From: Natrarchaeobaculum sulfurireducens | GTDB taxonomy: Archaea > Halobacteriota > Halobacteria > Halobacteriales > Natrialbaceae | DNA: 64,000 bases | Direction: 5' to 3' | Assembly (NCBI RefSeq): GCF_003430825.1 | Contig: NZ_CP024047.1 | Location: 1,550,001-1,614,000 of the forward strand | Shown: positions 1 through 64,000 of the stretch, in pieces | How the letters are laid out: the number at the start of each line of letters is the position of its first letter | Position numbering within the stretch: the stretch's first letter is position 1 | Program-made: the position numbers and the translations under genes | Notes under the pieces: generated by a model | Told to the model about the DNA's origin: nothing | The model's database searches: none | The model's input: the letters and a program-made list of their open reading frames with translations, nothing else

Positions 1-511
1 CGACGGGGTGGCTATCGCGCAGGCGATCACCGAGCACGTTCACGACGAACTCGGCGCGACGACCCTCTTCGCGACGCATCACCATCCCCTGACCGAACTC
101 GCCGACGACCTCGAGGCCGCGTTCACGCTTCATTTCGCAGTCGACCAGACAGACGGGGAAGTCGTCTTTCACCACGAGATCGAACCCGGCGCGGCGACGG
201 GTTCCTACGGCGTCGAGGTCGCGACGGCCGCCGGGGTGCCCGAGGATGTCGTCGAACGGGCACGAACGCTCGTTGCTGCGGAGGCCGACGGGGATTCGCC
301 CCCCTCGATGGGCGACTCCAACCCGACGGAAAGTGAGGCCGAACGTGCGCTCGAGGCCTGCCTCGGCGAGGCGACGCAAACGGCGACCGCGGACGGCGGA
401 GACGTGCCTGCCGACCTGGCTGCCGAGCTTCGCACACTCGATCTCGCACACCTCACGCCGGTCGAGGCGCTGACCGAACTCGATCGGTTGCAGCGACTGC
501 TCGAGGAATAA
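1..511 (+). CDS. mutS: DNA mismatch repair protein MutS, C-terminal part (5' end outside window)
   Basis: The reading frame is already open at base 2 and runs to a TAA at 509-511, giving about 169 residues of the ATPase end of MutS. The first codons encode DGVAIAQA, the segment after Walker B, followed by the switch region THHHPLTELADD that senses ATP. The end (TPVEALTELDRLQRLLEE) is the usual MutS1 tail with an acidic spacer before it. MutS recognises base mismatches as a dimer and recruits MutL. The GTG at base 8 is internal to the ATPase domain and is not a start. It converges with nucS, leaving a 27 bp gap. Confidence 0.93.
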   Translation, partial: DGVAIAQAITEHVHDELGATTLFATHHHPLTELADDLEAAFTLHFAVDQTDGEVVFHHEIEPGAATGSYGVEVATAAGVPEDVVERARTLVAAEADGDSPPSMGDSNPTESEAERALEACLGEATQTATADGGDVPADLAAELRTLDLAHLTPVEALTELDRLQRLLEE

Positions 512-538
512 GTGTACCCGAGACTCGAGAGCGGGACG

Positions 539-1291
539 TTACTCAGTCGTCGGCTCGAGCGAGACGAACTCGAGGCCGTGGTCGGCGAGCAGGCGCTCGG
601 CACGGTCGGTCACCGACGGCGCAACAAGGATGCCCCGAACGCTCGCGTCGGCGTGGAGGTCCCGCTCGAGGGCGTCAACGTACCGGCGTAACTGGCCGAC
701 GGCATCGGGGCCGACGCGGCGGCGCTTGAGTTCGACGACGACGGTCCGACCGGCGTCGTCCTCGCCGTAGATGTCGATGGCCCCCGCACGCGTCTCACGC
801 TCGGTGGCGAGTGGCCGAAAGCCGGGCTCGAGTAGTTCGGGCGTTTCGAGAAGGCGCTCGCGCAGGTCCGCTTCCGTCCCCGAAAGGGTGAGATCACTGT
901 CGTCCGTTCCCGAAAGGGCCGCGACCTGAACCACACGCACGAAGCGAACGCTCAGTCGCTCCTCTGGCGTCGATCGGACGCTCTCGAGGACGAGCGCCGG
1001 CGCGTCGTGGTCACAGGAGACCGACACGTCACAACCCGGTGGCTGCCAGTTGATCGGCTGTTGGCCCTCGAAGCCGTGGACCAGTGTCGTGCCGTCGGGT
1101 TTGCACATGACGTGGCGGTCACCGGCCTCGAGCTGACTCGAGGCACGGCCGTCGTAATCGACGGTACACCGGCCGAACACCGTCACGAGCGCGTCCCGGT
1201 CGAGCCCGTCGGTGATTCCCTCACAGGCGTCCTCGAGCGAGGGTAACTCGAGGATCGTGGCGTCGGCACGGTCGGTGGTGGTCACTGTCAC
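539..1291 (-). CDS. nucS: Mismatch-specific endonuclease NucS (EndoMS)
   Basis: A 250-residue protein with the two-domain NucS layout: an N-terminal beta-barrel DNA-binding/dimerisation half and a C-terminal RecB-like nuclease. The nuclease signature is visible as AIDIYGED around D173 and VVVELKRR with E187 and K189, and the middle NWQPPGC loop resembles the mismatch-binding region. NucS makes double-strand cuts at mismatches and is the core of non-canonical mismatch repair in archaea and actinobacteria; it is guided by PCNA. The start is GTG at 1291 or GTG at 1285, which would remove only two residues. It sits tail to tail with mutS, so two unrelated mismatch systems are neighbours here. Confidence 0.93.
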   Translation of the reverse strand: MTVTTTDRADATILELPSLEDACEGITDGLDRDALVTVFGRCTVDYDGRASSQLEAGDRHVMCKPDGTTLVHGFEGQQPINWQPPGCDVSVSCDHDAPALVLESVRSTPEERLSVRFVRVVQVAALSGTDDSDLTLSGTEADLRERLLETPELLEPGFRPLATERETRAGAIDIYGEDDAGRTVVVELKRRRVGPDAVGQLRRYVDALERDLHADASVRGILVAPSVTDRAERLLADHGLEFVSLEPTTE

Positions 1292-1443
1292 GAAATACCC
1301 TGCCGCCGAATAAAAGCAACACGAGTGCGCGCCGGAGTCTGTGGCGATGTTCGTCCGGAGATTGCGTACCGGAGTGGGACGACGCTCGAGACGGATCGTC
1401 CACGAGTCTCAACTGACGGGATCGGGAGCGATCGATGGAAGAA

Positions 1444-1453
1444 GATTTATCTC
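1444..1453 (+). promoter_or_regulatory. TATA box for the lipoprotein gene at 1480
   Basis: AGATTTATCT lies about 28 bp before the ATG at 1480, the spacing of a haloarchaeal promoter that makes a leaderless transcript. This is inference from spacing and composition only. Confidence 0.5.
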
Positions 1454-1479
1454 CGAGGCATCCTGCGAGCTAGTGTACG

Positions 1480-2043
1480 ATGTCAGATTTTAAGCAGCGC
1501 CGTCGGTTCTTGCAACTCGCGGGAACAGGCGTCGCAGCGTCCATCGCTGGATGTTCCGATCTCAGCGTGAGTGACGACGGCGATGGAAACGGAGCGGACG
1601 GCCAACTCACCGCACTCGTCGAACCCGATATGGACGAGCTCCAGCAGCTTCAAGAGGACGTCATGGCCGGTGACGTCTCCGAAGAAGAAGCACAACAGCA
1701 ACAGCAGGAACTGTTCGAGAGCGCAATCGACGACTTCCAATCCCGGGTCGACGCCGAAAGCGACGACGACCTTCGGGTCGAAGAGGGCGAAGACGATGCC
1801 GGACTCTACCTCGTCGACGGCTCCGGTGAGGTACTGGTTGACGCACTCCGTTCGGGCGAGATTTCGGTGCTCGGCGGCGGCTCACTCTACGAGCAACTGC
1901 TCGAACAACAGCAACAACAGCCCGCTCCCGAAGGCGGCGAAGAGATCGACGAAGAGGAACTCGAAGAGATCGAAGATCAGCTCCAGGAGGAGGCTGAAGA
2001 AGGCGAAGCGCCCGAGGAGGGCGACGAGTCCGAAGACGACTAA
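1480..2043 (+). CDS. Gln/Glu-rich Tat lipoprotein, unknown function
   Basis: A 187-residue secreted lipoprotein candidate. QRRRFLQLAGTG at residues 6-17 is a twin-arginine signal and SIAGC places the lipid-modified cysteine at residue 25, so the protein should be anchored outside the membrane. The mature part has runs of glutamine (residues about 68-74 and 143-149) and a very acidic tail of Glu repeats, with little predicted globular structure apart from the segment around residues 85-135. A TATA box 28 bp upstream supports the start. I do not recognise a family beyond haloarchaeal lipoproteins of low complexity. Confidence 0.85.
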   Translation: MSDFKQRRRFLQLAGTGVAASIAGCSDLSVSDDGDGNGADGQLTALVEPDMDELQQLQEDVMAGDVSEEEAQQQQQELFESAIDDFQSRVDAESDDDLRVEEGEDDAGLYLVDGSGEVLVDALRSGEISVLGGGSLYEQLLEQQQQQPAPEGGEEIDEEELEEIEDQLQEEAEEGEAPEEGDESEDD

Positions 2044-2061
2044 CCGCGGGCCTACAGCGAT

Positions 2062-2553
2062 TTATTCGTCCGGGTCGACGCCGAATGGACTCTCCCGTTC
2101 GGTCCAGTTCCAGCCCGGAATCCGTTCTTGAAACCCGGCAGCGAGGGCTGCCTCGAGGTCGTCGACGCCCGCGTTTTCCTCGGCGTCACCGTGGACCTGG
2201 AGGTCGGCGTAGTGAAAGGTTGCCTCCCCGAGCGTTCGCAGCGGCTGCGTGCCGGCGATCGTGGCAGCTAGCTCTCTGCCGAGGATCTCGTCGACGATGA
2301 AACCAGGGTAGTCGCCGTCGACGTCGAGCGCTCGCAATATCGCGACGAGCGCAGCGACGTTGACCGCGAGGTCGCCGTCGGCGAAGACGGCGTCGACCTC
2401 GTCGATGTACTGGCGTTCGGTTACAGGGTCGACCTCGGTCTCGAAAATGTCCCCCAGGTCCTCGCGAACGTCGTTGATCACGGGGACGATTCTGTCCGCT
2501 CGATCGACGACCCAGTCCCGTTCGGCGGTGACGCGTTCGGGTGTCAGATGCAT
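2062..2553 (-). CDS. Conserved haloarchaeal protein of unknown function
   Basis: A 163-residue soluble acidic protein starting MHLTPERVTAERDW. The frame is open for 48 codons further upstream, but that stretch is Arg-rich and lies over the promoter, so I chose ATG 2553. A clear TATA box (GGTATAAAAG, 2601-2610 on the minus strand) lies about 50 bp before it. The sequence looks helical with a hydrophobic core (residues about 60-110) and no signal peptide, membrane span or recognisable catalytic motif. It ends 19 bp from the lipoprotein gene, convergently. The family was not recognised. Confidence 0.8.
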   Translation of the reverse strand: MHLTPERVTAERDWVVDRADRIVPVINDVREDLGDIFETEVDPVTERQYIDEVDAVFADGDLAVNVAALVAILRALDVDGDYPGFIVDEILGRELAATIAGTQPLRTLGEATFHYADLQVHGDAEENAGVDDLEAALAAGFQERIPGWNWTERESPFGVDPDE

Positions 2554-2882
2554 GCCTCTGTGTACCCCTACGGCCCCAACACCCCTTGTTTTTGCGAAGG
2601 CTTTTATACCACGCAAAGAATAGCGTCTGGTAAGCGGGTTCTCCCTGGAATTGTCCCGCATGGACCAGGATAACCGACCTGGGAGCGTGTTCGTCACGGC
2701 ACGGAGAACAGGATGAGTCGGACAGAGACGTACTACAGCATCCGAGTCTGAGGACGTCTCTCTCGACTGTCGTCGATGGAATCGGCCACCGATGATCGAC
2801 GGACGTTTCCCTCACAGTTCACACCCCGATGACGGACTATCGTTCCAGACGGTGAGTTCACGCAAGCTACATTCGGCGACAT
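2554..2882. other. Divergent intergenic region, 329 bp
   Basis: Apart from the minus-strand TATA box at 2601-2610 I see no gene here. The open frames crossing it on both strands have atypical, Arg/Ser-rich composition. It must also hold the promoter of aCPSF1, but no convincing TATA box stands at the leaderless distance from ATG 2883, so that gene may have a longer leader. Confidence 0.6.
2601..2610 (-). promoter_or_regulatory. TATA box for the gene starting at 2553
   Basis: GGTATAAAAG reads on the minus strand, with a predicted transcription start near 2580 and a short leader of about 25 nt before ATG 2553. It also argues against the longer upstream reading of that gene. Confidence 0.6.
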
Positions 2883-4817
2883 ATGAGCACTGTAGAGCAG
2901 CAACTTGACGATCTGAAAGCAGAGATCACGAGCGAGTTACCGAGTGACATCTCGGTCTCCTCGGTGAAATACGAAGGCCCGGAGCTGGTGGTGTACACCC
3001 GCGATCCGAAGAAGTTCGCCCGGCAAGGTGATCTCATACGAAGACTCGCGAGCAAGCTCCGAAAGCGGATCACCGTCCGACCCGACCCGAGCGTTCTTTC
3101 ACACCCCGAGGAGGCCCGTGAGGAGATTACGAACGTCGTTCCGGACGAGGCTGGTGTCACCGACCTCGACTTCCACGCAGACACCGGCGAAGTCGTCATC
3201 GAGGCCGAAAAGCCCGGCATGGTCATCGGCCGCCACGGCTCGACGCTTCGCGACATCACCAAAAACGTCGGCTGGACGCCGGAAGTCGTCCGGACGCCAC
3301 CGATCGAGTCCTCCACCGTCTCGAACGTTCGGAGCTTCCTCAAACAGGAACGCGACGAACGTCGCGACATCCTCGAGAAGGTCGGTCGACAGATTCACCG
3401 CGAGGAGATGTCCGACGACGAGTACGTCCGCATTACGACGCTTGGGTGTTGCCGAGAGGTCGGACGTGCCGCGTTTATTCTTTCGACGCCCGAAACCCGA
3501 ATTCTGATCGACTGCGGCGACAAACCGGGCGCCGAAGGCGAGGTCCCGTACCTCCACGCACCAGAAGCCCTGGGCGCAGGCCCACAGAACATCGACGCCG
3601 TCGTCCTGACGCACGCCCACCTCGACCACTCCGCGCTCATCCCGCTGTTGTTCAAGTACGGCTACGACGGACCGATCTACTGTACCGAGCCGACTCGCGA
3701 CCTGATGGGCCTACTAACCCTCGACTACCTCGACGTCGCCGCCAAAGAAGGGCGTACGCCCCCCTACGAGTCCGAGCAGGTCCGCGAGGCGATCAAACAC
3801 TGCATCCCGCTCGAGTACGGCAACGTAACCGACATCGCCCCCGACGTCAAACTCACCTTCCACAACGCGGGCCACATCCTCGGCTCGGCCGTCTCGCACT
3901 TCCACATCGGCGACGGCCTCTACAACGTCTGTTTCTCCGGCGACATCCACTACGAGGACACCCGCCTGTTCAACGGCGCGGTCAACGACTTCCCGCGCGT
4001 GGAGACGCTCGTCCTCGAGTCGACGTACGGCGGTCGGAACGACTATCAAACCGACCAGAAAGACTCCGAAGAAAAGCTCAAGGAGGTCATCAGGGACACC
4101 CACGAACGCGGCGGCAAAATCCTCATCCCCGCGTTCGCTGTCGGTCGCTCCCAGGAGATCATGCTCGTCATCGAGGAGGCGATGCGAAACGGCGACATTC
4201 CTTCGATGCCGGTCCACTTAGACGGGATGATCTGGGAAGCCACCGCCATCCACACCACCTATCCCGAGTACCTCCGTGACGACCTGCGCGATCGGATCTT
4301 CCACGAGGACGAGAACCCATTCCTCGCCGAGGAGTTCAACCACATCGACGGCGGCGAGGAAGAACGCCAGGACGTCGCCGACGGCGGCCCTGCGATCATC
4401 CTCTCGACGTCCGGTATGGTCACCGGCGGCCCCATCATGTCCTGGCTCGGCCACATCGGCCCCGACCCGGACTCGACGCTCGTCTTCGTCGGCTACCAGG
4501 CCCAGGGAACCCTCGGGCGGCGCATCCAGACCGGCTGGGACGAGATCCCGACCAGCGAGGTCGGCCCCGCCAACGGCAACAACGGCCGCGGCACGCTCTC
4601 GCTCAGCCTCGACGTCGAGACCGTCGACGGCTTCTCCGGCCACGCCGACCGCGCCGGCTTAGAGAACTTCGTGAAGACGATGAACCCGCGCCCTGAGAAG
4701 GTGCTCTGTGTCCACGGCGACGAACGCTCCACCCAGGACCTCTCCTCGGCACTCTATCACGACTACAACATGCGGACGTTCGCCCCGAAGAATTTAGAGA
4801 CGTTCCGCTTCCTCTGA
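2883..4817 (+). CDS. fttA: aCPSF1 / FttA, KH-MBL-beta-CASP ribonuclease and transcription termination factor
   Basis: A 644-residue protein of the universal archaeal CPSF73-like family that cleaves RNA 3' of genes and ends transcription. Two N-terminal KH-type RNA-binding domains occupy residues about 1-150 (the GxxG loop GRHG is near 116). The metallo-beta-lactamase core follows, with the HxHxDH zinc motif HAHLDH at 244-249, the acidic motif LVLESTYGG, the beta-CASP motifs AFAVGRSQE and STSGMVTGGP, and the late histidines in FSGHADRAG (H587) and CVHGDE (H611). Length and domain order match characterised aCPSF1. It is monocistronic and converges with bluB. Function from family knowledge is secure; nothing is missing. 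Confidence 0.95.
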   Translation: MSTVEQQLDDLKAEITSELPSDISVSSVKYEGPELVVYTRDPKKFARQGDLIRRLASKLRKRITVRPDPSVLSHPEEAREEITNVVPDEAGVTDLDFHADTGEVVIEAEKPGMVIGRHGSTLRDITKNVGWTPEVVRTPPIESSTVSNVRSFLKQERDERRDILEKVGRQIHREEMSDDEYVRITTLGCCREVGRAAFILSTPETRILIDCGDKPGAEGEVPYLHAPEALGAGPQNIDAVVLTHAHLDHSALIPLLFKYGYDGPIYCTEPTRDLMGLLTLDYLDVAAKEGRTPPYESEQVREAIKHCIPLEYGNVTDIAPDVKLTFHNAGHILGSAVSHFHIGDGLYNVCFSGDIHYEDTRLFNGAVNDFPRVETLVLESTYGGRNDYQTDQKDSEEKLKEVIRDTHERGGKILIPAFAVGRSQEIMLVIEEAMRNGDIPSMPVHLDGMIWEATAIHTTYPEYLRDDLRDRIFHEDENPFLAEEFNHIDGGEEERQDVADGGPAIILSTSGMVTGGPIMSWLGHIGPDPDSTLVFVGYQAQGTLGRRIQTGWDEIPTSEVGPANGNNGRGTLSLSLDVETVDGFSGHADRAGLENFVKTMNPRPEKVLCVHGDERSTQDLSSALYHDYNMRTFAPKNLETFRFL

Positions 4818-4884
4818 CGAACGGTTACCGAGCCGCTCGAGATTTCGTTCGGCTGATCGCGTCACTTCGCCCTGTCACAACTGG

Positions 4885-5541
4885 TTACCGGTCGGTACCT
4901 TCCCAGCGCTCTTCGTGGAGAAGGTCGTCGACGTCGATTCGCTCGCGCCAGCCTTCCTGCTGGAGGACCGGTTCCTCCGGAAACCCGTCTTCTGGATAGC
5001 CAACGCAGAGATAGGCGATGGGCTTGACGTGCGGCGGGATGTCGAGTACCTGCTGGACCTCGTATGGGTAGAGCACGCTCACCCATCCAACACCGATACC
5101 TTCGGCCCTCGCGGCCAGCCAGAGGTTCTGGATCGCGAGACAGGTCGAGTAGACGTCGGTCCGTTTCATCGAACTCCGGCCGAGGACGTGCGGGGCACCT
5201 CGCGTCGGATCACAGGTCACGCAAATGTTGACCGGCGACTCGCGAATCCCCTCGAGTTTGAGCGCCGCGAACTCGGAGCGTCTGGGCTCCTCGTAGCCTT
5301 CGCGGGCGGCCGCGATGGCCCGGTCGGCGATCTCCGCAATCTCGGTTTTCGTCTCGTCGTCGGTGACGACCACGAGGTCCCACGGCTGTGAGAAGCCGAC
5401 GCTCGGCGCGTGGTGGGCGGCCTCGAGTATCCGTTCGAGGACCGCATCCGGAACGGGGTCCTCGGCGAAGCGACGGATATCCCGGCGGGCGTAAATGGCC
5501 TTGTAGACACCAGCCAGCTCGTCGTCAGTGAATGTAACCAT
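4885..5541 (-). CDS. bluB: 5,6-dimethylbenzimidazole synthase BluB (nitroreductase fold)
   Basis: A 218-residue flavoenzyme. BluB uses O2 to fragment FMNH2 into dimethylbenzimidazole, the lower ligand of cobalamin. Family features are RRDIRRF near the N-terminus (FMN phosphate binding), APSVGFSQPWD (the BluB-specific version of the nitroreductase GFxQPW loop) and EGIGVGWVSVL near the C-terminus. The start ATG 5541 is supported by an AT-rich TATA-like element 26-36 bp upstream; a longer frame upstream is Arg-rich and rejected. No other cobalamin genes are nearby. A generic nitroreductase is the alternative, but the GF-QPW and GWVS motifs favour BluB. Confidence 0.85.
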   Translation of the reverse strand: MVTFTDDELAGVYKAIYARRDIRRFAEDPVPDAVLERILEAAHHAPSVGFSQPWDLVVVTDDETKTEIAEIADRAIAAAREGYEEPRRSEFAALKLEGIRESPVNICVTCDPTRGAPHVLGRSSMKRTDVYSTCLAIQNLWLAARAEGIGVGWVSVLYPYEVQQVLDIPPHVKPIAYLCVGYPEDGFPEEPVLQQEGWRERIDVDDLLHEERWEGTDR

Positions 5542-5565
5542 TATTGCAACAGATAAATCAGGCTT

Positions 5566-5577
5566 GCGTATATGTAT
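5566..5577 (-). promoter_or_regulatory. TATA-like element for bluB
   Basis: Minus-strand ATACATATACGC lies about 30 bp before ATG 5541, consistent with a leaderless bluB transcript. Confidence 0.5.
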
Positions 5578-5639
5578 CGGTCTCGACGACGCGATCACGA
5601 GAGAACGGACAAACCCGGCGTCGAGAAGCGATGTCGACG

Positions 5640-6452
5640 TCAATTCACCGCGTCGGCTGGATCGACGACCTCGCCCGTCGCGGGATAGACGCCGATCTGG
5701 TCGCAAAGATCCCCCATCGGACATGCGTCGGGGTCTTCGAGACACGCTGGCTTGCGCGCCGTGCAGTAGTCCCGGCCGAACTGGATCGTCGCCGTATGCC
5801 CGAAGCCACACTTCGCCGCGGGCACCTCACGCTCTAGTACCTCGCGAACCGCCTCGTGATCGGCGTCGGCCGGCGCGATCCCCAGCCGACGATAGATCCG
5901 GTGGACGTGCGTATCGACCGGAAAGACGCCCACACGACCACCGGCGAACAGCAACACGCAGTCGGCGGTTTTTGGACCGACGCCACGGACCTCGAGGAGT
6001 GTCTCACGGACCGCCTCTGGATCCTCGTCTTTGACGAATACATCGAACGCCGCAGCGGAGTCGAACTCCTCGAGGATCCACTCGGCAGTGTCGATCAGGA
6101 TTTCGGATTTCTGGTTGTACAGTCCTGCGGAACTGATAGTCGCTGCGAGCGTGGCCTGTTCGGCGGCTGCGAGCGATTCGGCGAGATCAGCGTCAGGTAC
6201 ATCGTAGCGTTCGACCAATGCGTCGTGGGCCGGCTGGCTGGCCTTGTCGCTCGTGTTCTGACTCAGGATAGTCCGGACGAGACAGGTGACGGCGTCCCGT
6301 CCGCCGTAGCGCTTTTGCCAGTACAACTGGCCGAGACGGTCAACGACGCGTTCGGCGCGCGTATCGGCCGTCGCAGGATCGAACTCGGCGACGACACCGC
6401 CACCAGCCTCGCCACCACTGATGTTGACCGCAGGCTCTGGATCCTCGCTCAT
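5640..6452 (-). CDS. nth: Endonuclease III (DNA glycosylase/AP lyase)
   Basis: A 270-residue base-excision repair enzyme that removes oxidised pyrimidines and nicks abasic sites. The helix-hairpin-helix is LEVRGVGPKTAD with catalytic lysine K161; the catalytic aspartate is D180 in PVDTHVHR. A C-terminal iron-sulfur motif uses C230, C237, C244 and C250. The spacing is C-x6-C-x6-C-x5-C rather than the classical C-x6-C-x2-C-x5-C, meaning a four-residue insertion in the cluster loop. The N-terminal 25 residues are a Gly-rich extension. It lies 98 bp from bluB; its upstream side carries the dispersed repeat at 6491-6574. Confidence 0.93.
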   Translation of the reverse strand: MSEDPEPAVNISGGEAGGGVVAEFDPATADTRAERVVDRLGQLYWQKRYGGRDAVTCLVRTILSQNTSDKASQPAHDALVERYDVPDADLAESLAAAEQATLAATISSAGLYNQKSEILIDTAEWILEEFDSAAAFDVFVKDEDPEAVRETLLEVRGVGPKTADCVLLFAGGRVGVFPVDTHVHRIYRRLGIAPADADHEAVREVLEREVPAAKCGFGHTATIQFGRDYCTARKPACLEDPDACPMGDLCDQIGVYPATGEVVDPADAVN

Positions 6453-6490
6453 AGCAAGACAGGAGGCGCCTCGAGGAAAGACTCTTTCTC

Positions 6491-6574
6491 TATGGTAGCC
6501 ACTGCACGTCAGTGCGCACCTGCTCGCCAGACGGATCGGTGATCAGTGTGTGACTCGGTGCAGTTGTTCCTATA
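6491..6574 (+). repeat. Dispersed palindromic intergenic repeat, copy 1
   Basis: This 84 bp stretch matches the reverse complement of 58177-58260 at about 73 of 84 positions by hand alignment (54 of the first 60). It contains the inverted repeat CACTGCACGTCAGTG at 6500-6514 and an imperfect one around 6532-6546. It lies 38 bp upstream of the nth start codon, reading away from the gene. It could be a MITE-like remnant, a structured RNA or a regulatory box. Confidence 0.75.
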
Positions 6575-6600
6575 GCACTGGCGATCCACCCTCGAGTGGC

Positions 6601-6762
6601 TCACCAACCAACCGGATCGTCGATCTTGCAGGCGAACTTCTCGTCACAGTCGGGACAGACGGCCGACCGGTCGTACCCGTCGGTCAGCGAGCCGATTTTC
6701 TTGCGAGTTCGGAGCACGGTCCGATCGATCTCCACGTAGACCCGTTCCGAACAGTGGGACAC
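6601..6762 (-). CDS. Possible 53-residue cysteine-containing small protein
   Basis: From GTG 6762 the frame reads VSHCSERVYVEIDR and ends with AVCPDCDEKFACKID. Cysteines at 4, 37, 40 and 46 could bind zinc, and haloarchaea have many such micro-proteins with a CPxC knuckle. Codons downstream of 6762 favour G/C at third positions; codons further upstream in the same frame (to 6825) do not, which is why I chose this start. There is only one CxxC pair and no clear promoter, so this is tentative. Confidence 0.4.
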   Translation of the reverse strand: MSHCSERVYVEIDRTVLRTRKKIGSLTDGYDRSAVCPDCDEKFACKIDDPVGW

Positions 6763-6920
6763 ACCACCTTCTAGAACATGTGGTCTGGTAGACAGTATCT
6801 CATCATCATTGTTGTGGCCGGACACGGGCAGGCCTGCCTGAGACAGCTACCAGTCATCGAGAAGATCCGTGGAACTGCGCTCGAGTAAATGGGTGTGCGC
6901 ACTGGAACAGACGTGATCGG

Positions 6921-7352
6921 TTACTGATCGACGAGGTCCGACTCGACGCGAAGGGTGACCCTCGCCGCCGCTCCGTCGGCCAGCGCGTCGACGAGATCAC
7001 GGTCGAACGCCGACGCAGCGCCCGACGCCTCGAGCAGGATCGTCCGATCGTCGACGTACTCGCTGGTTCGGCCGACCGCGCTTCGCTCGTTCGCAAACTC
7101 GAGGTCGGGATCGCCCCGTCCGGTCACCGAGTCGCGGTGGCCGCCGGCTTCGATCTCGAACGTGATCGTCGCATCGGAGTCACGACAGGCCTCGACGAAC
7201 TCGGGATCGAAGTCGGTGGGCGCGCGGTCGGCCTCGATCGCGAGGATGCAGTCACCGGCGGGTGTGAGGTAGTCGTCCGTCGTCACTTCGAACGTGCTCG
7301 CGTGCTCGGCCGAGACGTGTTCGTGGCCCCGGGCGTGGATCACTTCTTCCAT
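6921..7352 (-). CDS. DUF371 family protein
   Basis: A 143-residue protein with the archaeal DUF371 pattern: ARGHEHVSAEHASTFEVTT near the N-terminus, followed by DDYLTPAGDCILAIEAD. Its biochemical role is unknown. The start ATG 7352 (MEEVIHARGH) fits the family better than the upstream ATG, which would add 15 unrelated residues. The C-terminal half holds two Asp/Ala-rich strands. It follows the membrane-protein gene at 7413-7784 on the same strand with a gap of about 60 bp, so the two may be co-transcribed. Confidence 0.8.
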   Translation of the reverse strand: MEEVIHARGHEHVSAEHASTFEVTTDDYLTPAGDCILAIEADRAPTDFDPEFVEACRDSDATITFEIEAGGHRDSVTGRGDPDLEFANERSAVGRTSEYVDDRTILLEASGAASAFDRDLVDALADGAAARVTLRVESDLVDQ

Positions 7353-7412
7353 GTCGGACGCTACGGTCGCGGTCGGAAAACGGACGTGGATTTCCAACGG
7401 CCACGTCCCGAG

Positions 7413-7784
7413 TTAGCGTGTTTCCCGGATGCCGGCACGAAACGCTCGTGTGACGGCAGCGAGGAGAACGCCAGCTACGACGATCAGGAGAATCGTGACG
7501 ACGCCGATCCCCCACTCGGCGGTCAGTCCGTTCGTCGCGACGCCAGCGAGAAGCGACGCCACGGCGCCGACGATAGCGAGTACGCCGAGCCCGAGTCGGA
7601 GTGACGACTCGTGTGCGCTCGCGACGAACAGCTGTGGGGCGCCGACGCCGATTGCGAGATAGATCGCGACGCCGATCGGTGTCGCACCGAGGGCCGTCGC
7701 GTAGCTACCGGTCACGACGGCGACGGTACCCGCGGTGAGGATCGCCAGAACGAGTGCCCATCCGACGACGACCGATTCGTTCAT
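7413..7784 (-). CDS. Small membrane protein with four predicted spans
   Basis: A 123-residue hydrophobic protein, MNESVVVGWALVL at the start, with four hydrophobic segments (about residues 5-27, 33-52, 60-82 and 88-112) and a short Arg-rich C-terminus (RAFRAGIRETR) expected on the cytoplasmic side. There are no conserved polar residues in the spans to suggest a transporter. ATG 7784 is preferred over an in-frame codon five residues upstream. It lies between the phosphodiesterase (45 bp away) and DUF371 on the same strand. Function unknown. Confidence 0.75.
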   Translation of the reverse strand: MNESVVVGWALVLAILTAGTVAVVTGSYATALGATPIGVAIYLAIGVGAPQLFVASAHESSLRLGLGVLAIVGAVASLLAGVATNGLTAEWGIGVVTILLIVVAGVLLAAVTRAFRAGIRETR

Positions 7785-7829
7785 ACGGCCATCAGTCACT
7801 CGCCCAACATGCCCGTTTCGGACCGACTC

Positions 7830-9173
7830 TCAGACGAGACTTGCGCCGTCGAACTCGCCGCGGCTGTACTCGACGTCCATCACGTCCAGAATCGTTGGGG
7901 CGATGTCGAACAGGTCGGCACCCTCGATCGACGCGTCCGGATGGTCGACGTACAACGCCGTGTCGTCGAAGCTGTGCATGCCGTTTCGCGGCCCCGTATC
8001 GAAGATCGCAGAATCAGCCTTGAAGCCGGATTTCAGATCGAAACCGTTGGTCGGGATCGCGACCAGATCCGGCGCGATGTCGTCGTGGTCGCCACGGAAT
8101 GCGTCTTCTTTCTCGACGACTCGATCGACGACTGGTCGGCCGTCGGGGCTCTCGAGCTCGAGTAGCTGGGCTTTGAGTTCATCACGAACCTCGGTGTACT
8201 CGTCTTCGGGAACGGAGCCACGGGGCTCACGACCTTCGAGGTTGAGGTAGAACCGGCCGGGGATGAACGAGTACGCTTTCGTCTCGTCGGCGATGTCTCC
8301 CAGTTCGGCGGGCTCGTCGGTCGAAAAGGAGAGCCAGCCCTCCTCGCGGAGCCACTCGTTGCAGTGGACCTCGTAATCTAAACTCGTAAAGCCGTGATCT
8401 GAAGCGACGACGAGGGTGACGTCGTCGGCGAGCGCCGCACGCAGTCGGCCGATATACTCGTCGACTTTCCGATAGAAGTCGATGAACTCCGCTCGATACT
8501 CGCCGTCGCGTTCGTACTCCTCGAACAGGAAGTGATTGACCCGGTCGGTCGTCATGAAGACGCCGAAAAAGAGATCCCAATCGTCTTCCTCGACGTAGTG
8601 TTTGAACGCCTCGAAGCGAGCGTCGAGCGTCGCGTGGGCGTCCTCGATAAACTCCGCCTTGTCCGTCTCGTGGCCCAGTTTCGGGTTGACGTCGATCCGG
8701 TACTCGAGCGACTCGAGCGTCTCGCGAACGTCGTCCGGATAGGCAGCCTTCTCTAGACCGCTCGAGAGAAAGCCCGAGACCATCCGCTGGACGTTTCGCT
8801 GGGGCGGGAACGTCACTGGGACGTTCATAACGGTCGCTCGACGTCCGGCCTCCTGAACCCGATCCCAGAGGCGGTCGGCCTGCACGTCACGGCCCATCGG
8901 GACGTACGTGTCGTACGTCCCATTTTCACGGTCCTGGAAGCCGTAAACGCCGGTTTCACCGGGGTTCATTCCAGTCGTCAGCGACGGCCAACAGGCGCTC
9001 GATTCCGGCGGGACGATACTCGAGATTTCGCCCGCTGATCCCTCGTCGGCGATCGCTGCGAAGTTCGGGAACAGTTCCTCGTGTTCCGACAAGAGACTGT
9101 ATGGCACGCCATCGACGCCGATAAACGCGACCCGGGGGCTGCCGTCACCCCGCAATCGATCGAATAGGCCCAT
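7830..9173 (-). CDS. Alkaline-phosphatase-superfamily phosphodiesterase/nucleotide pyrophosphatase
   Basis: A 447-residue metal-dependent hydrolase of the type I phosphodiesterase/NPP group. Metal-binding and nucleophile regions are visible: FIGVDGVPYSLL (D21), the nucleophile stretch ESSACWPSLTTGMNPGETG (residues 57-75), DRVNHFLFEE, the paired metal motif VASDHGF, and the late histidine in NGMHSFDDTAL. Related archaeal enzymes split phosphodiester or pyrophosphate bonds; the substrate cannot be told from sequence. There is no signal peptide, so it is cytoplasmic. Start ATG 9173 (MGLFDRLRGDG) is typical; the nine codons upstream are not conserved-looking. Confidence 0.85.
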   Translation of the reverse strand: MGLFDRLRGDGSPRVAFIGVDGVPYSLLSEHEELFPNFAAIADEGSAGEISSIVPPESSACWPSLTTGMNPGETGVYGFQDRENGTYDTYVPMGRDVQADRLWDRVQEAGRRATVMNVPVTFPPQRNVQRMVSGFLSSGLEKAAYPDDVRETLESLEYRIDVNPKLGHETDKAEFIEDAHATLDARFEAFKHYVEEDDWDLFFGVFMTTDRVNHFLFEEYERDGEYRAEFIDFYRKVDEYIGRLRAALADDVTLVVASDHGFTSLDYEVHCNEWLREEGWLSFSTDEPAELGDIADETKAYSFIPGRFYLNLEGREPRGSVPEDEYTEVRDELKAQLLELESPDGRPVVDRVVEKEDAFRGDHDDIAPDLVAIPTNGFDLKSGFKADSAIFDTGPRNGMHSFDDTALYVDHPDASIEGADLFDIAPTILDVMDVEYSRGEFDGASLV

Positions 9174-9423
9174 GGGCCGTCGTAGTCCGACCGGATACAA
9201 GAAGCTTCGTTTCAGAACACTTTACTGAGAAGAACAAAGGTTGTGAGCCTGAGCCGAGGGGCCACCGATTTGCTCGAGTCGATCGGCGGGCAGTTCTCAC
9301 GGTCAGCACTACGTTTTCTGGGGTGGATTCCGTCTCTCGGGGGGACAGGCACGTCTATCAGCGGAGACAGGCGTCGCCACCTAAGAGTTCAGGACGCCGG
9401 TCGACGGGGACTCGTTTGGGCCG

Positions 9424-9555
9424 TCACTTCTCGCGACCGTCGTCCGGCGGCTCGAAGTTAGTCGGGACGACCGTGAGGTGGTCGATGCCGACGTTCGTCT
9501 CGGGGATCTCGTCGGCCGAATCGACGTCGCGGGGAGTGTGGTTGGATGCTGCCAT
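9424..9555 (-). CDS. Small acidic protein of 43 residues
   Basis: A short frame starting MAASNHTPRDVDSADEIPET and ending with a Glu/Asp-rich tail. A strong minus-strand TATA (ATTTTATTGA, 9581-9590) sits about 30 bp before ATG 9555, as expected for a leaderless haloarchaeal gene, and codon third positions are GC-rich. No cysteine, no membrane span. The promoter and composition make it likely that this micro-protein is real, but I do not recognise its family. Confidence 0.6.
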   Translation of the reverse strand: MAASNHTPRDVDSADEIPETNVGIDHLTVVPTNFEPPDDGREK

Positions 9556-9580
9556 AACAGGTACAGCTACGCCAGCCCTC

Positions 9581-9590
9581 TCAATAAAAT
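9581..9590 (-). promoter_or_regulatory. TATA box for the 43-residue protein
   Basis: Minus-strand ATTTTATTGA about 30 bp before ATG 9555. Confidence 0.55.
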
Positions 9591-9747
9591 TACTCATGCT
9601 CATAATGCATCGGTGAGGCCGGTCGGATAACCACAGTGTATGCGATCGGCTCACAGCCGACAGCGGCGAAAAAACGTGGTGGTCATGGGCCGATCCGAAC
9701 GTCCGGCGAGCACAACGGCGCCAAGCCGGACTGCACCGGGACCGGAA

Positions 9748-10281
9748 CTACTCGAAGTGTTCCTCGTAGAGGTCCTGGGCGTGCTCGATCGCGTCGTAGG
9801 CGGCCTGCTTGTCCTCCCAGCCCAGGGTCTCGACTTCCTTGCCGGCCTCTAAGTTCTTGTAGGTCGAGAAGAACTCGTCGATCTCGTCTCGTTTTTGCTG
9901 TGGGATGTCCTCGAGATCTTCGATGTGATCGAACCGCGGGTCCTCGGTGGGGACGGCGATTACCTTGTCGTCCTGTTCACCGTCGTCGTCCATTTTCATC
10001 AGCGCGACCGGGCGAGCTTCGATCACGCAGCCGGGGAACGTCTGGTCTTCGACGAGGACGAGCACGTCGAAGGGGTCCTCGTCGTCGTAGTACGACTGCG
10101 GAATAAAGCCGTAGTCGCTCGGGTAGTGAACGTTCGAGTGGAGCACGCGGTCTAAGACGACGCCGGGGACGTCCTTGTCGTACTCGTACTTGTTGCGTTC
10201 ACCCTTGAGACACTCGACCACGGCGTAGATCTCTTCTGGTGGGTTCGGTCCGGTTTCTACGTCTTCCCAGAGGTTTACCAT
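9748..10281 (-). CDS. ppa: Inorganic pyrophosphatase (class A)
   Basis: A 177-residue cytosolic enzyme that hydrolyses pyrophosphate released by biosynthesis and so pulls those reactions forward. The family I signature is clear: KYEYDKDVPG with substrate-binding Lys/Glu/Tyr, HYPSDYGFIPQS, and the metal-binding DDEDPFDVLVL with a following Asp (EDQTFPG). Later, KVIAVPTEDPR and the C-terminal FFSTYKNLE motif match the family. ATG 10281 (MVNLWEDVETG) is the standard start; the in-frame upstream residues lie in the promoter. It is divergent from the PadR gene across a 198 bp region with two perfect inverted repeats. Confidence 0.95.
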   Translation of the reverse strand: MVNLWEDVETGPNPPEEIYAVVECLKGERNKYEYDKDVPGVVLDRVLHSNVHYPSDYGFIPQSYYDDEDPFDVLVLVEDQTFPGCVIEARPVALMKMDDDGEQDDKVIAVPTEDPRFDHIEDLEDIPQQKRDEIDEFFSTYKNLEAGKEVETLGWEDKQAAYDAIEHAQDLYEEHFE

Positions 10282-10343
10282 GTAGCGATGATTCCACGGT
10301 CGATCAAAAAGTACTTTCCTAATCACGTTTCACTCACAGATGA

Positions 10344-10358
10344 GGCTGCCAGGCAGCC
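10344..10358. promoter_or_regulatory. Perfect inverted repeat upstream of ppa
   Basis: GGCTGCC-A-GGCAGCC is a 7-bp inverted repeat with a one-base centre, 63 bp before the ppa start. It may be an operator or part of a transcript hairpin; there is no direct evidence. Confidence 0.4.
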
Positions 10359-10403
10359 GACAGACGACCCCCCAAATGCGGCTCATCGGGCATCGCCGCA
10401 GGC

Positions 10404-10422
10404 GGTTAGACGGCGTCTAACC
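10404..10422. promoter_or_regulatory. Candidate operator between ppa and padR
   Basis: GGTTAGACG-G-CGTCTAACC is a perfect 9-bp inverted repeat with a one-base centre. It lies about 26 bp upstream of the padR TATA element and 122 bp from the ppa start. The position next to a dimeric wHTH regulator gene suggests a binding site for that protein. Confidence 0.5.
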
Positions 10423-10447
10423 TCCATCAAAACTGAATAGTTGGCAA

Positions 10448-10457
10448 GTCTTAAATA
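10448..10457 (+). promoter_or_regulatory. TATA box for the PadR-family gene
   Basis: GTCTTAAATA lies 23-32 bp before ATG 10480, consistent with a leaderless transcript. Confidence 0.5.
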
Positions 10458-10479
10458 GTCTGGTGACATTTACATAAGT

Positions 10480-10839
10480 ATGTCAGAGGCACAATCAATC
10501 ACCGGCGAACAGAGTATTGCACGCGAACTTACCGCGTTCCAGACGAACATCCTCGTCATCCTCGCCAAAGAACCGATGTACGGGCTGGCGATCAAGCGCG
10601 AACTCGAGGACTACTACGGGACGGAAGTCAACCACGGTCGACTCTACCCCAACCTCGACGAGCTCGTCGACCTTGGACTGGTCGAAAAGAGCGAACTCGA
10701 CAAGCGAACCAACCAGTACTCCCTGACCGATGACGGCTACGAAGCCGTCCTCGACGGCGTCCGTTGGACCTTCTCGAAGGTCGTCACCGACGACGACCGC
10801 GCCGACGAGATCCGCGAACTGGTCGACGAGAGCTACTGA
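10480..10839 (+). CDS. PadR-family winged-helix transcriptional regulator
   Basis: A 119-residue DNA-binding protein. The winged helix spans about residues 17-95: FQTNILVILAKEPMYGLAIK is the PadR N-terminal helix pair, NHGRLYPNLDELVDLGLVEK the recognition helix and wing, and RTNQYSLTDDGYEAV the second strand. It lacks the long C-terminal dimerisation domain of PadR subfamily 1, so it belongs to the short type. Ligand and targets are unknown; the perfect 19-bp palindrome at 10404-10422 is a natural candidate site. Its stop overlaps by 7 bp the end of the convergent gene at 10833. Confidence 0.88.
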   Translation: MSEAQSITGEQSIARELTAFQTNILVILAKEPMYGLAIKRELEDYYGTEVNHGRLYPNLDELVDLGLVEKSELDKRTNQYSLTDDGYEAVLDGVRWTFSKVVTDDDRADEIRELVDESY

Positions 10840-11456
10840 AAACGGTACTCGGGCACCGTTTCTCCGGCCGTCTCGTAGACGAGCGTGATCGAATCGTCGA
10901 TCACAGCCCGCTGGGCAGCTGACGGCCACGCATTTCGGACGAAATATTCGAGGCGAAACTCCGTGAGCTCCGGCCCTGTCAACGACTCGATCGGCTTCGC
11001 GTAGTGGTTGCTCCCGAAATCGGCGAGCGCGTCGGCGTTGTCGCCATGGACGTCGCCGTGGGCCGCACGCACCGCAGACGCGAGTTCCCGATTCTGGGCG
11101 TCGACGTCCGACCAGTCGTCGGGATCACCAGTGCCCTCGAGCGGTCGTTCGATGGCTCGGGAGAGATCCTCGATACGGTCGGTTCTGATGACGCCGTCGT
11201 CGTGCCACTCTGCAGGATGGAGGACGAGGACCGCATCACCGTCCTCGTCTCGAATCCGGGCAGTGAAGTGGTGTTCGTCGAGAAGCGTTGCCCGTCGCTC
11301 GGCGTGTGCCTCGGCTTCTGCGTCTTCCGGTACGGACCGCGCTAACCTGGTCAATCGTTCGGCTTCCTCGATGACCTCGGCCGGGAGTTCATCGTGGGAA
11401 CCGTCGGCGTCGGACCCACCGTCGGTCGGATCGGCGTCGTCCATCTGATCGCTCAT
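10833..11456 (-). CDS. rnhA operon protein (haloarchaeal, unknown function)
   Basis: A 207-residue acidic protein that I recognise as the haloarchaeal family usually annotated rnhA operon protein because it travels with RNase HI. The N-terminal 25 residues are Asp/Ser-rich and likely disordered; the core starts at AEVIEEAERLTRLA and contains HHFTARIRDEDGDAVLVLHP, suggesting a beta-rich domain followed by helices ending in EYFVRNAWPSAAQ. No catalytic motif is obvious. It follows rnhA on the same strand with a 180 bp gap, which is long for one operon and contains a TATA-like GAGTATCG before its own ATG. Confidence 0.82.
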   Translation of the reverse strand: MSDQMDDADPTDGGSDADGSHDELPAEVIEEAERLTRLARSVPEDAEAEAHAERRATLLDEHHFTARIRDEDGDAVLVLHPAEWHDDGVIRTDRIEDLSRAIERPLEGTGDPDDWSDVDAQNRELASAVRAAHGDVHGDNADALADFGSNHYAKPIESLTGPELTEFRLEYFVRNAWPSAAQRAVIDDSITLVYETAGETVPEYRFQ

Positions 11457-11636
11457 ATCGGTCGTAGGTGACGATACTCTTCGGCTGGCTTTCCCGTTGT
11501 CGATCGCTGGACGACGGGGCAGCGTTCATACTGACTGATAGACTCACTGAAGCGCGTTCACCGGACGAGCGTAGCAAACCCTTACACTCACTCTGTCTGA
11601 CAGTGTCATCAGCGCCCTCAGTTCCGGTAGCGTCGA

Positions 11637-12230
11637 TTACGACCGATCGAGCGCCGCGTTTGCGAGTTCGTCTGCGTGCTCGTTGACCTCACGAGGAACG
11701 TGCTCGAGGGTCCACTCGTCGAACTGCGAGAGGAGTTCGTGGACCGTGACGCGTTTCTCGCGCAGTTCGGGGTTGTTCGTGTTGTACTCGCCGCGAACCT
11801 GTTTGACCACGAGTTCGGAGTCGCCGCGGAGGTGGACCTCGTCGTACCCGTACTCTCGGACGGCCTCGAGGGCGGCGATCAGCGCCTCGTACTCGGCCTG
11901 GTTGTTCGTCCCCGTCCCGATTCGCTTGCTTCCTTCTGCGACGATACCGTCGCCAGTGACGATCACCCAGCCAATCGCTGCCGGGCCCGGGTTTCCGCGG
12001 GCCGCACCGTCGAAATGGACATGTGCGCGGCCGCTCTCCGCCCGAAGCACGGCCTCGAGTTCTCGTGGTGTTTCACCCTGGATGACCACCTTGTCGTCGT
12101 AGGCGACGGCCGTGGCATTTCCTCGACTCGCGCGCCAGCGTTCGTGGTCAGTGTTGCCGTCTTCGACGGCTACACCGGCGTCCTCGAGGCGTTCACGAGC
12201 GACGTCGACGTCACACTCGATAACGGGCAT
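11637..12230 (-). CDS. rnhA: Ribonuclease HI with N-terminal extension
   Basis: A 197-residue enzyme that degrades the RNA strand of RNA-DNA hybrids. The catalytic acid set is complete: D74 in HVHFDGAARGNPGPA, E114 in NNQAEYEAL, D137 in LRGDSELVV and D187 in HADELAN. Residues 1-67 form an N-terminal domain (MPVIECDVDVARERLEDA) seen in haloarchaeal RNase HI; it is not the eukaryotic hybrid-binding domain by eye. ATG 12230 is preferred because a TATA-like CTTTAGTTA lies about 27 bp upstream; the frame upstream of it overlaps that promoter. Confidence 0.92.
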   Translation of the reverse strand: MPVIECDVDVARERLEDAGVAVEDGNTDHERWRASRGNATAVAYDDKVVIQGETPRELEAVLRAESGRAHVHFDGAARGNPGPAAIGWVIVTGDGIVAEGSKRIGTGTNNQAEYEALIAALEAVREYGYDEVHLRGDSELVVKQVRGEYNTNNPELREKRVTVHELLSQFDEWTLEHVPREVNEHADELANAALDRS

Positions 12231-12350
12231 TCGATGCTGTGATCGGCCAGTTCTAACTAAAGTCTTTCCGGTTTCAAATCGTAAACCTCGCTTCTGAAGC
12301 CCCGTATCCTTCCATATCGGGAGATAACAGTCAACCATGCAAAACGGTTA

Positions 12351-12366
12351 CCGAAAGTTTATATAT
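12351..12366 (+). promoter_or_regulatory. BRE/TATA promoter of tfb
   Basis: CCGAAAGTTTATATAT is a textbook archaeal BRE plus TATA element, 27-42 bp before the tfb ATG 12393; a second TATAAAA at 12381-12387 is too close to the start to act for this gene. Confidence 0.75.
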
Positions 12367-12392
12367 GATGGTGCTACTACTATAAAAGTGCG

Positions 12393-13355
12393 ATGACACG
12401 GTCCACCCGCCAGCGGGAGCGAACGCGTGAGACGGACGAGACCGAGCAACAGGAGGGGGTACGTGCCTGTCCCGAGTGTGAATCGGAGAACCTCGTCAAG
12501 GACTCAGACCGGGGTGAGCTCATCTGTGAAGACTGTGGGCTCGTCGTGGAAGAAGAAAAAATCGATCCGGGCCCTGAGTGGCGGGCGTTCAACCACCAGG
12601 AACGACAGCAGAAGTCCCGCGTCGGCGCCCCGACGACCCAGACGATGCACGATAAGGGGCTCACGACGACAATCGACTGGAAGGACAAAGACGCCTACGG
12701 TCGCTCGATCTCCTCGAAGAAACGCAGCCAGATGCATCGATTGCGCAAATGGCAAGAGCGAATCCGAACGAAAGACGCCGGAGAGCGCAACCTGCAGTTC
12801 GCTCTCAGCGAAATCGATCGAATGGCCTCGGCACTCGGCGTCCCTCGTTCCGTTCGTGAAGTAGCGTCAGTCATCTACCGTCGTGCACTCAAAGAGGACC
12901 TCATTCGCGGTCGGTCGATCGAGGGTGTCGCGACATCCGCGCTGTACGCTGCCTGTCGGAAAGAAGGTATCCCTCGAAGCCTCGAGGAAATCTCGGAAGT
13001 CTCACGCGTCGAACGGAAAGAGATCGGTCGAACGTACCGCTATATCTCGCAGGAACTCGGCCTCGAGATGCGACCCGTCGACCCGAAAAAGTACGTCCCG
13101 CGCTTCTGTTCTGAACTCGAACTCTCCGAAGAGGTCCAGACCAAGGCCAACGAAATCATCGAGAAGACGGCCGAGGAAGGACTCCTCTCAGGGAAGTCAC
13201 CAACCGGCTACGCCGCCGCTGCAATCTACGCCGCGTCGTTACTGTGCAACGAGAAAAAGACCCAACGAGAGGTCGCTGACGTCGCACAGGTGACCGAGGT
13301 GACGATCCGGAATCGGTATCAAGAACAGATCGAAGCGATGGGCATTCACGGCTAA
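12393..13355 (+). CDS. tfb: Transcription initiation factor TFB
   Basis: A 320-residue TFIIB homolog that bridges TBP-bound promoter DNA and RNA polymerase. After a 22-residue charged leader comes a zinc ribbon with C26, C29, C45 and C48, then the B-reader segment ([12 protein letters not shown]) and two cyclin-like repeats (about residues 115-205 and 215-305); the second contains [20 protein letters not shown] and the C-terminal [22 protein letters not shown]. Haloarchaea carry many tfb paralogs with partly different promoter preference, and this one has intact ribbon and reader, so it is a full-function type. It is monocistronic with a strong promoter. Confidence 0.96.
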
Positions 13356-13673
13356 CCCGTTCGCTCACCACGTTCATTTTATCGATCGACGAGCACTGAC
13401 CACCGCATGGGCTCTCAGAACCGACCAGCCTTGCCGGAGTTACGACCAATGCAGGACACCGACGCTCGACACCTGCGGTGCCCGTGAATTAACTCCGTGG
13501 GGGAGAGGGATGACTCTGTTTCAGACCAAGGCGTCGGCGACGCTGATCAGTCGAGACACTGGCTGAAGCGAGTGCTCTACTCGAGACCGAGTTGATAAAA
13601 GCAGCTCTAGCTGGGCCGGCCGATCTGGCCTCAGGGCAAACGGTAATCCGCGATCGCTTCACGAGGTGGCGAG
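13356..13673. other. Intergenic region, 318 bp, with a possible micro-ORF
   Basis: Between tfb and the convergent Asp-repeat lipoprotein. The only candidate I see is a 26-codon frame at 13407-13487 (MGSQNRPALPELRPMQ) preceded by TTCATTTTAT at 13373-13382, about 27 bp upstream, which is leaderless spacing. It is too short to judge by codon use. The rest shows no gene, tRNA or long repeat. Confidence 0.5.
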
Positions 13674-14033
13674 TTACTCCTCGTCGTCCTCGTCGTCGTC
13701 CATCTCGTCGTCTTCCTCATCGTCTTCGTCGTCATCCATCGGATCGTCGTCTTCGTCGTCGTCCATCTCGTCGTCTTCTTCATCATCCATCGGGTCATCG
13801 TCTTCGTCGTCGTCCATCTCGTCATCTTCATCGTCATCCATCGGGTCGTCATCCATCTCGTCATCTTCATCGTCATCCATCGGGTCGTCGTCCATCTCGT
13901 CGTCTTCGTCGTCTACTGGATCCTCCTCTTCGGGGTCTTCTTCTTCAGGTTCGTCGGCACAACCGGCGAGCGCAGCAGCACCAACTACGCCACTCAGTGC
14001 GATCATCCGTCGGCGTGATATTTGGTCGTCCAT
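13674..14033 (-). CDS. Asp/Glu/Met tandem-repeat Tat lipoprotein
   Basis: A 119-residue secreted lipoprotein: twin-arginine signal SRRRMIALSG and lipobox ALAGC with the lipidated cysteine at residue 25. Everything after residue 27 is made of Asp/Glu with periodic Met and Pro, in units such as DDEMDDDPMDDDE repeated two to four times, so the mature chain is a highly charged disordered tether of about 90 residues. The DNA is a corresponding tandem repeat of GTCGTC/CATC units that should be prone to slippage. The start ATG 14033 is set by the Tat leader. Function unknown; it may bind cations or act as a surface spacer. Confidence 0.82.
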   Translation of the reverse strand: MDDQISRRRMIALSGVVGAAALAGCADEPEEEDPEEEDPVDDEDDEMDDDPMDDDEDDEMDDDPMDDDEDDEMDDDEDDDPMDDEEDDEMDDDEDDDPMDDDEDDEEDDEMDDDEDDEE

Positions 14034-14161
14034 CGGCGTACGGAAGCGACACGCCGATACCAAAGAGAATGCGTGACTTATTACCAGCAACGGGACGACA
14101 AGCGCGGCTTATTTTCAGTCGATAACTTCACGGGATGAGCCCCAGACGCTAGAGACAACAA

Positions 14162-14392
14162 ATGCGTATTGTAAATCAGACACGAACAAGCCAAATACGA
14201 AGGCAGCTTCGATCTAAGCCATCGTCAAGAAAGAATGATTTACTCGAGCGTGTTCGTGAAATACCACCGGTGACGACCGGCTTTGAGAAGCTCTAGACCA
14301 CACCGAGGTTCAGTTTCATTGATCCAGACGGACGGGCCACTGACTATGCGATAGTGTGTCCATGCCCACGAGAGAGTTCACGGTCGCCGTGA
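14162..14392 (+). pseudogene. Possible broken small gene in an AT-richer intergenic region
   Basis: The 394 bp between the lipoprotein (start 14033) and gfcR (end 14428) hold no intact gene. One frame from ATG 14162 reads MRIVNQTRTSQIRRQLRSK..., stops at TAG 14294-14296 after VTTGFEKL, and continues open as RFSFIDPDGRATDYAIVCP to TGA 14390-14392. The second part looks like a real protein segment (alternating hydrophobic, DPDG turn), so this may be a decayed 76-codon gene. Codon third positions are less GC-rich than in neighbouring genes. Chance is not excluded. Confidence 0.3.
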
Positions 14393-14427
14393 TATCCAGT
14401 TATACGCGACAATCAGTCGTCAAATCA

Positions 14428-15078
14428 TTAATCGCCTTTTCCGACGCTGATCACCTGGAGCAGGGAGTAGACGGGAACACCCTCGAGTTCCTCGACGCCC
14501 TGTTTGTCCGCGAGGACGACACATGCCAGTGGTTCGCCACCGTCGGCCCGAATAGCCTCGATCGTCTCGCGCATCGTCGTGCCGCTCGTGATCGTATCGT
14601 CTACGATGTAACACTCTCGGTCGCGGATGCCCGCGAAGTTCCGACTGAACGTGCCACCGAGGTCTTCGATGTCACCTTCTTCCCACTGGTGTTTCGCGGG
14701 CGTGTAGGTCGCCAAGTCCGTCTCGAGTTCTCGCGCAACGAGAGTCGCCACCGGACCACCGGCTTTCTCGATACCGACGGTGAGGTCGACGTCTTCACCG
14801 TGTTTCGCGAGAAGGTCGCCCATTGCCGCCGCGATGTAGCGCATGCGTTTACTGTCTCTGCCGATGGCTGACCAGTCGACGTGAATGTCTTGTGGGCTGC
14901 CGGCTGGGACTGTGGGTTCGGCCGGTCGATCCTGGGGCTCCGGCGTCGTCCCGCTTCGCTCGACCAGCCAGCTCGCGGTCTCTCTCGAGACGTTCAGTTC
15001 GTCGGCGATCTCACCCTTCGAGAGCCCCCGTGCTGCGAGCTCGGCCGCGCTCTCGATGAGGTCGTCCACGTTTTTCAT
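14428..15078 (-). CDS. gfcR: GfcR, PyrE-like transcriptional regulator of sugar catabolism
   Basis: A 216-residue protein joining an N-terminal HTH (residues about 8-45, GLSKGEIADELNVSRETASW) to a phosphoribosyltransferase domain with the PRPP loop CYIVDDTITSGTTM. In Haloferax the homolog GfcR activates genes of semiphosphorylative Entner-Doudoroff sugar breakdown, and the PRT fold senses a metabolite rather than making OMP. Start ATG 15078 is fixed by a TATA box (TCTATAAAAG, 15101-15110, minus strand) 27 bp away; older long readings of this frame run through the promoter. It is divergent from the HAD hydrolase at 15287. Confidence 0.9.
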   Translation of the reverse strand: MKNVDDLIESAAELAARGLSKGEIADELNVSRETASWLVERSGTTPEPQDRPAEPTVPAGSPQDIHVDWSAIGRDSKRMRYIAAAMGDLLAKHGEDVDLTVGIEKAGGPVATLVARELETDLATYTPAKHQWEEGDIEDLGGTFSRNFAGIRDRECYIVDDTITSGTTMRETIEAIRADGGEPLACVVLADKQGVEELEGVPVYSLLQVISVGKGD

Positions 15079-15100
15079 ATGAACTCGGCTTTGGTCGCGG

Positions 15101-15110
15101 CTTTTATAGA
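15101..15110 (-). promoter_or_regulatory. TATA box of gfcR
   Basis: Minus-strand TCTATAAAAG ends 23 bp before ATG 15078, giving a leaderless transcript and fixing the gfcR start. Confidence 0.7.
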
Positions 15111-15286
15111 CGTGTCGTCGTTTCCGAGTAGCGTGTGCCTGCAATTGCTCGGGTACATACAACTTCGATCGAACGCCGTGGTAAAAGTTCTTTCTCAGCC
15201 GAGTAAATATTGAAAACAGTGTCGATCGCCGTATGAATCGGGCAGGACCGAAAACGGTTATCCGCTTGCCACTGCCTGTAAGTGAC

Positions 15287-16582
15287 ATGGAGCGCTACGA
15301 TCTCGTCTACCGACTTTACGACGAGCACGATACGAAGACGCTACAGGAGTTCCAAGAGTTCGTCGACGTCTTTCCGCCGGTCGATTCCCGGGTCGCCCTC
15401 GAGCACTGGCAGGACGCGACCGAAGAACTCGAGGCGCGCAAAGACGAGATTCGATCCTCGTTCGCTGCCGGGGAAACGTTCGCGGAACTGGCCGCGCGGG
15501 CGACGCGCGATCAGGCGTTTACGGCTCTCGATCTCGAGGCCAAGTACGACCGGGCGGTGAACGTCCTCGTTCTCGACGTCGATGAGACGCTTCGATCTGC
15601 GGGTGGCACGGACAACGAAATTCCACGGGAGACGCTGCACATGCTGACGGAGTTTTACGAAGCCGGCGTCCCGATCGTGATCTGTACGGGCCAGACGTTA
15701 GAGAACGTCAAGGGCTTCGCGATACAGGGGTTGGGCAGCGAGATCGTCCACTCTGGTGATCTCTCGATCGTCTACGAGGCTGGAACGGGCGTGTTTACGC
15801 CGGGCCACGGCGCGGAAACCAAACAACTACTCTACGAGGACCTAGACGCCGAAATCAGGGACGTCTTCGACGACGTCCGTTCACGAATTCTTCCCGAAGC
15901 GCCCGAGCGCCTCCGCCGTGGCTGTCACCTGCAGGGCAACGAGTTCAACGTCACGATGAAACCGAACTACGAGACGGGGTCCTCGAACGCCCGTGAAATC
16001 ATCGACGAGGCCCTGGTCTACCTGATCGACCTGCTCGCGGATGCCATCGGCGTCGCCGTGGTTGAAGACGAGAACGAGACAGACCATGCGGTGGGCGATA
16101 ACGGCGACCAGAGAATCGCTGGCCAACCGATCAGAGACTGGACCCGCGCGTTCTACGCCGACCAGGACCCGGAGATCAGGGCCGTCCTCGAGGGAGAAGG
16201 CGCGTATCCCGAACTCGATTCGCCGACGATACCCGAAGACCTCGTGAACGTCCTCGAGCGGATCGACGTCGCCTACTACGAAGCCGATGCAGCCGAGATC
16301 GGCAGCCTCGAGTTGAACAAGGTCGTTGGCGTCGAACGTGCGCTTACCGTTCTCGACGTCGCCGATCCGTTCGCGCTCGTGATGGGCGATTCGAAGAGCG
16401 ACCTGCGCGTGATGGAGTGGGTAGACGAAAACGACACCGGCATCGCTGCAGCGCCGGAACACGCCTCGCGCGACACCTTAGAGCACGTTCTCGAGACCGA
16501 CGAACTGGTCTTCGACCGCGGCAAGAGCGTCGACGTACTGCGGACGATTTACGCCCTCAACCGCCTCGCACGGCTCGAGTGA
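15287..16582 (+). CDS. HAD-superfamily hydrolase, two-part haloarchaeal type
   Basis: A 431-residue protein. An N-terminal helical segment (residues 1-95, MERYDLVYRLYDEHDTKTL) precedes a HAD phosphatase core with motif I VLVLDVDETLRS, motif II VICTGQT, and motif IV ALVMGDSKSDLRVMEW, which is the Cof/sucrose-phosphatase type D-x3-D ending. A large cap lies between. The substrate is unknown; sugar phosphates are typical for this HAD branch. ATG 15287 is chosen because a TATA-like GGTTATCCG lies about 27 bp before it; 18 extra upstream codons would cover that promoter. It is divergent from gfcR, which hints at a link with sugar metabolism. Confidence 0.82.
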   Translation: MERYDLVYRLYDEHDTKTLQEFQEFVDVFPPVDSRVALEHWQDATEELEARKDEIRSSFAAGETFAELAARATRDQAFTALDLEAKYDRAVNVLVLDVDETLRSAGGTDNEIPRETLHMLTEFYEAGVPIVICTGQTLENVKGFAIQGLGSEIVHSGDLSIVYEAGTGVFTPGHGAETKQLLYEDLDAEIRDVFDDVRSRILPEAPERLRRGCHLQGNEFNVTMKPNYETGSSNAREIIDEALVYLIDLLADAIGVAVVEDENETDHAVGDNGDQRIAGQPIRDWTRAFYADQDPEIRAVLEGEGAYPELDSPTIPEDLVNVLERIDVAYYEADAAEIGSLELNKVVGVERALTVLDVADPFALVMGDSKSDLRVMEWVDENDTGIAAAPEHASRDTLEHVLETDELVFDRGKSVDVLRTIYALNRLARLE

Positions 16583-16700
16583 TCGACGGCTTTCCGACGG
16601 AGTCGGTGGCGCACACGGTAGGTCGATGATGCCGATGTCGCGCCAGCGGCTGACTTCCGGGACCGAAGTCGCTATCCGTGGCCTAGTCGTACGCAAACAC

Positions 16701-17258
16701 ATGTCAGCGTACGGAAAGCGGGACCGATACGAGGCCGTCGTCTACGATCTCGATGGAACGCTCGTCGAACTCGACGTGGACTGGAATGTCGTCACGACGG
16801 CCGCTATCGAGGTATACGAGTCGGCGGGCGTCGAACTACCGAGTACACGCCTGTGGGACCTGCTCGAGGAGGCGGCCGGTAACGGACTTCGTTCAGAAGT
16901 CGAGTCGACGATCGCTGCCTACGAACGCGAGGGAGCCCGCTCGTCACCACGACTGGCGCTTGCGGACGAGGTCCACGACCGATCGGTCCCGGTCGGTGTC
17001 TGTTCGCTCAACTGCGAGGCGGCCTGCCGGCTGGCACTCGAGACGCACGACCTCGCGGACGCGGTCGATGCGGTCGTCGGACGGGACACCGTGGCGACGC
17101 AAAAGCCGGCTCCGGAGCCCCTACTCGAGACGCTGGGCCAGCTCGAGGCCGCACCCGCGGCGTCGCTGTTCGTGGGCGATTCGAGGCGGGACGAACTGAC
17201 GGCACAGCGGGCAGGGACGGCCTTCGAGTACGTCGGAGACGGTCCGTCAGGTCACTGA
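16701..17258 (+). CDS. HAD-superfamily hydrolase, phosphoglycolate-phosphatase-like
   Basis: A 185-residue HAD protein starting MSAYGKRDRYEAVVYDLDGTLVELD. Motif I is YDLDGTL (nucleophile Asp), motif II VGVCSLNCEAACRLAL uses Ser in place of the common Thr, motif III is the lysine in TQKPAPEPLLE, and motif IV is LFVGDSRRDELTAQRAG. This is the small-cap Gph/beta-phosphoglucomutase-like layout; substrate unknown. The 25 codons upstream of ATG 16701 lack protein-like composition and lie next to the previous gene's end, so I left them out. Its stop overlaps by 7 bp the convergent DUF5822 gene. Confidence 0.82.
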   Translation: MSAYGKRDRYEAVVYDLDGTLVELDVDWNVVTTAAIEVYESAGVELPSTRLWDLLEEAAGNGLRSEVESTIAAYEREGARSSPRLALADEVHDRSVPVGVCSLNCEAACRLALETHDLADAVDAVVGRDTVATQKPAPEPLLETLGQLEAAPAASLFVGDSRRDELTAQRAGTAFEYVGDGPSGH

Positions 17259-17491
17259 TCGTCTCGCTTGCGTTTTGCGTACGCGAAGACGACGAGCGAC
17301 GTGAGCAACCAGACGGGGGCTCCCACGCGGATCGCGAACTCGGCGCGGGCGCCCCAGGTCGGGAGATCGGCGTTCGCCGAGAGCAACGCGACCAGCGGTG
17401 CGCCGACCAGGATCGTCACGACGAACGTCGTCTGCATCACCCAACCGTAATCAACGCCGTCGGGAGCGGTCGTTTCGACGGGCTCTGGCAC
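17252..17491 (-). CDS. DUF5822-like small membrane protein
   Basis: A 79-residue protein with two hydrophobic spans (about residues 18-40 and 52-72) and a basic tail AYAKRKRDDQ, expected in the cytoplasm. It begins with GTG 17491 (VPEPVETTAPDG). I associate it from memory with the haloarchaeal DUF5822 family; no function is known. It lies between, and convergent with, the HAD gene and divergent from panB. Confidence 0.75.
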   Translation of the reverse strand: MPEPVETTAPDGVDYGWVMQTTFVVTILVGAPLVALLSANADLPTWGARAEFAIRVGAPVWLLTSLVVFAYAKRKRDDQ

Positions 17492-17574
17492 GAGTGGAAT
17501 TCGAGAGGCGGTCCTAATAAGCCTCGCGGGTTACTGGTTCGACCGCACACGAGCGGGCCGAGACGAGACCGGGT

Positions 17575-17585
17575 GAGGTTTAATG
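17575..17585 (+). promoter_or_regulatory. TATA box of panB
   Basis: GAGGTTTAATG lies 22-32 bp before ATG 17607. It shows that the ATG at 17583 lies within the promoter and is not the start. Confidence 0.5.
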
Positions 17586-17606
17586 TCGGGGGGCGAACGG
17601 GCCCGT

Positions 17607-18419
17607 ATGTCTACGGTCCGGGATCTGCAGGCCAAAGCGGGGGAGGAACCGATCACGATGTTGACGGCCTACGATGCTCCCACGGCTTCGCTCGTCGACG
17701 AGGCCGACGTTGACGTCATCCTCGTCGGGGACAGCGTCGGAAACACGAGCCTCGGCTACGAGACCACCCTTCCAGTTACCGTCGACGACATGGCTCGACA
17801 CGTCGGTGCTGTCTCGCGGGCGACGGACGAGGCGCTGGTCGTCGCAGACATGCCGTTTCTCTCGTTTGGCGTCGACCAACCGTCGAGCATCGAAAACGCC
17901 GGGCGGTTGATCAAAGACGCCGGTGCCGAAGCCGTCAAACTCGAGTGTGGCCCCCATACAGTCGACCTCACGGAGCGACTGGTCCAGCTCGGCATTCCCG
18001 TGATGTCCCACCTCGGGTTGACGCCACAGCACGTCAACCAGTACGGTGGCTATCCCCGCCAGGGGACCGACCAGGACGCGGCCGAACGAATACTCGAACT
18101 CGCCGTCGCCCACGAAGAGGCGGGAGCGTTCTCACTCGTCCTGGAACACGTCCCATCGAACCTCGCAGCCGAGGTGACCGAGGCGCTCGAGACGCCGACG
18201 ATCGGCATCGGAGCCGGCCCCGACTGCGACGGGCAGGTGCTGGTCGTCGACGATGTGATCGGCCTAAGCGACTGGTCGCCGTCGTTCTCGAAACAGTTCG
18301 GCGACGTCCGCTCGGAGATCGAAACTGCCGTGAGCGAGTACGTCACCGCTGTCGAAACCGGCACCTTCCCCGCCGAAGAACACAGCCACGAACAGGACGA
18401 TCTCGAGAAGCTGTACTGA
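17607..18419 (+). CDS. panB: 3-methyl-2-oxobutanoate hydroxymethyltransferase
   Basis: A 270-residue TIM-barrel enzyme that transfers a hydroxymethyl group from methylene-tetrahydro(methano)pterin or folate to ketoisovalerate, making ketopantoate for coenzyme A. Family marks: MLTAYDAPTASLVDEADVD, metal-binding LVGDSVGNTSLGYE, LECGPHTVDL, SHLGLTPQHVNQYGGY, the catalytic glutamate in LVLEHVPS and the closing IGIGAGPDCDGQVLV. Archaeal CoA synthesis otherwise uses pantoate kinase and phosphopantothenate synthetase, which are not in this window. The tail is a polar haloarchaeal extension (EEHSHEQDD). ATG 17607 has a TATA box at the right distance. Confidence 0.95.
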   Translation: MSTVRDLQAKAGEEPITMLTAYDAPTASLVDEADVDVILVGDSVGNTSLGYETTLPVTVDDMARHVGAVSRATDEALVVADMPFLSFGVDQPSSIENAGRLIKDAGAEAVKLECGPHTVDLTERLVQLGIPVMSHLGLTPQHVNQYGGYPRQGTDQDAAERILELAVAHEEAGAFSLVLEHVPSNLAAEVTEALETPTIGIGAGPDCDGQVLVVDDVIGLSDWSPSFSKQFGDVRSEIETAVSEYVTAVETGTFPAEEHSHEQDDLEKLY

Positions 18420-18525
18420 AGTTGTACTGAAGCCGTTCCGTCGTCCACCTCCCTGACTGACTCCGGCCGCCACAGTATGTTTGACACATATACACACTAA
18501 AGTATTTTGTGTGTTTGTAGGAAGT

Positions 18526-18532
18526 GTTTATA
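18526..18532 (+). promoter_or_regulatory. TATA box of the small gene at 18578
   Basis: GTTTATA, with a predicted transcription start near 18557 and a leader of about 20 nt. Just upstream, 18493-18515 forms an inverted repeat ACACAC...GTGTGT around an AT-rich core, either a panB terminator or an operator. Confidence 0.5.
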
Positions 18533-18577
18533 CGCACTGACGTATGAGAATGAACTAACGCAGAGAGTTCGATACCA

Positions 18578-18778
18578 ATGTCCGAGTCATCGACCGATCG
18601 CCAGACAGCAGCGACCCAGCCAGACACCGACCACTCCGGTCTACAGCACGTCACCGTCGAACGGGATGACGTCATCGTCTGTACGATGTTTCCACAGGAG
18701 CCGTCCGACGTAGACGCTGCAACACACTGGCTCACGGCTGGTCCAGACTCGTTCGTCTCGCTCGAGGAGTCTCGATAG
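18578..18778 (+). CDS. Small haloarchaeal protein, DUF7511-like
   Basis: A 66-residue soluble protein. The first 20 residues are polar; the rest, HVTVERDDVIVCTMFPQE to HWLTAGPDSFVSLEESR, matches from memory a family of short haloarchaeal proteins ending in W-(I/L)-(S/T)-A-x3-SFV-x-L (I believe DUF7511). It is probably a two-strand, one-helix fold; function unknown. A TATA box and a short leader support ATG 18578. It ends 9 bp from the convergent hydrolase gene. Confidence 0.65.
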   Translation: MSESSTDRQTAATQPDTDHSGLQHVTVERDDVIVCTMFPQEPSDVDAATHWLTAGPDSFVSLEESR

Positions 18779-18786
18779 CGTTCTGC

Positions 18787-19569
18787 TTAGTCGGTCTCGA
18801 GGATATCGTCGAGAAAGTCGGTGACGGCGTCGTTGAACGCCGCCGGTTGCTCGAGCATCGCGAGGTGTGCTGCGTCGTCGATTGGTGTGAGCGTTGCGGC
18901 CTCGATCTCGTCTGCGAGAAACTCGTGAAACTGTGGCGGCGTCAGCTGATCCTGCTCGCCGCACAGCGCAAGTACGGGGACGTCGATAGTCGAAATCTTG
19001 TCTCTGACGTCGAACCGATGGCACGTCAGGAAATCACGGTGTGTAACGGCGCGGCCGCAGTCGTACATCGCGTCCATCGAGTGCGTCCGGAGCGCTGGAG
19101 TGGGGTCGTAGAAGAGTCGACCAGGTTCGTGGAGGAACTCGACGGCCCGCTCGAAATCGTTCTCCAGCCACTCGAGGAGGTCATCCAGGACACCGAGGCG
19201 CGCACCCGTTCCCGTCAAGACGGCAGCGTCGACGTCCACCTCGCGTTCTAATAGCGCGTGCATGACGACAGCGCCGCCGAGTGAGTTTCCGACGAGGACT
19301 CGAGCGTCGGTCGCGTCCGTGACGGCGAGAACGTCGTCTGCGTACGCCGAGAGCGTCGGATAGCCAGCTCGCGCGTCGACGTCGGCTGATTCTCCGTGGC
19401 CGCTAAGATCGAGCGTTACGACCGGATACTGGTCGGCGAGTCGACGCTGAGCGCGCCAGACGTCCCTCGAACCGCCGCTCCCGTGTACGAAGCAGATCGG
19501 TGGACCAGTCCCCCCGTGATCGGCGACGTCGTAGGCCGTTCGGCGGCCGTGGTGTGAGATCGTCGTCAT
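18787..19569 (-). CDS. Alpha/beta-hydrolase fold protein
   Basis: A 260-residue hydrolase with a complete catalytic triad: nucleophile S96 in VLVGNSLGGAV, acid D207 in LCGEQDQLTPP and H235 in DDAAHLAMLEQP. The oxyanion motif CFVHGSGGSRDVW near residue 28 and a helical lid between strands 6 and 7 are typical of small esterases and C-C hydrolases. No signal peptide. The substrate cannot be deduced; neighbours give no pathway. ATG 19569 starts MTTISHHGRRTAYDV, in line with the family. Confidence 0.85.
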   Translation of the reverse strand: MTTISHHGRRTAYDVADHGGTGPPICFVHGSGGSRDVWRAQRRLADQYPVVTLDLSGHGESADVDARAGYPTLSAYADDVLAVTDATDARVLVGNSLGGAVVMHALLEREVDVDAAVLTGTGARLGVLDDLLEWLENDFERAVEFLHEPGRLFYDPTPALRTHSMDAMYDCGRAVTHRDFLTCHRFDVRDKISTIDVPVLALCGEQDQLTPPQFHEFLADEIEAATLTPIDDAAHLAMLEQPAAFNDAVTDFLDDILETD

Positions 19570-19755
19570 AGCCGGGTCAACGATGGGAGCCCTGATAAAG
19601 ACTCGAACTATCGCGTCGAGGTGGTCGGTACGAGGGGGTGCCAGTAAGGGTCGTACTGAACGAACCAGCGTAGATCGTGAGGAGAGATGCAGTGTGAACT
19701 GCGAACAACGGGTTTTACCACCACCCCGACGCTGTATGCGTGTTATCCGCCGATA

Positions 19756-19768
19756 GTTATTTATATTA
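19756..19768 (+). promoter_or_regulatory. TATA box of the Hsp20-like/CDC48 operon
   Basis: GTTATTTATATTA lies about 30-40 bp before ATG 19797, AT-rich in an otherwise GC-rich region; a very short leader is expected. Confidence 0.65.
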
Positions 19769-19796
19769 GCACCGCTTACTTGGGGTTAGTTACATC

Positions 19797-20042
19797 ATGA
19801 CTCTCGACCAATTCATTCACGACGAGGGTACGGTAGCCCGTCGGTATCGGTACGCCGACGAGTCGGTGCTAGCAGTCGACTTCGGTCCGACGGCAGCGGC
19901 CTCGGTCGACGTCGTCGACGGCACCGTCATCGTCGTCGTCGATGGCGAACAGTACGACATCGACCTCCCAGATGGGGCGGACGATGCGCACACGTTTATG
20001 AAAAACGGCGTCCTCACTATCGAGGTGGAGGATTCCGTATGA
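19797..20042 (+). CDS. Hsp20/alpha-crystallin-like mini-protein coupled to CDC48
   Basis: An 81-residue acidic, beta-rich protein. The C-terminus [16 protein letters not shown] carries the A-x(n)-NGVL-T-I hallmark of the alpha-crystallin domain, and the preceding strands ([21 protein letters not shown]) fit the same fold, but the usual N-terminal arm and C-terminal I-x-I tail are absent. From memory this is a haloarchaeal family (possibly DUF7127). Its TGA overlaps the ATG of the CDC48 gene (ATGA at 20039-20042), so the two are translationally coupled. That suggests a CDC48 adaptor or substrate-handling role, which is inference. Confidence 0.8.
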
Positions 20043-22303
20043 AACTCACCGTCAAACCCCTCAAACAGAAAGACGCAGGCCGCGGGCTGGCCGCGATTGA
20101 CCGCGTCTCGATGCGTGAACTCGACCTCGAGAACGGGGACTACATCGTCATCGATGGCAAGGGTGACGGGCGGGCCGTCGCTCGCGTCTGGCCCGGCTAT
20201 CCCGAGGACGAAGGCCGCGGAATCGTCCGGATCGACGGACGACTGCGTCAAGAGGCCAACGTCGGCATCGACGACCGCGTTACCGTCGAGCCAGCCGACG
20301 TCAAGCCAGCAAAATCAGTCACCGTTGCGCTCCCCCAGAACCTTCGGATTCGTGGCGACATCGGCCCGCTCGTCCGCGACAAACTCTCCGGACAGGCCGT
20401 CACCGAGGGACAGACGGTGCCGTTCTCGCTCTCGTTCGGTCCGATGGCAAGCTCCGGCCAGTCGGTGCCGTTGAAGATCGCGAGCACTGCCCCGAGCGGA
20501 ACCGTCGTCATCACGGACTCGACGAACATCGAAATCTCCGAGACGCCGGCCGAACAGATCAGCGCTGGCGGCGCTCCATCGGCCGACGGCGTCCCGAACA
20601 TCACCTACGAGGACATCGGCGGCCTAGACGACGAACTCGATCAGGTCCGTGAGATGATCGAACTGCCGATGCGTCATCCCGAACTCTTCCAGCAACTCGG
20701 GATCGAGCCGCCGAAGGGCGTCCTGCTCCACGGCCCGCCGGGCACCGGCAAGACGCTGATGGCGAAAGCCGTCGCCAACGAGATCGACGCCCACTTCGAG
20801 ACGATCTCTGGTCCAGAGATCATGTCGAAGTACTACGGCGAGTCCGAAGAGCAGCTCCGTGAGGTATTCGAGGAGGCCGAAGAGAACGCGCCCGCGATCA
20901 TCTTCATCGACGAACTCGACTCGATCGCGGCCAAACGCGAGGAAGCCGGCGGCGACGTCGAACGACGCGTCGTCGCCCAGTTGCTCTCGCTGATGGACGG
21001 TCTCGAGGAACGCGGCCGTGTCACCGTCATCGCCGCGACCAACCGCGTCGACGACATCGACCCCGCACTGCGCCGTGGCGGCCGCTTCGACCGCGAAATC
21101 GAGATCGGCGTCCCCGACAAGGACGGTCGCCGCGAGATCCTGCAGGTCCACACCCGCGGGATGCCTCTCACCGAGTCGATCGATCTCGAACGCTACGCCG
21201 AGAACACCCACGGTTTCGTCGGTGCCGACCTCGAAAGTCTGGCCCGCGAGTCGGCGATGAACGCCCTGCGTCGTATCCGCCCCGAACTCGACCTCGAGTC
21301 GGACGAGATCGACGCCGACGTCCTCGAGTCGCTACAGGTGACCGAGAGTGACTTCAAAGAGGCACTCAAGGGGATCCAGCCCTCGGCGATGCGTGAGGTG
21401 TTCGTCGAGGTCCCTGACGTCACCTGGAACGACGTCGGCGGCCTGGCGGACACCAAAGAGCGCCTGCGCGAGACCATCCAGTGGCCACTCGACTATCCCG
21501 AGGTGTTCGAGACAATGGACATGGAGGCCGCAAAGGGCGTCCTCATGTACGGTCCGCCGGGGACTGGCAAGACATTGCTCGCCAAGGCGGTGGCCAACGA
21601 GGCCCAGTCGAACTTCATCTCGATCAAGGGCCCCGAGCTACTGAACAAGTACGTCGGCGAGTCCGAGAAAGGCGTCCGAGAGATCTTCGAGAAGGCGCGG
21701 TCGAACGCCCCGACCGTGATCTTCTTCGATGAGATCGATTCGATCGCCGGCGAACGCGGCCGCGGGCAGACCGACTCCGGCGTGGGCGAGCGCGTCGTCT
21801 CCCAACTGTTGACCGAACTCGACGGCCTCGAGGAACTCGAGGATGTCGTCGTTATCGCGACGACCAACCGGCCCGACCTGATCGACTCGGCGCTGCTCCG
21901 ACCCGGACGCCTCGACCGGCACGTCCACGTCCCCGTGCCTGACGAGGGAGGCCGCAAGAAGATCTTCGAGGTGCACACCCGGAACAAGCCGCTTGCGGAC
22001 GCTATCGACCTCGAGTGGCTCGCCGCCGAGACCGAGGGCTACGTCGGTGCCGACATCGAGGCCGTCTGTCGCGAGGCGTCGATGCAGGCCAGCCGTGAGT
22101 TCATCACCTCGGTCGACCCCGAAGAGATGGGAGACACCATCGAGAACGTCCGCATCAGCAAGGACCACTTCGAACACGCACTCGAGGAGGTCAACCCGAG
22201 CGTGACGACCGAGACGCGCGAGCGATACGAAGAGATCGAAGAGCAGTTCCAGCGGGCCGAACCCGCACAGGAACAGGACCAGCTGGGCCGGACGTTCCAG
22301 TAA
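20039..22303 (+). CDS. cdc48: CDC48/VCP-like AAA+ ATPase
   Basis: A 754-residue double-ring ATPase that unfolds proteins, often for the proteasome. Residues about 1-185 are the N domain (double-psi barrel plus clam); D1 has Walker A GPPGTGKT at 232-239 and Walker [13 protein letters not shown]2 has GPPGTGKT at 505-512 and [15 protein letters not shown]. Pore loops are KYYGESE and KYVGESE, and arginine fingers lie after the sensor motifs ([17 protein letters not shown]). The tail ends LGRTFQ without a long PAN-like HbYX motif. Haloarchaea have several CDC48 paralogs; this one is preceded by the coupled Hsp20-like protein. Confidence 0.96.
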
Positions 22304-22452
22304 CGTCCGCCTCTCGGTATTCGTTCCCGATCCGAGCTTCGGTCGTGTCCGTTGGCTCGGAGGGGAGCCGTTTGGACGGGCCCTTGTAACGATTTATCGG
22401 ACAATCGCGGAGCGATCGGTGCGACACCGAAATCGATGGACTTCCCGCCGTC

Positions 22453-22899
22453 TCATTCGATCGTCCGTCGCCCCGTGATTTCGATCGGCTCGAGTTCGTA
22501 CAGTACCATCTCGACGTCGGAAACATCCTCATCGAAGAGTCTGAACGGTGGGAACAGTTCGTTGAGCCGCGTGTCCGTGTACTCGTCCTGTTCATCCTGG
22601 GGAAGCCGATCGATCCGTCCCCGAATCACGACGCTCCAGGAGGACATCGTCTCCTCGTCGAACTCGTAGACGACGAACGTCGCGGTTTCGGTCGTTTCGG
22701 CGTATTCGATTTTCGCACTCTCCGGCTCGTCACTCATTCGAATAACGAACCGTGAGCCGTCGTAGTGGTAGTTCAACGGTATCGCGTACGCATCGCTCCC
22801 GTCCGCCAGCGCGAGCGTCCCGTGCCCCTGTTCCACCAGCAGTTCCTCGAGTTCGTTCTCGGAAACACCCGTCGTGTACGTGTATTCGACAGTGTCCAT
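22453..22899 (-). CDS. Pyridoxamine-5'-phosphate-oxidase-like split-barrel flavoprotein
   Basis: A 148-residue protein of the FMN/F420/heme-binding split-barrel group common in haloarchaea. GHGTLALADGSDAYAIPLNYHYD followed by FVIRMSDEPESAKIEYAE and TATFVVYEFDE is the characteristic strand order, and SSWSVVIRGRIDRLP corresponds to the cofactor-binding strand. ATG 22899 (MDTVEYTYTTGVSENEL) is chosen; the 28 codons upstream are promoter-like sequence. Cofactor and substrate are unknown. It is convergent with CDC48 across a 149 bp region that shows nothing else. Confidence 0.82.
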   Translation of the reverse strand: MDTVEYTYTTGVSENELEELLVEQGHGTLALADGSDAYAIPLNYHYDGSRFVIRMSDEPESAKIEYAETTETATFVVYEFDEETMSSWSVVIRGRIDRLPQDEQDEYTDTRLNELFPPFRLFDEDVSDVEMVLYELEPIEITGRRTIE

Positions 22900-22994
22900 G
22901 AGAGAACGACACCGGGGAAACAAAAATAACAACCCTTCAGTGAGGACAGGACACGGAGAACGGGCGGTCAGAATATCATCCACGTACGCGACGG

Positions 22995-23462
22995 TCAGGG
23001 TGCGACAAATTCAGTGAGGTCGTCCAGCACAGCGCCAGCGTGACCGTCGGGCGAGACGTTTTCGTAGACCGCCTCGATGCGACCGTCCGGGCCGACGACG
23101 TAGGTGTTCCGGAAGACGCCGTCGAACGTGTTGCCGAACAGCTGCTTTTCCCCGTAGGACTCATACAGCGTAGCGACCTCGCCGAGCTCGTCCGACAGCA
23201 AGTCGAACTCGAGGTCGAGATCGGCAGCGAACTCGGCGAGGTCCTCGACGGGATCGTCGCTGATGCCGACGACGTCGACGTCCTGTGCAGCGAACGTCGA
23301 AAGTTCCTCGTTGAACTCGTTAGCCTCGGTCGTACAGCCGTCCGTGTTTGCGCGGGGGTAGAAGTAGACGACGAGCCGGCCGTCGAAGTCAGAGCGCCGG
23401 ACGGGGTCGCCGTGCTGATTGGGCAGTTCGAATTCTGGTGCATCCTCGCCTACCTGGAGCAT
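22995..23462 (-). CDS. bcp: Peroxiredoxin, Bcp/PrxQ type, single-cysteine
   Basis: A 155-residue thioredoxin-fold peroxidase that reduces hydrogen and organic peroxides. The peroxidatic cysteine is C43 in YFYPRANTDGCTTEAN, the usual Bcp site, and the active-site Thr/Arg residues fit. C43 is the only cysteine: the resolving cysteine found five residues later in many PrxQ proteins is replaced, so this is a 1-Cys enzyme that needs an outside thiol. ATG 23462 (MLQVGEDAPEF) is the conserved start. The 207 bp upstream region to the GINS gene carries only its presumed promoter. Confidence 0.93.
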   Translation of the reverse strand: MLQVGEDAPEFELPNQHGDPVRRSDFDGRLVVYFYPRANTDGCTTEANEFNEELSTFAAQDVDVVGISDDPVEDLAEFAADLDLEFDLLSDELGEVATLYESYGEKQLFGNTFDGVFRNTYVVGPDGRIEAVYENVSPDGHAGAVLDDLTEFVAP

Positions 23463-23669
23463 ACACCCGTGTTCGCGAGACACATTGTATGCGTTGTGGT
23501 TTTACTTTTGTTATTGATCGGGTTCCGTTCCGATCAGATCGGCAGCAGATCAGCCAGAGTTAGTGAACGATGGTTGGGTGACACGGTGGTCGAACCCGCT
23601 AGAACCACCGCGAAGAAAGAACGACAAGTCGACGGCCGGGAGCCCGGTTCGTGCGATGAGGACAGGCAG

Positions 23670-24575
23670 TTACTCGAGTCGTTCGGCCGCTTCTCGTTCG
23701 ATCAGCGGTGCGGCGTTTTCTTCCGGCAACGTTACGATGTCGTCGGTCTCGAGGACGTACTCGCGGGCGTCGACACCGAGAATCGAGCCCAGATCCTGCG
23801 TGATCCGAACTGTCGCTCGATCGACGTCCGTACCGGGAATGCCGGTAGAGTCGTCGGCTGACTGGCCGTTCTCAGGCTCGCCGTGTTCGGGAGACGGCTT
23901 CCCGGCTGGTCCGCTACCGGTTTCGGTTCGGTCTCCCGAGGCGGGATCGTCCGGCGTCTGTGGCTGCTCGTCACCGTGGTTATCCTCGAGCGGTGGGCCA
24001 CCGCCCATCGCATCGACAGGAGAAAGTCCGCTCGAGTCGTCCGCACTCGGAGGGACTTCCGGCGGGACGGGTGGCTCGTCACTGGAGTCGGGTTCGGGAG
24101 GGATCGACGACGTTTCGGTGCCGACCTCGGGATCGGCAGCGTCATCGGTTGACTCAGCGCCGGCGTTTTGCGAGACCGGCTCGGAGGCATTGCCCTCGAG
24201 GACGTCCAGGACGCGGGACTTGTTCGACCCGATCCGGTCGACGAGGTCGGAAAAGAGGTCCTGTTCTTCGGCCGTCAGACCCTCGTCGTCTGCGTGCATC
24301 CCGGCGGCGGCGAGACTGGCCTGCTTGACGAGTTTTCCCATCCGGCGCTCGTAGATGGCCTCGACGACGTCTTTGGCCGTCTCGATCTCGTCGGTGAGCC
24401 GACCGACCTCCGGCGAGGAGAACGGGTCGTCGACCTGCGCTGCGAGTCGGTCGCGCTCGGCCTCCAGGTCGACGATGTACTCGCCGACCTCCTGGTAGAA
24501 CGACGGGCGAAGGTTCTGGAGGCTATCCTTCGTTCGCTCCGTGCTCTGGACCGAGCGCAACTCGTCTAGATTCAT
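23670..24575 (-). CDS. GINS complex subunit (Gins51) of the replicative helicase
   Basis: A 301-residue component of the archaeal CMG helicase, which links MCM with the GAN/RecJ-like protein and the primase. The alpha-helical A domain is residues about 1-125 (MNLDELRSVQSTERTKDSLQ, LRPSFYQEVGEYI); a long Pro/Ser/Glu linker of about 110 residues follows, and the small beta B domain is at the end (VRITQDLGSILGVDAREYVL). The A-then-B order defines Gins51. The linker is typical of haloarchaea but unusually long. The 5' end is upstream-coupled to priS: its ATG overlaps the priS stop by 4 bp. Confidence 0.9.
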   Translation of the reverse strand: MNLDELRSVQSTERTKDSLQNLRPSFYQEVGEYIVDLEAERDRLAAQVDDPFSSPEVGRLTDEIETAKDVVEAIYERRMGKLVKQASLAAAGMHADDEGLTAEEQDLFSDLVDRIGSNKSRVLDVLEGNASEPVSQNAGAESTDDAADPEVGTETSSIPPEPDSSDEPPVPPEVPPSADDSSGLSPVDAMGGGPPLEDNHGDEQPQTPDDPASGDRTETGSGPAGKPSPEHGEPENGQSADDSTGIPGTDVDRATVRITQDLGSILGVDAREYVLETDDIVTLPEENAAPLIEREAAERLE

Positions 24576-25747
24576 TCTTTCTCCTTTTCAGCCCGACCTC
24601 GTGCCATCAAGAATACGGCGACGTATTCGGGTAGTGACTGGTCTCCCTCAGAGACTGTAAACCTATCTCCTCCCAGCTCGACCGTCCCACCGTCCGTGAC
24701 GTCGACGGCGATCTCTTGGCCGACGAACGTCTCGGGAACGGCGTCGACGAGCGGGTCGAAGTCGTCGAGTTCGTCGCGCTCGAGCCGGACCGTCTCGAGG
24801 CCGCTACCGCCGTGGAGACTTCCCGGGAGTCGAATAAGCCGGTTCGTATCCGTCGTCACCGGCTCGTCGATCGGCGCGTTGTCCCGTTCGACGGTCTCGC
24901 TCGCGAAGCGTTCGGCGAGCTGAGCGACCGCCGTGTGAACCGTCACGTTGCCCGCCTCGAGCCCGTCATGGTTGTTCCGGGCAGCGTTTAGCGTCGCCGT
25001 CGCCTTCCCCTCGCCGATCCCGTCGAACTCCTGTAACCGTTCGAGGGCATCTGCGTCGTCCATCGCGAGCAGCTCGTCGATGAACGTCATGAAGTGTTCG
25101 TGGGTACGTTTTCCCCAGCCCCCATCGATCCGGAGCGTACGGCGTTCGGTCGGCGTTTTGCGTCCGAGACCAGCGACCGTTTCGGTCTCGATCAACTCCT
25201 CGAAGTCGAGACCGATTCCGCGAACGTAGTCGACGATTTCGCGGCGGTGTTCGCGTTCGAGATGGCGGACGTTCTCGTCGCGAACGTGGACGTGATAGCC
25301 ACGGCCACCGGAGAAGACGATCTCGAGGTCCTCGAAGCCGAAATCGTCTTCGAGAAAGTCGAGTAGGCGCTCGAGGGCGGCTTTACACTTTGCGAGCATC
25401 TCGGCGTAGGAGTCGTCGCCGAGCGTGACCGAGGGGAGGTGGTCGGCGTCTAAGTCGAAAACGAGGTCGGCGGACTGCCAGTCTTTCTCGTGCATCGACT
25501 TCGCGCCGGGGTCGCGAAACCGGCCGGCGGAGAAGTAGACGTGTCGCGGTCGCTTGCGGACGAGAAACGACGAGACGTCGCCGAGTTCGAGCAGCGAACG
25601 GTGGCGAACCATCGTGGTCCCGGGGCCGTCTGTCCAGGGGATAAATCCCCACTCGCGTTCGTTGGCCGCAGGTGGCGGTGTGATCTCCGTTCGCCGGTAG
25701 TGATCCCGAAATCGCCCCCGAAGATAGGCCCTCGTTCGCTCCTCCAT
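24572..25747 (-). CDS. priS: DNA primase small (catalytic) subunit
   Basis: A 391-residue archaeal/eukaryotic-type primase that makes the RNA/DNA primers at replication forks together with PriL, which is not in this window. The catalytic aspartates are in LVFDLDADHLPS (D98, D100), SAGRFRDPGAKSMHE lies in the nucleotide-binding region, and FSGGRGYHVHVRD is the conserved S-G-R-G-x-H motif. RLPGSLHGGSGLETV near residue 310 is also conserved. The gene ends inside the start of gins (ATGA overlap), the usual archaeal arrangement, so both are made from one message. Confidence 0.95.
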   Translation of the reverse strand: MEERTRAYLRGRFRDHYRRTEITPPPAANEREWGFIPWTDGPGTTMVRHRSLLELGDVSSFLVRKRPRHVYFSAGRFRDPGAKSMHEKDWQSADLVFDLDADHLPSVTLGDDSYAEMLAKCKAALERLLDFLEDDFGFEDLEIVFSGGRGYHVHVRDENVRHLEREHRREIVDYVRGIGLDFEELIETETVAGLGRKTPTERRTLRIDGGWGKRTHEHFMTFIDELLAMDDADALERLQEFDGIGEGKATATLNAARNNHDGLEAGNVTVHTAVAQLAERFASETVERDNAPIDEPVTTDTNRLIRLPGSLHGGSGLETVRLERDELDDFDPLVDAVPETFVGQEIAVDVTDGGTVELGGDRFTVSEGDQSLPEYVAVFLMARGRAEKEKE

Positions 25748-25845
25748 GCGCCTCGAGTAGTCGTCATCGGGGGAGTATAACGTTGCCGAAAACGAGAAGA
25801 CAGAGACGATGTGCTGGTCCGAACGTTCGAATGCGGTTGCCGAAC

Positions 25846-26322
25846 TTACCGGCGGACGAGGTCCGAGATGCGATCCGTGATGCCTACGTCTGCACCGAGT
25901 TTCAGATAGTAGGCGTCGCCGCCGTCTTCGTAGTAGTCGTCGATGCGACGTTTGATCTCGAAGCCGAGGTGTTCGTAGAACTGGAGGGCGTTCTCGTTGG
26001 TCGTGCGGGCGTGACAGGTGATCGTCTCGTGGTCGTCGGCCACGCGCGCGACGAGCTTTTTGCCGATTCCATCACCCCGATTCTCCGGGTCGACTGCCAG
26101 AAAGAGGATGTAACCGTCTCGTCTGACCGCTGCGAACCCGATGAGCGAGCCGTCCTGGAGGTAACAGTGGACCTTCGAGCGGCGATAGGCGTCGCTGAAG
26201 AAGTCATACCGCTGTTTAAGCACGTCCTCCCGGCGGTTGATCTCCTCTTTGAGTTCCCAGGCATCCTCGACGAAGGCGTCACTCCCCGGGGTGACGACAC
26301 GACTGTCGATGTTGACGCTCAC
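25846..26322 (-). CDS. GNAT-family N-acetyltransferase (RimI-like)
   Basis: A 158-residue acetyltransferase. The acetyl-CoA site is AVDPENRGDGIGKKLVARV (R-G-x-G-x-G type), followed by the helix with TTNENALQFYEHLGFEIKRR. Upstream, KQRYDFFSDAYRRSKVH and GFAAVRRDGYILFLAV match haloarchaeal RimI-like proteins that modify N-termini of ribosomal or other proteins. I chose GTG 26322 (VSVNIDSRVVTPG), the family's usual first residues; GTG 26328 would add two. It is divergent from archease. Confidence 0.85.
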   Translation of the reverse strand: MSVNIDSRVVTPGSDAFVEDAWELKEEINRREDVLKQRYDFFSDAYRRSKVHCYLQDGSLIGFAAVRRDGYILFLAVDPENRGDGIGKKLVARVADDHETITCHARTTNENALQFYEHLGFEIKRRIDDYYEDGGDAYYLKLGADVGITDRISDLVRR

Positions 26323-26526
26323 TACCACACGGTAGCATCGTCGTCAATATAATTCCACCGGCGGAAACCGCTCGAGAACGTCTGACGCGGTCGACAGATC
26401 AGCTCGTCGGCGCGGCCAGACGTCGGCACCGAAACGACCCACCGCAGACGGCGGCTTGACTCGCCGCATCGCTGTCGTCGTTGGAACCGACGGGCATACG
26501 ATCCCGGCTGTCGAAGCCGTGAACAG

Positions 26527-26973
26527 ATGGAATACGAACTTCGCGAGCACACCGCCGACATCGCGGTCGCAGCCAGCGGCGACTCGCTCGAGGCAGTCTT
26601 CGGGGCGGCAGCCGACGGCTTTGCGGCCGCCTCGTGCGAGTCGGTGCCGACCGAGACGGGCGAACGGTTTTCTGTGTCGGTGACCGCCGAGTCTCGGGAA
26701 GCACTGTTGTTCGATTACCTCGACGAACTCGTCTACTTGCGTGACGTCCGTGGGGAACTCCCCGTCGACCATCGCGTCGAGACGATCGACGAGCCTGCAG
26801 ACCGGCCCAACGCCAGTGACGACGACCCGGCCGCGTGGTCGCTCGAGGCCACCGCCCGCGGCGTCCCCCTCACCGAGGTCGCCGCCCGCGAGATCAAAGC
26901 CGTTACCTACTCCGAGATGCGCCTCGAGCGCGTCGACGACGGCTGGGAGGCGTACGTCGTCTTCGACGTCTAG
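26527..26973 (+). CDS. Archease, cofactor of RNA ligase RtcB
   Basis: A 148-residue archease. The N-terminal EYELREHTADIAV includes the conserved metal-binding Asp, EALLFDYLDELVYLRD is the signature middle helix, and the ending KAVTYSEMRLERVDDGWEAYVVFDV closes with the conserved metal-binding acid. Archease helps RtcB form its guanylated state and allows many turnovers in tRNA splicing and repair. RtcB itself starts 665 bp downstream on the same strand, separated by a convergent lipoprotein gene. Length and motifs are complete. Confidence 0.93.
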   Translation: MEYELREHTADIAVAASGDSLEAVFGAAADGFAAASCESVPTETGERFSVSVTAESREALLFDYLDELVYLRDVRGELPVDHRVETIDEPADRPNASDDDPAAWSLEATARGVPLTEVAAREIKAVTYSEMRLERVDDGWEAYVVFDV

Positions 26974-26995
26974 TCGCGCGGACGATCGTCGAACG

Positions 26996-27439
26996 TTATC
27001 CGTCGAGGCCGTCGACGGTCGTCGAGTACGCGTCGCCAAAAACGTGGTGTTCGGTTACTGTCACCCGCCGGAGCAGCCCCTCGACGGAGGCCTCGAGACG
27101 GTAGCCGCCGTAGGCGAGGTCGTCCGAACAGCCACCAGCGCCACCGGCGTCGTCGGCGGCGACGACGAGCAGGTCCAGTCGCTCCTGGGACCGTTCGTAC
27201 TCGGCGTGAGCCAGGTCGACGGTGCCACACTCGCTCGAGCCGTACTCGACCGTTCCGCGCGCCGTGACGGTGCCGTCCTCGACGGAGACCTCGGGGTCGC
27301 CGGTCAGGTCGAGCGTCGGATCGACGAGTTCGAACGCCGTGCTGACGCTCGAGCCGACGACCGGAAACCGTCCGAGACAGCCGGCTGTCGCGCTGGTACC
27401 CGTCCCGGCAGCCGCCACAAGCAGTTTTCGCCTGTGCAC
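26996..27439 (-). CDS. Small lipoprotein with Tat-type leader
   Basis: A 147-residue exported protein. From GTG 27439 it reads VHRRKLLVAAAGTG with SATAGC, giving a lipidated cysteine near residue 21. The mature part is beta-rich and contains paired cysteines (SSECGTV and GGCSDDL) that could form a disulfide. A minus-strand AAATAT element at 27464-27472 lies about 27 bp before this GTG, which supports a leaderless start here rather than the in-frame GTG 27460 or TTG 27466. It sits between, and convergent with, archease. Function unknown. Confidence 0.7.
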   Translation of the reverse strand: MHRRKLLVAAAGTGTSATAGCLGRFPVVGSSVSTAFELVDPTLDLTGDPEVSVEDGTVTARGTVEYGSSECGTVDLAHAEYERSQERLDLLVVAADDAGGAGGCSDDLAYGGYRLEASVEGLLRRVTVTEHHVFGDAYSTTVDGLDG

Positions 27440-27637
27440 GAGTTCGCGAACGAGTAGCACGGTCAAATATCCACTGAACGGTGAAAACCGCGTGTTACCG
27501 ACGTCCGTGCGGGGTCACGTGGGGGTGGCGGACGACGGTATAGCCGTTCCAAAACGAGCACGAAGTAGCGCAGGCAACGACTGATCACACGACCGAAGAG
27601 ACGAACACCTTTGGGCGTCGCAGTCGGAGACTCCTGT

Positions 27638-29104
27638 ATGAGTAACCTCACGTTCGAGGCAAACGGCATCACGCTCGAGCAGGTGCGTGAACACGTCTGG
27701 GAGATCCCCCAGGAAGGAGAGATGCGCGTCCCTGCGCGCGTCCTTGCGAGCGAGTCCTTGCTCGAGGAGATTTCCGAGGACAAGACCCTCGAGCAACTGA
27801 AAAACACGACCCATCTGCCGGGGATCACGAACTATGCGATCTGTATGCCCGACGGCCACCAGGGGTATGGCTTCCCGGTCGGGGGAGTCGGCGCGATCGA
27901 CGCCGAAAACGGCTGCATTTCGCCGGGCGCGGTCGGCTACGACATCAATTGTGGTGTCAGGATGATGAAAACGAACCTGACCTACGACGAGCTCCAGGGG
28001 AACGAAGCGGAACTCGTCGACTCGCTGTTCGCCAACGTTCCCTCGGGACTGGGTGGCGGTGGCATCGTCGAGGCCGATATCGACACCGTCGACGAGATCC
28101 TCGCCCGCGGGGTTGACTGGGCGCTCGAGCACGGTCACGCCGTCGAAGAGGACCTGCTACACTGCGAGGACGAGGGGATGCGCGAGGAGGCAGACCCCTC
28201 GAAGGTCACTCAGAAGGCGAAAGACCGCGGAAAGAACCAGATCGGTTCACTCGGGTCGGGGAATCACTTCCTCGAGGTCCAGCGCGTGACCGACGTCTTC
28301 GACGACGAGGTGGGCGAGGCCTATGGGCTCGAGGAGGACCAGATCGTCGTCCTGATCCACTGCGGCTCGCGTGGACTGGGCCACCAGACCTGCAACGATT
28401 ACCTGCGCAAGATCGAAAAACAGCATCAGGGGCTGTTGAACCAGTTGCCGGATAAAGAACTCGCGGCCGCGCCCGCGGGCTCGCAACTCGCGGAAGACTA
28501 CTACGGGGCGATGAACGCGGCGATCAACTTCGCATGGGTCAACCGCCAGCTGATCATGCATCGCACGCGAAAGGTCTTCGAGCGGGTGTTCGATCGGTCC
28601 TGGGAGGAGATGGAGATGCACCTGCTGTATGACGTGGCCCACAACATCGCGAAAAAAGAGACGCATATTGTCGACGGCGAAGAGCGCGACCTCTACGTCC
28701 ACCGCAAGGGGGCGACGCGGGCCTTCCCGGCAGGGCATCCCGACGTCCCGAAGGCCTACCGCGACGTGGGCCAGCCCGTGATCATCCCCGGCAGCATGGG
28801 CGCGGGCAACTACGTCCTTCGAGGTGGCGAGCACTCGATGGAGCGGACGTTTGGCTCGACGGCCCACGGCGCGGGACGCCTGATGAGTCGCACGCAGGCG
28901 AAAAACGAGTTTTGGGGCGGCGACGTCCAGCAACAGCTCGAAGAGCAGGATAAGATCTACGTCAAAGCCCAGTCAGGCGCGACCGTCGCCGAGGAGGCCC
29001 CCGGCGTCTACAAGGACGTCGACGAGGTCGTCAGCGTCTCGGACGACCTCGGCATCGGCGACAAGGTCGCCCGGACGTTCCCTGTCTGTAACATCAAGGG
29101 CTAA
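27638..29104 (+). CDS. rtcB: tRNA-splicing ligase RtcB
   Basis: A 488-residue GTP- and Mn-dependent ligase that joins 2',3'-cyclic-phosphate or 3'-phosphate ends to 5'-OH ends, for tRNA exon joining and RNA repair. Key elements: MPDGHQGYGFPVGG, YDINCGVRM with the metal-binding Cys, SLGSGNHFLEV, IHCGSRGLGHQ and the nucleotidylated histidine in TAHGAGRLMSR. The length is that of intein-free archaeal RtcB. ATG 27638 (MSNLTFEANG) is used; the nine codons upstream are not protein-like. Its cofactor archease is just upstream. Confidence 0.96.
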   Translation: MSNLTFEANGITLEQVREHVWEIPQEGEMRVPARVLASESLLEEISEDKTLEQLKNTTHLPGITNYAICMPDGHQGYGFPVGGVGAIDAENGCISPGAVGYDINCGVRMMKTNLTYDELQGNEAELVDSLFANVPSGLGGGGIVEADIDTVDEILARGVDWALEHGHAVEEDLLHCEDEGMREEADPSKVTQKAKDRGKNQIGSLGSGNHFLEVQRVTDVFDDEVGEAYGLEEDQIVVLIHCGSRGLGHQTCNDYLRKIEKQHQGLLNQLPDKELAAAPAGSQLAEDYYGAMNAAINFAWVNRQLIMHRTRKVFERVFDRSWEEMEMHLLYDVAHNIAKKETHIVDGEERDLYVHRKGATRAFPAGHPDVPKAYRDVGQPVIIPGSMGAGNYVLRGGEHSMERTFGSTAHGAGRLMSRTQAKNEFWGGDVQQQLEEQDKIYVKAQSGATVAEEAPGVYKDVDEVVSVSDDLGIGDKVARTFPVCNIKG

Positions 29105-29133
29105 TCGCCTCGCTCGAGAACGGCTTCCCCGCT

Positions 29134-29346
29134 TCACTTCAGTCGAAACGGATTCTCGTCGTCCTCGTCGGCGTCGTCATCGGACTCGTATGGCTTTCGA
29201 GCCGTAATCGTGACCGTCGCCTCCGGCTCGTCCTCGTCGGACCACGGGCTGTCGTACGCCGAAAGCTCGAGGTCGGTGACTTCCCACCCTTCGGCTTCGA
29301 CGAGTTCGACGAGTCGGTGCTGATCCGCGAGCATATCGTCGTCCAT
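29134..29346 (-). CDS. Small conserved haloarchaeal protein, unknown function
   Basis: A 70-residue soluble protein beginning MDDDMLADQHRLVELVEAEGWEVTD, with one helix, two strands (LELSAYDSPW, EATVTITARKP) and an acidic tail ending NPFRLK. The pattern helix-strand-strand with EGWEVT is seen in several small haloarchaeal families, none of which I can name with certainty. ATG 29346 is preferred; the same frame upstream is Arg-rich non-coding sequence. It converges with rtcB and is divergent from moaA. Confidence 0.7.
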   Translation of the reverse strand: MDDDMLADQHRLVELVEAEGWEVTDLELSAYDSPWSDEDEPEATVTITARKPYESDDDADEDDENPFRLK

Positions 29347-29608
29347 ACTGGGTCGTTCGTGACTGACACTGGTAGCTGTTTCCGCCGACGATGCGACGCC
29401 ACGGCAAGCGCACCATCGCAGTCGAAGGCCGGCTGCCAGTCGACCGCCTCGCGAACGTTTCCGACGGTTCCTACCCGTATCAGCTCCCCAACTATTGCTC
29501 GAGTCGCCGACCTCGGATGCTCGCCCGCCACCGAGAGAAACCAAATTCGGTTACCAAGGGCCGAAAATACCCGGCGTGTTTAAGCGGATCCGCCTGCAAC
29601 GGTGTGGT

Positions 29609-30628
29609 ATGCTCACCGACGAGTTCGGACGCGAGGTTACGGGGGTTCGCGTCTCGCTCACCGATCGGTGCAACTTCGATTGCGTCTACTGCCACAACGA
29701 AGGACTGGGCGACACCCGCGGGCCGATGGATCCCCAAGACGACGAGATGTCGACCGACGACGTCGTCAGGTTTCTCGAGGTCGCCGCCGAGTTCGACGTG
29801 CGCGCGGTCAAGTTCACCGGCGGCGAACCGATGCTCCGTCAGGACCTAGAGGAAATCATCGCCCGAACGCCGGATACGATGGAAGTCTCGCTCACGACCA
29901 ACGGTACGTTCCTTCCCGGACGGGCCGAAGCCCTCGTCGACGCTGGCCTCGAACGGGTAAACGTCTCTCAGGACGCCCTCGACCGCGAGCAGTTCGCCGC
30001 GGTCACCCAGAGCGGAGCCTACGACAAGGTGCTCGAGGGCGTCGATGCCGCGCTCGCGGCCGGACTCGACCCGGTCAAACTCAACATGGTCGTCTTCCAG
30101 CACACGGCCGGCTACGTCCCCGAAATGGTCGACCACGTCGCCGAGAACGATGGGTTGCAACTCCAGTTGATTCAGTACATGCCCGAACTAACGGGCAAGC
30201 CGGAGTGGAACATCGACATCGACCGTGTTCACGACTGGCTGGCTGAACGAGCCGACGAGATCGAACATCGCGAGATGCACAACCGCAGGCGATACTGGGT
30301 CGGCGGGAGCGACGCAGCCGACGGCGACGAATCCGGGTCCGAGCCCGACAGCAGGGGAATGGTAGAGATCGTCGATCCCGTCGAGAATCCGACGTTCTGT
30401 GCGAACTGCCACCGGGTTCGTGTCACCCACGACGGCTACCTCAAAGGCTGTCTCAACCGCAACGACGACCTGAAGCCGATGGGCGAGATGACCAGACCCG
30501 AGATCCGCGAGGCGTTTCGCGACGTGGTCGCCAATCGAGTTCCCTTCTACGGCGAGTACATGGTCCGCAACGGCGACGGCGAGTGGGAACTAAACGAGAA
30601 GTACGTCGACGAGTACGCCGAGGTCTAA
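29609..30628 (+). CDS. moaA: Radical SAM GTP 3',8-cyclase MoaA
   Basis: A 339-residue enzyme for the first step of molybdopterin synthesis. The N-terminal radical SAM cluster motif is CNFDCVYC (C-x3-C-x2-C), followed by [10 protein letters not shown]. The C-terminal second cluster motif is FCANCHRVR plus GCL (C-x2-C-x13-C), as in MoaA. About 20 residues of polar insert ([14 protein letters not shown]) precede it. The protein ends EYAEV, without the Gly-Gly tail that is essential in bacterial and human MoaA. A TATA-like GTGTTTAAG lies about 27 bp before ATG 29609. No other moa genes are in the window. Confidence 0.9.
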
Positions 30629-30864
30629 CCCCAAAGCCGCACACGTCGCCGCTCACACCCAGCTGTTCGCCGATACTGTCGGGCAGTTCGCCCACGACGG
30701 ATTCTCCGAGGAGGTGGTCCCGGGCTGTACTGGGAGTCACGTGAGGACGACACATCCTCCGCTACCTTTCGTTGCGCTTAAGTACCCATCACCGGTAGAT
30801 TCGTCTGCGATACGTGCAGGGGATGTAGTCCCCGAGTCCGAACGGGCGACGATAGAGACACGGT

Positions 30865-30946
30865 GTCGTGGTAGCCAAGCGGCCCAAGGCGCATGGTTGC
30901 TAACCATGTGGCGTCAAGCCTCCGGGGTTCGAATCCCCGCCACGAC
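30865..30946 (+). tRNA. tRNA-Ser(GCT)
   Basis: An 82-nt tRNA with acceptor GTCGTGG pairing CCACGAC, anticodon stem CATGG/CCATG around loop TTGCTAA (anticodon GCT), a long type-II variable arm and T arm CCGGGGTTCGAATCCCCG. No CCA is encoded and no intron is present. It is the first element of the ribosomal-protein cluster, which is common in haloarchaea. Confidence 0.97.
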
Positions 30947-31028
30947 GTCGGAACAATACTGTCGAACGCACCCGATGCGCACCGACTCGAATGCGATCGA
31001 GCGGTCACTGACGGTCGTTCGACGGTAT

Positions 31029-31049
31029 GACTGACGTTTTCCGTCAGTC
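31029..31049 (+). promoter_or_regulatory. Leader hairpin before rps13
   Basis: GACTGACG-TTTTC-CGTCAGTC forms a perfect 8-bp stem with a 5-nt loop, ending 40 nt before the rps13 ATG. It may be a ribosomal-protein binding site, a processing signal after the tRNA, or an intrinsic pause; see the matching hairpin before rpl18e. Confidence 0.55.
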
Positions 31050-31089
31050 GCCTTGCAACGCGCGCAGACCAGACACACATACACGACAC

Positions 31090-31602
31090 ATGAGCGAGGA
31101 AGCACCTCAAGAACAACAGGACGACGACGATCTTCAGTACTTCATCCGGATCGGTCAGACCGACCTGGATGGGACGAAGTCCGTCGAGCGCTCGCTCTCG
31201 GAGCTGAACGGGATCGGTCGACGGACCGCCCGGATCATCGCCGAGGAGGCGGACGTAAACCGAACAGCGACGTTCGGTGCGCTCGAACAGGACGTCATTG
31301 ACGAGGTCGTCGAACTCGTAGAGAACTACGCCGACGAAGTCCCCGACTGGCTCAACAACCGCCAGAAGGACTTCTACACCGGCGAAACGACCCACGAGAT
31401 CGGGAACGATCTCCAGTTGACCCGCCAACACGACATCAACCGGATGAAGATGATCGACTCCTACCGCGGCGTCCGCCACAAGCGCGGCCAGAAGGTCCGC
31501 GGACAGCGGACGAAGTCCACCGGTCGTACGGAGGGCACCATCGGAGTCAATGTCGAAGAGATCCGAGAAGAAGCCGAAGAAGGCGGCGAGGGTGACGAAT
31601 AA
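31090..31602 (+). CDS. rps13: 30S ribosomal protein uS13
   Basis: A 170-residue archaeal S13 from the head of the small subunit, contacting tRNA and uL5. The acidic leader (about 14 residues) is halophile-specific; the core runs YFIRIGQTDLDGTKSVERSL, with the helix-two-turns-helix ELNGIGRRTARIIAEEA and the basic tail SYRGVRHKRGQKVRGQRTKS. ATG 31090 starts MSEEAPQEQQ. The rps4 start codon overlaps its stop (TAATG), so translation is likely coupled. Confidence 0.96.
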   Translation: MSEEAPQEQQDDDDLQYFIRIGQTDLDGTKSVERSLSELNGIGRRTARIIAEEADVNRTATFGALEQDVIDEVVELVENYADEVPDWLNNRQKDFYTGETTHEIGNDLQLTRQHDINRMKMIDSYRGVRHKRGQKVRGQRTKSTGRTEGTIGVNVEEIREEAEEGGEGDE

Positions 31603-32123
31603 TGCCGATCGGAACGAAGACCAAGCAGTACGAGACGCCGAATCACCCCTACCAGGGTGAACGCATCGCGAACGAACACTCGCTTCTCGACCGCTACGGG
31701 CTCTCGAACAAAGAAGAACTCTGGCGTGCACAGTCCGAGCTTCGCTCCTACCGACGCGAAGCTCGTGACCTGCTCGGCCAGGCCCAGGGCGACGAAACCG
31801 TTGTCCAGCGCTCTGCGGAGTTCCTCGGACGCCTCAAGCGCGTCGGCATCCTCGACGAGGCCGACGAACTCGGCGACGTCCTCTCACTCGAGATCGAAGA
31901 CGTCCTCGAGCGCCGTCTCCAGACGGTCGCCTACCGCAAAGGGCTGGCGAACACGCCACAGCAGGCGCGCCAGTTCATCACGCACGGCCACGTCGTGATC
32001 GGCGAGCAGCGACACCGGGTTCCGTCGTACGTCGTCGACGTCGACGAAGAAAGTCTCGTCGCGTTCGACGAGAACAGCCCGCTCGCGGACGAACTCCACC
32101 CAGAACGTGCGGAGGGTCAGTAA
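31602..32123 (+). CDS. rps4: 30S ribosomal protein uS4
   Basis: A 173-residue S4 that nucleates assembly of the 5' domain of 16S rRNA. It begins MPIGTKTKQYETPNHPYQGERI and has the S4 RNA-binding motif LANTPQQARQFITHGHVVIGEQRHRVPSY near residues 105-140. The ATG shares one base with the rps13 stop, and GAGGGTG just upstream acts as ribosome-binding site. rps11 starts 3 bp after its stop. Confidence 0.96.
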   Translation: MPIGTKTKQYETPNHPYQGERIANEHSLLDRYGLSNKEELWRAQSELRSYRREARDLLGQAQGDETVVQRSAEFLGRLKRVGILDEADELGDVLSLEIEDVLERRLQTVAYRKGLANTPQQARQFITHGHVVIGEQRHRVPSYVVDVDEESLVAFDENSPLADELHPERAEGQ

Positions 32124-32126
32124 ACC

Positions 32127-32516
32127 ATGAGCCAGGACGACGACAAGTGGGGAATCGCCCACGTACACGCATCGTTCAACAACACCATCATGACCGTGAC
32201 CGACCTCACGGGCGCGGAGACGATCGCGAAGTCCTCCGGTGGGACGGCGGTCAAGCAAAACCGCGACGAGGCGTCGCCGTACGCAGCCATGCAGATGGCC
32301 GACTCGATCGCCGAAGAGGTCAAAGCAGCCGGCATCACAGGCCTGCACGTCCGCGTGCGTGGCCCCGGCGGCAACTTACAGAAGTCCCCCGGTCCGGGTG
32401 CACAGGCGACGATCCGTGCACTCGCACGCGCCGGTATCGAGATCGGTCGTATCGAAGACGTGACGCCGATCCCACACGACGGATCGCGCGCACCGAAAGG
32501 CAAGGGCGGCTACTAG
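32127..32516 (+). CDS. rps11: 30S ribosomal protein uS11
   Basis: A 129-residue S11 of the platform of the small subunit. It opens [20 protein letters not shown] and ends in the basic tail [19 protein letters not shown]; the loop [20 protein letters not shown] is the conserved centre. GAGGGTC just inside rps4 is its ribosome-binding site. It precedes rpo3 by 3 bp. Confidence 0.96.
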
Positions 32517-32519
32517 ATC

Positions 32520-33269
32520 ATGACGGCTGAGTACGACGTCGAGTTTGTCGAACGCGAGGATCGTGAGACACGGTTCCTCGTCCGCGGCGTGACGCCCGCG
32601 TTCGCCAACGGTATCCGTCGCGCGATGATCGCCGACGTGCCGACGATGGCGATCGACACCGTCCGGTTCGTCGAGAACTCGTCGGTGATGTTCGACGAGC
32701 AACTCGCACTCCGACTCGGGCTCGTCCCACTGACGACCCCGCCGGAAGGCGAGTTCGGCGAGGACGACGTTGTCACGCTCTCGATCGACGTCGAAGGGCC
32801 GGGCACCGCCTACTCGGGCGACCTCGTCTCGAGCGACGACCTCGTCCAGCCGGCCGACGAGAACGTCCCGATCATCGACCTCAAAGACGGCCAGCGACTC
32901 GAGGCCGAAGCCGACGCCACCATCGACCGTGGGAAAAACCACGCGAAACACCAGGGTGGCGTCGCAGTCGGCTACCGACATCTCCAGCGTGTGGAGGTCG
33001 TCGGTGAGCTGTCGGAGTTCGAAGAGCCCGAGGCCCAGATGGTCCGCGGTGTAATCGAAGACGGTGACGAACTCGTTCCGACGAGCGAGTTCGATCACGA
33101 CCTCTCGAAGCGGTATCCGGGCAAAGAACTCGAGGTCGAAGACGTTCCGAACGCCTTCGTCTTCCACGTCGAGACTGACGGATCGTTCACCGTCGACGAA
33201 CTCGTCACGCGGGCTGCTGACACGATCGAAACCCGCGCGATCGAACTCGAAGAAGCAGTACAGTTGTAA
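32520..33269 (+). CDS. rpo3: RNA polymerase subunit Rpo3 (D)
   Basis: A 249-residue alpha-like assembly subunit that pairs with Rpo11. The dimerisation motif [23 protein letters not shown] is N-terminal, and [12 protein letters not shown] leads into the C-terminal alpha-like part. The protein contains no cysteine at all, so the iron-sulfur cluster that occurs in domain 3 of several archaeal D subunits cannot form here. It ends 126 bp before tRNA-Leu; the gap shows no gene. Confidence 0.96.
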
Positions 33270-33395
33270 GCATGACCCGACGCCCCCAACTCACTCGCGA
33301 ACCGCACGCCGGCGCCGTTAGTGACGAGACCGGCTCCGGTTCGCACGCTGGAATCGAAAGGGGTTTGAAGGGGCAACGGGTAGACGGAAGTGCGA

Positions 33396-33480
33396 GCAGG
33401 GATAGCCAAGTCTGGCCAACGGCGCAGCGTTCAGGGCGCTGTCTCGTAGGAGTTCGCAGGTTCAAATCCTGCTCCCTGCA
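33396..33480 (+). tRNA. tRNA-Leu(CAG)
   Basis: An 85-nt tRNA including discriminator A: acceptor GCAGGGA pairs TCCCTGC, anticodon stem CAGCG/CGCTG holds loop TTCAGGG with anticodon CAG, a long variable arm follows, and the T arm is GCAGGTTCAAATCCTGC. No intron, no encoded CCA. It interrupts the ribosomal-protein cluster between rpo3 and rpl18e. Confidence 0.97.
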
Positions 33481-33636
33481 TCACTTCTGTCAGGTCGAAC
33501 CGACGTCGACCGAGTCGACCGACCGTCGACGCGGCTTCCGTCGAGTTCGACAGCCGAACGAATTCGATTCCACGACCGGCGAGTCCGTCGCAGTGGACTC
33601 GCCACGCGGTGTAAGCCCATCGGGTTTGCACAGTTT

Positions 33637-33657
33637 CGGTGAGAACGACTCTCACCG
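33637..33657 (+). promoter_or_regulatory. Leader hairpin before rpl18e
   Basis: CGGTGAGA-ACGAC-TCTCACCG is a perfect 8-bp stem with a 5-nt loop, ending 24 nt before the rpl18e ATG and 13 nt before its Shine-Dalgarno. Geometry matches the hairpin before rps13, suggesting a shared regulatory design. Confidence 0.55.
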
Positions 33658-33670
33658 CTATCGTCACTTT

Positions 33671-33676
33671 GGAGGA
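33671..33676 (+). promoter_or_regulatory. Strong Shine-Dalgarno of rpl18e
   Basis: GGAGGA stands 5 nt before ATG 33682. This is stronger than the ribosome-binding sites of most genes here, which are leaderless or coupled, and indicates that rpl18e has a true leader and independent initiation. Confidence 0.75.
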
Positions 33677-33681
33677 AATCA

Positions 33682-34035
33682 ATGAGTAGCAAGACCAATC
33701 CGAGGCTCAACGACCTCATCGCCGAGCTGAAGTCGACGTCCCGCGAGACGGACGCCGACGTCTGGCGAGACGTCGCGGATCGACTCGAGAAGCCCCGGGC
33801 GAACCACGCCGAGGTAAACCTGGGTCGGATCGAACGGTACGCACGCGAAGAAGAGACCGTCGTCGTTCCCGGCAAAGTGCTGGGATCCGGCGCGCTGCAG
33901 AAGTCAGTGACCGTTGCTGCGGTCGACTTCTCCTCGTCAGCCGAGACGAAGATCGAACAAACCGGTACACCGGTATCGCTCGAGCAATTGCTCGAAGAGA
34001 ACCCCGATGGTGCGGGCGTACGGGTGATCGCATGA
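33682..34035 (+). CDS. rpl18e: 50S ribosomal protein eL18
   Basis: A 117-residue archaeal/eukaryotic ribosomal protein with the [18 protein letters not shown] opening and core [34 protein letters not shown]. It has its own leader with a hairpin and a strong Shine-Dalgarno, so the second half of the cluster starts here. Its stop overlaps the rpl13 start (ATGA). Confidence 0.95.
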
Positions 34036-34475
34036 ATCTCGCAGAGTTCGACGCGGACGTCGTCGTCGACGCTCGTGACTGCATCCTTGGACGTGTCGCA
34101 AGCGAGGTCGCCCAGCGCGCCCTCAACGGCGAGCGCGTCGCGATCGTCAACGCCGAAGACGCTGTCATCACGGGCGACAAAGAGGACGTCTTCGACACCT
34201 ACCGAACGCGGATCCAGCTCGGATCCGACCGAGGTCCGTACTACCCCAAGCGGCCGGACACGATCTTCAAGCGTGCCGTCCGCGGGATGTTGCCGTACAA
34301 GAAGACACGCGGTCGCGAGGCGTTCGAGAACGTTCGCGTCTACGTCGGCAACCCGTACGAAGACGACCGCGAAGCCGAGGTCGTCGAGGGTACCTCGCTG
34401 GACCGACTTTCGAACATCCGCTTCGTCCACCTGGGCGAAGTCTCCGAACAACTCGGTGCTAACGTCACATGGTAA
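34032..34475 (+). CDS. rpl13: 50S ribosomal protein uL13
   Basis: A 147-residue L13. It opens with [21 protein letters not shown] (the L13 signature DA-x2-LGR-x-AS) and contains [23 protein letters not shown]. uL13 is an early assembly protein of 23S rRNA. The start overlaps the rpl18e stop by 4 bp and its stop overlaps rps9 by 7 bp. Confidence 0.96.
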
Positions 34476-34867
34476 CGAACACGAGTGGCAAGAAGAAGAC
34501 GGCCGTCGCTCGCGCAACGGTGCGCGAAGGCGAAGGCCGCGTACGAATCAACTCCAAGCCAGTCGAACTCGTCGAGCCAGAGATGTCACGGCTCAAGATG
34601 CTCGAGCCGTTCCGCATCGTCGGCGAGGACCTGCGCAGCGAGATGGACATCGACGTCAGCGTCGACGGTGGCGGGATCAGCGGCCAGGCAGACGCCGTCC
34701 GAACCGCCATCGCACGCGGGATCGTCCAGCATACGAACGACGCCGAACTCCGTGACGCGTTCATGGAGTTCGACCGGTCGCTGCTGGTCAACGACGTTCG
34801 TCAGTCCGAACCGAAAAAGTGGGGCGGCCCAGGCGCTCGGGCACGCTACCAGAAGTCCTACCGCTGA
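34469..34867 (+). CDS. rps9: 30S ribosomal protein uS9
   Basis: A 132-residue S9 whose basic C-terminal tail ([10 protein letters not shown]) reaches the P-site tRNA. The core has [22 protein letters not shown] and [21 protein letters not shown]. It starts inside the end of rpl13 and ends with TGA 34865-34867, which is followed at once by the rpo10 ribosome-binding site. Confidence 0.96.
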
Positions 34868-34879
34868 GGTGAGCACGAT

Positions 34880-35074
34880 ATGATGGTACCGGTTCGGTGT
34901 TTCACCTGTGGTAACGTCGTCGGCGAACACTGGGAAGCGTTCGACGAACGAGCGAACGAGGGCGACGAGGACCCCCAGAAGGTCCTCGATGAACTCGGCG
35001 TCGACCGGTACTGCTGCCGGCGCATGCTCGTTTCACACAGCGACCTCGTCGACGTCGTCTCCCCGTACCAGTAA
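34880..35074 (+). CDS. rpo10: RNA polymerase subunit Rpo10 (N)
   Basis: A 64-residue zinc-bundle subunit that anchors the assembly platform. Zinc ligands are CFTCGN near the N-terminus and YCCRRML, the family's atypical C-x2-C...C-C set. GAGGTGA at 34866-34872 lies 7 nt before ATG 34880, favouring the first of two consecutive ATG codons (MMVPVRCF). The next gene, rpo6, starts one base after its stop. Confidence 0.95.
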
Positions 35075-35075
35075 C

Positions 35076-35261
35076 ATGCAACAGCAACGTCACAACCGAT
35101 ACGAGAAAGCACGAATCCTCGGTGCGAGAGCACTGCAGGTTTCCTACGGGGCACCGGTGCTGGTCGAGACGGATCAGTCCGAGCCGATCCTGATCGCCGC
35201 CGAAGAGTACGACGCGGGCGCGTTGCCCTTTACCGTCAAGCGGGGATACGATCGGAAATGA
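35076..35261 (+). CDS. rpo6: RNA polymerase subunit Rpo6 (K)
   Basis: A 61-residue omega-like subunit. It reads [28 protein letters not shown], where [14 protein letters not shown] is the signature, and ends [14 protein letters not shown]. Only the acidic N-terminal arm of eukaryotic RPB6 is missing, as is normal for archaea. The frame is open further upstream, inside rpo10, but ATG 35076 is the standard start. It overlaps eno by 4 bp. Confidence 0.93.
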
Positions 35262-36469
35262 CGCTGATTACCGACGTTCGACTCCGGCGCATCCTCGACT
35301 CGCGTGGCAACCCGACGGTCGAAGCCGACGTGCTCACCGAGAGCGGTGGCTTCGGTCGGGCAGCTGCACCCAGCGGTGCCAGCACTGGCGAGTACGAAGC
35401 CGTCGAACGACCGCCGAGCGAGGCGATTGCAACGGCTCGAGAACGCGCCGTTCCGCGACTGGTCGGTGAGGCGTACGCCGGAAATCAGCGAGAGGTCGAC
35501 GCGATCTTACACGCTGCAGACGGCACGGATGACTTCTCGGAGATCGGTGCCAACAGTGCGGTCGCCATCTCGATGGCTGCCGCGAAAGCCGGTGCCGATG
35601 TGCTGGGCGCGCCGCTGTTCCAGCACCTCGGTGGCGCGTTCCGCGGCGACAACTTCCCGGTCCCGCTCGGGAACGTCATCGGCGGTGGTGAACACGCCGC
35701 CGACGCGACGGACATCCAGGAGTTCCTCGTCGCGCCAGTCGGCGCACCGAACGTCGCCGATGCCGTCTTTGCGAACGCCGCTGCACACGCCGCCGTCGCC
35801 GATCTACTCGAGGAGCGCGGTGTTCCCTCGGGCAAAGGCGACGAGGGTGCGTGGGCACCATCGATCGACGACAGCGAGGCGTTCGAGATCGTCGATGAGG
35901 CGGTCTCGCGCGTCGAAGACGAGGTCGGTTTCGAGGTGGCCTTCGGGCTGGACGTCGCGGCCGCCGAGATGTACGATGCAGAATCGGAGACCTACGAGTA
36001 CGACTCCGCGGGTGAGAGCCGCGACACCGACGAACAGATCGCCTACATCGCAGAACTCGTCGACGAGTACGATCTCGTCTACGTGGAAGATCCCCTCGAC
36101 GAAAACGACTACGAGGCGTTCGCTGATCTCACCGACGAAGTCGGTGAGCGGACGCTGATCTGTGGCGACGACCTGTTCGTCACCAACACGGAGCGACTCC
36201 GCGAGGGAATCGACCGCGGTGCGGCCAACAGCATCCTGATCAAGCCAAACCAGATCGGGACGCTTACGGACGCCTTCGATGCGATCGAACTCGCGACCAA
36301 AAGCGGCTACGACTCGATCGTCTCTCACCGCTCGGGCGAAACCGAGGACGCAACGATCGCACACCTCGCCGTCGCGACCGACGCCCCGTTCATCAAGACG
36401 GGTGCCGTCGGCGGCGAGCGAACCGCCAAGCTCAACGAGCTCATCAGAATCGCAGACGACGCGACATGA
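35258..36469 (+). CDS. eno: Enolase
   Basis: A 403-residue glycolytic enzyme converting 2-phosphoglycerate to phosphoenolpyruvate. Conserved elements: [14 protein letters not shown], the lid loop [10 protein letters not shown], metal-binding Asp/Glu in [22 protein letters not shown] and [10 protein letters not shown], the base LIKPNQIGT and SHRSGETED. It is embedded in the ribosomal cluster with 4-bp overlaps on both sides (ATGA), so enolase level is tied to ribosome synthesis, as in many archaea. Confidence 0.96.
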
Positions 36470-37260
36470 CAGACGACAACGCAACCCAGGAAGGGCTCGA
36501 CGCCGCCGAAGAAGAGGTGGACGAGGAGCCGGCCGAAGGGGCCGGTCCCGCCGCCGAGGAGGACGTCGAGTCGGTAGACGAACAGCCCGCCGAGGCCGAG
36601 GAGGCCGACGCAGAACCAGCCGACGAGGAGGTCGAAGACGAGGGGCCGACTCTCGACGACGACGTCATGAGCGACGAGGAGGCAGACCTCCTCATCCCCG
36701 TCGAAGACTACCTCGGTGCCGGTGTCCACATCGGTACCCAGCAAAAGACCAAGGACATGGAGCGGTTCATCCACCGCGTCCGCACCGACGGTCTCTACGT
36801 GCTGGACGTCTCGAAGACCGACGGCCGCATCCGCACGGCTGCGGACTTCCTCTCGAATTACACGCCAGAGCAGATCCTGGTCACTTCGAGCCGCCAGTAC
36901 GGTCGCTTCCCGGCCGAGAAGTTCGCCGAAGCCGTGGGCGCTCGCGCCCGCACCGGCCGCTTCATCCCCGGCACGCTCACGAACCCGAAATACGACGGCT
37001 ACATCGAACCCGACGTCGTCGTCGTCACTGACCCGATCGGTGACGCACAGGCCGTCAAGGAGGCCATCACCGTGGGCATCCCGGTCATCGCGATGTGTGA
37101 CTCGAACAACCAGGTCAGTAACGTCGACCTCGTCGTCCCGACGAACAACAAGGGTCGCAAGGCCCTCTCGGTCGTCTACTGGCTGCTCGCCAACGAAGTC
37201 CTCGACCGCCGCGGTGCCGAGCCGTCCTACGCGCTCGAAGACTTCGAGAGTCTGGTCTGA
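36466..37260 (+). CDS. rps2: 30S ribosomal protein uS2 with acidic extension
   Basis: A 264-residue S2. The first 65 or so residues are almost purely Asp/Glu/Ala/Pro, a halophile extension; the conserved part begins [20 protein letters not shown] and continues through [20 protein letters not shown] and [21 protein letters not shown]2 joins late and helps bind S1-like factors and mRNA. It closes the cluster. In other haloarchaea I recall mevalonate kinase next; here a 40-residue membrane peptide and a LysE gene follow instead. Confidence 0.95.
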
Positions 37261-37414
37261 ATCGGGAGTTCGAAGACAGCGACTTTTCTGAGATCTCACG
37301 GCTTCGGTTTCGAGACTCGAGACCTGGCACTTCGAAACGCAACGGCATCGCGGCCGTACGGTCGACGGCGAACAGAGCGACAACGTTACTTATCGACCGT
37401 GCGAACGAGCGGCT

Positions 37415-37537
37415 ATGGACTGGCTATTCGAGTTCGAGGAAGAAGAGCTGCCGACGGCCGTACTTCTCGCGACGGCAGCACTGGTCGTGATTTTCGCGGT
37501 CGGGATCCCACTTCGACTTCTGCTCGGCCTTTTCTGA
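37415..37537 (+). CDS. 40-residue single-span membrane micro-protein
   Basis: ATG 37415 to TGA 37535-37537 encodes MDWLFEFEEEELPTAVLLA followed by a hydrophobic stretch (VVIFAVGIPLRLLLGLF) that would span the membrane once, with an acidic N-terminal head. Third codon positions are strongly G/C. TTACTTATCG at 37387-37396 may be the promoter, about 25 bp upstream. Very short proteins with this head-plus-span design are plausible membrane regulators; no family recognised. Confidence 0.6.
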   Translation: MDWLFEFEEEELPTAVLLATAALVVIFAVGIPLRLLLGLF

Positions 37538-37608
37538 TTCGGGGCCTTTTTCTGACCGGTTCGAACGCCGAGAGTCGCACCCACTGGCTTCGGGACGGGC
37601 TCGAGCGC

Positions 37609-38253
37609 TCAGCCGAGGAAGACACCGATCAGCAGTCGCAGTCCGAGGCCGACGAGGATCAGCCCGGACAGCCAGCGAACCCCAGTGGCGAGTCGCGGCC
37701 GCGTGAGTAACAGTCGTCGAACTGCACTCGAGCCGACGGCCACTCCTGCGAGATATGCCATCGTCACTACCGCGTAGATGGCTCCCAGAACCGTCAGCTG
37801 GCCCGAAACGTGGCCGGAGCCGTCGACGAACTGTGGGAGGAACGCGAGAAAGAAGAGCGCGACCTGTGGATTCAGGACGTTGACGAAGACGCCCTCGCGA
37901 AACGGGCTCGTTTCGGTCTCGGGGCCGTCCTCGCGGAGGAGAGCGTCGTCACGAATCGTTCGGACGCCGAGGAATACCAGATAGCCAGCGCCGAGATACG
38001 AAACCAGTGCGAACGCGAGTTCGGAGGCACGAAACACCGCTGAGAGGCCAACGACTGCCGCAACAGTGTGGACGAGGACGCCGACGCTGATCCCCGTTGC
38101 GGAGGCGATGCCGGCTTGCCGCCCGTCACCGACGCTCCTGGTGAGCACGTAGAGCGTATCCGGGCCGGGTGAGAGGATCATCGCTCCTGCGGCGACGAGG
38201 TAGACCGCGAGCACCGCCGGATCGATGACGGCCGACGCAACAAGGTCAGTCAC
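37609..38253 (-). CDS. LysE/RhtB-family amino-acid exporter
   Basis: A 214-residue membrane protein with about six hydrophobic spans. The LysE signature is AGAMILSPGPDTLYVLTRSVGDGRQAG after the first span, and FVNVLNPQVALFFLAFLPQF marks the second half. Members export amino acids or small metabolites by proton exchange; substrate unknown. It starts at GTG 38253. Convergent with the rps2 side and divergent from the small membrane protein at 38475 across 221 bp in which I see no other gene. Confidence 0.87.
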   Translation of the reverse strand: MTDLVASAVIDPAVLAVYLVAAGAMILSPGPDTLYVLTRSVGDGRQAGIASATGISVGVLVHTVAAVVGLSAVFRASELAFALVSYLGAGYLVFLGVRTIRDDALLREDGPETETSPFREGVFVNVLNPQVALFFLAFLPQFVDGSGHVSGQLTVLGAIYAVVTMAYLAGVAVGSSAVRRLLLTRPRLATGVRWLSGLILVGLGLRLLIGVFLG

Positions 38254-38474
38254 TCGAGGCCCCCTCCGCGGTCGGATCCCCGTTCACGTCGGCCGCAGTG
38301 AGAGCCCCAGGCCGTCGCCTCGAGTCTGCCAGGGGACAGCGGGCGTGGGTTGGCGTCTCGGCAGATCACTGCCAGGCAGTTTCTACGTTGTCGATAAAAA
38401 TGACAGGGATCGGGCAAGGCCAGGGAACGGAAGGTGAGACGTAAACCGCTGGTGTCCGTAACGTCCCCTAGTTC

Positions 38475-38741
38475 ATGGCCGAACACGCACTGACGCTGAT
38501 GGAAGACATCGAGCAGTCGGGCAAAACAGGAATGATGTACCTCTGGGGGGCGATCATCTCGGCGATCGTCTCGCTGTTGATCCCGGTCGTCGGTATCGTG
38601 GCGCTCTACAGCGGCTATCGACTGACGACGGTGATGGAACGCCGATGGTTCGGGTTCTTCTTTGCGGCGATCGGGCTGGCGAGTCTGACCCTGATGATCG
38701 TCGAACTCGTGTTACTCGAGTTGGGGTACATCTCGTTTTGA
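38475..38741 (+). CDS. Small membrane protein, two to three spans
   Basis: An 88-residue protein. After a polar start (MAEHALTLMEDIEQSGKTG) come hydrophobic segments at about residues 20-45 (MMYLWGAIISAIVSLLIPVV) and 60-85, with a basic loop YRLTTVMERR between. No known motif. It ends 44 bp from the convergent UbiA gene. Function unknown; codon use is normal for the region. Confidence 0.7.
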   Translation: MAEHALTLMEDIEQSGKTGMMYLWGAIISAIVSLLIPVVGIVALYSGYRLTTVMERRWFGFFFAAIGLASLTLMIVELVLLELGYISF

Positions 38742-38785
38742 ATCGCCCGGTGCTCGCATCTCAACGACGTGTCCGTCCAACCGGC

Positions 38786-39646
38786 TTATAGCACGTCGGT
38801 GAGCGGCTCGAACCAGACAGCCGCCACCAGAACGGCCAGAAAGACGTAGGAACCGCGAACGAGCAGCATCGTTGCCAGTTCGGGTGGGGCCCGGCGGGCA
38901 ACGAGTGCAACGGCACCGAACGCGAGTGCGGCCAGAACCGCCGTGGGTGGGAACACCCGAGCGACGGCGAACGCGACGACGACGAGCAAGGCAGTGGCCA
39001 TGAGGCCGTAGGCGATGGCCGTGGCTCGAGCCGGGCCGACGGCGACGGCGACGGTTCGTTTCTGGATCGAGCGGTCGTAGTCGTAATCTTTGGTGTCGTC
39101 GACGACTTTGATCCCCGAGAGCAAGACGAGAAAGACGAAGGCGAACGCGAGTGGGACGGCTGCTAGAGCTTCGGTCTGGACGTAGTAGCCGCCGACGAGT
39201 GCCAGGGCAATGCCGAACGGATAGCCCGTCGTCGCCGTGAGTGGGTTCGTATCGAGCTGTGGGGCGTGGTGGTAGGCGACGAGCCACAGCGGGATGGTGA
39301 GCAGGGCCGCGACCCAATCGACGAACACCACCAGAAACAAACAGCAGAGCGCGAAGACCCCCGTCGAGGCGACGAGGCCGACCCGACAGCCTCGTTCGGT
39401 CAACGGGTGATCGTCGTCCTCACCGCGGACGTGAAAGTCGACGTAGCCGTCTTTGACGTGAGCCGTGTAGACCGCTGCGAACGTCGCGACGGCGTGGACC
39501 GTCGCCAGTGCGAACGAAACGTATCCGGCGAGGATGGCACCGAACAGCGACGCAGCGATCGGCGGGAGCATGAAGACCGGGTGGACCTGCGACCAGTACG
39601 CCCGCGCCGTCGCTTCGGTTCCCTGCTCGTGTCTCACCAGCGACAT
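38786..39646 (-). CDS. UbiA-family prenyltransferase
   Basis: A 286-residue integral membrane enzyme with eight to nine spans that joins prenyl diphosphates to an acceptor. The two Asp-rich sites are TAHVKDGYVDFHVRGEDD and KVVDDTKDYDYDRSIQKRT. Archaeal members make menaquinone, lipid ethers (DGGGP) or elongate carotenoids; the neighbourhood does not decide, and carotenoid genes are absent. ATG 39646 (MSLVRHEQGTEATARAYW) is preferred over starts up to 31 codons upstream that overlap the divergent promoter region. Confidence 0.85.
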   Translation of the reverse strand: MSLVRHEQGTEATARAYWSQVHPVFMLPPIAASLFGAILAGYVSFALATVHAVATFAAVYTAHVKDGYVDFHVRGEDDDHPLTERGCRVGLVASTGVFALCCLFLVVFVDWVAALLTIPLWLVAYHHAPQLDTNPLTATTGYPFGIALALVGGYYVQTEALAAVPLAFAFVFLVLLSGIKVVDDTKDYDYDRSIQKRTVAVAVGPARATAIAYGLMATALLVVVAFAVARVFPPTAVLAALAFGAVALVARRAPPELATMLLVRGSYVFLAVLVAAVWFEPLTDVL

Positions 39647-39772
39647 GGAACGGACCTCAACGAACCGAACCATAATACCTGCCCTCAGGAATCGCCCGGC
39701 GACGACGGCGCCGAGTCGGTCACGACTTCCGAAACACACAGTTTGATGTGGTATCTTCTCTCACGAGACACT

Positions 39773-41464
39773 ATGTCAGACGGAGACACAGCCGCGGACC
39801 TCTTCGTCGACGCCCTCGAGTCCTACGGCGTCGACTACGTCTTCGGAAATCCGGGGACGACGGAATTGCCGATCGTCGAGGCCATCGGAACGAGCGATCT
39901 CGAGTACGTGCTCGGACTGCACGAGGACATCGCGGTGGGGATGGCCGGTGGCTACGCACAGACCCGGCGCTATCACGCCCACCACGACGACGACGTGCTG
40001 CCGGTCGGCGTCGCCAACCTCCACATCGCGCCGGGGCTCGCCCACGGGCTGGGCAACCTCTATGCGGCGAAGCTCGTCGGCGCGCCGCTGGTCGTCACGG
40101 CAGGAAACCACAGCACTGACTTTCGTCACGAAGAGCCAATTCTGTCGGGCGATCTGGTCGGGATGGCCGAGGAGTTCTGCAAGTGGTCGGCCGAAGTGCT
40201 CGATGCGTCCGCCCTCCCGACGATGCTCCGGCGAGCGTTCCGCGTCGCGATGACGCCACCGACCGGCCCCGTCTTCCTCGGGCTCCCCCTCGACGTGATG
40301 CTCGAGACGGTCGACGCCGAGCCCGAACCACTTGGGCCCGTCCCGAACGCGGGCAGCGGCGACCCGGGACAACTCGCACACGCCGCTGAGTTGCTGGCCG
40401 AGGCGGACAATCCCGTGTTGGTCGTCGGCGACCACATCGCCCGCTCGGGGGAAGACGCCGTCGCGGCGGCCGTCGATCTCGCCGAGGTAGCCGGATTGCG
40501 CGTCCACGGCGAGATCCTCTCCTGTGAGGTCAACTTCCCGACCGACCACGACCAGTGGGTCTCGTACATCCCGCCGGACGAAGGCCTCGCGTCGACGCTG
40601 CTGGACGCCGACACGCTCGTCTTCGCGGGCTGTTCGACCAACACTACGTTGACCCGCCACGAGGAGCCGCTGGTCGACGCCGATGCGACCTGTATTCACC
40701 TCGGCGACGATGCCTGGCAACTCGGCAAGAACGAACACGCCGATGCGGCCGTCCTCGGCGACCCCGGTCTGGTCATGGGGAACCTGGTCGAACACGTCCA
40801 GACGCTCGTCGACGCCGAGACGCTCGAGAGCCGACTCGAACACGTCGCCGCGGTCTCGGAGATGGTGGAAACACAGGTCGCCGCGATGGGCGAGGACGAC
40901 GGCGGAGACGACCCGCGGGCCTCGAAGGCAGAACTCGTCGACGAGATGGAACGCGTCGCCAGCGACGCCTACATCGTAGACGAGGGAGTCACCTCCAAGT
41001 ACGCGATGCTCACCCGCTGGGATCTCGCGCCCGAACAGTACATCTCGAACAAGGGCGGCGGGCTCGGCTACGGGCTTCCCGCCGCGGTCGGTGCCGCCAT
41101 CGCCGAGGGCCAACGCGAGACGCCACGCGACGTGATCGGCTTCATCGGCGACGGCTCCTACCAGTATTACCCACACGCACTCTACAGCGCAGCCCGCTCC
41201 GAGGTCGACCTGACCGTCGTCGTCTCGGACAACCGCAACTACCGCATCCTCAAGGACAACACCCTCAAGCTCATGGGCGGGGAGGAAGCCGACTACGCGT
41301 TCGTCGGCATGGACTTCGACCCGCCGGTCGACCTCGTGAAAAACGCCGAGAGCCACGGCGCCCGCGCCCGCCTCGTCGAGACGCCCGACGAAATCGCCGA
41401 TGCGCTCGAGGACGCCCTCGCCCACGACGGCGTCGACGTCCTCGACGTGCTGGTTCACGACTGA
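39773..41464 (+). CDS. Thiamine-diphosphate enzyme, benzoylformate-decarboxylase/acetolactate-synthase-like
   Basis: A 563-residue ThDP enzyme with PYR, central and PP domains. The catalytic Glu is in YVLGLHEDIAVGMAGGYAQ near residue 47; the PP domain has GGGLGYGLPAAVGAAIAEG and the Mg-ThDP motif FIGDGSYQYYPHALYSAA...SDNRNYRI. Residue choices resemble the MdlC branch (2-oxoacid decarboxylase) rather than true acetolactate synthase, which would pair with a small subunit not seen here. The frame is open far upstream, antisense to ubiA, but ATG 39773 begins the family's MSDGDTAADLFVDALESYG. Confidence 0.87.
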   Translation: MSDGDTAADLFVDALESYGVDYVFGNPGTTELPIVEAIGTSDLEYVLGLHEDIAVGMAGGYAQTRRYHAHHDDDVLPVGVANLHIAPGLAHGLGNLYAAKLVGAPLVVTAGNHSTDFRHEEPILSGDLVGMAEEFCKWSAEVLDASALPTMLRRAFRVAMTPPTGPVFLGLPLDVMLETVDAEPEPLGPVPNAGSGDPGQLAHAAELLAEADNPVLVVGDHIARSGEDAVAAAVDLAEVAGLRVHGEILSCEVNFPTDHDQWVSYIPPDEGLASTLLDADTLVFAGCSTNTTLTRHEEPLVDADATCIHLGDDAWQLGKNEHADAAVLGDPGLVMGNLVEHVQTLVDAETLESRLEHVAAVSEMVETQVAAMGEDDGGDDPRASKAELVDEMERVASDAYIVDEGVTSKYAMLTRWDLAPEQYISNKGGGLGYGLPAAVGAAIAEGQRETPRDVIGFIGDGSYQYYPHALYSAARSEVDLTVVVSDNRNYRILKDNTLKLMGGEEADYAFVGMDFDPPVDLVKNAESHGARARLVETPDEIADALEDALAHDGVDVLDVLVHD

Positions 41465-41510
41465 GACGAGCTGTCGTCTCTGTTTTCCGGGAGAGAAACA
41501 CAACAGCCAT

Positions 41511-41747
41511 ATGACTGGTTTCCGAATTGGTAAGCCGATGTGGACGGTCCTCGCATACGGCTTTTTGTTGCTGGTCGTCCTCCAGATGGTGGCCGCAACG
41601 CTGGTTCGTCGCGACGCAATCGAAATCGGCATGCGACACCCTGAGGCGTGGTTTCGCGCGGTCATGTTCCCGGTGTTGGGCCTCCCGCTACTGCTTCACT
41701 ACCGTTCGAAGCGGGCTGTACACCTCGAGCGAGACGAGCAGGTGTAG
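41511..41747 (+). CDS. Small membrane protein
   Basis: A 78-residue protein, MTGFRIGKPMWTVLAYGFLL, with two hydrophobic spans (about residues 12-30 and 47-62) and a basic C-terminus HYRSKRAVHLERDEQV. It follows the ThDP enzyme by 46 bp on the same strand and faces the end of the dehydrogenase gene 7 bp away. No family recognised; start ATG 41511 is chosen because the frame upstream lies within the ThDP gene. Confidence 0.7.
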   Translation: MTGFRIGKPMWTVLAYGFLLLVVLQMVAATLVRRDAIEIGMRHPEAWFRAVMFPVLGLPLLLHYRSKRAVHLERDEQV

Positions 41748-41754
41748 CGAGTCT

Positions 41755-43173
41755 TTACTCCTCTTTGATCCGCTCACCCTCGAGCGTCTCGGGAAACAGT
41801 TTCCCCGGATTCAGCGTATCCGTCGGGTCGAGCGCGCGCTTGATCGCACGCATCGTCTCGACCGCGCCGGCACCGTGTTCGGGCTCGAGAAACCTGCGCT
41901 TGCCCAGTCCGATGCCGTGTTCGCCGGTCGCGGTGCCGCCGAACTCGAGTGCGAGCTCGACGAGGTCGCGGTAGAGTCGTTCGCCGCGGTCGACCATCTC
42001 CGGGTCGTCGGGGTCGACCAGCACGGAGTAGTGGACGTTGCCGTCGCCGGCGTGGCCGAAACAGGGAACAAGCAGGTCCCGCTGTTCACCGAGTCGTTTG
42101 GCCTCTCGAACGACTTTGGGGTAGGCACTGATGGGGACCGTCACGTCGCCGGGGTGGAGCGGCTCGAGGTCGGGATCGTAGCTCCGGACGGCGTAGGCCA
42201 GTTCGCGCCGGGCCTGCCAGAGCCGTTCCATCTCGGCATCGTCGTCACTCATCTCGAAGCGGGAGACGTCGTGGCTCTCGAAGATCGTCCGGCAGAGGTC
42301 GATCTCCTCGTCGACGCCGTGGTTCGCGTGGAACTCGAGGAAGACCATCGGCGCGTCGGGCAGGTCGGTGCCGAGATAGTCGTTCGCCATTCCGGCGCTC
42401 AACTCGTCGACGAGTTCGATCCTGGCGACGTCGACTTCCGTCCGGATCGCATCGGAGATGGCTTCCGTCGCGTCCTCGAGCGTCTCGAAGATCGCTCGTC
42501 CGCCGCGGATCTGCTCGGGTCGGCCAGCGAGTCGAAGCGTAACGCGAGTAACGACGCCCAGTGTTCCTTCGCTGCCGATCAGGAGTTCGGTCAGGTTGTA
42601 GCCGCTTGAAGTCTTGACCGCCCGCGAGCCCGTCTCGATGACGGTGCCGTCGGCGAGGACGGCCTCGAGGCCGAGCACCCAGTCGGCGATCTCGCCGTAT
42701 TTGACGGTCTTCATGCCGCTGGCGTCGGTGGCGACCATGCCGCCGACGGTCGAGATGTCGCCCGACGAGGGCAACGGCGGGAAAAAGAGGCCGTCGTCGG
42801 CGACGTACTCGTCGACGTCGGTTCCGATGATCCCAGGGCCGACGTCGATCTGGAAGTCCTCGGGACGATACTCGATGACGTCGTCCATCCGGGTCAGGTC
42901 GAGGCTGATACCCCCGTGGGCGGGGACGGCGTTGCCCTCGAGTCCCGTTCCCGCCGCGAAGGGTGTGACGGGGACGCCGTGGTCCGTTGCGGCGGCGAGG
43001 ACGGCCGAAACGTCGTCTGTCGACTCGGGCCAGACGACCGCGTCGGGGACGACCGCCTCGTCGGAATCCTGGGTCCCCCAATCGGCTGCACGTGGCTCGC
43101 GTCGTCCCATCGCAAACGAGAGCTGGTCGTCCGCGAGCGCGAGGGCCTCGAGGAACGAACAGTCGTGTGTCAT
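41755..43173 (-). CDS. FAD-linked oxidase, GlcD/D-lactate dehydrogenase-like
   Basis: A 472-residue flavoprotein of the VAO/PCMH family that oxidises a 2-hydroxyacid (lactate, glycolate or 2-hydroxyglutarate). The FAD domain shows VTPFAAGTGLEGNAVPAHGG and SSGDISTVGGMVATDASG; the C-terminal part carries PCFGHAGDGNVHYSVLVD and GTATGEHGIGLGKR, the substrate/FAD site motifs, and ends TLNPGKLFPET. No iron-sulfur domain is fused. ATG 43173 (MTHDCSFLEALALADDQ) is preferred; GTG-led readings upstream extend into the promoter. Electrons probably enter the quinone pool. Confidence 0.9.
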   Translation of the reverse strand: MTHDCSFLEALALADDQLSFAMGRREPRAADWGTQDSDEAVVPDAVVWPESTDDVSAVLAAATDHGVPVTPFAAGTGLEGNAVPAHGGISLDLTRMDDVIEYRPEDFQIDVGPGIIGTDVDEYVADDGLFFPPLPSSGDISTVGGMVATDASGMKTVKYGEIADWVLGLEAVLADGTVIETGSRAVKTSSGYNLTELLIGSEGTLGVVTRVTLRLAGRPEQIRGGRAIFETLEDATEAISDAIRTEVDVARIELVDELSAGMANDYLGTDLPDAPMVFLEFHANHGVDEEIDLCRTIFESHDVSRFEMSDDDAEMERLWQARRELAYAVRSYDPDLEPLHPGDVTVPISAYPKVVREAKRLGEQRDLLVPCFGHAGDGNVHYSVLVDPDDPEMVDRGERLYRDLVELALEFGGTATGEHGIGLGKRRFLEPEHGAGAVETMRAIKRALDPTDTLNPGKLFPETLEGERIKEE

Positions 43174-43299
43174 ACCCCCACGTTGGCCAGCGGCCGTATC
43201 AACGTTTCCCACCGGCCTCGATGTACACTACCGGCTGGCTGTCGTCAGTTCGAGCAATACCTGGAAACGAATACCATCCTCGAGCCCATACCCACGGCT

Positions 43300-43614
43300 G
43301 TGACCGACGAGCAACCGGCGACACTGAAAGACGTGATCGATGACCACGCCCTCAAGGACCGACTCGCACGGCTTTCCTACCATCTCGAAGCGACCGCCGA
43401 GCTACCGGTCGACCGGCAGGCGAGCCGCTGGCTCGGCGAAGCCGAAGCCGTCGCCCGCGATCTCGAGCGAAGCGACCTCGACCGGGAGACGGTCGCCCGG
43501 CGCGTCGCGAAGGTGCAGGACCTGCTCGACGAGGTCGACGAGACGGGCCACGCGGACGCCGACGAACACCTCGTGACGGCCAGGCGGGAGTGTGTCGACC
43601 TGCTCGAGTCCTGA
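43300..43614 (+). CDS. Helical haloarchaeal protein, unknown function
   Basis: A 104-residue, almost entirely helical, acidic protein from GTG 43300 (VTDEQPATLKDVIDDHALKD). Heptad-like stretches (EAEAVARDLERSDLD, VARRVAKVQDLLDEVDE) suggest a helical bundle; HADADEHLVTARRECVDLLES closes it. Codon use is good from this GTG onward, whereas the frame upstream overlaps the dehydrogenase gene antisense. Family known to me only as conserved haloarchaeal. Confidence 0.7.
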   Translation: MTDEQPATLKDVIDDHALKDRLARLSYHLEATAELPVDRQASRWLGEAEAVARDLERSDLDRETVARRVAKVQDLLDEVDETGHADADEHLVTARRECVDLLES

Positions 43615-43796
43615 GTGGACTGTCGGGATAGCCCTGATGGAGCGTCGTGATAGTTGTGAGTGGGCCGCCGGGATGGTCCCCGGCGGACTCGAGCGGAGTG
43701 GATCCATCGGAAACGCCGAAGTTTATGATAGTTCGTGACGCGATAGGGGACGATGACACGACGATCGAACCACGGGCGGTCAGGGAGGGTCGAGCC

Positions 43797-44804
43797 GTGA
43801 CGGGTGAACGTGACCTGTTGATCAGCCTCAACGACTACGAGCGACCCCAGGACGTCGCCGAGCGCGCCGTCGAAGCCGAGGAACTCGGCTTCGATCGACT
43901 TACTGTGGGCGAGACGACGGGCTGGAACATCGTTCCGCCGCTGACGCTCGCGGCCGACCGTACCGAAGAGCTCGGCATCTCGAACGACGTCGTCTCTCCG
44001 TTCGGGCGCTCACCGGCGATGCTCGCCCAGATGGCGCTCACCCTACAGGCGGCCGCCGACGGCCGCTTCCGGCTCGGGATCGGCCCAAGTTCGCCCGCCA
44101 TCACCGAACGCTGGCACGGCGCGGCGTTCGAGCGGCCACTACGGCGTACCCGCGAGACGATCGAGATCATCCGTGCGGTCTACGAAGACGGGACCCCGGC
44201 CTACGAGGGCGAGATCTTCGAGATCGCCGGGCTGAACTACGAACGCGGGCCGTCCGAGAACCCGCCGCCGATCGACGTGGCCACGCTCGGCCCGAAAGCC
44301 ACGGAGTTGGCCGGCCGGTTCGGCGACGGCTGGGCCCCCCAGCTGTTTACAAAATCCGGCCTCGAGAAGCGATTGGAGGACCTCGAGCGGGGAGCCGACC
44401 TCGGCGGGAAAACGGTCGACGACCTTCGGGTCGCCCCGATCGTCCGCGGGATGGCGAGCCATGACCGCGAGCGTGCCCGCGAGCGGACTCGGAGGACGAT
44501 CGCGTTCATGCTCGGCGCGTACGGTCCCTACTACGGGGATTCAGTTGCTGAACAGGGCTATCCCGACGTCGTCGAGGCGGTTCGTGAGGCCTGGGGCGAC
44601 CGGGACACCGACGCGATGGCGGCCGCACTCTCCGATGAGGTGCTCGACGACCTTGCACCCGCGGGGACGCCCGAGGAAGTCGCCACGTGGGTCGACGAGT
44701 ACGCCGCTATCGACGGCGTCGACGCCGTGCGCGTCGGCTTCGTCGACGGGATGAGCGAGGCAGAGAAGCGAGCGACCATGGAGGCAGCGGTCGGCCGCGT
44801 CTAA
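43797..44804 (+). CDS. F420-dependent LLM-class oxidoreductase (Mer-like)
   Basis: A 335-residue TIM-barrel enzyme of the luciferase-like monooxygenase superfamily, haloarchaeal F420 type, resembling methylene-tetrahydromethanopterin reductase. It opens RDLLISLNDYERPQDVAERAVEAEELGFDRL; GRFRLGIGPSSPAITERWHG and PPPIDVATLGPKATELAGRFGDGW are the cofactor and substrate loops. The native substrate is uncertain. GTG 43797 is chosen as the start, since residues before it are Arg/Asp-rich and uneven; a TTTATGATA element at 43720-43728 lies about 70 bp before it, so a leader is implied. Confidence 0.82.
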   Translation: MTGERDLLISLNDYERPQDVAERAVEAEELGFDRLTVGETTGWNIVPPLTLAADRTEELGISNDVVSPFGRSPAMLAQMALTLQAAADGRFRLGIGPSSPAITERWHGAAFERPLRRTRETIEIIRAVYEDGTPAYEGEIFEIAGLNYERGPSENPPPIDVATLGPKATELAGRFGDGWAPQLFTKSGLEKRLEDLERGADLGGKTVDDLRVAPIVRGMASHDRERARERTRRTIAFMLGAYGPYYGDSVAEQGYPDVVEAVREAWGDRDTDAMAAALSDEVLDDLAPAGTPEEVATWVDEYAAIDGVDAVRVGFVDGMSEAEKRATMEAAVGRV

Positions 44805-44988
44805 TCGGTCAGCCCGACTCCCAACCCGCTCGAACGCTGTCGACCACGGGAGTCCGATCGGTATGTGAATCGTCCCAGTTGTTACTATCATATGAACTCC
44901 CGTTGGATCGGGCAGCCTGTCGTGTGTCACCATCGGTGATCGTTTCACCAATCGAGCAGGTATCGATACTGCGGGCCAACGATCCGAC

Positions 44989-46197
44989 TCAGGCCTCGAA
45001 AAGTCGAGTCGTCTCGGACGGATCGGGGTTCCAGATGTAGCCTTCGATGGCAGAGACGGTGCCGTCGGTATCGTATACACCGCGGCCTCGTTCACGAACC
45101 TCGAGCACCCGTCCAGTGCGCGTCGTGATTCGGTACGTGATGTCGAACTCACGTCGATCTGTCAGTGCTGCTTGGACTGCGTCCCAGACCGCTGATGAAT
45201 CATCCTGGTGGATGATGTCGTCGCCAAGCGAGACCGTGCCGTCGACGAGGTCGTCCGAGTCGTATCCGGTGAGGTCGACTGCGCCATCGGTCGCAAACTG
45301 CACCGGCCACCCGTCGTCGTTGGCGACGCGATAGCCCATCCCCGGCAGATTGTTCAGGAATTCGTTTGCGTGATCGACGATCGTCGTCTGTCGGTCGGCG
45401 AGCCTCGCGGCGGCGTCCATCTCGGCTCCGATCTCCGTCGAAAAGTCGTGTATCTCCTCGACACGGTCGGCGAAGGCGTCGATCGCCTGTGCCTGCGTAT
45501 CGTTCGCATCGGCGATCTCTTCGGCCCCGTGTGCGCCGGTTTCGACCACGTCAACGACTTCTTCGATGGACTCACGCATCGAGTCGATGTCGTCGACGGC
45601 GTCTTCGAGTGACCTCCGCGTTCGCTTTGCGGCGTCGAGTCCATCGTTCGTACTCGAGTCCAGTTCGCTGATCGTCGTTGCGATCTCGTCTGCAGTCGTG
45701 CTCGTCTCCGCTGCGAGGGCTTTGACCTCGTCGGCGACAACGGAGAACCCGCGGCCGTGTTCGCCAGCGCGAGCCGCCTGAATGTTGGCGTTCAATGCGA
45801 GCAGATTCGTCTCGTCAGCCACTGCTGCGATGAGGTCGGTTGCCTCGCTGATCCGATCCATCCGGTCGTCGATTCGTTGGACGGCATCGACGAGGTCGTT
45901 CGCGTCTTCGACGGTCTGCTTGACCACCGCATCGGCTTGTTGACCAGCCTCGAAGCCGTCTTCCGCCACCGTATACGCCTCGTCGGCCGACTCGGCGACG
46001 CGCTCTGCTGTCGCGGCGATCTCCTCCATCGTCGCACCCACCTCATCGATACGCGCTTGCGCGTCGGCAGTCCGTTCGGCCTGCTCGGTGGTCGCCTCGA
46101 GCGTTTCCGAGATATGCGACGCGATTCGTTCTGTGTGGCTCACCAGTTGCGTCAGTTCGTCCGCTGAAGTCACACTAGAGGGGAACGTCCCAGACAC
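44989..46197 (-). CDS. Soluble taxis transducer with C-terminal PAS domain
   Basis: A 402-residue cytoplasmic methyl-accepting transducer. Residues about 20-265 are a long coiled coil with the CheA/CheW-contacting hairpin [18 protein letters not shown] and [15 protein letters not shown] (129-163). Residues about 283-391 are a PAS domain ([45 protein letters not shown]). There is no membrane span or HAMP. This order, signalling first and sensor last, is the reverse of most transducers. It begins with GTG 46197. No che genes are near; the PAS ligand (heme, FAD or other) is unknown. Confidence 0.88.
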
Positions 46198-46296
46198 ATC
46201 TTTCTATCGACTATTCTCCCGTCTTAGGGCTCGAGCGGGCTGAAAAATGCCATTTCGTGACCGTTCGCTGTTACCGAAACGACGGTGGGTCGGTGA

Positions 46297-47418
46297 TTAC
46301 TGTGCGGCTCGAGTGGCTGCGTCGATCCGCTCGAGCGCCTCCTTCAGGTCCTCCGTTCCGGTCGCATAGGAGAGGCGGGCGTAGCCTGCACCGTTGGCAC
46401 CGAACGCGTCGCCGGGAACGACGACGACGTCACGCTCGAGGACCGCCTCACACCAGCCATCGGGGACCTTCGGCATGACGTAGAACGCACCCTCCGGTGT
46501 CGGCACCTCGAGTCCGGCGTCCTCGAGGCCGTCGAGGACGAGATCACGGCGTCGTTCGAAGGCGGCGACCATCTCCTCGACTGGTTCCTGTGGGCCGGTC
46601 AGAGCAGCCTCGGCGGCGTACTGAGCCGGCGCGGAGGCACACGCCTGTCCGTACTGGTGGACCCGGAGCATGCGCTCGATTCGTCGATTCGAGCCGACGA
46701 CCCAGCCGAGACGCCAGCCGGTCATCGAGTAGGTCTTCGAGCAGGCGCTGACGACGACGACGTTGTCGGTCTCGGCGAACTCGAGCGGCGAGCGGTGGTC
46801 GCCTTCGAAGACGATCCGTTCGTAGACTTCGTCGGAGAGACAGAGCACGTCGTGTTCGTCGGCGATTCTGGCGAACTCACGCATATCGGCTTCGCTCTGG
46901 ACGGCTCCCGTCGGGTTTGCGGGGCTGTTGACGACGAAGACGGCGGTGTCGTCGGTGATCGCCTCCTCGACGGTCGCGGGGTCGAGGGTGAGGTCGTCAC
47001 GCAGCGGAACCGGTTTCGGCGTCCCGTCTGCGATCTTCGTTAGCGCGTCGTAGGAGACGAAGCCAGGATCGGGGAAGATGACTTCCTGACCGGGGTCGAC
47101 GTGGGCCTGGAGCACCAGGTGGAGGGCCTCACTCCCTCCCGAGGTGGCGATAACGTCCTCGGGGTCGACCTCGAGGCCGTATTCGCGGTCGTATGTCGCC
47201 GAAATCGCTTCACGGAGCGATCTGGTCCCCTTGTTCGAGGTGTAGGCGTCGGTGAGGTCGCTCTCGATCGCCTCGATGGCCCCACGGCGGGCATGGGCGG
47301 GTGTCGGAAAGTCCGGTTGGCCGATACCGAGATTGATCGCGTCCTCGCCGGCAGCTTCGAACACTTCGCGGATGCCGCTGATCGACACCTGCTCGACGCG
47401 ACGTGCAAACTCCGTCAT
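46297..47418 (-). CDS. PLP-dependent aminotransferase, class I/II (aspartate-type)
   Basis: A 373-residue enzyme. The Schiff-base lysine is in VSACSKTYSMTGWRLGW, the cofactor-binding NSPANPTG and the aspartate in LSDEVYERIVF are present, and the substrate-binding Arg lies near the end (YARLSYATG). The first residues MTEFARRVEQVSISGIREVF and NLGIGQPDFPTP are typical of archaeal aspartate/broad-specificity aminotransferases. Exact amino donor unknown. ATG 47418 is the conserved start; in-frame residues upstream overlap the divergent lipoprotein promoter. Confidence 0.9.
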   Translation of the reverse strand: MTEFARRVEQVSISGIREVFEAAGEDAINLGIGQPDFPTPAHARRGAIEAIESDLTDAYTSNKGTRSLREAISATYDREYGLEVDPEDVIATSGGSEALHLVLQAHVDPGQEVIFPDPGFVSYDALTKIADGTPKPVPLRDDLTLDPATVEEAITDDTAVFVVNSPANPTGAVQSEADMREFARIADEHDVLCLSDEVYERIVFEGDHRSPLEFAETDNVVVVSACSKTYSMTGWRLGWVVGSNRRIERMLRVHQYGQACASAPAQYAAEAALTGPQEPVEEMVAAFERRRDLVLDGLEDAGLEVPTPEGAFYVMPKVPDGWCEAVLERDVVVVPGDAFGANGAGYARLSYATGTEDLKEALERIDAATRAAQ

Positions 47419-47521
47419 GTCAGTACCGGGGGCGTCGAGCCCGATAACTCTTGGTGGTCCGCTCGGCCACTGTGACTGCGTCGGCGCCGTCGTGTCTCCA
47501 CGGGAGACTGTGGCCAAAACG

Positions 47522-47529
47522 CATATGTA
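47522..47529 (+). promoter_or_regulatory. TATA-like element of the lipoprotein gene at 47553
   Basis: CATATGTA lies 24-31 bp before ATG 47553, leaderless spacing. Confidence 0.45.
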
Positions 47530-47552
47530 CTTCCTATCGCTCGTTTCCGGTG

Positions 47553-48416
47553 ATGCCATCCTCTCGACGATCCGTTCTCGCTGCAGGCGCCACGGGCGCA
47601 CTCACGCTCACGGCCGGCTGTTTCGAGTTCGTCACCGGCGACGGCCCCCTGGAGTTCGAGGCTGCACGTATCGGCCCCACCGAGGCCGCACTCGAAGAAA
47701 CCGGCTACGAACTCGCGGACGTCGAGGAAGAGCGGTTCGAAGAGACCGTCGAGTTCGGCGTCGAACGAGAGATCCACGCCTCGTTCTGGTATGCGACGTA
47801 CACCAAATCGCCGACTCCAGATGACGAAGGGGCTGAGGAACTCCTCGAGGGCGACGAACCAGCACCCGAAGAGACAGGCGAGGAAGACGAAGCCGACGAC
47901 GAAGCACTCCTCGACGAGCATGGAGACGAGCTTCCCAGCGACGAGACGGAAGCCGACACCACTGACGACGACGGGGCTGCACTCGGCGAACTCGACGGCG
48001 CATCCATGGACGACGCGATGCCTTTCGACTCCGGGGACCTCGGAGAGCACACCTTCGTGGCCGTCTCGACCCCCGGAATCGAAGTGGCCGGCCGATCGCT
48101 CAATCCTCTGGAGGGGTTAGCCGCCGACGAACTCCTAGAAGAGTTACTCGACCAGTCGGATCAGGACGTAGAGGACGTCAGCCACGAGGAGTCGGTCACG
48201 CTCGAGATTCTCGGCGAGGACCGTGACGTCGACCGGTTTACCGGGCATGCAGGGCCCAATGGCGAAAGCCCGCCGATCAGCTTCACCGTCACGTCGTTCG
48301 GCCACGCGGACGATTTCATCGTCTTACTCGGTGCCCACCCCGAGGCATTCGAGGCGGAAACCGAACACGTAGAGACGCTGATGACGTCCGTCGAACACCC
48401 GCTCGAGGAGTCGTAG
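47553..48416 (+). CDS. Tat lipoprotein, DUF6517-like
   Basis: A 287-residue lipoprotein: SSRRSVLAAGATGALTLTAGC gives a twin-arginine leader and lipobox cysteine near residue 24. Mature N-terminus (FEAARIGPTEAALEETGYEL) leads into a strand-rich half and then an acidic low-complexity insert of about 80 residues (105-185), before HTFVAVSTPGIEVAGRSLNPL and a beta-rich end. From memory this resembles haloarchaeal DUF6517 surface proteins; function unknown. The acidic insert is probably a surface spacer. Confidence 0.8.
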   Translation: MPSSRRSVLAAGATGALTLTAGCFEFVTGDGPLEFEAARIGPTEAALEETGYELADVEEERFEETVEFGVEREIHASFWYATYTKSPTPDDEGAEELLEGDEPAPEETGEEDEADDEALLDEHGDELPSDETEADTTDDDGAALGELDGASMDDAMPFDSGDLGEHTFVAVSTPGIEVAGRSLNPLEGLAADELLEELLDQSDQDVEDVSHEESVTLEILGEDRDVDRFTGHAGPNGESPPISFTVTSFGHADDFIVLLGAHPEAFEAETEHVETLMTSVEHPLEES

Positions 48417-48515
48417 CTATCGACCGATTTGTGTGAGAAAACGGATCTGGCGCGGTCGTCGGGCGACCAGACGCCGGTTATCGACTGACTCGGCACCGAC
48501 CGACTCGGTCGTCGC

Positions 48516-48749
48516 TCAGCCTTCAGCTTCGACGATGCGGGTGGTTCCGTTGTTCGGGTCGATATGGACCCGCCATGACGATTCCGCACAGGTCGCGGGG
48601 ACGATCCACGTCGCCCGCGTTCGGTGGGGCATCGATGTGACGACTGAGTCGCAGCCAGCAGCGTCGAGTGCGTCGTAGGCCGCGACGGCGGCTTCCTCTT
48701 TTGTCGCGATACGATCTCGGGTCGGGGTCGTGGTGAGTCGGTCGGACAT
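48516..48749 (-). CDS. Small haloarchaeal protein of 77 residues
   Basis: MSDRLTTTPTRDRIATKEEA opens a helical N-terminal half (residues 10-35) followed by two or three strands (ATWIVPATCAESSWRVHID, TTRIVEAEG). The two-layer helix-strand pattern and length fit small haloarchaeal proteins seen near ETF loci, but I cannot name the family. ATG 48749 is chosen because 13 residues upstream are atypical. It is the gene immediately downstream of fixX on the same strand but with a 93 bp gap. Confidence 0.65.
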   Translation of the reverse strand: MSDRLTTTPTRDRIATKEEAAVAAYDALDAAGCDSVVTSMPHRTRATWIVPATCAESSWRVHIDPNNGTTRIVEAEG

Positions 48750-48842
48750 TGGTCTGGCTCCACATTCGTGTTTGTTTTTCTCACCCATGAAACGGGTCGT
48801 CCGTTCCCGGCGGTTGAGAACGACTGCGACGAGTGCAGGTCG

Positions 48843-49154
48843 TTACCCGTGTTTGAACGTTACTCCAGCACCCGTCTCGGGGTACGTCCAGACGACGTTG
48901 TCGTGCGAGCAGGCGTACCGACAGCTCGAGCACTCGAGGCAGTTCTCGTAGGCGATGTGCGGGACGCCTTCTTCGCTCTCACGCCAGACGTTGGCCGGAC
49001 AGACCCGGACGCAGTCGTAGCTATCACACTGCATACATATGTCAGACACCTTCACGTCGAGGTGTGAGTCGCCGGGGTCGTTGTACTTGACAGTGTAGAG
49101 GCGATCCTCCATCGAGTCGTTGTCGACCTGTGGGGTCTTGGGTTGAGCACTCAT
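48843..49154 (-). CDS. fixX: FixX-type ferredoxin-like protein
   Basis: A 103-residue iron-sulfur protein that works with FixC to move electrons from ETF to the quinone pool. Two cysteine groups are visible, ICMQCDSYDCVRVCPANVW and NCLECSSCRYACSHDNVVW, followed by the FixX-type end TYPETGAGVTF. It is the last gene of etfB-etfA-fixC-fixX; its ATG lies one base after the fixC stop. The equivalent domain of the second system is fused to its FixC (60256-61953). Confidence 0.93.
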   Translation of the reverse strand: MSAQPKTPQVDNDSMEDRLYTVKYNDPGDSHLDVKVSDICMQCDSYDCVRVCPANVWRESEEGVPHIAYENCLECSSCRYACSHDNVVWTYPETGAGVTFKHG

Positions 49155-49155
49155 C

Positions 49156-50511
49156 TCAGGTCACCACCTTTCGGTACCGCAGCGCCAGTTTCGCCGCACC
49201 GGTCCAGCCACCGACGGCGTCGAGAACCGCTCGCTTGGCGTTCTCGGCGTGGGCCTCCTTCGGCGTTCGATCCATCCGGAAGTACTCCGTACCGGCGTCG
49301 GCGAACGCCCGCGGGAGGTCCTCGAACAGCAGGTCGCGGTCGGCTTCGACGGCGTCCATCATCCAGGCGTAGCGTTCTAAGTTCTGGACGACGAACGATC
49401 GCTCGAGTGCGTCGGGGTATGCCTGCAGTGCATCCGCACCGACGCGGCCCTGATCGGCCGCCCGTGCGATCGCGTTGCCGGCGTGGTAGCCGCTCTCGAC
49501 GGCCATGTTCGTCCCCTCGAGATGAACGCCGTTGTTGAGCACCAGTCCGGCCGCGTCGCCGACGATGGCCGCGCCGTCGTGGACGAGGTCGGGGATGCTC
49601 TCGGCACCACCCTCGGGGATTGTCTTTGCGCTGTACTCGACGGTCCGAGCGTCGCGTACGAGCGGCGCGACCGCCGGGTGAGACTTGAACGCGTTCAGCG
49701 TCTCTTCGGGCGATTGGTCGGCCGCGACGGCGTCTTCGATCCGGTAGGCGACGCCAACGCTGATCGTGTCGTCGTTCGTGTAGATGAACCCGCCGCCGAA
49801 GGCGTCGCCGACGGCTCCCTCGCCGAAGTAGTGATAGGAGACGCCCGCGTCGTCGGTCAGCCGGAACCGATCTTCGATGACCGCATCACGCTGTGGGAAC
49901 TCGAGCACCTCTTTGACGCCGACTGCGACGTTCTCGCGGTTCTCGGTCGCTTTGAGGTCCGCACTCTCGCTGACCAGCGAGTTGCCACCCTCGGCGAGGA
50001 CGACGTACGGCGCGCGGATCGTCCCGTCGGGACGGTCGGTCTCGACGCCGACGATCCGGCCGTTCTCCCTGACGAGTCCGGTGACGGTCGTCGAGGTCAC
50101 GAGCGTCGTCCCCTCTTCGACGGCCTGTTCGGCGAACCACTCGTCGAACTCCCCGCGCAAGACGGTGTAGGAGTCGTTGTGTGGCTCTTCGTGCCACTCA
50201 CCAGGGCTAATCGAGACGGCAGTCTCGTCGCTCTTGCTCAGCATGCCGAACCGGCGTTCGGCGACGTAGCGCTCGAGTGGCGCGCCGTCGAAGTCGGTCA
50301 GTTCACGGATCGTCGGCGTATAGCACACCCCACCGAAGACGTTCTTGGCTCCGGGTGAGGAGCCGCGTTCGATCATCAGTACCTCGAGTCCACGGTTGGC
50401 CATCGTCAGCGCGGCTGCACTACCTGCCAGTCCCGCACCGACGACGATCGCGTCGAACTCGTCGTCGTAGTTCGGCTCGGCGACAGCGTCGCCGTCGAGT
50501 TGCGGTGTCAT
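49156..50511 (-). CDS. fixC: FixC-type ETF:quinone oxidoreductase
   Basis: A 451-residue flavoprotein. The Rossmann motif VVGAGLAGSAAALTMANRGL and MIERGSSPGAKNVFGG bind FAD; FIYTNDDTISVGVAYR and DGAAIVGDAAGLVLNNGVH are typical of FixC/ETF-QO. It takes electrons from EtfAB and passes them, with FixX, to menaquinone. It is coupled to etfA (ATGA overlap at 50508-50511). In the bifurcating EtfABCX systems of some prokaryotes NADH electrons are split between quinone and ferredoxin; whether that applies here is unknown. Confidence 0.93.
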   Translation of the reverse strand: MTPQLDGDAVAEPNYDDEFDAIVVGAGLAGSAAALTMANRGLEVLMIERGSSPGAKNVFGGVCYTPTIRELTDFDGAPLERYVAERRFGMLSKSDETAVSISPGEWHEEPHNDSYTVLRGEFDEWFAEQAVEEGTTLVTSTTVTGLVRENGRIVGVETDRPDGTIRAPYVVLAEGGNSLVSESADLKATENRENVAVGVKEVLEFPQRDAVIEDRFRLTDDAGVSYHYFGEGAVGDAFGGGFIYTNDDTISVGVAYRIEDAVAADQSPEETLNAFKSHPAVAPLVRDARTVEYSAKTIPEGGAESIPDLVHDGAAIVGDAAGLVLNNGVHLEGTNMAVESGYHAGNAIARAADQGRVGADALQAYPDALERSFVVQNLERYAWMMDAVEADRDLLFEDLPRAFADAGTEYFRMDRTPKEAHAENAKRAVLDAVGGWTGAAKLALRYRKVVT

Positions 50512-51533
50512 TGTACCACCTCCTGAAGGTCGCCCTCGAGCCGGTCGGCGAGGTCGGGACAGACCTCGAAGAGGTCGCCCACGATGCCGTAGTCGGCGTG
50601 CTCGAAGATCGGTGCGTTCGGATCGTTGTTGATCGCGATGACAGTGCCACTCTTGTTCATCCCCTCGAGGTGCTGGATCGCGCCGCTGATCCCGACGGCG
50701 ACGTAAAGGTCCGGCCGGACGGTCTTGCCCGTCTGGCCGACCTGTCGTGCGCCATCGATCCAGCCCTCGTCGACCGCTGCACGGCTCGCTGCGAGTTCGG
50801 CGTCGAGCGCCTCGGCGAGTTCGCGGGCCGGCTCGAGGTCGCCTTCGACCCCGTGACCGACGGCGACGATTCGCTCGGCCTCGGTGATGTCTGCAGTGTC
50901 ACCGACCTCGCGCTCGAGTACCTCGCTGATACAGTCGGCTTCCTCGACGACGACGTCGGCCTCGACGATCTCGCCGTCGGCCTCGTCGGTCGGCTCGGCC
51001 GCCTCGAAGACGCCGGGCCTGATCGTCGCCATCTGCGGCCGGTGTTCCTCACAGAGGATCGTCGCGAGGACGTCGCCGCCGAACGCCGGACGACGGGCCT
51101 GCAAGAGGCCGTCGTCGTCGACGTCGATCTCGGTTACGTCGGCGGTCAGTCCGGCGTGGGCCGGCACCGCAACGCGACCGGCGAAGTCGCGGCCGGTGTG
51201 GGTGCCGCCGATCAGGGCGATCGAGGGTTTGTACGCTTCGACCATCGCCCGGAACTGTTCGCCGTACGGGTCGGCCCGGTAGGGTTCGAAGACCGGATCG
51301 TCGGCGACCAGCACGCGGTCTGCCCCGCGAGCCAGCGCCTCCTCGGCGATCTCGTCGACGTCCTCGCCGATCACCAGCGCGACCAGCTCGTCGCCAAGCT
51401 TCTCGGCAAGTGTTCGACCCTCCTCTAGCAGTTCCCAGGAGACGGGCATCACCTCGCCTGCGTGTTCTTCGATGAATACCCAGACGTCGTCGTACTCGTC
51501 GACGTCGATCCCGGACCCGTTATCGTCGCTCAT
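50508..51533 (-). CDS. etfA: Electron transfer flavoprotein alpha subunit
   Basis: A 341-residue EtfA/FixB of normal length. The C-terminal FAD domain shows RQVGQTGKTVRPDLYVAVGI, SGAIQHLEGMNKSGTVIAIN and NDPNAPIFEHADYGIVGDL. The N-terminal 15 residues are polar (MSDDNGSGIDVDEYDDVWV). It forms a dimer with EtfB and carries FAD. Start ATG 51533 overlaps the etfB stop by 4 bp. Confidence 0.95.
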   Translation of the reverse strand: MSDDNGSGIDVDEYDDVWVFIEEHAGEVMPVSWELLEEGRTLAEKLGDELVALVIGEDVDEIAEEALARGADRVLVADDPVFEPYRADPYGEQFRAMVEAYKPSIALIGGTHTGRDFAGRVAVPAHAGLTADVTEIDVDDDGLLQARRPAFGGDVLATILCEEHRPQMATIRPGVFEAAEPTDEADGEIVEADVVVEEADCISEVLEREVGDTADITEAERIVAVGHGVEGDLEPARELAEALDAELAASRAAVDEGWIDGARQVGQTGKTVRPDLYVAVGISGAIQHLEGMNKSGTVIAINNDPNAPIFEHADYGIVGDLFEVCPDLADRLEGDLQEVVQ

Positions 51534-52306
51534 GCGTTCACCTCCGTCAGTACCTCGGCGAGATCGTCGATGTCGTCGACCACCTCGCCTCTGCGGTCGA
51601 CCGGATCGACCGTCTCCATCCCGCCGACGGACGTCGGCGAGACGTCGAGTCCGACCTCCTCTTTGATCTCGAGGTCCTCGGCCGTCCACTGGGTCGGCTC
51701 GAAGTCGTTCTCCGCGTAGATCTTTCGGTGTAAGCCGGCAGGCCGCGTATCGAACTCGCCGTAGGCCACCGCGACCACGACCGGCAGGTCGGCCGCGACG
51801 AGTTCGTGACCGCCCTCGACGTCGCGTCTGGCGGCGAGTCTGTCCTCCTCGGGCCGAGCGTCGACGCCTTCGACGTAGGTGAGTTGCGCCCAGCCGTTGT
51901 GGGCTGCGATCCCCGGCGGAACCTGCCCCGTCGAGGAGTCGGTCGTCTCTTCGCCACAGACAACCACGTCAGCCTCGAGCGCCTCGGCCGTCCGCGCGAG
52001 CGTCAGACTCGTCGGCCAGGTGTCGCTGCCGGCGAACGCGCGGTCGGTGACCAAGACGGCGTCGTCACAGCCCATCGCGACCGCTTGCTCGAGCACGGTT
52101 TTGGCGTTCGGCGGCCCCATCGTGACCGCGATCACCTCGCCACCGACCTGGTCCCGGATGGTCAACGCGGCCTCCAGGGCGTCCCGGTCGGGCGGGTTCA
52201 TCACCGCCGGCGCGCTCGCACGGTCGAGCCGACCGGTGTCGGGGTCGATGCCGACTTCGTCGTCGTCGGGTACCTGTTTGACCCCGACGGCAATCGTCCA
52301 TGACAT
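51530..52306 (-). CDS. etfB: Electron transfer flavoprotein beta subunit
   Basis: A 258-residue EtfB/FixA, first gene of the operon. It opens MSWTIAVGVKQVPDDDEVGID; ADVVVCGEETTDSSTGQVPPGIA is the EtfB signature. It holds the nucleotide (AMP, or FAD in bifurcating types) and the dehydrogenase-docking loop. The ATG at 52306 is preceded by an about 67-nt leader from the TATA box at 52394-52404, with a palindrome at the predicted transcription start. Confidence 0.95.
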   Translation of the reverse strand: MSWTIAVGVKQVPDDDEVGIDPDTGRLDRASAPAVMNPPDRDALEAALTIRDQVGGEVIAVTMGPPNAKTVLEQAVAMGCDDAVLVTDRAFAGSDTWPTSLTLARTAEALEADVVVCGEETTDSSTGQVPPGIAAHNGWAQLTYVEGVDARPEEDRLAARRDVEGGHELVAADLPVVVAVAYGEFDTRPAGLHRKIYAENDFEPTQWTAEDLEIKEEVGLDVSPTSVGGMETVDPVDRRGEVVDDIDDLAEVLTEVNA

Positions 52307-52356
52307 GTAATCACCACGGCTGGAGATAGTACGGCCAAGAAGTGATCAATCGTGAC

Positions 52357-52377
52357 TGTTCCTGTTCCGTGGGAACA
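52357..52377 (-). promoter_or_regulatory. Candidate operator at the etfB transcription start
   Basis: On the plus strand TGTTCC-TGTTCC-GTG-GGAACA: positions 52363-52377 form a perfect 6-3-6 palindrome and 52357-52362 repeat the left half-site. It sits about 20-30 bp downstream of the TATA box (52394-52404), at the predicted start of transcription, where bound protein would block initiation. Confidence 0.55.
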
Positions 52378-52393
52378 ACATCCACGTGTTAAG

Positions 52394-52404
52394 CCAAATA
52401 TAAC
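52394..52404 (-). promoter_or_regulatory. TATA box of the etfBA-fixCX operon
   Basis: Minus-strand GTTATATTTGG; a second AT-rich element (TTAATATAC) follows at 52408-52416. The predicted start near 52374 gives a leader of about 67 nt. Confidence 0.6.
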
Positions 52405-52453
52405 GTATGTATATTAACGTCCGACGTTCGACGGGAAATCAACCACCAGCCGA

Positions 52454-53479
52454 TCAGACACACTGGCTCGTCGCGGCTGACTCGCGGTTGACGACGCCCA
52501 CACGATCGATGATCGCCGCCGCGAGACGGCCGAACGGTCCTTCGACGGTCGCCGGCACCCTGGGGCGGGAACCGTCGGGGGGAGCGTCCTCGGTCGCCGC
52601 CGCGAACGGCGCGACGTCGAGCGGTACCGTGCCAAGGATCGGTGGCTCGAGGTCGGAGCCGTCTGCCGGGAAGTCCGAGACCGACTCGTCCGCTTCGGTC
52701 TGGGTTTCGACGGTTCGGAGGACGCCCAGCACTGTCGCGCCGATTTCAGCGAGCTGTTGAACCCCCGATCTGACAGCCGACGGATCGGCGTCGGACGGAG
52801 CGACGGCGACGGTACCGTCGGATGGCACCGCATCGAGTACGATTCGCGTCATCGACTCGGCCGCCACCGGCAGTGCCACGAGCAGGTAATCGAGCGAGCC
52901 CCACTCGAGGCCATCGAGCAACTGGGGGAGCGCGAGTTCGAAGACAGCGTCGGCCATCGGAGCCGTCTCCCGACCGGGGAGTCGGTCGCCGAGGGCCACC
53001 GTCTGGACCCCGCGGAACTCGGTCGGCGTGATCGGGTCACTCGAGAGCGTCGGCGGGTCGACGGCATCGAGCCACGTCTTCGTCGTGCGTTCGACGCCGG
53101 TGGCGAGGTCGAGTACGCCAACCCGTGCACCGACCACCGAGAGCGCCCTGGCCAGATTCGCCGTGACGACGACCGAGCCAGCAGCAGCCTCGAGCGCCCC
53201 GATCGAGACCACGTTCTTGATCCCCGGAAAGACGCTCCGGCCAGCGTCGACGTCGGCGTAGAGTCTGGGCTCGAGGCCCATTCCTCGACAGAGCGCACGC
53301 ACCTCATCACACATCTGCCACTCCGTCGGCGAGAGCGGGGCGTTGAACGCGAGCGAGACGATCGCGACGTCGTCGTCGACCCGGACGTCCGTGATCAGCC
53401 CCAGCGAGACGAGGTCACCCTCGAGTTCGGGGTCCGTGACGGTACTGAGTCGCTCCCGTAGTTGCGTTTCCGTGCGCAT
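52454..53479 (-). CDS. Mrp/ApbC-like protein with degenerate P-loop
   Basis: A 341-residue protein with the layout of Mrp iron-sulfur carriers: a MIP18/DUF59-type domain at residues about 1-75 (LRERLSTVTDPELEGDLVSL) and a ParA-like NTPase fold after residue 88. The expected Walker A loop (G-K-G-G-V-G-K-S) is replaced by GALEAAAGSVVV around 94-105, with no lysine, and the C-terminal CxxC for Fe-S binding is absent (cysteines only at 57, 64 and 340). The second half keeps the fold (YLLVALPVAAESMTRIVLDA). This should be a non-ATPase relative, perhaps a scaffold. It lies directly upstream of the ETF operon on the same strand. Confidence 0.8.
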   Translation of the reverse strand: MRTETQLRERLSTVTDPELEGDLVSLGLITDVRVDDDVAIVSLAFNAPLSPTEWQMCDEVRALCRGMGLEPRLYADVDAGRSVFPGIKNVVSIGALEAAAGSVVVTANLARALSVVGARVGVLDLATGVERTTKTWLDAVDPPTLSSDPITPTEFRGVQTVALGDRLPGRETAPMADAVFELALPQLLDGLEWGSLDYLLVALPVAAESMTRIVLDAVPSDGTVAVAPSDADPSAVRSGVQQLAEIGATVLGVLRTVETQTEADESVSDFPADGSDLEPPILGTVPLDVAPFAAATEDAPPDGSRPRVPATVEGPFGRLAAAIIDRVGVVNRESAATSQCV

Positions 53480-53646
53480 CGTATCACTGGAAGCCGCGTT
53501 CCGTCGTCGGATGGTTTACTAGAGTCTGCGAAAGACTATCGACACCATTCCCGCGACGTGAAAGACGGCGTGAACATGTTCTAGTTCTCTCGCTGTGTAG
53601 GAATGAGGCACCCGTTATACGCCGACGGAATCCCCAAGTTCCTCAC

Positions 53647-54267
53647 ATGGCCGTCGACTCAGCGGACGCGGTGACCGACGAGACGGAGACGACACCGCTG
53701 CGGGCGACGCTCGAGGTCGAACCGCCACCGGACACGGCGTGCGTGGTCATTGGCGAATCGCTCAATGCCGTTTCGGTCACTCGGAGCTGCTCGGGCGAGA
53801 CCTGTCACAGCGAAGTCACCGTTGTCGAAGACGGAGTCTTCCGGCAGACCTACGTCAGCGGCGACCGGACGCCGGCCTGTGTCTGTCGAACGATCGGTCA
53901 GTTCGATTGCGCCTTCGACATCGAGACCGTCAGCGACGGTGCGCTCGTGATCAGACTTATCGTCCCGGATCGGTCACAGCTCAGTCAAATCGTCAGTGAG
54001 CTACAAAGAACCGGTGCCACGGTTCGTCTGAATCGACTCTCACGTCATGGTGAACACGACGACGTAACGATCGAGGTCGACGCGACGGACGTAACGGAAA
54101 AACAACGCGAAGCCGTCGAACTTGCGGTGGAGTTGGGCTACTACGACCGACCGCGCGAAGCGACACTGTCGGACCTCGCCGAAGCGCTCGGAATCTCACG
54201 CTCAGCCGTCTCCCAGCGACTCACTGCAGTCGAGTTGACGTTGATCGACTCGTTCGTCGATCGGTAG
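53647..54267 (+). CDS. Bacterio-opsin-activator-type HTH regulator with cysteine-rich sensor half
   Basis: A 206-residue regulator. The C-terminal HTH_10 domain (residues about 150-205) contains QREAVELAVELGYYDRPREATLSDLAEAL and ISRSAVSQRL, the bat-type recognition helix. The N-terminal half has six cysteines (C32, C48, C53, C78, C80, C88; SCSGETC and TPACVCRTIGQFDC), unusual for a halophile and suitable for a metal or redox sensor. A GTTATAC TATA element lies about 30 bp before ATG 53647. It is divergent from the Mrp-like gene, so both may be controlled from the 167 bp between them. Confidence 0.87.
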   Translation: MAVDSADAVTDETETTPLRATLEVEPPPDTACVVIGESLNAVSVTRSCSGETCHSEVTVVEDGVFRQTYVSGDRTPACVCRTIGQFDCAFDIETVSDGALVIRLIVPDRSQLSQIVSELQRTGATVRLNRLSRHGEHDDVTIEVDATDVTEKQREAVELAVELGYYDRPREATLSDLAEALGISRSAVSQRLTAVELTLIDSFVDR

Positions 54268-54355
54268 TGAACCGACCGACTCGGAAACCTCGACAACTTA
54301 AACCCGTGTAGTATTGAGCTAAAGACCCATCGACGCCTTCACCGTCGGTACGCCT

Positions 54356-54748
54356 ATGACCCACGGGTCCTCTTCAGGCGGCGGTGACCGGTCTCGGATC
54401 GAACGCCGTTCGAACCGACCCGAAACCGACGAGCCTCGCTGGCGCTACGAACTCAAGTACGAACTCGACCACGGACTCGTTGACCACCGGCCCGAGCACG
54501 AAGCCTGGCTCTTCGAGTGGGCGCTCGAGTTCCACGACGTTGGCGGCATCTCCGAGCTGTGTATCTCTCGAAGGGAGGACGAGCGATCGACGACAACAAC
54601 GATAACCATCGAGCGCAGCAGTTCGGATGCGCTGCTCGAGACGGACGGGGTCGCGGAACTTTTCGAGCGGCTACTCAGGTGGGTCGGAGACGTCGACTTG
54701 CGATCGGAACCGGCGGCGAACGCCGGCCACACGCCGATCGACAGCTGA
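54356..54748 (+). CDS. Haloarchaeal protein of unknown function
   Basis: A 130-residue protein. After a 28-residue polar Ser/Arg/Gly start, it reads WRYELKYELDHGLVDHRPEHEAWLFEWALEFHD, strands with ELCISRREDERSTTTTITIE, and a helix VAELFERLLRWVGDVDL. It could be a small alpha/beta sensor or protein-binding domain; no family recognised. It lies between two bat-type regulators, convergent with the second, with an 88 bp gap from the first. Confidence 0.65.
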   Translation: MTHGSSSGGGDRSRIERRSNRPETDEPRWRYELKYELDHGLVDHRPEHEAWLFEWALEFHDVGGISELCISRREDERSTTTTITIERSSSDALLETDGVAELFERLLRWVGDVDLRSEPAANAGHTPIDS

Positions 54749-54809
54749 CAGCACAGAAGCGACTCGAAGGGAGTCCAACCGAGCACGCAGAACTCCCAGA
54801 GCCACCGTC

Positions 54810-55187
54810 TCAAGGCTCGTCGACCCACTGCTGGTTCGCATGCATGACCGACTCGATGAGCGTGGCCTCGGCACCCCGAAGCCGCTGGGAGACCGCCGAC
54901 TTCGAGATATCGAGTTCCGCTGCGAGCGTCGAAAGGTCCGTCTCCCGTGGCGTCTCGTAGTAGCCACGCTGGTAGGCCAACTCGAGTGCCTGCCACTGTT
55001 TTGCCGTCAGATCGTCGACAGTAAGCTGGACCGGCGATCGAGTAGGGTTGTTCACCATGACCGTCTCCGAGTGAACCGTCGCGTCGACATCTTTCAGGCA
55101 GGCCAGTACCTCGTGGGCCGACTCGATTTCGGAGACCACCATGGAGATCCTGAGTCGGTCGACGGCGTCGTCTGTCGGTGTCGTCAT
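54810..55187 (-). CDS. Short bat-type HTH_10 regulator
   Basis: A 125-residue protein. The first 60 residues form a small alpha/beta domain (RISMVVSEIESAHEVLACLKDVDATVHSETV) resembling the input half of bat-type regulators but shorter; the HTH_10 domain follows with LTAKQWQALELAYQRGYYETPRETDLSTLAAEL and ISKSAVSQRLRGAEATLIESV. It is about half the length of usual Bat proteins, with no GAF or PAS. Convergent with the unknown protein and upstream-adjacent to korB, so KorAB or the ETF genes are possible targets. Confidence 0.85.
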   Translation of the reverse strand: MTTPTDDAVDRLRISMVVSEIESAHEVLACLKDVDATVHSETVMVNNPTRSPVQLTVDDLTAKQWQALELAYQRGYYETPRETDLSTLAAELDISKSAVSQRLRGAEATLIESVMHANQQWVDEP

Positions 55188-55397
55188 AGTTCGTCTCTGG
55201 GTTGTGCAACGACGTCACCGGCGACGTCGCGCGTCTACCATGTGGTGGGACGCCACACCCTTTCGGTGTCGTGCTGAACATTGCAGTCGTTCAAAACCGC
55301 TCGAGTAACGTGGCGATGGTCTCGGTGCCCGTCAGTAGTGGACTCGAACCGTCGACGGTGAGAACAGAACTGCCGCAGTGAAAGCCGAGCGCGGTGC

Positions 55398-56261
55398 TCA
55401 GTAGAACTCGCGGACGAGGTCCATCGCGTCCTCGGGAGCGCCGTCGGGGATCTCGGACATGTCCTCGGTGACGCCGTGTTGTTCGTGGTACGGCACGGAG
55501 TTTTCGTCCTGGTACATCACGCCCTGATACTCCTTGTCGCTGTCGAGGATGACTTCCTTTGCGGCCTCGTAATCCGATGGATCGTGGCCCGCTTCCTCGA
55601 GGTCGACGAGGTTGTCGCGGAAGTAGTCGTAGGTGTCGACGTCGTTGAACGTGACACAGGGGCTGAAGACGTTGACGAAGCCGAAGCCGTCGTGTTCGAT
55701 GGCCTGCTGGACGATCTCCTGGTGGCGCAGCGCGTCGGAGGCAAAGGACTGGGCGATAAAGGAGGCACCGGAGGCGAGTGCAAGCGCAAGCGGGTTGACC
55801 GGCGGCTGTTTCGGTCCTTCGGGCGTCGTCGAGGTCTCGAAGTCGGACCGCGAGGTCGGCGAAGCCTGACCTTTCGTCAGCCCGTAGATGCGGTTGTCCA
55901 TGACGATGTAGGACATGTCGACGTTTCGGCGAACGGCGTGGACGAAGTGACCGGCACCGATCGAGTAGCCGTCACCGTCGCCACCGGCGACCATGACCTC
56001 GATATCGGGACGGGCCATCTTGACGCCGGTGCCGACGGGGAGTGCACGGCCGTGGACCCCGTGGAGGGCGTAGCTATGCATGTAGGTCCCGATCTTGCCG
56101 GAACAACCGATTCCGGCGACAACGAACGTGTTATCGGGGTCGTTGCCGGTCTCGGCGAGTGCTTTCATCATGCCGTTCATCGTCCCGAAGTCGCCGCATC
56201 CGGGACACCACGTCGGCTGCTTGTCGGATTTGAAGTCGGTGAATCGAACGTCGGAGCTCAT
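55398..56261 (-). CDS. korB: 2-oxoacid:ferredoxin oxidoreductase, beta subunit (KorB)
   Basis: A 287-residue ThDP/iron-sulfur subunit. Cysteines 19, 22, 53 and 203 (WCPGCGDFG, GIGCSGK, FSPC) bind the [4Fe-4S] cluster, and VAGGDGDGYSIGAGHF with MDNRIYGLTKGQ is the Mg-ThDP motif. With KorA it oxidises pyruvate or 2-oxoglutarate to acyl-CoA and reduces ferredoxin, the haloarchaeal substitute for NAD-linked dehydrogenase complexes. KorA and KorB overlap by 4 bp. The 210 bp downstream to the regulator gene show nothing. Confidence 0.94.
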   Translation of the reverse strand: MSSDVRFTDFKSDKQPTWCPGCGDFGTMNGMMKALAETGNDPDNTFVVAGIGCSGKIGTYMHSYALHGVHGRALPVGTGVKMARPDIEVMVAGGDGDGYSIGAGHFVHAVRRNVDMSYIVMDNRIYGLTKGQASPTSRSDFETSTTPEGPKQPPVNPLALALASGASFIAQSFASDALRHQEIVQQAIEHDGFGFVNVFSPCVTFNDVDTYDYFRDNLVDLEEAGHDPSDYEAAKEVILDSDKEYQGVMYQDENSVPYHEQHGVTEDMSEIPDGAPEDAMDLVREFY

Positions 56262-58015
56262 TTGGCTGGTACCTCTGCTGCGAGTTGGTCGGTGATCTCT
56301 TCGGCCAGTTCGTCCGCCTTGAAGCGGACGCCCGTGTATTTGTTAATGCGCTTGACACGGGTAAGCGTGTCGTGCTCGATGAGGTCGGCGAACTGACCCG
56401 TCGCGTTACACTCGACGACGATCACGTCGTCGGCCGCCTCGACCTCGTCGGTCAGGTCCGGCCGTGGGAAGATGTACGGCACCGAGATGACGCGAATGTC
56501 AGTACCCTCTTCCTCGAGGTAGCCGAGCGCCTCGACGAGAGCACCTTCGTTCGATCCCCACGAGATGACGAGGTCGTCAGCGTCGGGGTTACCGAACTCG
56601 CGGTACTCCCAGTCTTCGCGCTCCTGGGCGGTCTCGACCTTACGGTAGCGTTTGTCGACCTGCCGGACGCGCTCGTCCTGGGCTTCGGTTCGCCGGCCGA
56701 GTTCGTCGTGCTCGAGGCCGGTAGACATGTGTGCGCCGTCGGTCGTCCCGGGGATCGCACGCGGGCTGACGCCGTCGTCGGTGACAGCGTGGGCGCGGAA
56801 CCGCCCCTGCTCGTCGAGCCACTCGTCGATGGTGTCGTCGTCGACGAGTTTTCCGCGGTCGATCTCGACTGCGTCCATGTCGAACGCCTCCGGCGGGAAC
56901 GTCTGTTCGGTCACCGACATCGCGAGGTCGGAGACCAGGAACACCGGCGTCTGGTACTTCTCGGCTAAGTTGAACGCCTCGATGGTCTTCCAGAAACACT
57001 CGGTGATCGAGGTGGGAGCAACGACGAATCGCGGGACCTCGCCGTGGCCACCGTAAAGCGCCATGTTGAGGTCGCCCTGTTCTTGCTTCGTCGGCATTCC
57101 CGTCGACGGGCCGGATCGCTGGACGTCACAGATGACCATCGGCGTCTCGCTGGTGGCAACGAGGCCGAACGTCTCGGTCATCAGGTCGATCCCGGCACCC
57201 GACGTTGCCGTCATCGATCGCGCGCCGGCTCGAGCGCCACCGAGGGCCATGTTGATCGCCGACAGTTCGTCCTCGGCCTGGACGACGTGGCCGCCGTACT
57301 CTTCGATACGGCCCGTCAGGTACTCCATGATCGTCGTCGCGGGCGTGATCGGATAGCCAGCGTAGAAGCGACAGCCAGCAGCCAGCGCACCCATCCCGAT
57401 CGCCTCGTTCCCGTTGAGCAGGACGTAGTCGTTGTCCGTCGTCTCGAGGTCGTACCCGAGGTGATCTAAGTCGTAGTTCTCCTCGACGTACTCCTCACCG
57501 AGTCGGGCTGCCTTCTTGTTGTTCTCGACGATCTTCGAGCCTTTGCCGCCAAAGCGCTTCTCGAGGGCTTCGTCTAAGTACTCGACGTCGAAGTTCGCGA
57601 TAGCACAGGCCGCACCGAGCGCGACGACGTTGCGCATGATGGCGCCACCGGCGTCTTCGGCCAGCGACTTCAGCGGGACGTCGACCGCGGTCATCTCGTC
57701 GGGGATTTCGGCTTCCCAGGAGCGTTCGCCGTCGTAGATGATGGCGCTACCCTCGTGGAGCTCGTCCAAGTTCTCGTCGATCGTCCGCTGGGTCAGCGCG
57801 ACGAGAACGTCGAGTCTGTCGACGACGCTCTGGATGTCGTCGACGGACGTGCGAATCTTGTACGCGGTGTACCCCCCACGGATTCGCGATGCGAAGTCTT
57901 TCGACGTGTATACGTGCCGTCCGGCTCTGGATAGTGCCTGAGCGAAGATTTTCCCGGTGGAGTCGATCCCGTCTCCGGCCTCGCCTCCGATCGCCCAGTT
58001 GAGGTCCTCAGCCAT
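56258..58015 (-). CDS. korA: 2-oxoacid:ferredoxin oxidoreductase, alpha (fused gamma-alpha) subunit (KorA)
   Basis: A 585-residue subunit in the two-subunit arrangement: an N-terminal gamma domain (MAEDLNWAIGGEAGDGIDSTGK, residues about 1-190) fused to the alpha domain with MGALAAGCRFYAGYPITPAT and GPSTGMPTKQEQGDLNMALYGGHGEVPR. The late domain ends IEHDTLTRVKRINKYTGVRF. It binds CoA and the oxoacid and passes electrons to KorB. Two-subunit enzymes occur for both pyruvate and 2-oxoglutarate; specificity not resolved. ATG 58015 is the family start. Confidence 0.94.
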   Translation of the reverse strand: MAEDLNWAIGGEAGDGIDSTGKIFAQALSRAGRHVYTSKDFASRIRGGYTAYKIRTSVDDIQSVVDRLDVLVALTQRTIDENLDELHEGSAIIYDGERSWEAEIPDEMTAVDVPLKSLAEDAGGAIMRNVVALGAACAIANFDVEYLDEALEKRFGGKGSKIVENNKKAARLGEEYVEENYDLDHLGYDLETTDNDYVLLNGNEAIGMGALAAGCRFYAGYPITPATTIMEYLTGRIEEYGGHVVQAEDELSAINMALGGARAGARSMTATSGAGIDLMTETFGLVATSETPMVICDVQRSGPSTGMPTKQEQGDLNMALYGGHGEVPRFVVAPTSITECFWKTIEAFNLAEKYQTPVFLVSDLAMSVTEQTFPPEAFDMDAVEIDRGKLVDDDTIDEWLDEQGRFRAHAVTDDGVSPRAIPGTTDGAHMSTGLEHDELGRRTEAQDERVRQVDKRYRKVETAQEREDWEYREFGNPDADDLVISWGSNEGALVEALGYLEEEGTDIRVISVPYIFPRPDLTDEVEAADDVIVVECNATGQFADLIEHDTLTRVKRINKYTGVRFKADELAEEITDQLAAEVPAK

Positions 58016-58416
58016 GTTAGGCCGAACCTTGCTCCCCACAAATGAAAAGGCTTCTGAAACCCTTACCGACCGACCCACTCGAGCGAATTGTTAACACGCT
58101 TAGAGGTAAACAACCAGGCCAGATCCAGGGAGAGGTAGCTCGATCATCGGGTGTCCGCTGTCAGCGGTTCGTCGCCCATAGTAACAACTGCAACGAGTTG
58201 TACACTGATCGCCGATCAGTCTGGCGAGCAGATGCGCACTGACGTGCAGTGGCTCCGATAGCTATCTCGGCTCGGCGAGCAACTTCAGGCGCACGATGAC
58301 TCACACTATTACGGATACGATAACGACCCACCATGACTCGAGGTCTCATACAACTACCGCTGGGGTCGAACCGCGCGAACGAAATCACTTTTCGGCCAGC
58401 GACCCAACCCACCGAT
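58016..58416. other. Divergent intergenic region korA / flavoprotein, 401 bp, with a repeat
   Basis: It contains the promoter of korA on the minus strand (a T-rich stretch about 25-50 bp upstream), the dispersed repeat copy 2 at 58177-58260, and an A-rich/T-rich promoter (CGAAATCACTTTTCGG, 58379-58394) 23-38 bp before the flavoprotein ATG 58417. No gene is visible. Confidence 0.7.
58177..58260 (-). repeat. Dispersed palindromic intergenic repeat, copy 2
   Basis: Reverse complement of this stretch matches 6491-6574 at about 73 of 84 positions. It holds the inverted repeats CACTG-ACGTG-CAGTG at 58237-58251 and CTGATC-GCC-GATCAG at 58205-58219, and beyond its edge CCGCTG-T-CAGCGG at 58155-58167. 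As in copy 1, the end nearest the downstream-oriented gene is the same end of the element. Confidence 0.75.
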
Positions 58417-59055
58417 ATGGAAGGAACTCCCGTGACTGTCGACGACGTACGCGAAGTCGGGTCGGACACCGTTGCACTCGAGCTCGAGACACCCAACGAT
58501 TTCGATGCACTACCCGGCCAGTTCGTCCTGCTCCGTGCCGCCCCCGAGGGGGAGGAAGTCGCCCGTCATTACACGCTCTCGTCGCCTACGGTCGCCGAGA
58601 CGTTCGAACTCACCGTCGGCATCGATCCCGATGGCGACCTCTCGCCGTGGCTCGCCGACCTCGAGGGCGGCGAAACCGTCCACATGGAAGGCCCCTTCGG
58701 CACGATCACCTACGAAGGCGACGGTGAGGTGGTCGCGATCGCTGGCGGCCCCGGCGTCGGTCCTGCGGTCTCGATCGCCGAAGCCGCCCAGGAGGCAGGT
58801 CACGACGCCGTCGTGATCTATCAGGACGACGACCCCGCACACGAAGATCGCCTCGAGGCACTCGAAGCGTCCGGCGTCGCCGTCTACGTGCTTGCAGCCG
58901 ACGCCAACGACGAACTGGCCGACGCCATCGCGAGCCACGTCGACGACGGTCAGGTGTACGCGTTCGGCTTCGCCGACTTCGTGACGGGCGTCACCGAGAC
59001 GATCGAAGACGCTGGTGGCGATCCCGACGACGCGTTGATCGAGAACTTCGGCTAA
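58417..59055 (+). CDS. Ferredoxin-reductase-type FAD/NAD(P) oxidoreductase
   Basis: A 212-residue flavoprotein of the FNR superfamily. The FAD-binding motif VARHYTLSSP (residues 48-57), the beta-barrel GPFGTITYEG and the nucleotide-binding AIAGGPGVGPAVSIAEAA (108-125) are present; it ends IENFG. There is no iron-sulfur domain, so it is the reductase partner of a separate ferredoxin. Start ATG 58417 has a promoter 25-38 bp upstream. Its position between korAB and the second ETF locus fits a role in exchanging electrons between ferredoxin and NAD(P)H. Confidence 0.87.
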   Translation: MEGTPVTVDDVREVGSDTVALELETPNDFDALPGQFVLLRAAPEGEEVARHYTLSSPTVAETFELTVGIDPDGDLSPWLADLEGGETVHMEGPFGTITYEGDGEVVAIAGGPGVGPAVSIAEAAQEAGHDAVVIYQDDDPAHEDRLEALEASGVAVYVLAADANDELADAIASHVDDGQVYAFGFADFVTGVTETIEDAGGDPDDALIENFG

Positions 59056-59124
59056 CAGTCTCGCCTCGAGTTCTCAGCGCTGTTATACAACAGGGGACAG
59101 CCAACCAGTTCTGTACCGAGCACA

Positions 59125-59135
59125 AGTTATATTGG
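59125..59135 (+). promoter_or_regulatory. TATA box of phoU
   Basis: AGTTATATTGG lies 23-33 bp before ATG 59158, leaderless spacing. Confidence 0.65.
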
Positions 59136-59157
59136 GACACGAACGGGTGGCTGCAGT

Positions 59158-59829
59158 ATGGCTCGAAAATCCTATCAGGAACAACTTGCGGTTCTTCGCG
59201 AGGACATTCTCTACATGAGTGAGGTCGTTATGGAGCGACTTCGCATGGGACTCGACGCACTCGAGCAGAAAGACGAAGACCTAGCTCACGAGGTGATCAC
59301 CGGCGACGGCGAGGTCAACCGGATGTATCTCGATCTCGAGCAGGAGTGTATCAACCTTCTGGCGCTCCAGCAACCGGTTGCCAGCGACCTGCGCTTTATC
59401 GCCTCTTCGTTCAAGATCATCACCGACCTAGAGCGGATCGGCGACCTCGCGGTCAACTTAGGTGAGTACACCCTGGAAGCCAAAGAAGACCTCTTCCCCG
59501 ACGTCGACGTCCAGGAGATGGGTGAGTTGACTCTCGGGATGATCGACGACGCGATGACCGCCTACGATACCGAAGACGTCGAGGCCTGTCGCGAACTCGC
59601 GGTCCGCGACGACGACCTCGACCACTTCGCCGAGCGCGCAAGCGAAATCGTCGTCCGGGACCTGATCGAGCGCGAACTCGAGTCACCCGACGAAGTCGAA
59701 CTGCTCTTACAGGACGTCTCGAGGCTTCTGTTGACGATTCGGGATCTCGAGCGCGTCGGCGATCACGCGGTCAACATCGCCGCGCGGACGCTGTACATGG
59801 TCGAAAACGACGACGAACTGATCTACTGA
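59158..59829 (+). CDS. phoU: PhoU phosphate-signalling protein
   Basis: A 223-residue protein with two PhoU three-helix bundles (about residues 15-100 and 118-205). Metal-binding E/D motifs are in SFKIITDLERIGDLAVNLGEY and TIRDLERVGDHAVNIAARTL. PhoU normally restrains Pst phosphate uptake, but no pst genes are in the window, so this may be a stand-alone paralog. Convergent with the next operon over 53 bp. Confidence 0.93.
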   Translation: MARKSYQEQLAVLREDILYMSEVVMERLRMGLDALEQKDEDLAHEVITGDGEVNRMYLDLEQECINLLALQQPVASDLRFIASSFKIITDLERIGDLAVNLGEYTLEAKEDLFPDVDVQEMGELTLGMIDDAMTAYDTEDVEACRELAVRDDDLDHFAERASEIVVRDLIERELESPDEVELLLQDVSRLLLTIRDLERVGDHAVNIAARTLYMVENDDELIY

Positions 59830-59882
59830 CTCCACCCAGCGAGCCTACCAACACTCGAGCAAGCGGTCCACTGGGCGGGCGT

Positions 59883-60254
59883 CTACTCCTCGTTCCGCGC
59901 TGGCACGCCGGTCAACAGCTGTGCGACGTCGATGACGTTTCGCGTCTCGAGTAACAACTCGGCTGCCTCGCGCACGGTAAAGTCGGCCTCGAGGAAGACG
60001 CCGTGACAGCGGGCGTAACACTCGAGCCAGGCGTTCATCGCGTGCTCTATGGCCTCGAACTCCGCCTCGGAGAATCGAACGCGTCGGCCACCCGTTCGGC
60101 CCTCGATGTACCACCAGATGGCCTGGCCAGCCCCCTCGCAGAGGTACCGATCGGGGTCGTCACAGAGCGACGCGACGTCCTCACGCTCGAAGGCCGCCCG
60201 ATCGCGTTCGGCCTGGCGCTCGAGCGCGGCGATTCGTGGCCCGTACCGGCTCAC
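59883..60254 (-). CDS. Small helical protein downstream of the FixC-FixX fusion
   Basis: A 123-residue protein starting at GTG 60254 (VSRYGPRIAALERQAERDRA), just beside the stop of the FixC::X gene at 60256, so it is the last gene of that operon. It is mostly helical with WWYIEG and a Cys-rich stretch LECYARCHGVFLEADFTVREA; no known motif. Presence in the operon suggests an accessory of the second ETF system. The frame is open further upstream but overlaps fixC::X. Confidence 0.72.
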   Translation of the reverse strand: MSRYGPRIAALERQAERDRAAFEREDVASLCDDPDRYLCEGAGQAIWWYIEGRTGGRRVRFSEAEFEAIEHAMNAWLECYARCHGVFLEADFTVREAAELLLETRNVIDVAQLLTGVPARNEE

Positions 60255-60255
60255 G

Positions 60256-61953
60256 CTAGCCCTCGCGGTACTCGACGCCCTTGCCGCCGCGGGGGTGTTC
60301 CCACGTCGTGTCGGCGACGACAGCGCAGGTGCCACACTCGACGCAGGGCTGGGTGTCGAGGCTCACAACGGTCTCTGCCGTGCCATTGCGTTTGACCTCC
60401 TCGGAGCGGTAACAGCCGCCGCCGAAGTCCTCCGCGCTGACCGGGCAGGCATAAACCGCCGCCCCGCTGGCTTCGGAGGATTCGTCCTCGAGGTCGATGT
60501 GCGGATTCCCGACGTCCGTATCGTAGGTGAGATCGCCGATGCGTTCTTCGAGCGTCGGCGGTTCGACCTCGTTGTCCCAGTAGATGGTCCGTCCCTGCGT
60601 CTCGCCGATGATCGTCGGGACGGTGACGTAGCCCGTCCGCGTATCTGGCAGCATCGACACCAGAAACGGTGAGTTGTACGCACGCTCGAGCACGCGGTTC
60701 GAGAGAGGATTCCCGAGCGCGAGCCGGCCCACGGGTGAGTCGAGTACGCGTTCGACGGCGTTGGTTACGGCGTCGCGCTCGCCGACGGTGCGCGAGAGTT
60801 CGTACCGTCGGGGTCGGAGTTTGTCCATCGTGCCTGACTCCTCGAGCATTCTGGCATACCGTCGTCCCGCGGCTTCTGGGTCGGCATTGCCCCGCGTGAC
60901 GGCGAAGGCGTCGGCTGCGAGCGCGCCCGCGGTGACGGCGTGGTTCATCCCTTTGATGATCGGCCCCTGGGCCTGCATCTGGCCGGCGGCGTCGCCGACG
61001 AGGACGAGTCGGTCCTGATAGGGTTCTGGATGGGCGACTTTCTTCGAGTCGGGGACGAGTTTCGCGGCGTACTCGCGTTCGTCGTAGTCGTCACCGATCC
61101 AGGTCGCCATCATCGGGTGGGTGAGCAACGCGTCGAGCAACTGGTGTGGCTCGGCGCGCTCTTCGACCAGGCTATCCAGGTGGAAGACGGTCCCAATCGA
61201 CAGCGAGTTCTCGTTGGTGTAGAGGAACCCGCCACCGCGGACGCCCTCGAAGAGATCGCCCGAGAACAGGTGAGCGACGCCCTCGTCGGGCTCGAGGTCG
61301 AACCGGTCGTCGATCACGTCCGGCTCCATGTCGACGACGGCCTTGACGCCCTGGAACCACTCTTCGGGCACCTCCCAGTCCATCAGCCCCGCGTCGCGGG
61401 CGAGTTCGGAGTTGACGCCGTCGGCGGCGACGATCAGATCCGCCTCGATGGGATCGAGCTCGTCGCAGGTCACGCCGATAATCTCGCCGCCTTCTCTGAG
61501 CAGCCCGTTCACCCGGACGTCCGTGAGCACGCCGCCGCCCGTCTCGCTGGCCTTCTCGTGGACCTGGGCCTCGAGCCAGGAGTCCATCCGCCGTCTGAGA
61601 ACGGCGTCACACCACTCGGTGTCGTGCTCGTGGAGGTCGGTGAGGTCGTAGGTTTTGACGCTGTCGCCGGCGACGTTGTGGATCCGGTAGTCGGTGACGG
61701 GTCGCTCGGCAGCTTCCTCACGGAAGCCAGAGAAGAGGTCGTCGAGAGTGTACGGCGCCGACTCCTCGGCGTAGACGAGCCCGCCCGAGACGTTCTTCGA
61801 GCCCGCCTCGGTGCCACGTTCTAAGACGAGCGTCTCGATGCCATGGTCGGCCAGCCGGGCGGCGGCGGCCGCACCGCCGGGGCCGCAGCCGACGACGACG
61901 GCCTCGAAGTGCTCTCGGTCGTCGCTCGAGCCACCGGCGACGTCGGCGCTCAT
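60256..61953 (-). CDS. FixC::FixX fusion, ETF:quinone oxidoreductase
   Basis: A 565-residue protein. Residues about 15-460 are FixC-like: VVVGCGPGGAAAAARLADHGI, NVSGGLVYAEES and DRLVLVGDAAGQMQAQGPI; residues about 475-565 resemble FixX, with C503 and C514 (YACPVSAEDFGGGC), C537, C540 and C543 (CVECGTCAVV), then TTWEHPRGGKGVEY. The FixX part keeps only one CxxCxxC group in the place where stand-alone FixX has four cysteines. This is one polypeptide instead of the fixC-fixX pair at 48843-50511. Coupled to etfA2 by a 4-bp overlap. Confidence 0.9.
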   Translation of the reverse strand: MSADVAGGSSDDREHFEAVVVGCGPGGAAAAARLADHGIETLVLERGTEAGSKNVSGGLVYAEESAPYTLDDLFSGFREEAAERPVTDYRIHNVAGDSVKTYDLTDLHEHDTEWCDAVLRRRMDSWLEAQVHEKASETGGGVLTDVRVNGLLREGGEIIGVTCDELDPIEADLIVAADGVNSELARDAGLMDWEVPEEWFQGVKAVVDMEPDVIDDRFDLEPDEGVAHLFSGDLFEGVRGGGFLYTNENSLSIGTVFHLDSLVEERAEPHQLLDALLTHPMMATWIGDDYDEREYAAKLVPDSKKVAHPEPYQDRLVLVGDAAGQMQAQGPIIKGMNHAVTAGALAADAFAVTRGNADPEAAGRRYARMLEESGTMDKLRPRRYELSRTVGERDAVTNAVERVLDSPVGRLALGNPLSNRVLERAYNSPFLVSMLPDTRTGYVTVPTIIGETQGRTIYWDNEVEPPTLEERIGDLTYDTDVGNPHIDLEDESSEASGAAVYACPVSAEDFGGGCYRSEEVKRNGTAETVVSLDTQPCVECGTCAVVADTTWEHPRGGKGVEYREG

Positions 61954-63506
61954 TCGTCACCACCTCCGCTCCCGTCAGCGATGGCCTCGGGAGCGAGGTC
62001 TCCCGCCCGGACCGCCTCCGTCAGCTGTGGGAGGACCTCGAAGAGGTCACCCTCGAGGAAGTAGTCGCTGAAGTCGTGGATACGGGCGCTCGGGTCGGTG
62101 TTGATCGCGACGATCGTGTCGGACTCGTCCATGCCGACTTTGTGCTGGACGGCCCCCGAGACTCCCGCAGCGATGTAGAGGTCCGGCGCGACGACCTGGC
62201 CCGTCTCGCCGATCTGACGTTCCTCTTTCGAGTACTCCTCGACGTGGCCCTCGAACTCGTAGGAGGACGTGACGATGCCGCGCGTGATGCCGAGATCGGC
62301 GTCCTCGAACGCGTCGACCAGCTCGAGGCCGAGTTCCATGCCCCGCGTCGGGTCGTCCGCGATGCCCCGGCCGAGACAGACGACCACCTCGTGACCGGTC
62401 AGATCGACGCCGGCCTCGAGCGTATCGTGTTCGGTGACCTCGACGCGGAACCAGTCGTCCTCGAGGTCCATGTCGTGTTCGATCACGAGCCCTTCGCGGC
62501 CGGGATCGGGCTCTGGAACGTCGAAGGTGCCCGGAATCACCGACGCCCCCTGCGGGTGGAAGTCCCGGTCTGGGTTGTCCAGACAGAGGATCGTCGAGTA
62601 CTCGAAGCCCGAAAAATCCGGTCGCTTCATGTGCAACACGCGCTCGAAGGTGACCCGCTCGCCGGGTTCGCCGGTCTTCGCGGGGTTGGTGACCTCCTCT
62701 GGTTGGATGAACAGGTCCGAACAGTCCGAGGCGAGCCCGGAGTCGAGTTCGGCCTGGACGAGCGCCGAGAGGTCACGACCGTTGTTCGTCGCCGGGAACA
62801 GCGCGTACCGGGGCTCGTCGTACTCGCGCCAGTCAGTACTCTCGATCGTTCCCTGGCCGCGAGCCATGTGCGCCGCGATTTCGGTGTAGGGCTTGTGGAG
62901 GAACCGCTCGAGGCGGTCGTCCTCGTGGTAGACGGCTACGTCAGCGCCGTAGGCGATACACTCCTCCGCGAGACCCTCGACGTCGTCGCCCACGACGACC
63001 GCGACGACCCGCTCGTCACCGTACTCCTCGGCGTAGTCGTCCATCAACTCGCGGGCCTTTCCGAGCATCTCCTTCGAGACGTCGAGTAGCTCACCCTGCT
63101 GGGTCTCACAGAAGACCCACATATCTTCGTACTCGCCGTCCTCGAGCGCCCGAACGTGCTTTTTGTCTCGCGTGGGATGAGAGAGGCCATCGTCTTCCTC
63201 GCCTTCGTCCGTGTCGTCGCCCTCGGCCGCGTCTTCGTCCGTGTCGTCGTCGCCCTCGGCCGCGTCTTCGCCCTCGCCGTCTTCCGTCCCCGATCCGATC
63301 GTCTCCGCATCGCCGTCGGATTCTGCTTCCGCGTCCGTCGCGCCGATCGCCTCGAGCCGGCGCTGAATCGCCTCCTGGGCCGTCTGGCGGTTCTGGCCGG
63401 TCTGCTCGGCCTCGAGGACCGCCTGGAGTTCGGTCTCGTCGTCGATCGTCTCGAGTTCGTCGGTCAGTTCGTCGACCGTGTGCTCGTCCGGATCGATCTC
63501 GGTCAT
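61950..63506 (-). CDS. etfA: ETF alpha subunit with long acidic N-terminal extension
   Basis: A 518-residue EtfA. The typical subunit begins around residue 125 (EYEDMWVFCETQQGELLDVS); before it are a helix-rich segment (residues 1-55, DELTDELETIDDETELQAVLE, with QNRQTAQEAIQRRLEAI) and a low-complexity Asp/Glu/Gly linker of about 50 residues. The FAD domain (GETGQVVAPDLYIAAGV, SGAVQHKVGMDESDTIVAIN) is complete. The extension looks like a docking module absent from EtfA at 50508-51533. The etfB2 stop lies 2 bp before its start. Confidence 0.92.
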   Translation of the reverse strand: MTEIDPDEHTVDELTDELETIDDETELQAVLEAEQTGQNRQTAQEAIQRRLEAIGATDAEAESDGDAETIGSGTEDGEGEDAAEGDDDTDEDAAEGDDTDEGEEDDGLSHPTRDKKHVRALEDGEYEDMWVFCETQQGELLDVSKEMLGKARELMDDYAEEYGDERVVAVVVGDDVEGLAEECIAYGADVAVYHEDDRLERFLHKPYTEIAAHMARGQGTIESTDWREYDEPRYALFPATNNGRDLSALVQAELDSGLASDCSDLFIQPEEVTNPAKTGEPGERVTFERVLHMKRPDFSGFEYSTILCLDNPDRDFHPQGASVIPGTFDVPEPDPGREGLVIEHDMDLEDDWFRVEVTEHDTLEAGVDLTGHEVVVCLGRGIADDPTRGMELGLELVDAFEDADLGITRGIVTSSYEFEGHVEEYSKEERQIGETGQVVAPDLYIAAGVSGAVQHKVGMDESDTIVAINTDPSARIHDFSDYFLEGDLFEVLPQLTEAVRAGDLAPEAIADGSGGGDE

Positions 63507-63508
63507 CG

Positions 63509-64000
63509 TCAGTCACCCCCCGCCGCGTACGGGTGCATCTCTTCGAGCACTTCGCCCATTCCGTCGGGGTCGTCGGGTCGGATCATCGTCGCCTCTCGTT
63601 CCGAAGGCGCTTTCGGGATCGGGTCGACCGAGGAGACGATCGTCGGCGAGCCGTCGAGGCCGATGTACTCGGGATCGAGGTTCAGATCCTCGTGATCCCA
63701 CGTGGTCAGGTGCGCCTCGTGCTCGGCGGCGCGTTCTTTGGTCTCCGCCCGAAGCCGCTTGTGCTCGAGTCGATGTGCGGCCTTTCGGTACGTCGGTGCG
63801 AACTCGGGGTCGGCGATAACCATACACGGCAGCGGCGCTTCGACCGTCTCGATCTCGTCGACGTCGCCCTCGACGAGTCGCTTCGCACGAAGGACCCGTT
63901 CGCCGGGGTCGATGTCGAGTGCGAGGACGTGCGTAACGATCGGCCAGTCGAGACACCAGCTCGTCTGAGGCCCGGTGTGGCCAGTCTCCCCGTCGGCCGT
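63509..64000 (-). CDS. etfB: ETF beta subunit (5' end outside window)
   Basis: The frame is open from 64000 to the stop at 63509 and encodes 163 residues of an EtfB/FixA: the EtfB signature is partly visible as DGETGHTGPQTSWCLDWPIV, followed by LALDIDPGERVLRAKRLVEG and LPCMVIADPEFAPTYRKAAH. It ends with an acidic tail including DDPDGMGEVLEEMHPYAAG. The promoter of this second ETF operon lies beyond the window edge, so it cannot be compared with the operator at 52357-52377. Confidence 0.9.
   Translation of the reverse strand, partial: TADGETGHTGPQTSWCLDWPIVTHVLALDIDPGERVLRAKRLVEGDVDEIETVEAPLPCMVIADPEFAPTYRKAAHRLEHKRLRAETKERAAEHEAHLTTWDHEDLNLDPEYIGLDGSPTIVSSVDPIPKAPSEREATMIRPDDPDGMGEVLEEMHPYAAGGD

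Follow-up and report, generated by a model that had tools for sequence, protein, structure and literature searches.

A dispersed 84-bp intergenic repeat of Natrarchaeobaculum sulfurireducens as a probable IS630/Tc1-mariner-type MITE of haloarchaea

The window analysed here, a stretch of 64,000 nucleotides from Natrarchaeobaculum sulfurireducens, contains two full-length copies and one decayed half copy of an intergenic repeat (Table 1). Copy 1 is located upstream of nth (ORF 5640-6452, minus strand, HhH-GPD), 38 bp from its start, while copy 2 sits in the gap between two divergent genes and upstream of both, with a 2-oxoacid:ferredoxin oxidoreductase (ORF 56258-58078, minus strand) on one side and a FAD-binding oxidoreductase (ORF 58333-59055, plus strand, possible internal start at 58418) on the other. 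As reported in a preliminary description of this DNA, copy 1 and the reverse complement of copy 2 (58177-58260) are identical at 73 of 84 positions without gaps. Both were recovered by the family profile, copy 2 with an E value of 5e-25, and a lone match to CAGTTGTTACTAT noticed earlier near position 44873 proved to be real, forming part of the decayed half copy. The span given for copy 1 takes in, on either side, a TA presumed to be duplicated, with a C and a G lying outside it. Effects of the copies on the neighbouring nth or oxidoreductase gene are possible.

Table 1. Copies of the repeat in the window and the terminal inverted repeats of copy 1
Feature	Coordinates	Strand	Basis
Putative MITE copy 1, full length (TATGGTAGCC...TTCCTATA)	6491..6574	+	Profile, E 8e-27
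Left terminal inverted repeat, copy 1	6491..6507	+	Column conservation; family consensus matches IS630-A ends
Right terminal inverted repeat, copy 1 (TATAGGAACAACTGCAC, - strand)	6558..6574	-	Column conservation; IS630-A ends
Putative MITE copy 2, full length	58177/58178..58260	-	Opposite orientation to copy 1
Third copy, decayed right half, contains CAGTTGTTACTAT	44846..44888	+	Profile, E 5e-5

The preliminary description had proposed a search for further copies in this genome and in relatives, naming their absence as what would count against it, and many were found. The host copy number, about 70 on the chromosome, was estimated by pattern matching and BLAST. A 25-base pattern allowing up to three mismatches gave 71 chromosomal matches versus 0 for the reversed-pattern control, and BLAST of the host genome (3.79 Mb, three contigs) scored 40 places of 84 candidates. 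Among the matches listed, all host copies lay on the chromosome (contig C3) and none on the smaller contigs C1 and C2 (about 267 kb together), in contrast to the plasmids of Natrialba magadii, which carry many copies. Of 80 relatives, the element was detected in 33, which with few exceptions belong to one family including N. magadii; Natrialba, Natronorubrum, Natrinema, Natronococcus, Halobiforma and Natronolimnohabitans are among the genera represented. It is present, too, on plasmids of Haloarcula hispanica, Halomicrobium and Halostella, which suggests some horizontal spread. No copy was seen in phage records and viral contigs at the sensitivity used.

Edges and columns were defined from an alignment of 228 full-length copies. 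Conservation runs sharply from C^TATAG to CTATA^G (the caret marks the edge), the flanks being otherwise near random, and the relatedness of flanks between copies ends one base beyond each side. The unit measures 80-86 bp, the exact figure depending on the inclusion of the flanking C/G and of the TA presumed to be duplicated. It is bounded by imperfect terminal inverted repeats (left TATAGTAGCCACTG, right TATAGTAACAACTG), the terminal repeat feature of MITEs being visible as TATAGTAGCCACTGCA / TATAGTAACAACTGCA, and it contains no gene, 84 bp being too short for a transposase; it is thus short, multicopy and non-coding, as MITEs are. The internal dyads pointed out in the preliminary description are there, but they are minor and poorly kept in relatives, and the main symmetry runs end to end, the entire unit being foldable into one imperfect hairpin. 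The same termini also enclose different or expanded interiors, giving total lengths of 118-372 bp. In long versions at L198, L211, L263, L266, L219, L282 and L290 (196-372 bp in all), the apical loop holds arrays of another hairpin repeat (GCGCGGTTCGGAGCGA...GAGAACCGCGG). A palindromic stub, GTAGCCACTGCACGTCAGTGGCTAC, at host locus L129 (~1496-1530) resembles two fused left ends of the element, and at L150, L154 and L188 two units abut directly (ACTATAGTAG), which suggests that one unit inserted at the terminus of another already in place.

Insertion polymorphism with empty sites, a feature of MITEs, was present in four filled/empty comparisons, all of which are consistent with 82 bp having been added at a 2-bp site. 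The only perfectly clean empty site between species was that of Natronorubrum thiooxidans and N. sulfidifaciens, where, within flanks about 90% identical, the filled CTC[TATAG..CTATA]ACTC (84 bp) is matched by the empty CTC-CA-ACTC and the site reads CA, not TA. Paralogous stretches lying close together in the host gave filled GTT[..]GTAG versus empty GTT-TA-GTGG, and a second Natronorubrum empty site also read TA, with extra sequence on one side. In a genome of the same genus (G003) the element interrupts a different short repeat, and an uninterrupted copy of that repeat reads TC at the site. Clean empty sites were rare in the cross-species flank comparisons because intergenic DNA had diverged. 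The check for target-site duplication proposed in the preliminary description thus gave sites of TA, TA, CA and TC; a TA duplication is not formally proven, since a duplication-free insertion between T and A yields the same string. Across the 228 copies, each column of the terminal TA, on either side, is conserved in 80-93% of copies, with C preceding in 71% and G following in 63% (CTAG), the other flanking positions being near random. Such a CTAG preference is a feature of IS630/Tc1-mariner elements, and the title of Tenzen and Ohtsubo (1991), as cited in PMC2170065, states that IS630 prefers TA in CTAG. IS630/Tc1-mariner transposons are suggested by this preference together with the presumed TA duplication (PMC2170065).

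A search for the catalytic domain PF13358 identified an IS630 group, designated group A (IS630-A), of 1061 bp in about ten genomes, both ORFs of which match NCBIfam IS630. Its ends read C^TATAGTA(A/G)NCGTTAGAA on both sides, its target is CTAG/TA, as for the MITE, and its two ends favour GTAG and GTAA respectively, a difference also seen in the MITE. Over the 17 terminal bases, the MITE ends are identical to the IS630-A consensus at 13/17 and 12/17, and of the 2381 TA sites in the window, not one scored as well as the MITE ends against the IS630-A end profile. The match of ends to an autonomous transposon that characterises MITEs is partial rather than exact: the likeness does not extend beyond roughly the 17 outermost bases, of which four or five differ. 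No autonomous parent with the exact 14-base MITE ends was recovered in an orphan-end scan of the fetched loci or among all TATAGTARNCRYT sites in G046, a Natronolimnohabitans sp. The latter genome carries an intact IS630-A together with identical MITE copies, which are recent, and in N. magadii (L309) an IS630-A has inserted into a MITE copy at an internal CTAG with duplication of TA. Among 58 host copies no pair exceeded 95.2% identity, and these copies look old, like decaying relics. No intact IS630-A was found in the host, where contig C2 retains an 80-bp remnant of an IS630-A end, including an intact terminal repeat; remnants also occur in the same-genus genomes G001, G002 and G003. The presence of IS630-A does not track MITE copy number, G012 and G017 having IS630-A without the MITE and G003, G007, G008 and G011 the MITE without an intact IS630-A. 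Because this association across genomes is loose, group A is a likely but unproven helper, and its chances of being the actual one are put at about even; the case for some helper of IS630 type is stronger, and other helpers in haloarchaea are possible.

Two further observations concern IS630 elements. Several places in G045 (contigs C1, C6, C7, C9, C11 and C16) match IS630-A over no more than its outermost 127 bp or so and are possibly IS deletion derivatives or composite elements. A second short palindromic repeat, CTAGTACCGTTCCAGGCG...GGACCGCCACTAG, is present at L135 (~1085-1175), at L139 and in the flanks of L327 and L341, with only two weak matches in the host. The MITE has inserted into it in L139 and IS630-A at its end CTAG in L341, and the flanks or ends of IS630 group D (L327/L329) share TAGTACCGTTCCAGGCG with it; it is possibly another IS630-linked MITE.

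The preliminary description had also offered a small RNA family or a regulatory box as explanations, having noted that both full-length copies lie upstream of a gene and read away from it. That arrangement did not hold across the other copies. With a simple codon-bias ORF caller, 69 of 72 host copies examined fell outside predicted ORFs, in gaps that were codirectional (30), divergent (22), convergent (14) or undetermined (3), and no gene-position or orientation bias of the kind shown by a terminator or promoter element was apparent among the 72. With divergent, codirectional and convergent gaps all occupied, the regulatory box found no support, nor did the small RNA family, given the decaying appearance of the host copies, the lack of gene-position preference and an Rfam scan of the window that returned two tRNAs only and no match to the MITE. 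Copy 2 was not found at the orthologous gap of either same-genus genome in which that gap was located, the gap being too diverged for the exact site to be read. A structured RNA or regulatory element useful to the host and under selection (terminator, sRNA or transcription-factor site) would fit the strong hairpin of copy 1 (z -4.2) and the compensatory C-G/A-T changes at several pairs, which amounted to 256 doubly changed cells versus a shuffle maximum of 160. However, copy 2 barely folds better than its shuffles (z -1.5), neither the 3' nor the 5' side of genes is preferred, and the paired changes mostly divide two subfamilies, as is expected of inverted repeats. The proposed check for compensatory changes thus rose above random re-pairing but not clearly above controls in which the pairs were slid by 2 columns, which gave similar double-change counts, and the changes were for this reason not taken as evidence of RNA function. 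A host-useful element of this kind is accordingly considered extremely unlikely, and selfish DNA surviving where little harm is done is the simplest reading. That the family has been kept across the archaeal family with its hairpin co-opted by hosts (e.g., in transcript processing or as a DNA cruciform) and its apical loop used to house interchangeable cargo (84 to ~370 bp, same arms) is a long shot.

Other mobile repeats were also weighed. GTAG tags define bacterial REPs (PMC3733652), and a REP/REPIN-like identity, in which a RAYT-type tyrosine (Y1) transposase moves inverted pairs of hairpins tagged with GTAG, is brought to mind by a short palindromic intergenic repeat with GTAG near one end, whose left end consists of GTAG followed by the small dyad CACTGcacgtCAGTG and whose inverted right end consists of GTAA plus CAACTgcaccgAGTTG. 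Unlike in GTAG-type REPs, however, the symmetry here is terminal, the target is TA/CTAG and there is no Y1 transposase association, none of the host's three Y1 transposases having a copy within 1.5 kb. In many relatives the local dyads are disrupted (CAGTG to CATTG, CAATG or CACTG), and within the left arm conservation is lowest at position 22, whereas pairing between the two ends persists. Conservation begins outside GTAG, a motif accounted for by the IS630-A end, TATAGTAG. With neither a conserved GTAG-adjacent stem-loop nor an associated RAYT (Y1) gene, REP/REPIN membership was rejected as very improbable. A small mobile repeat (SMR) of the Haloquadratum kind would have inverted repeats, no target duplication and an unknown helper other than IS630. 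The resemblance to HqIRS40-43 and 55 is real in size (80-110 bp), inverted repeats, lack of a long duplication, multicopy state and haloarchaeal host (PMC3119063), and the movers of those repeats have been called enigmatic (PMC3119063). SMRs are nevertheless defined by ends common to no known transposon, and SMR-A target IS605/PATE elements, whereas the ends described here resemble those of IS630-A and the target is CTAG/TA, which makes this identity unlikely.

With the multicopy state, boundaries, empty sites, IS630 end similarity and target preference all observed, the best explanation, at a probability of about 0.8, is that each copy is a non-autonomous IS630/Tc1-mariner-type MITE moved in trans by an IS630 transposase. 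The suggestion of a MITE-like element in the preliminary description is thus supported by the copy number, the inverted repeats at the ends, the empty sites, the TA target and the matching IS630 transposon. The proposed MITE body, about 80 bp between duplicated TA, would comprise two imperfect inverted-repeat arms and a short variable apical loop, and would be non-coding. Transposase from an IS630-family element that shares the outer ends (TATAGTA...) would act in trans, binding both MITE ends and excising the MITE, presumably by cut-and-paste chemistry as in ISY100 (PMC2170065). Reinsertion would occur into TA, preferably within CTAG, with duplication of the TA. Intergenic copies would be tolerated and then decay in place, and in the host, where the copies appear old, the likely helper would be left only as a remnant.

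Plant Stowaway MITEs are short, have a TA target and are moved by mariner-type transposases. The likeness of the present family to these mariner-linked elements (PMC6881990) lies in those properties; they are eukaryotic, however, and no common ancestry is claimed. The closest reported archaeal case is the IS630-family MITE of Methanosarcina mazei, which is 89 bp long, has ISMma9 as its partner and is present in 5 copies in one species (PMC3852290). Likened by description, it is archaeal, of almost the same length, has an IS630 partner and bears inverted repeats, but it differs from the family described here in copy number (5 in one species versus about 70), and the latter is spread through a haloarchaeal family. 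A literal sequence search of papers, covering few subscription journals, returned no published description of the sequence, and the family is a previously unlisted one of an ordinary kind. Its identification as a probable MITE accounts for a dispersed repeat that, between the genes of this haloarchaeal family, could otherwise be taken for a regulatory element or an RNA, and its tie to a concrete transposase group provides a testable helper for a haloarchaeal MITE.
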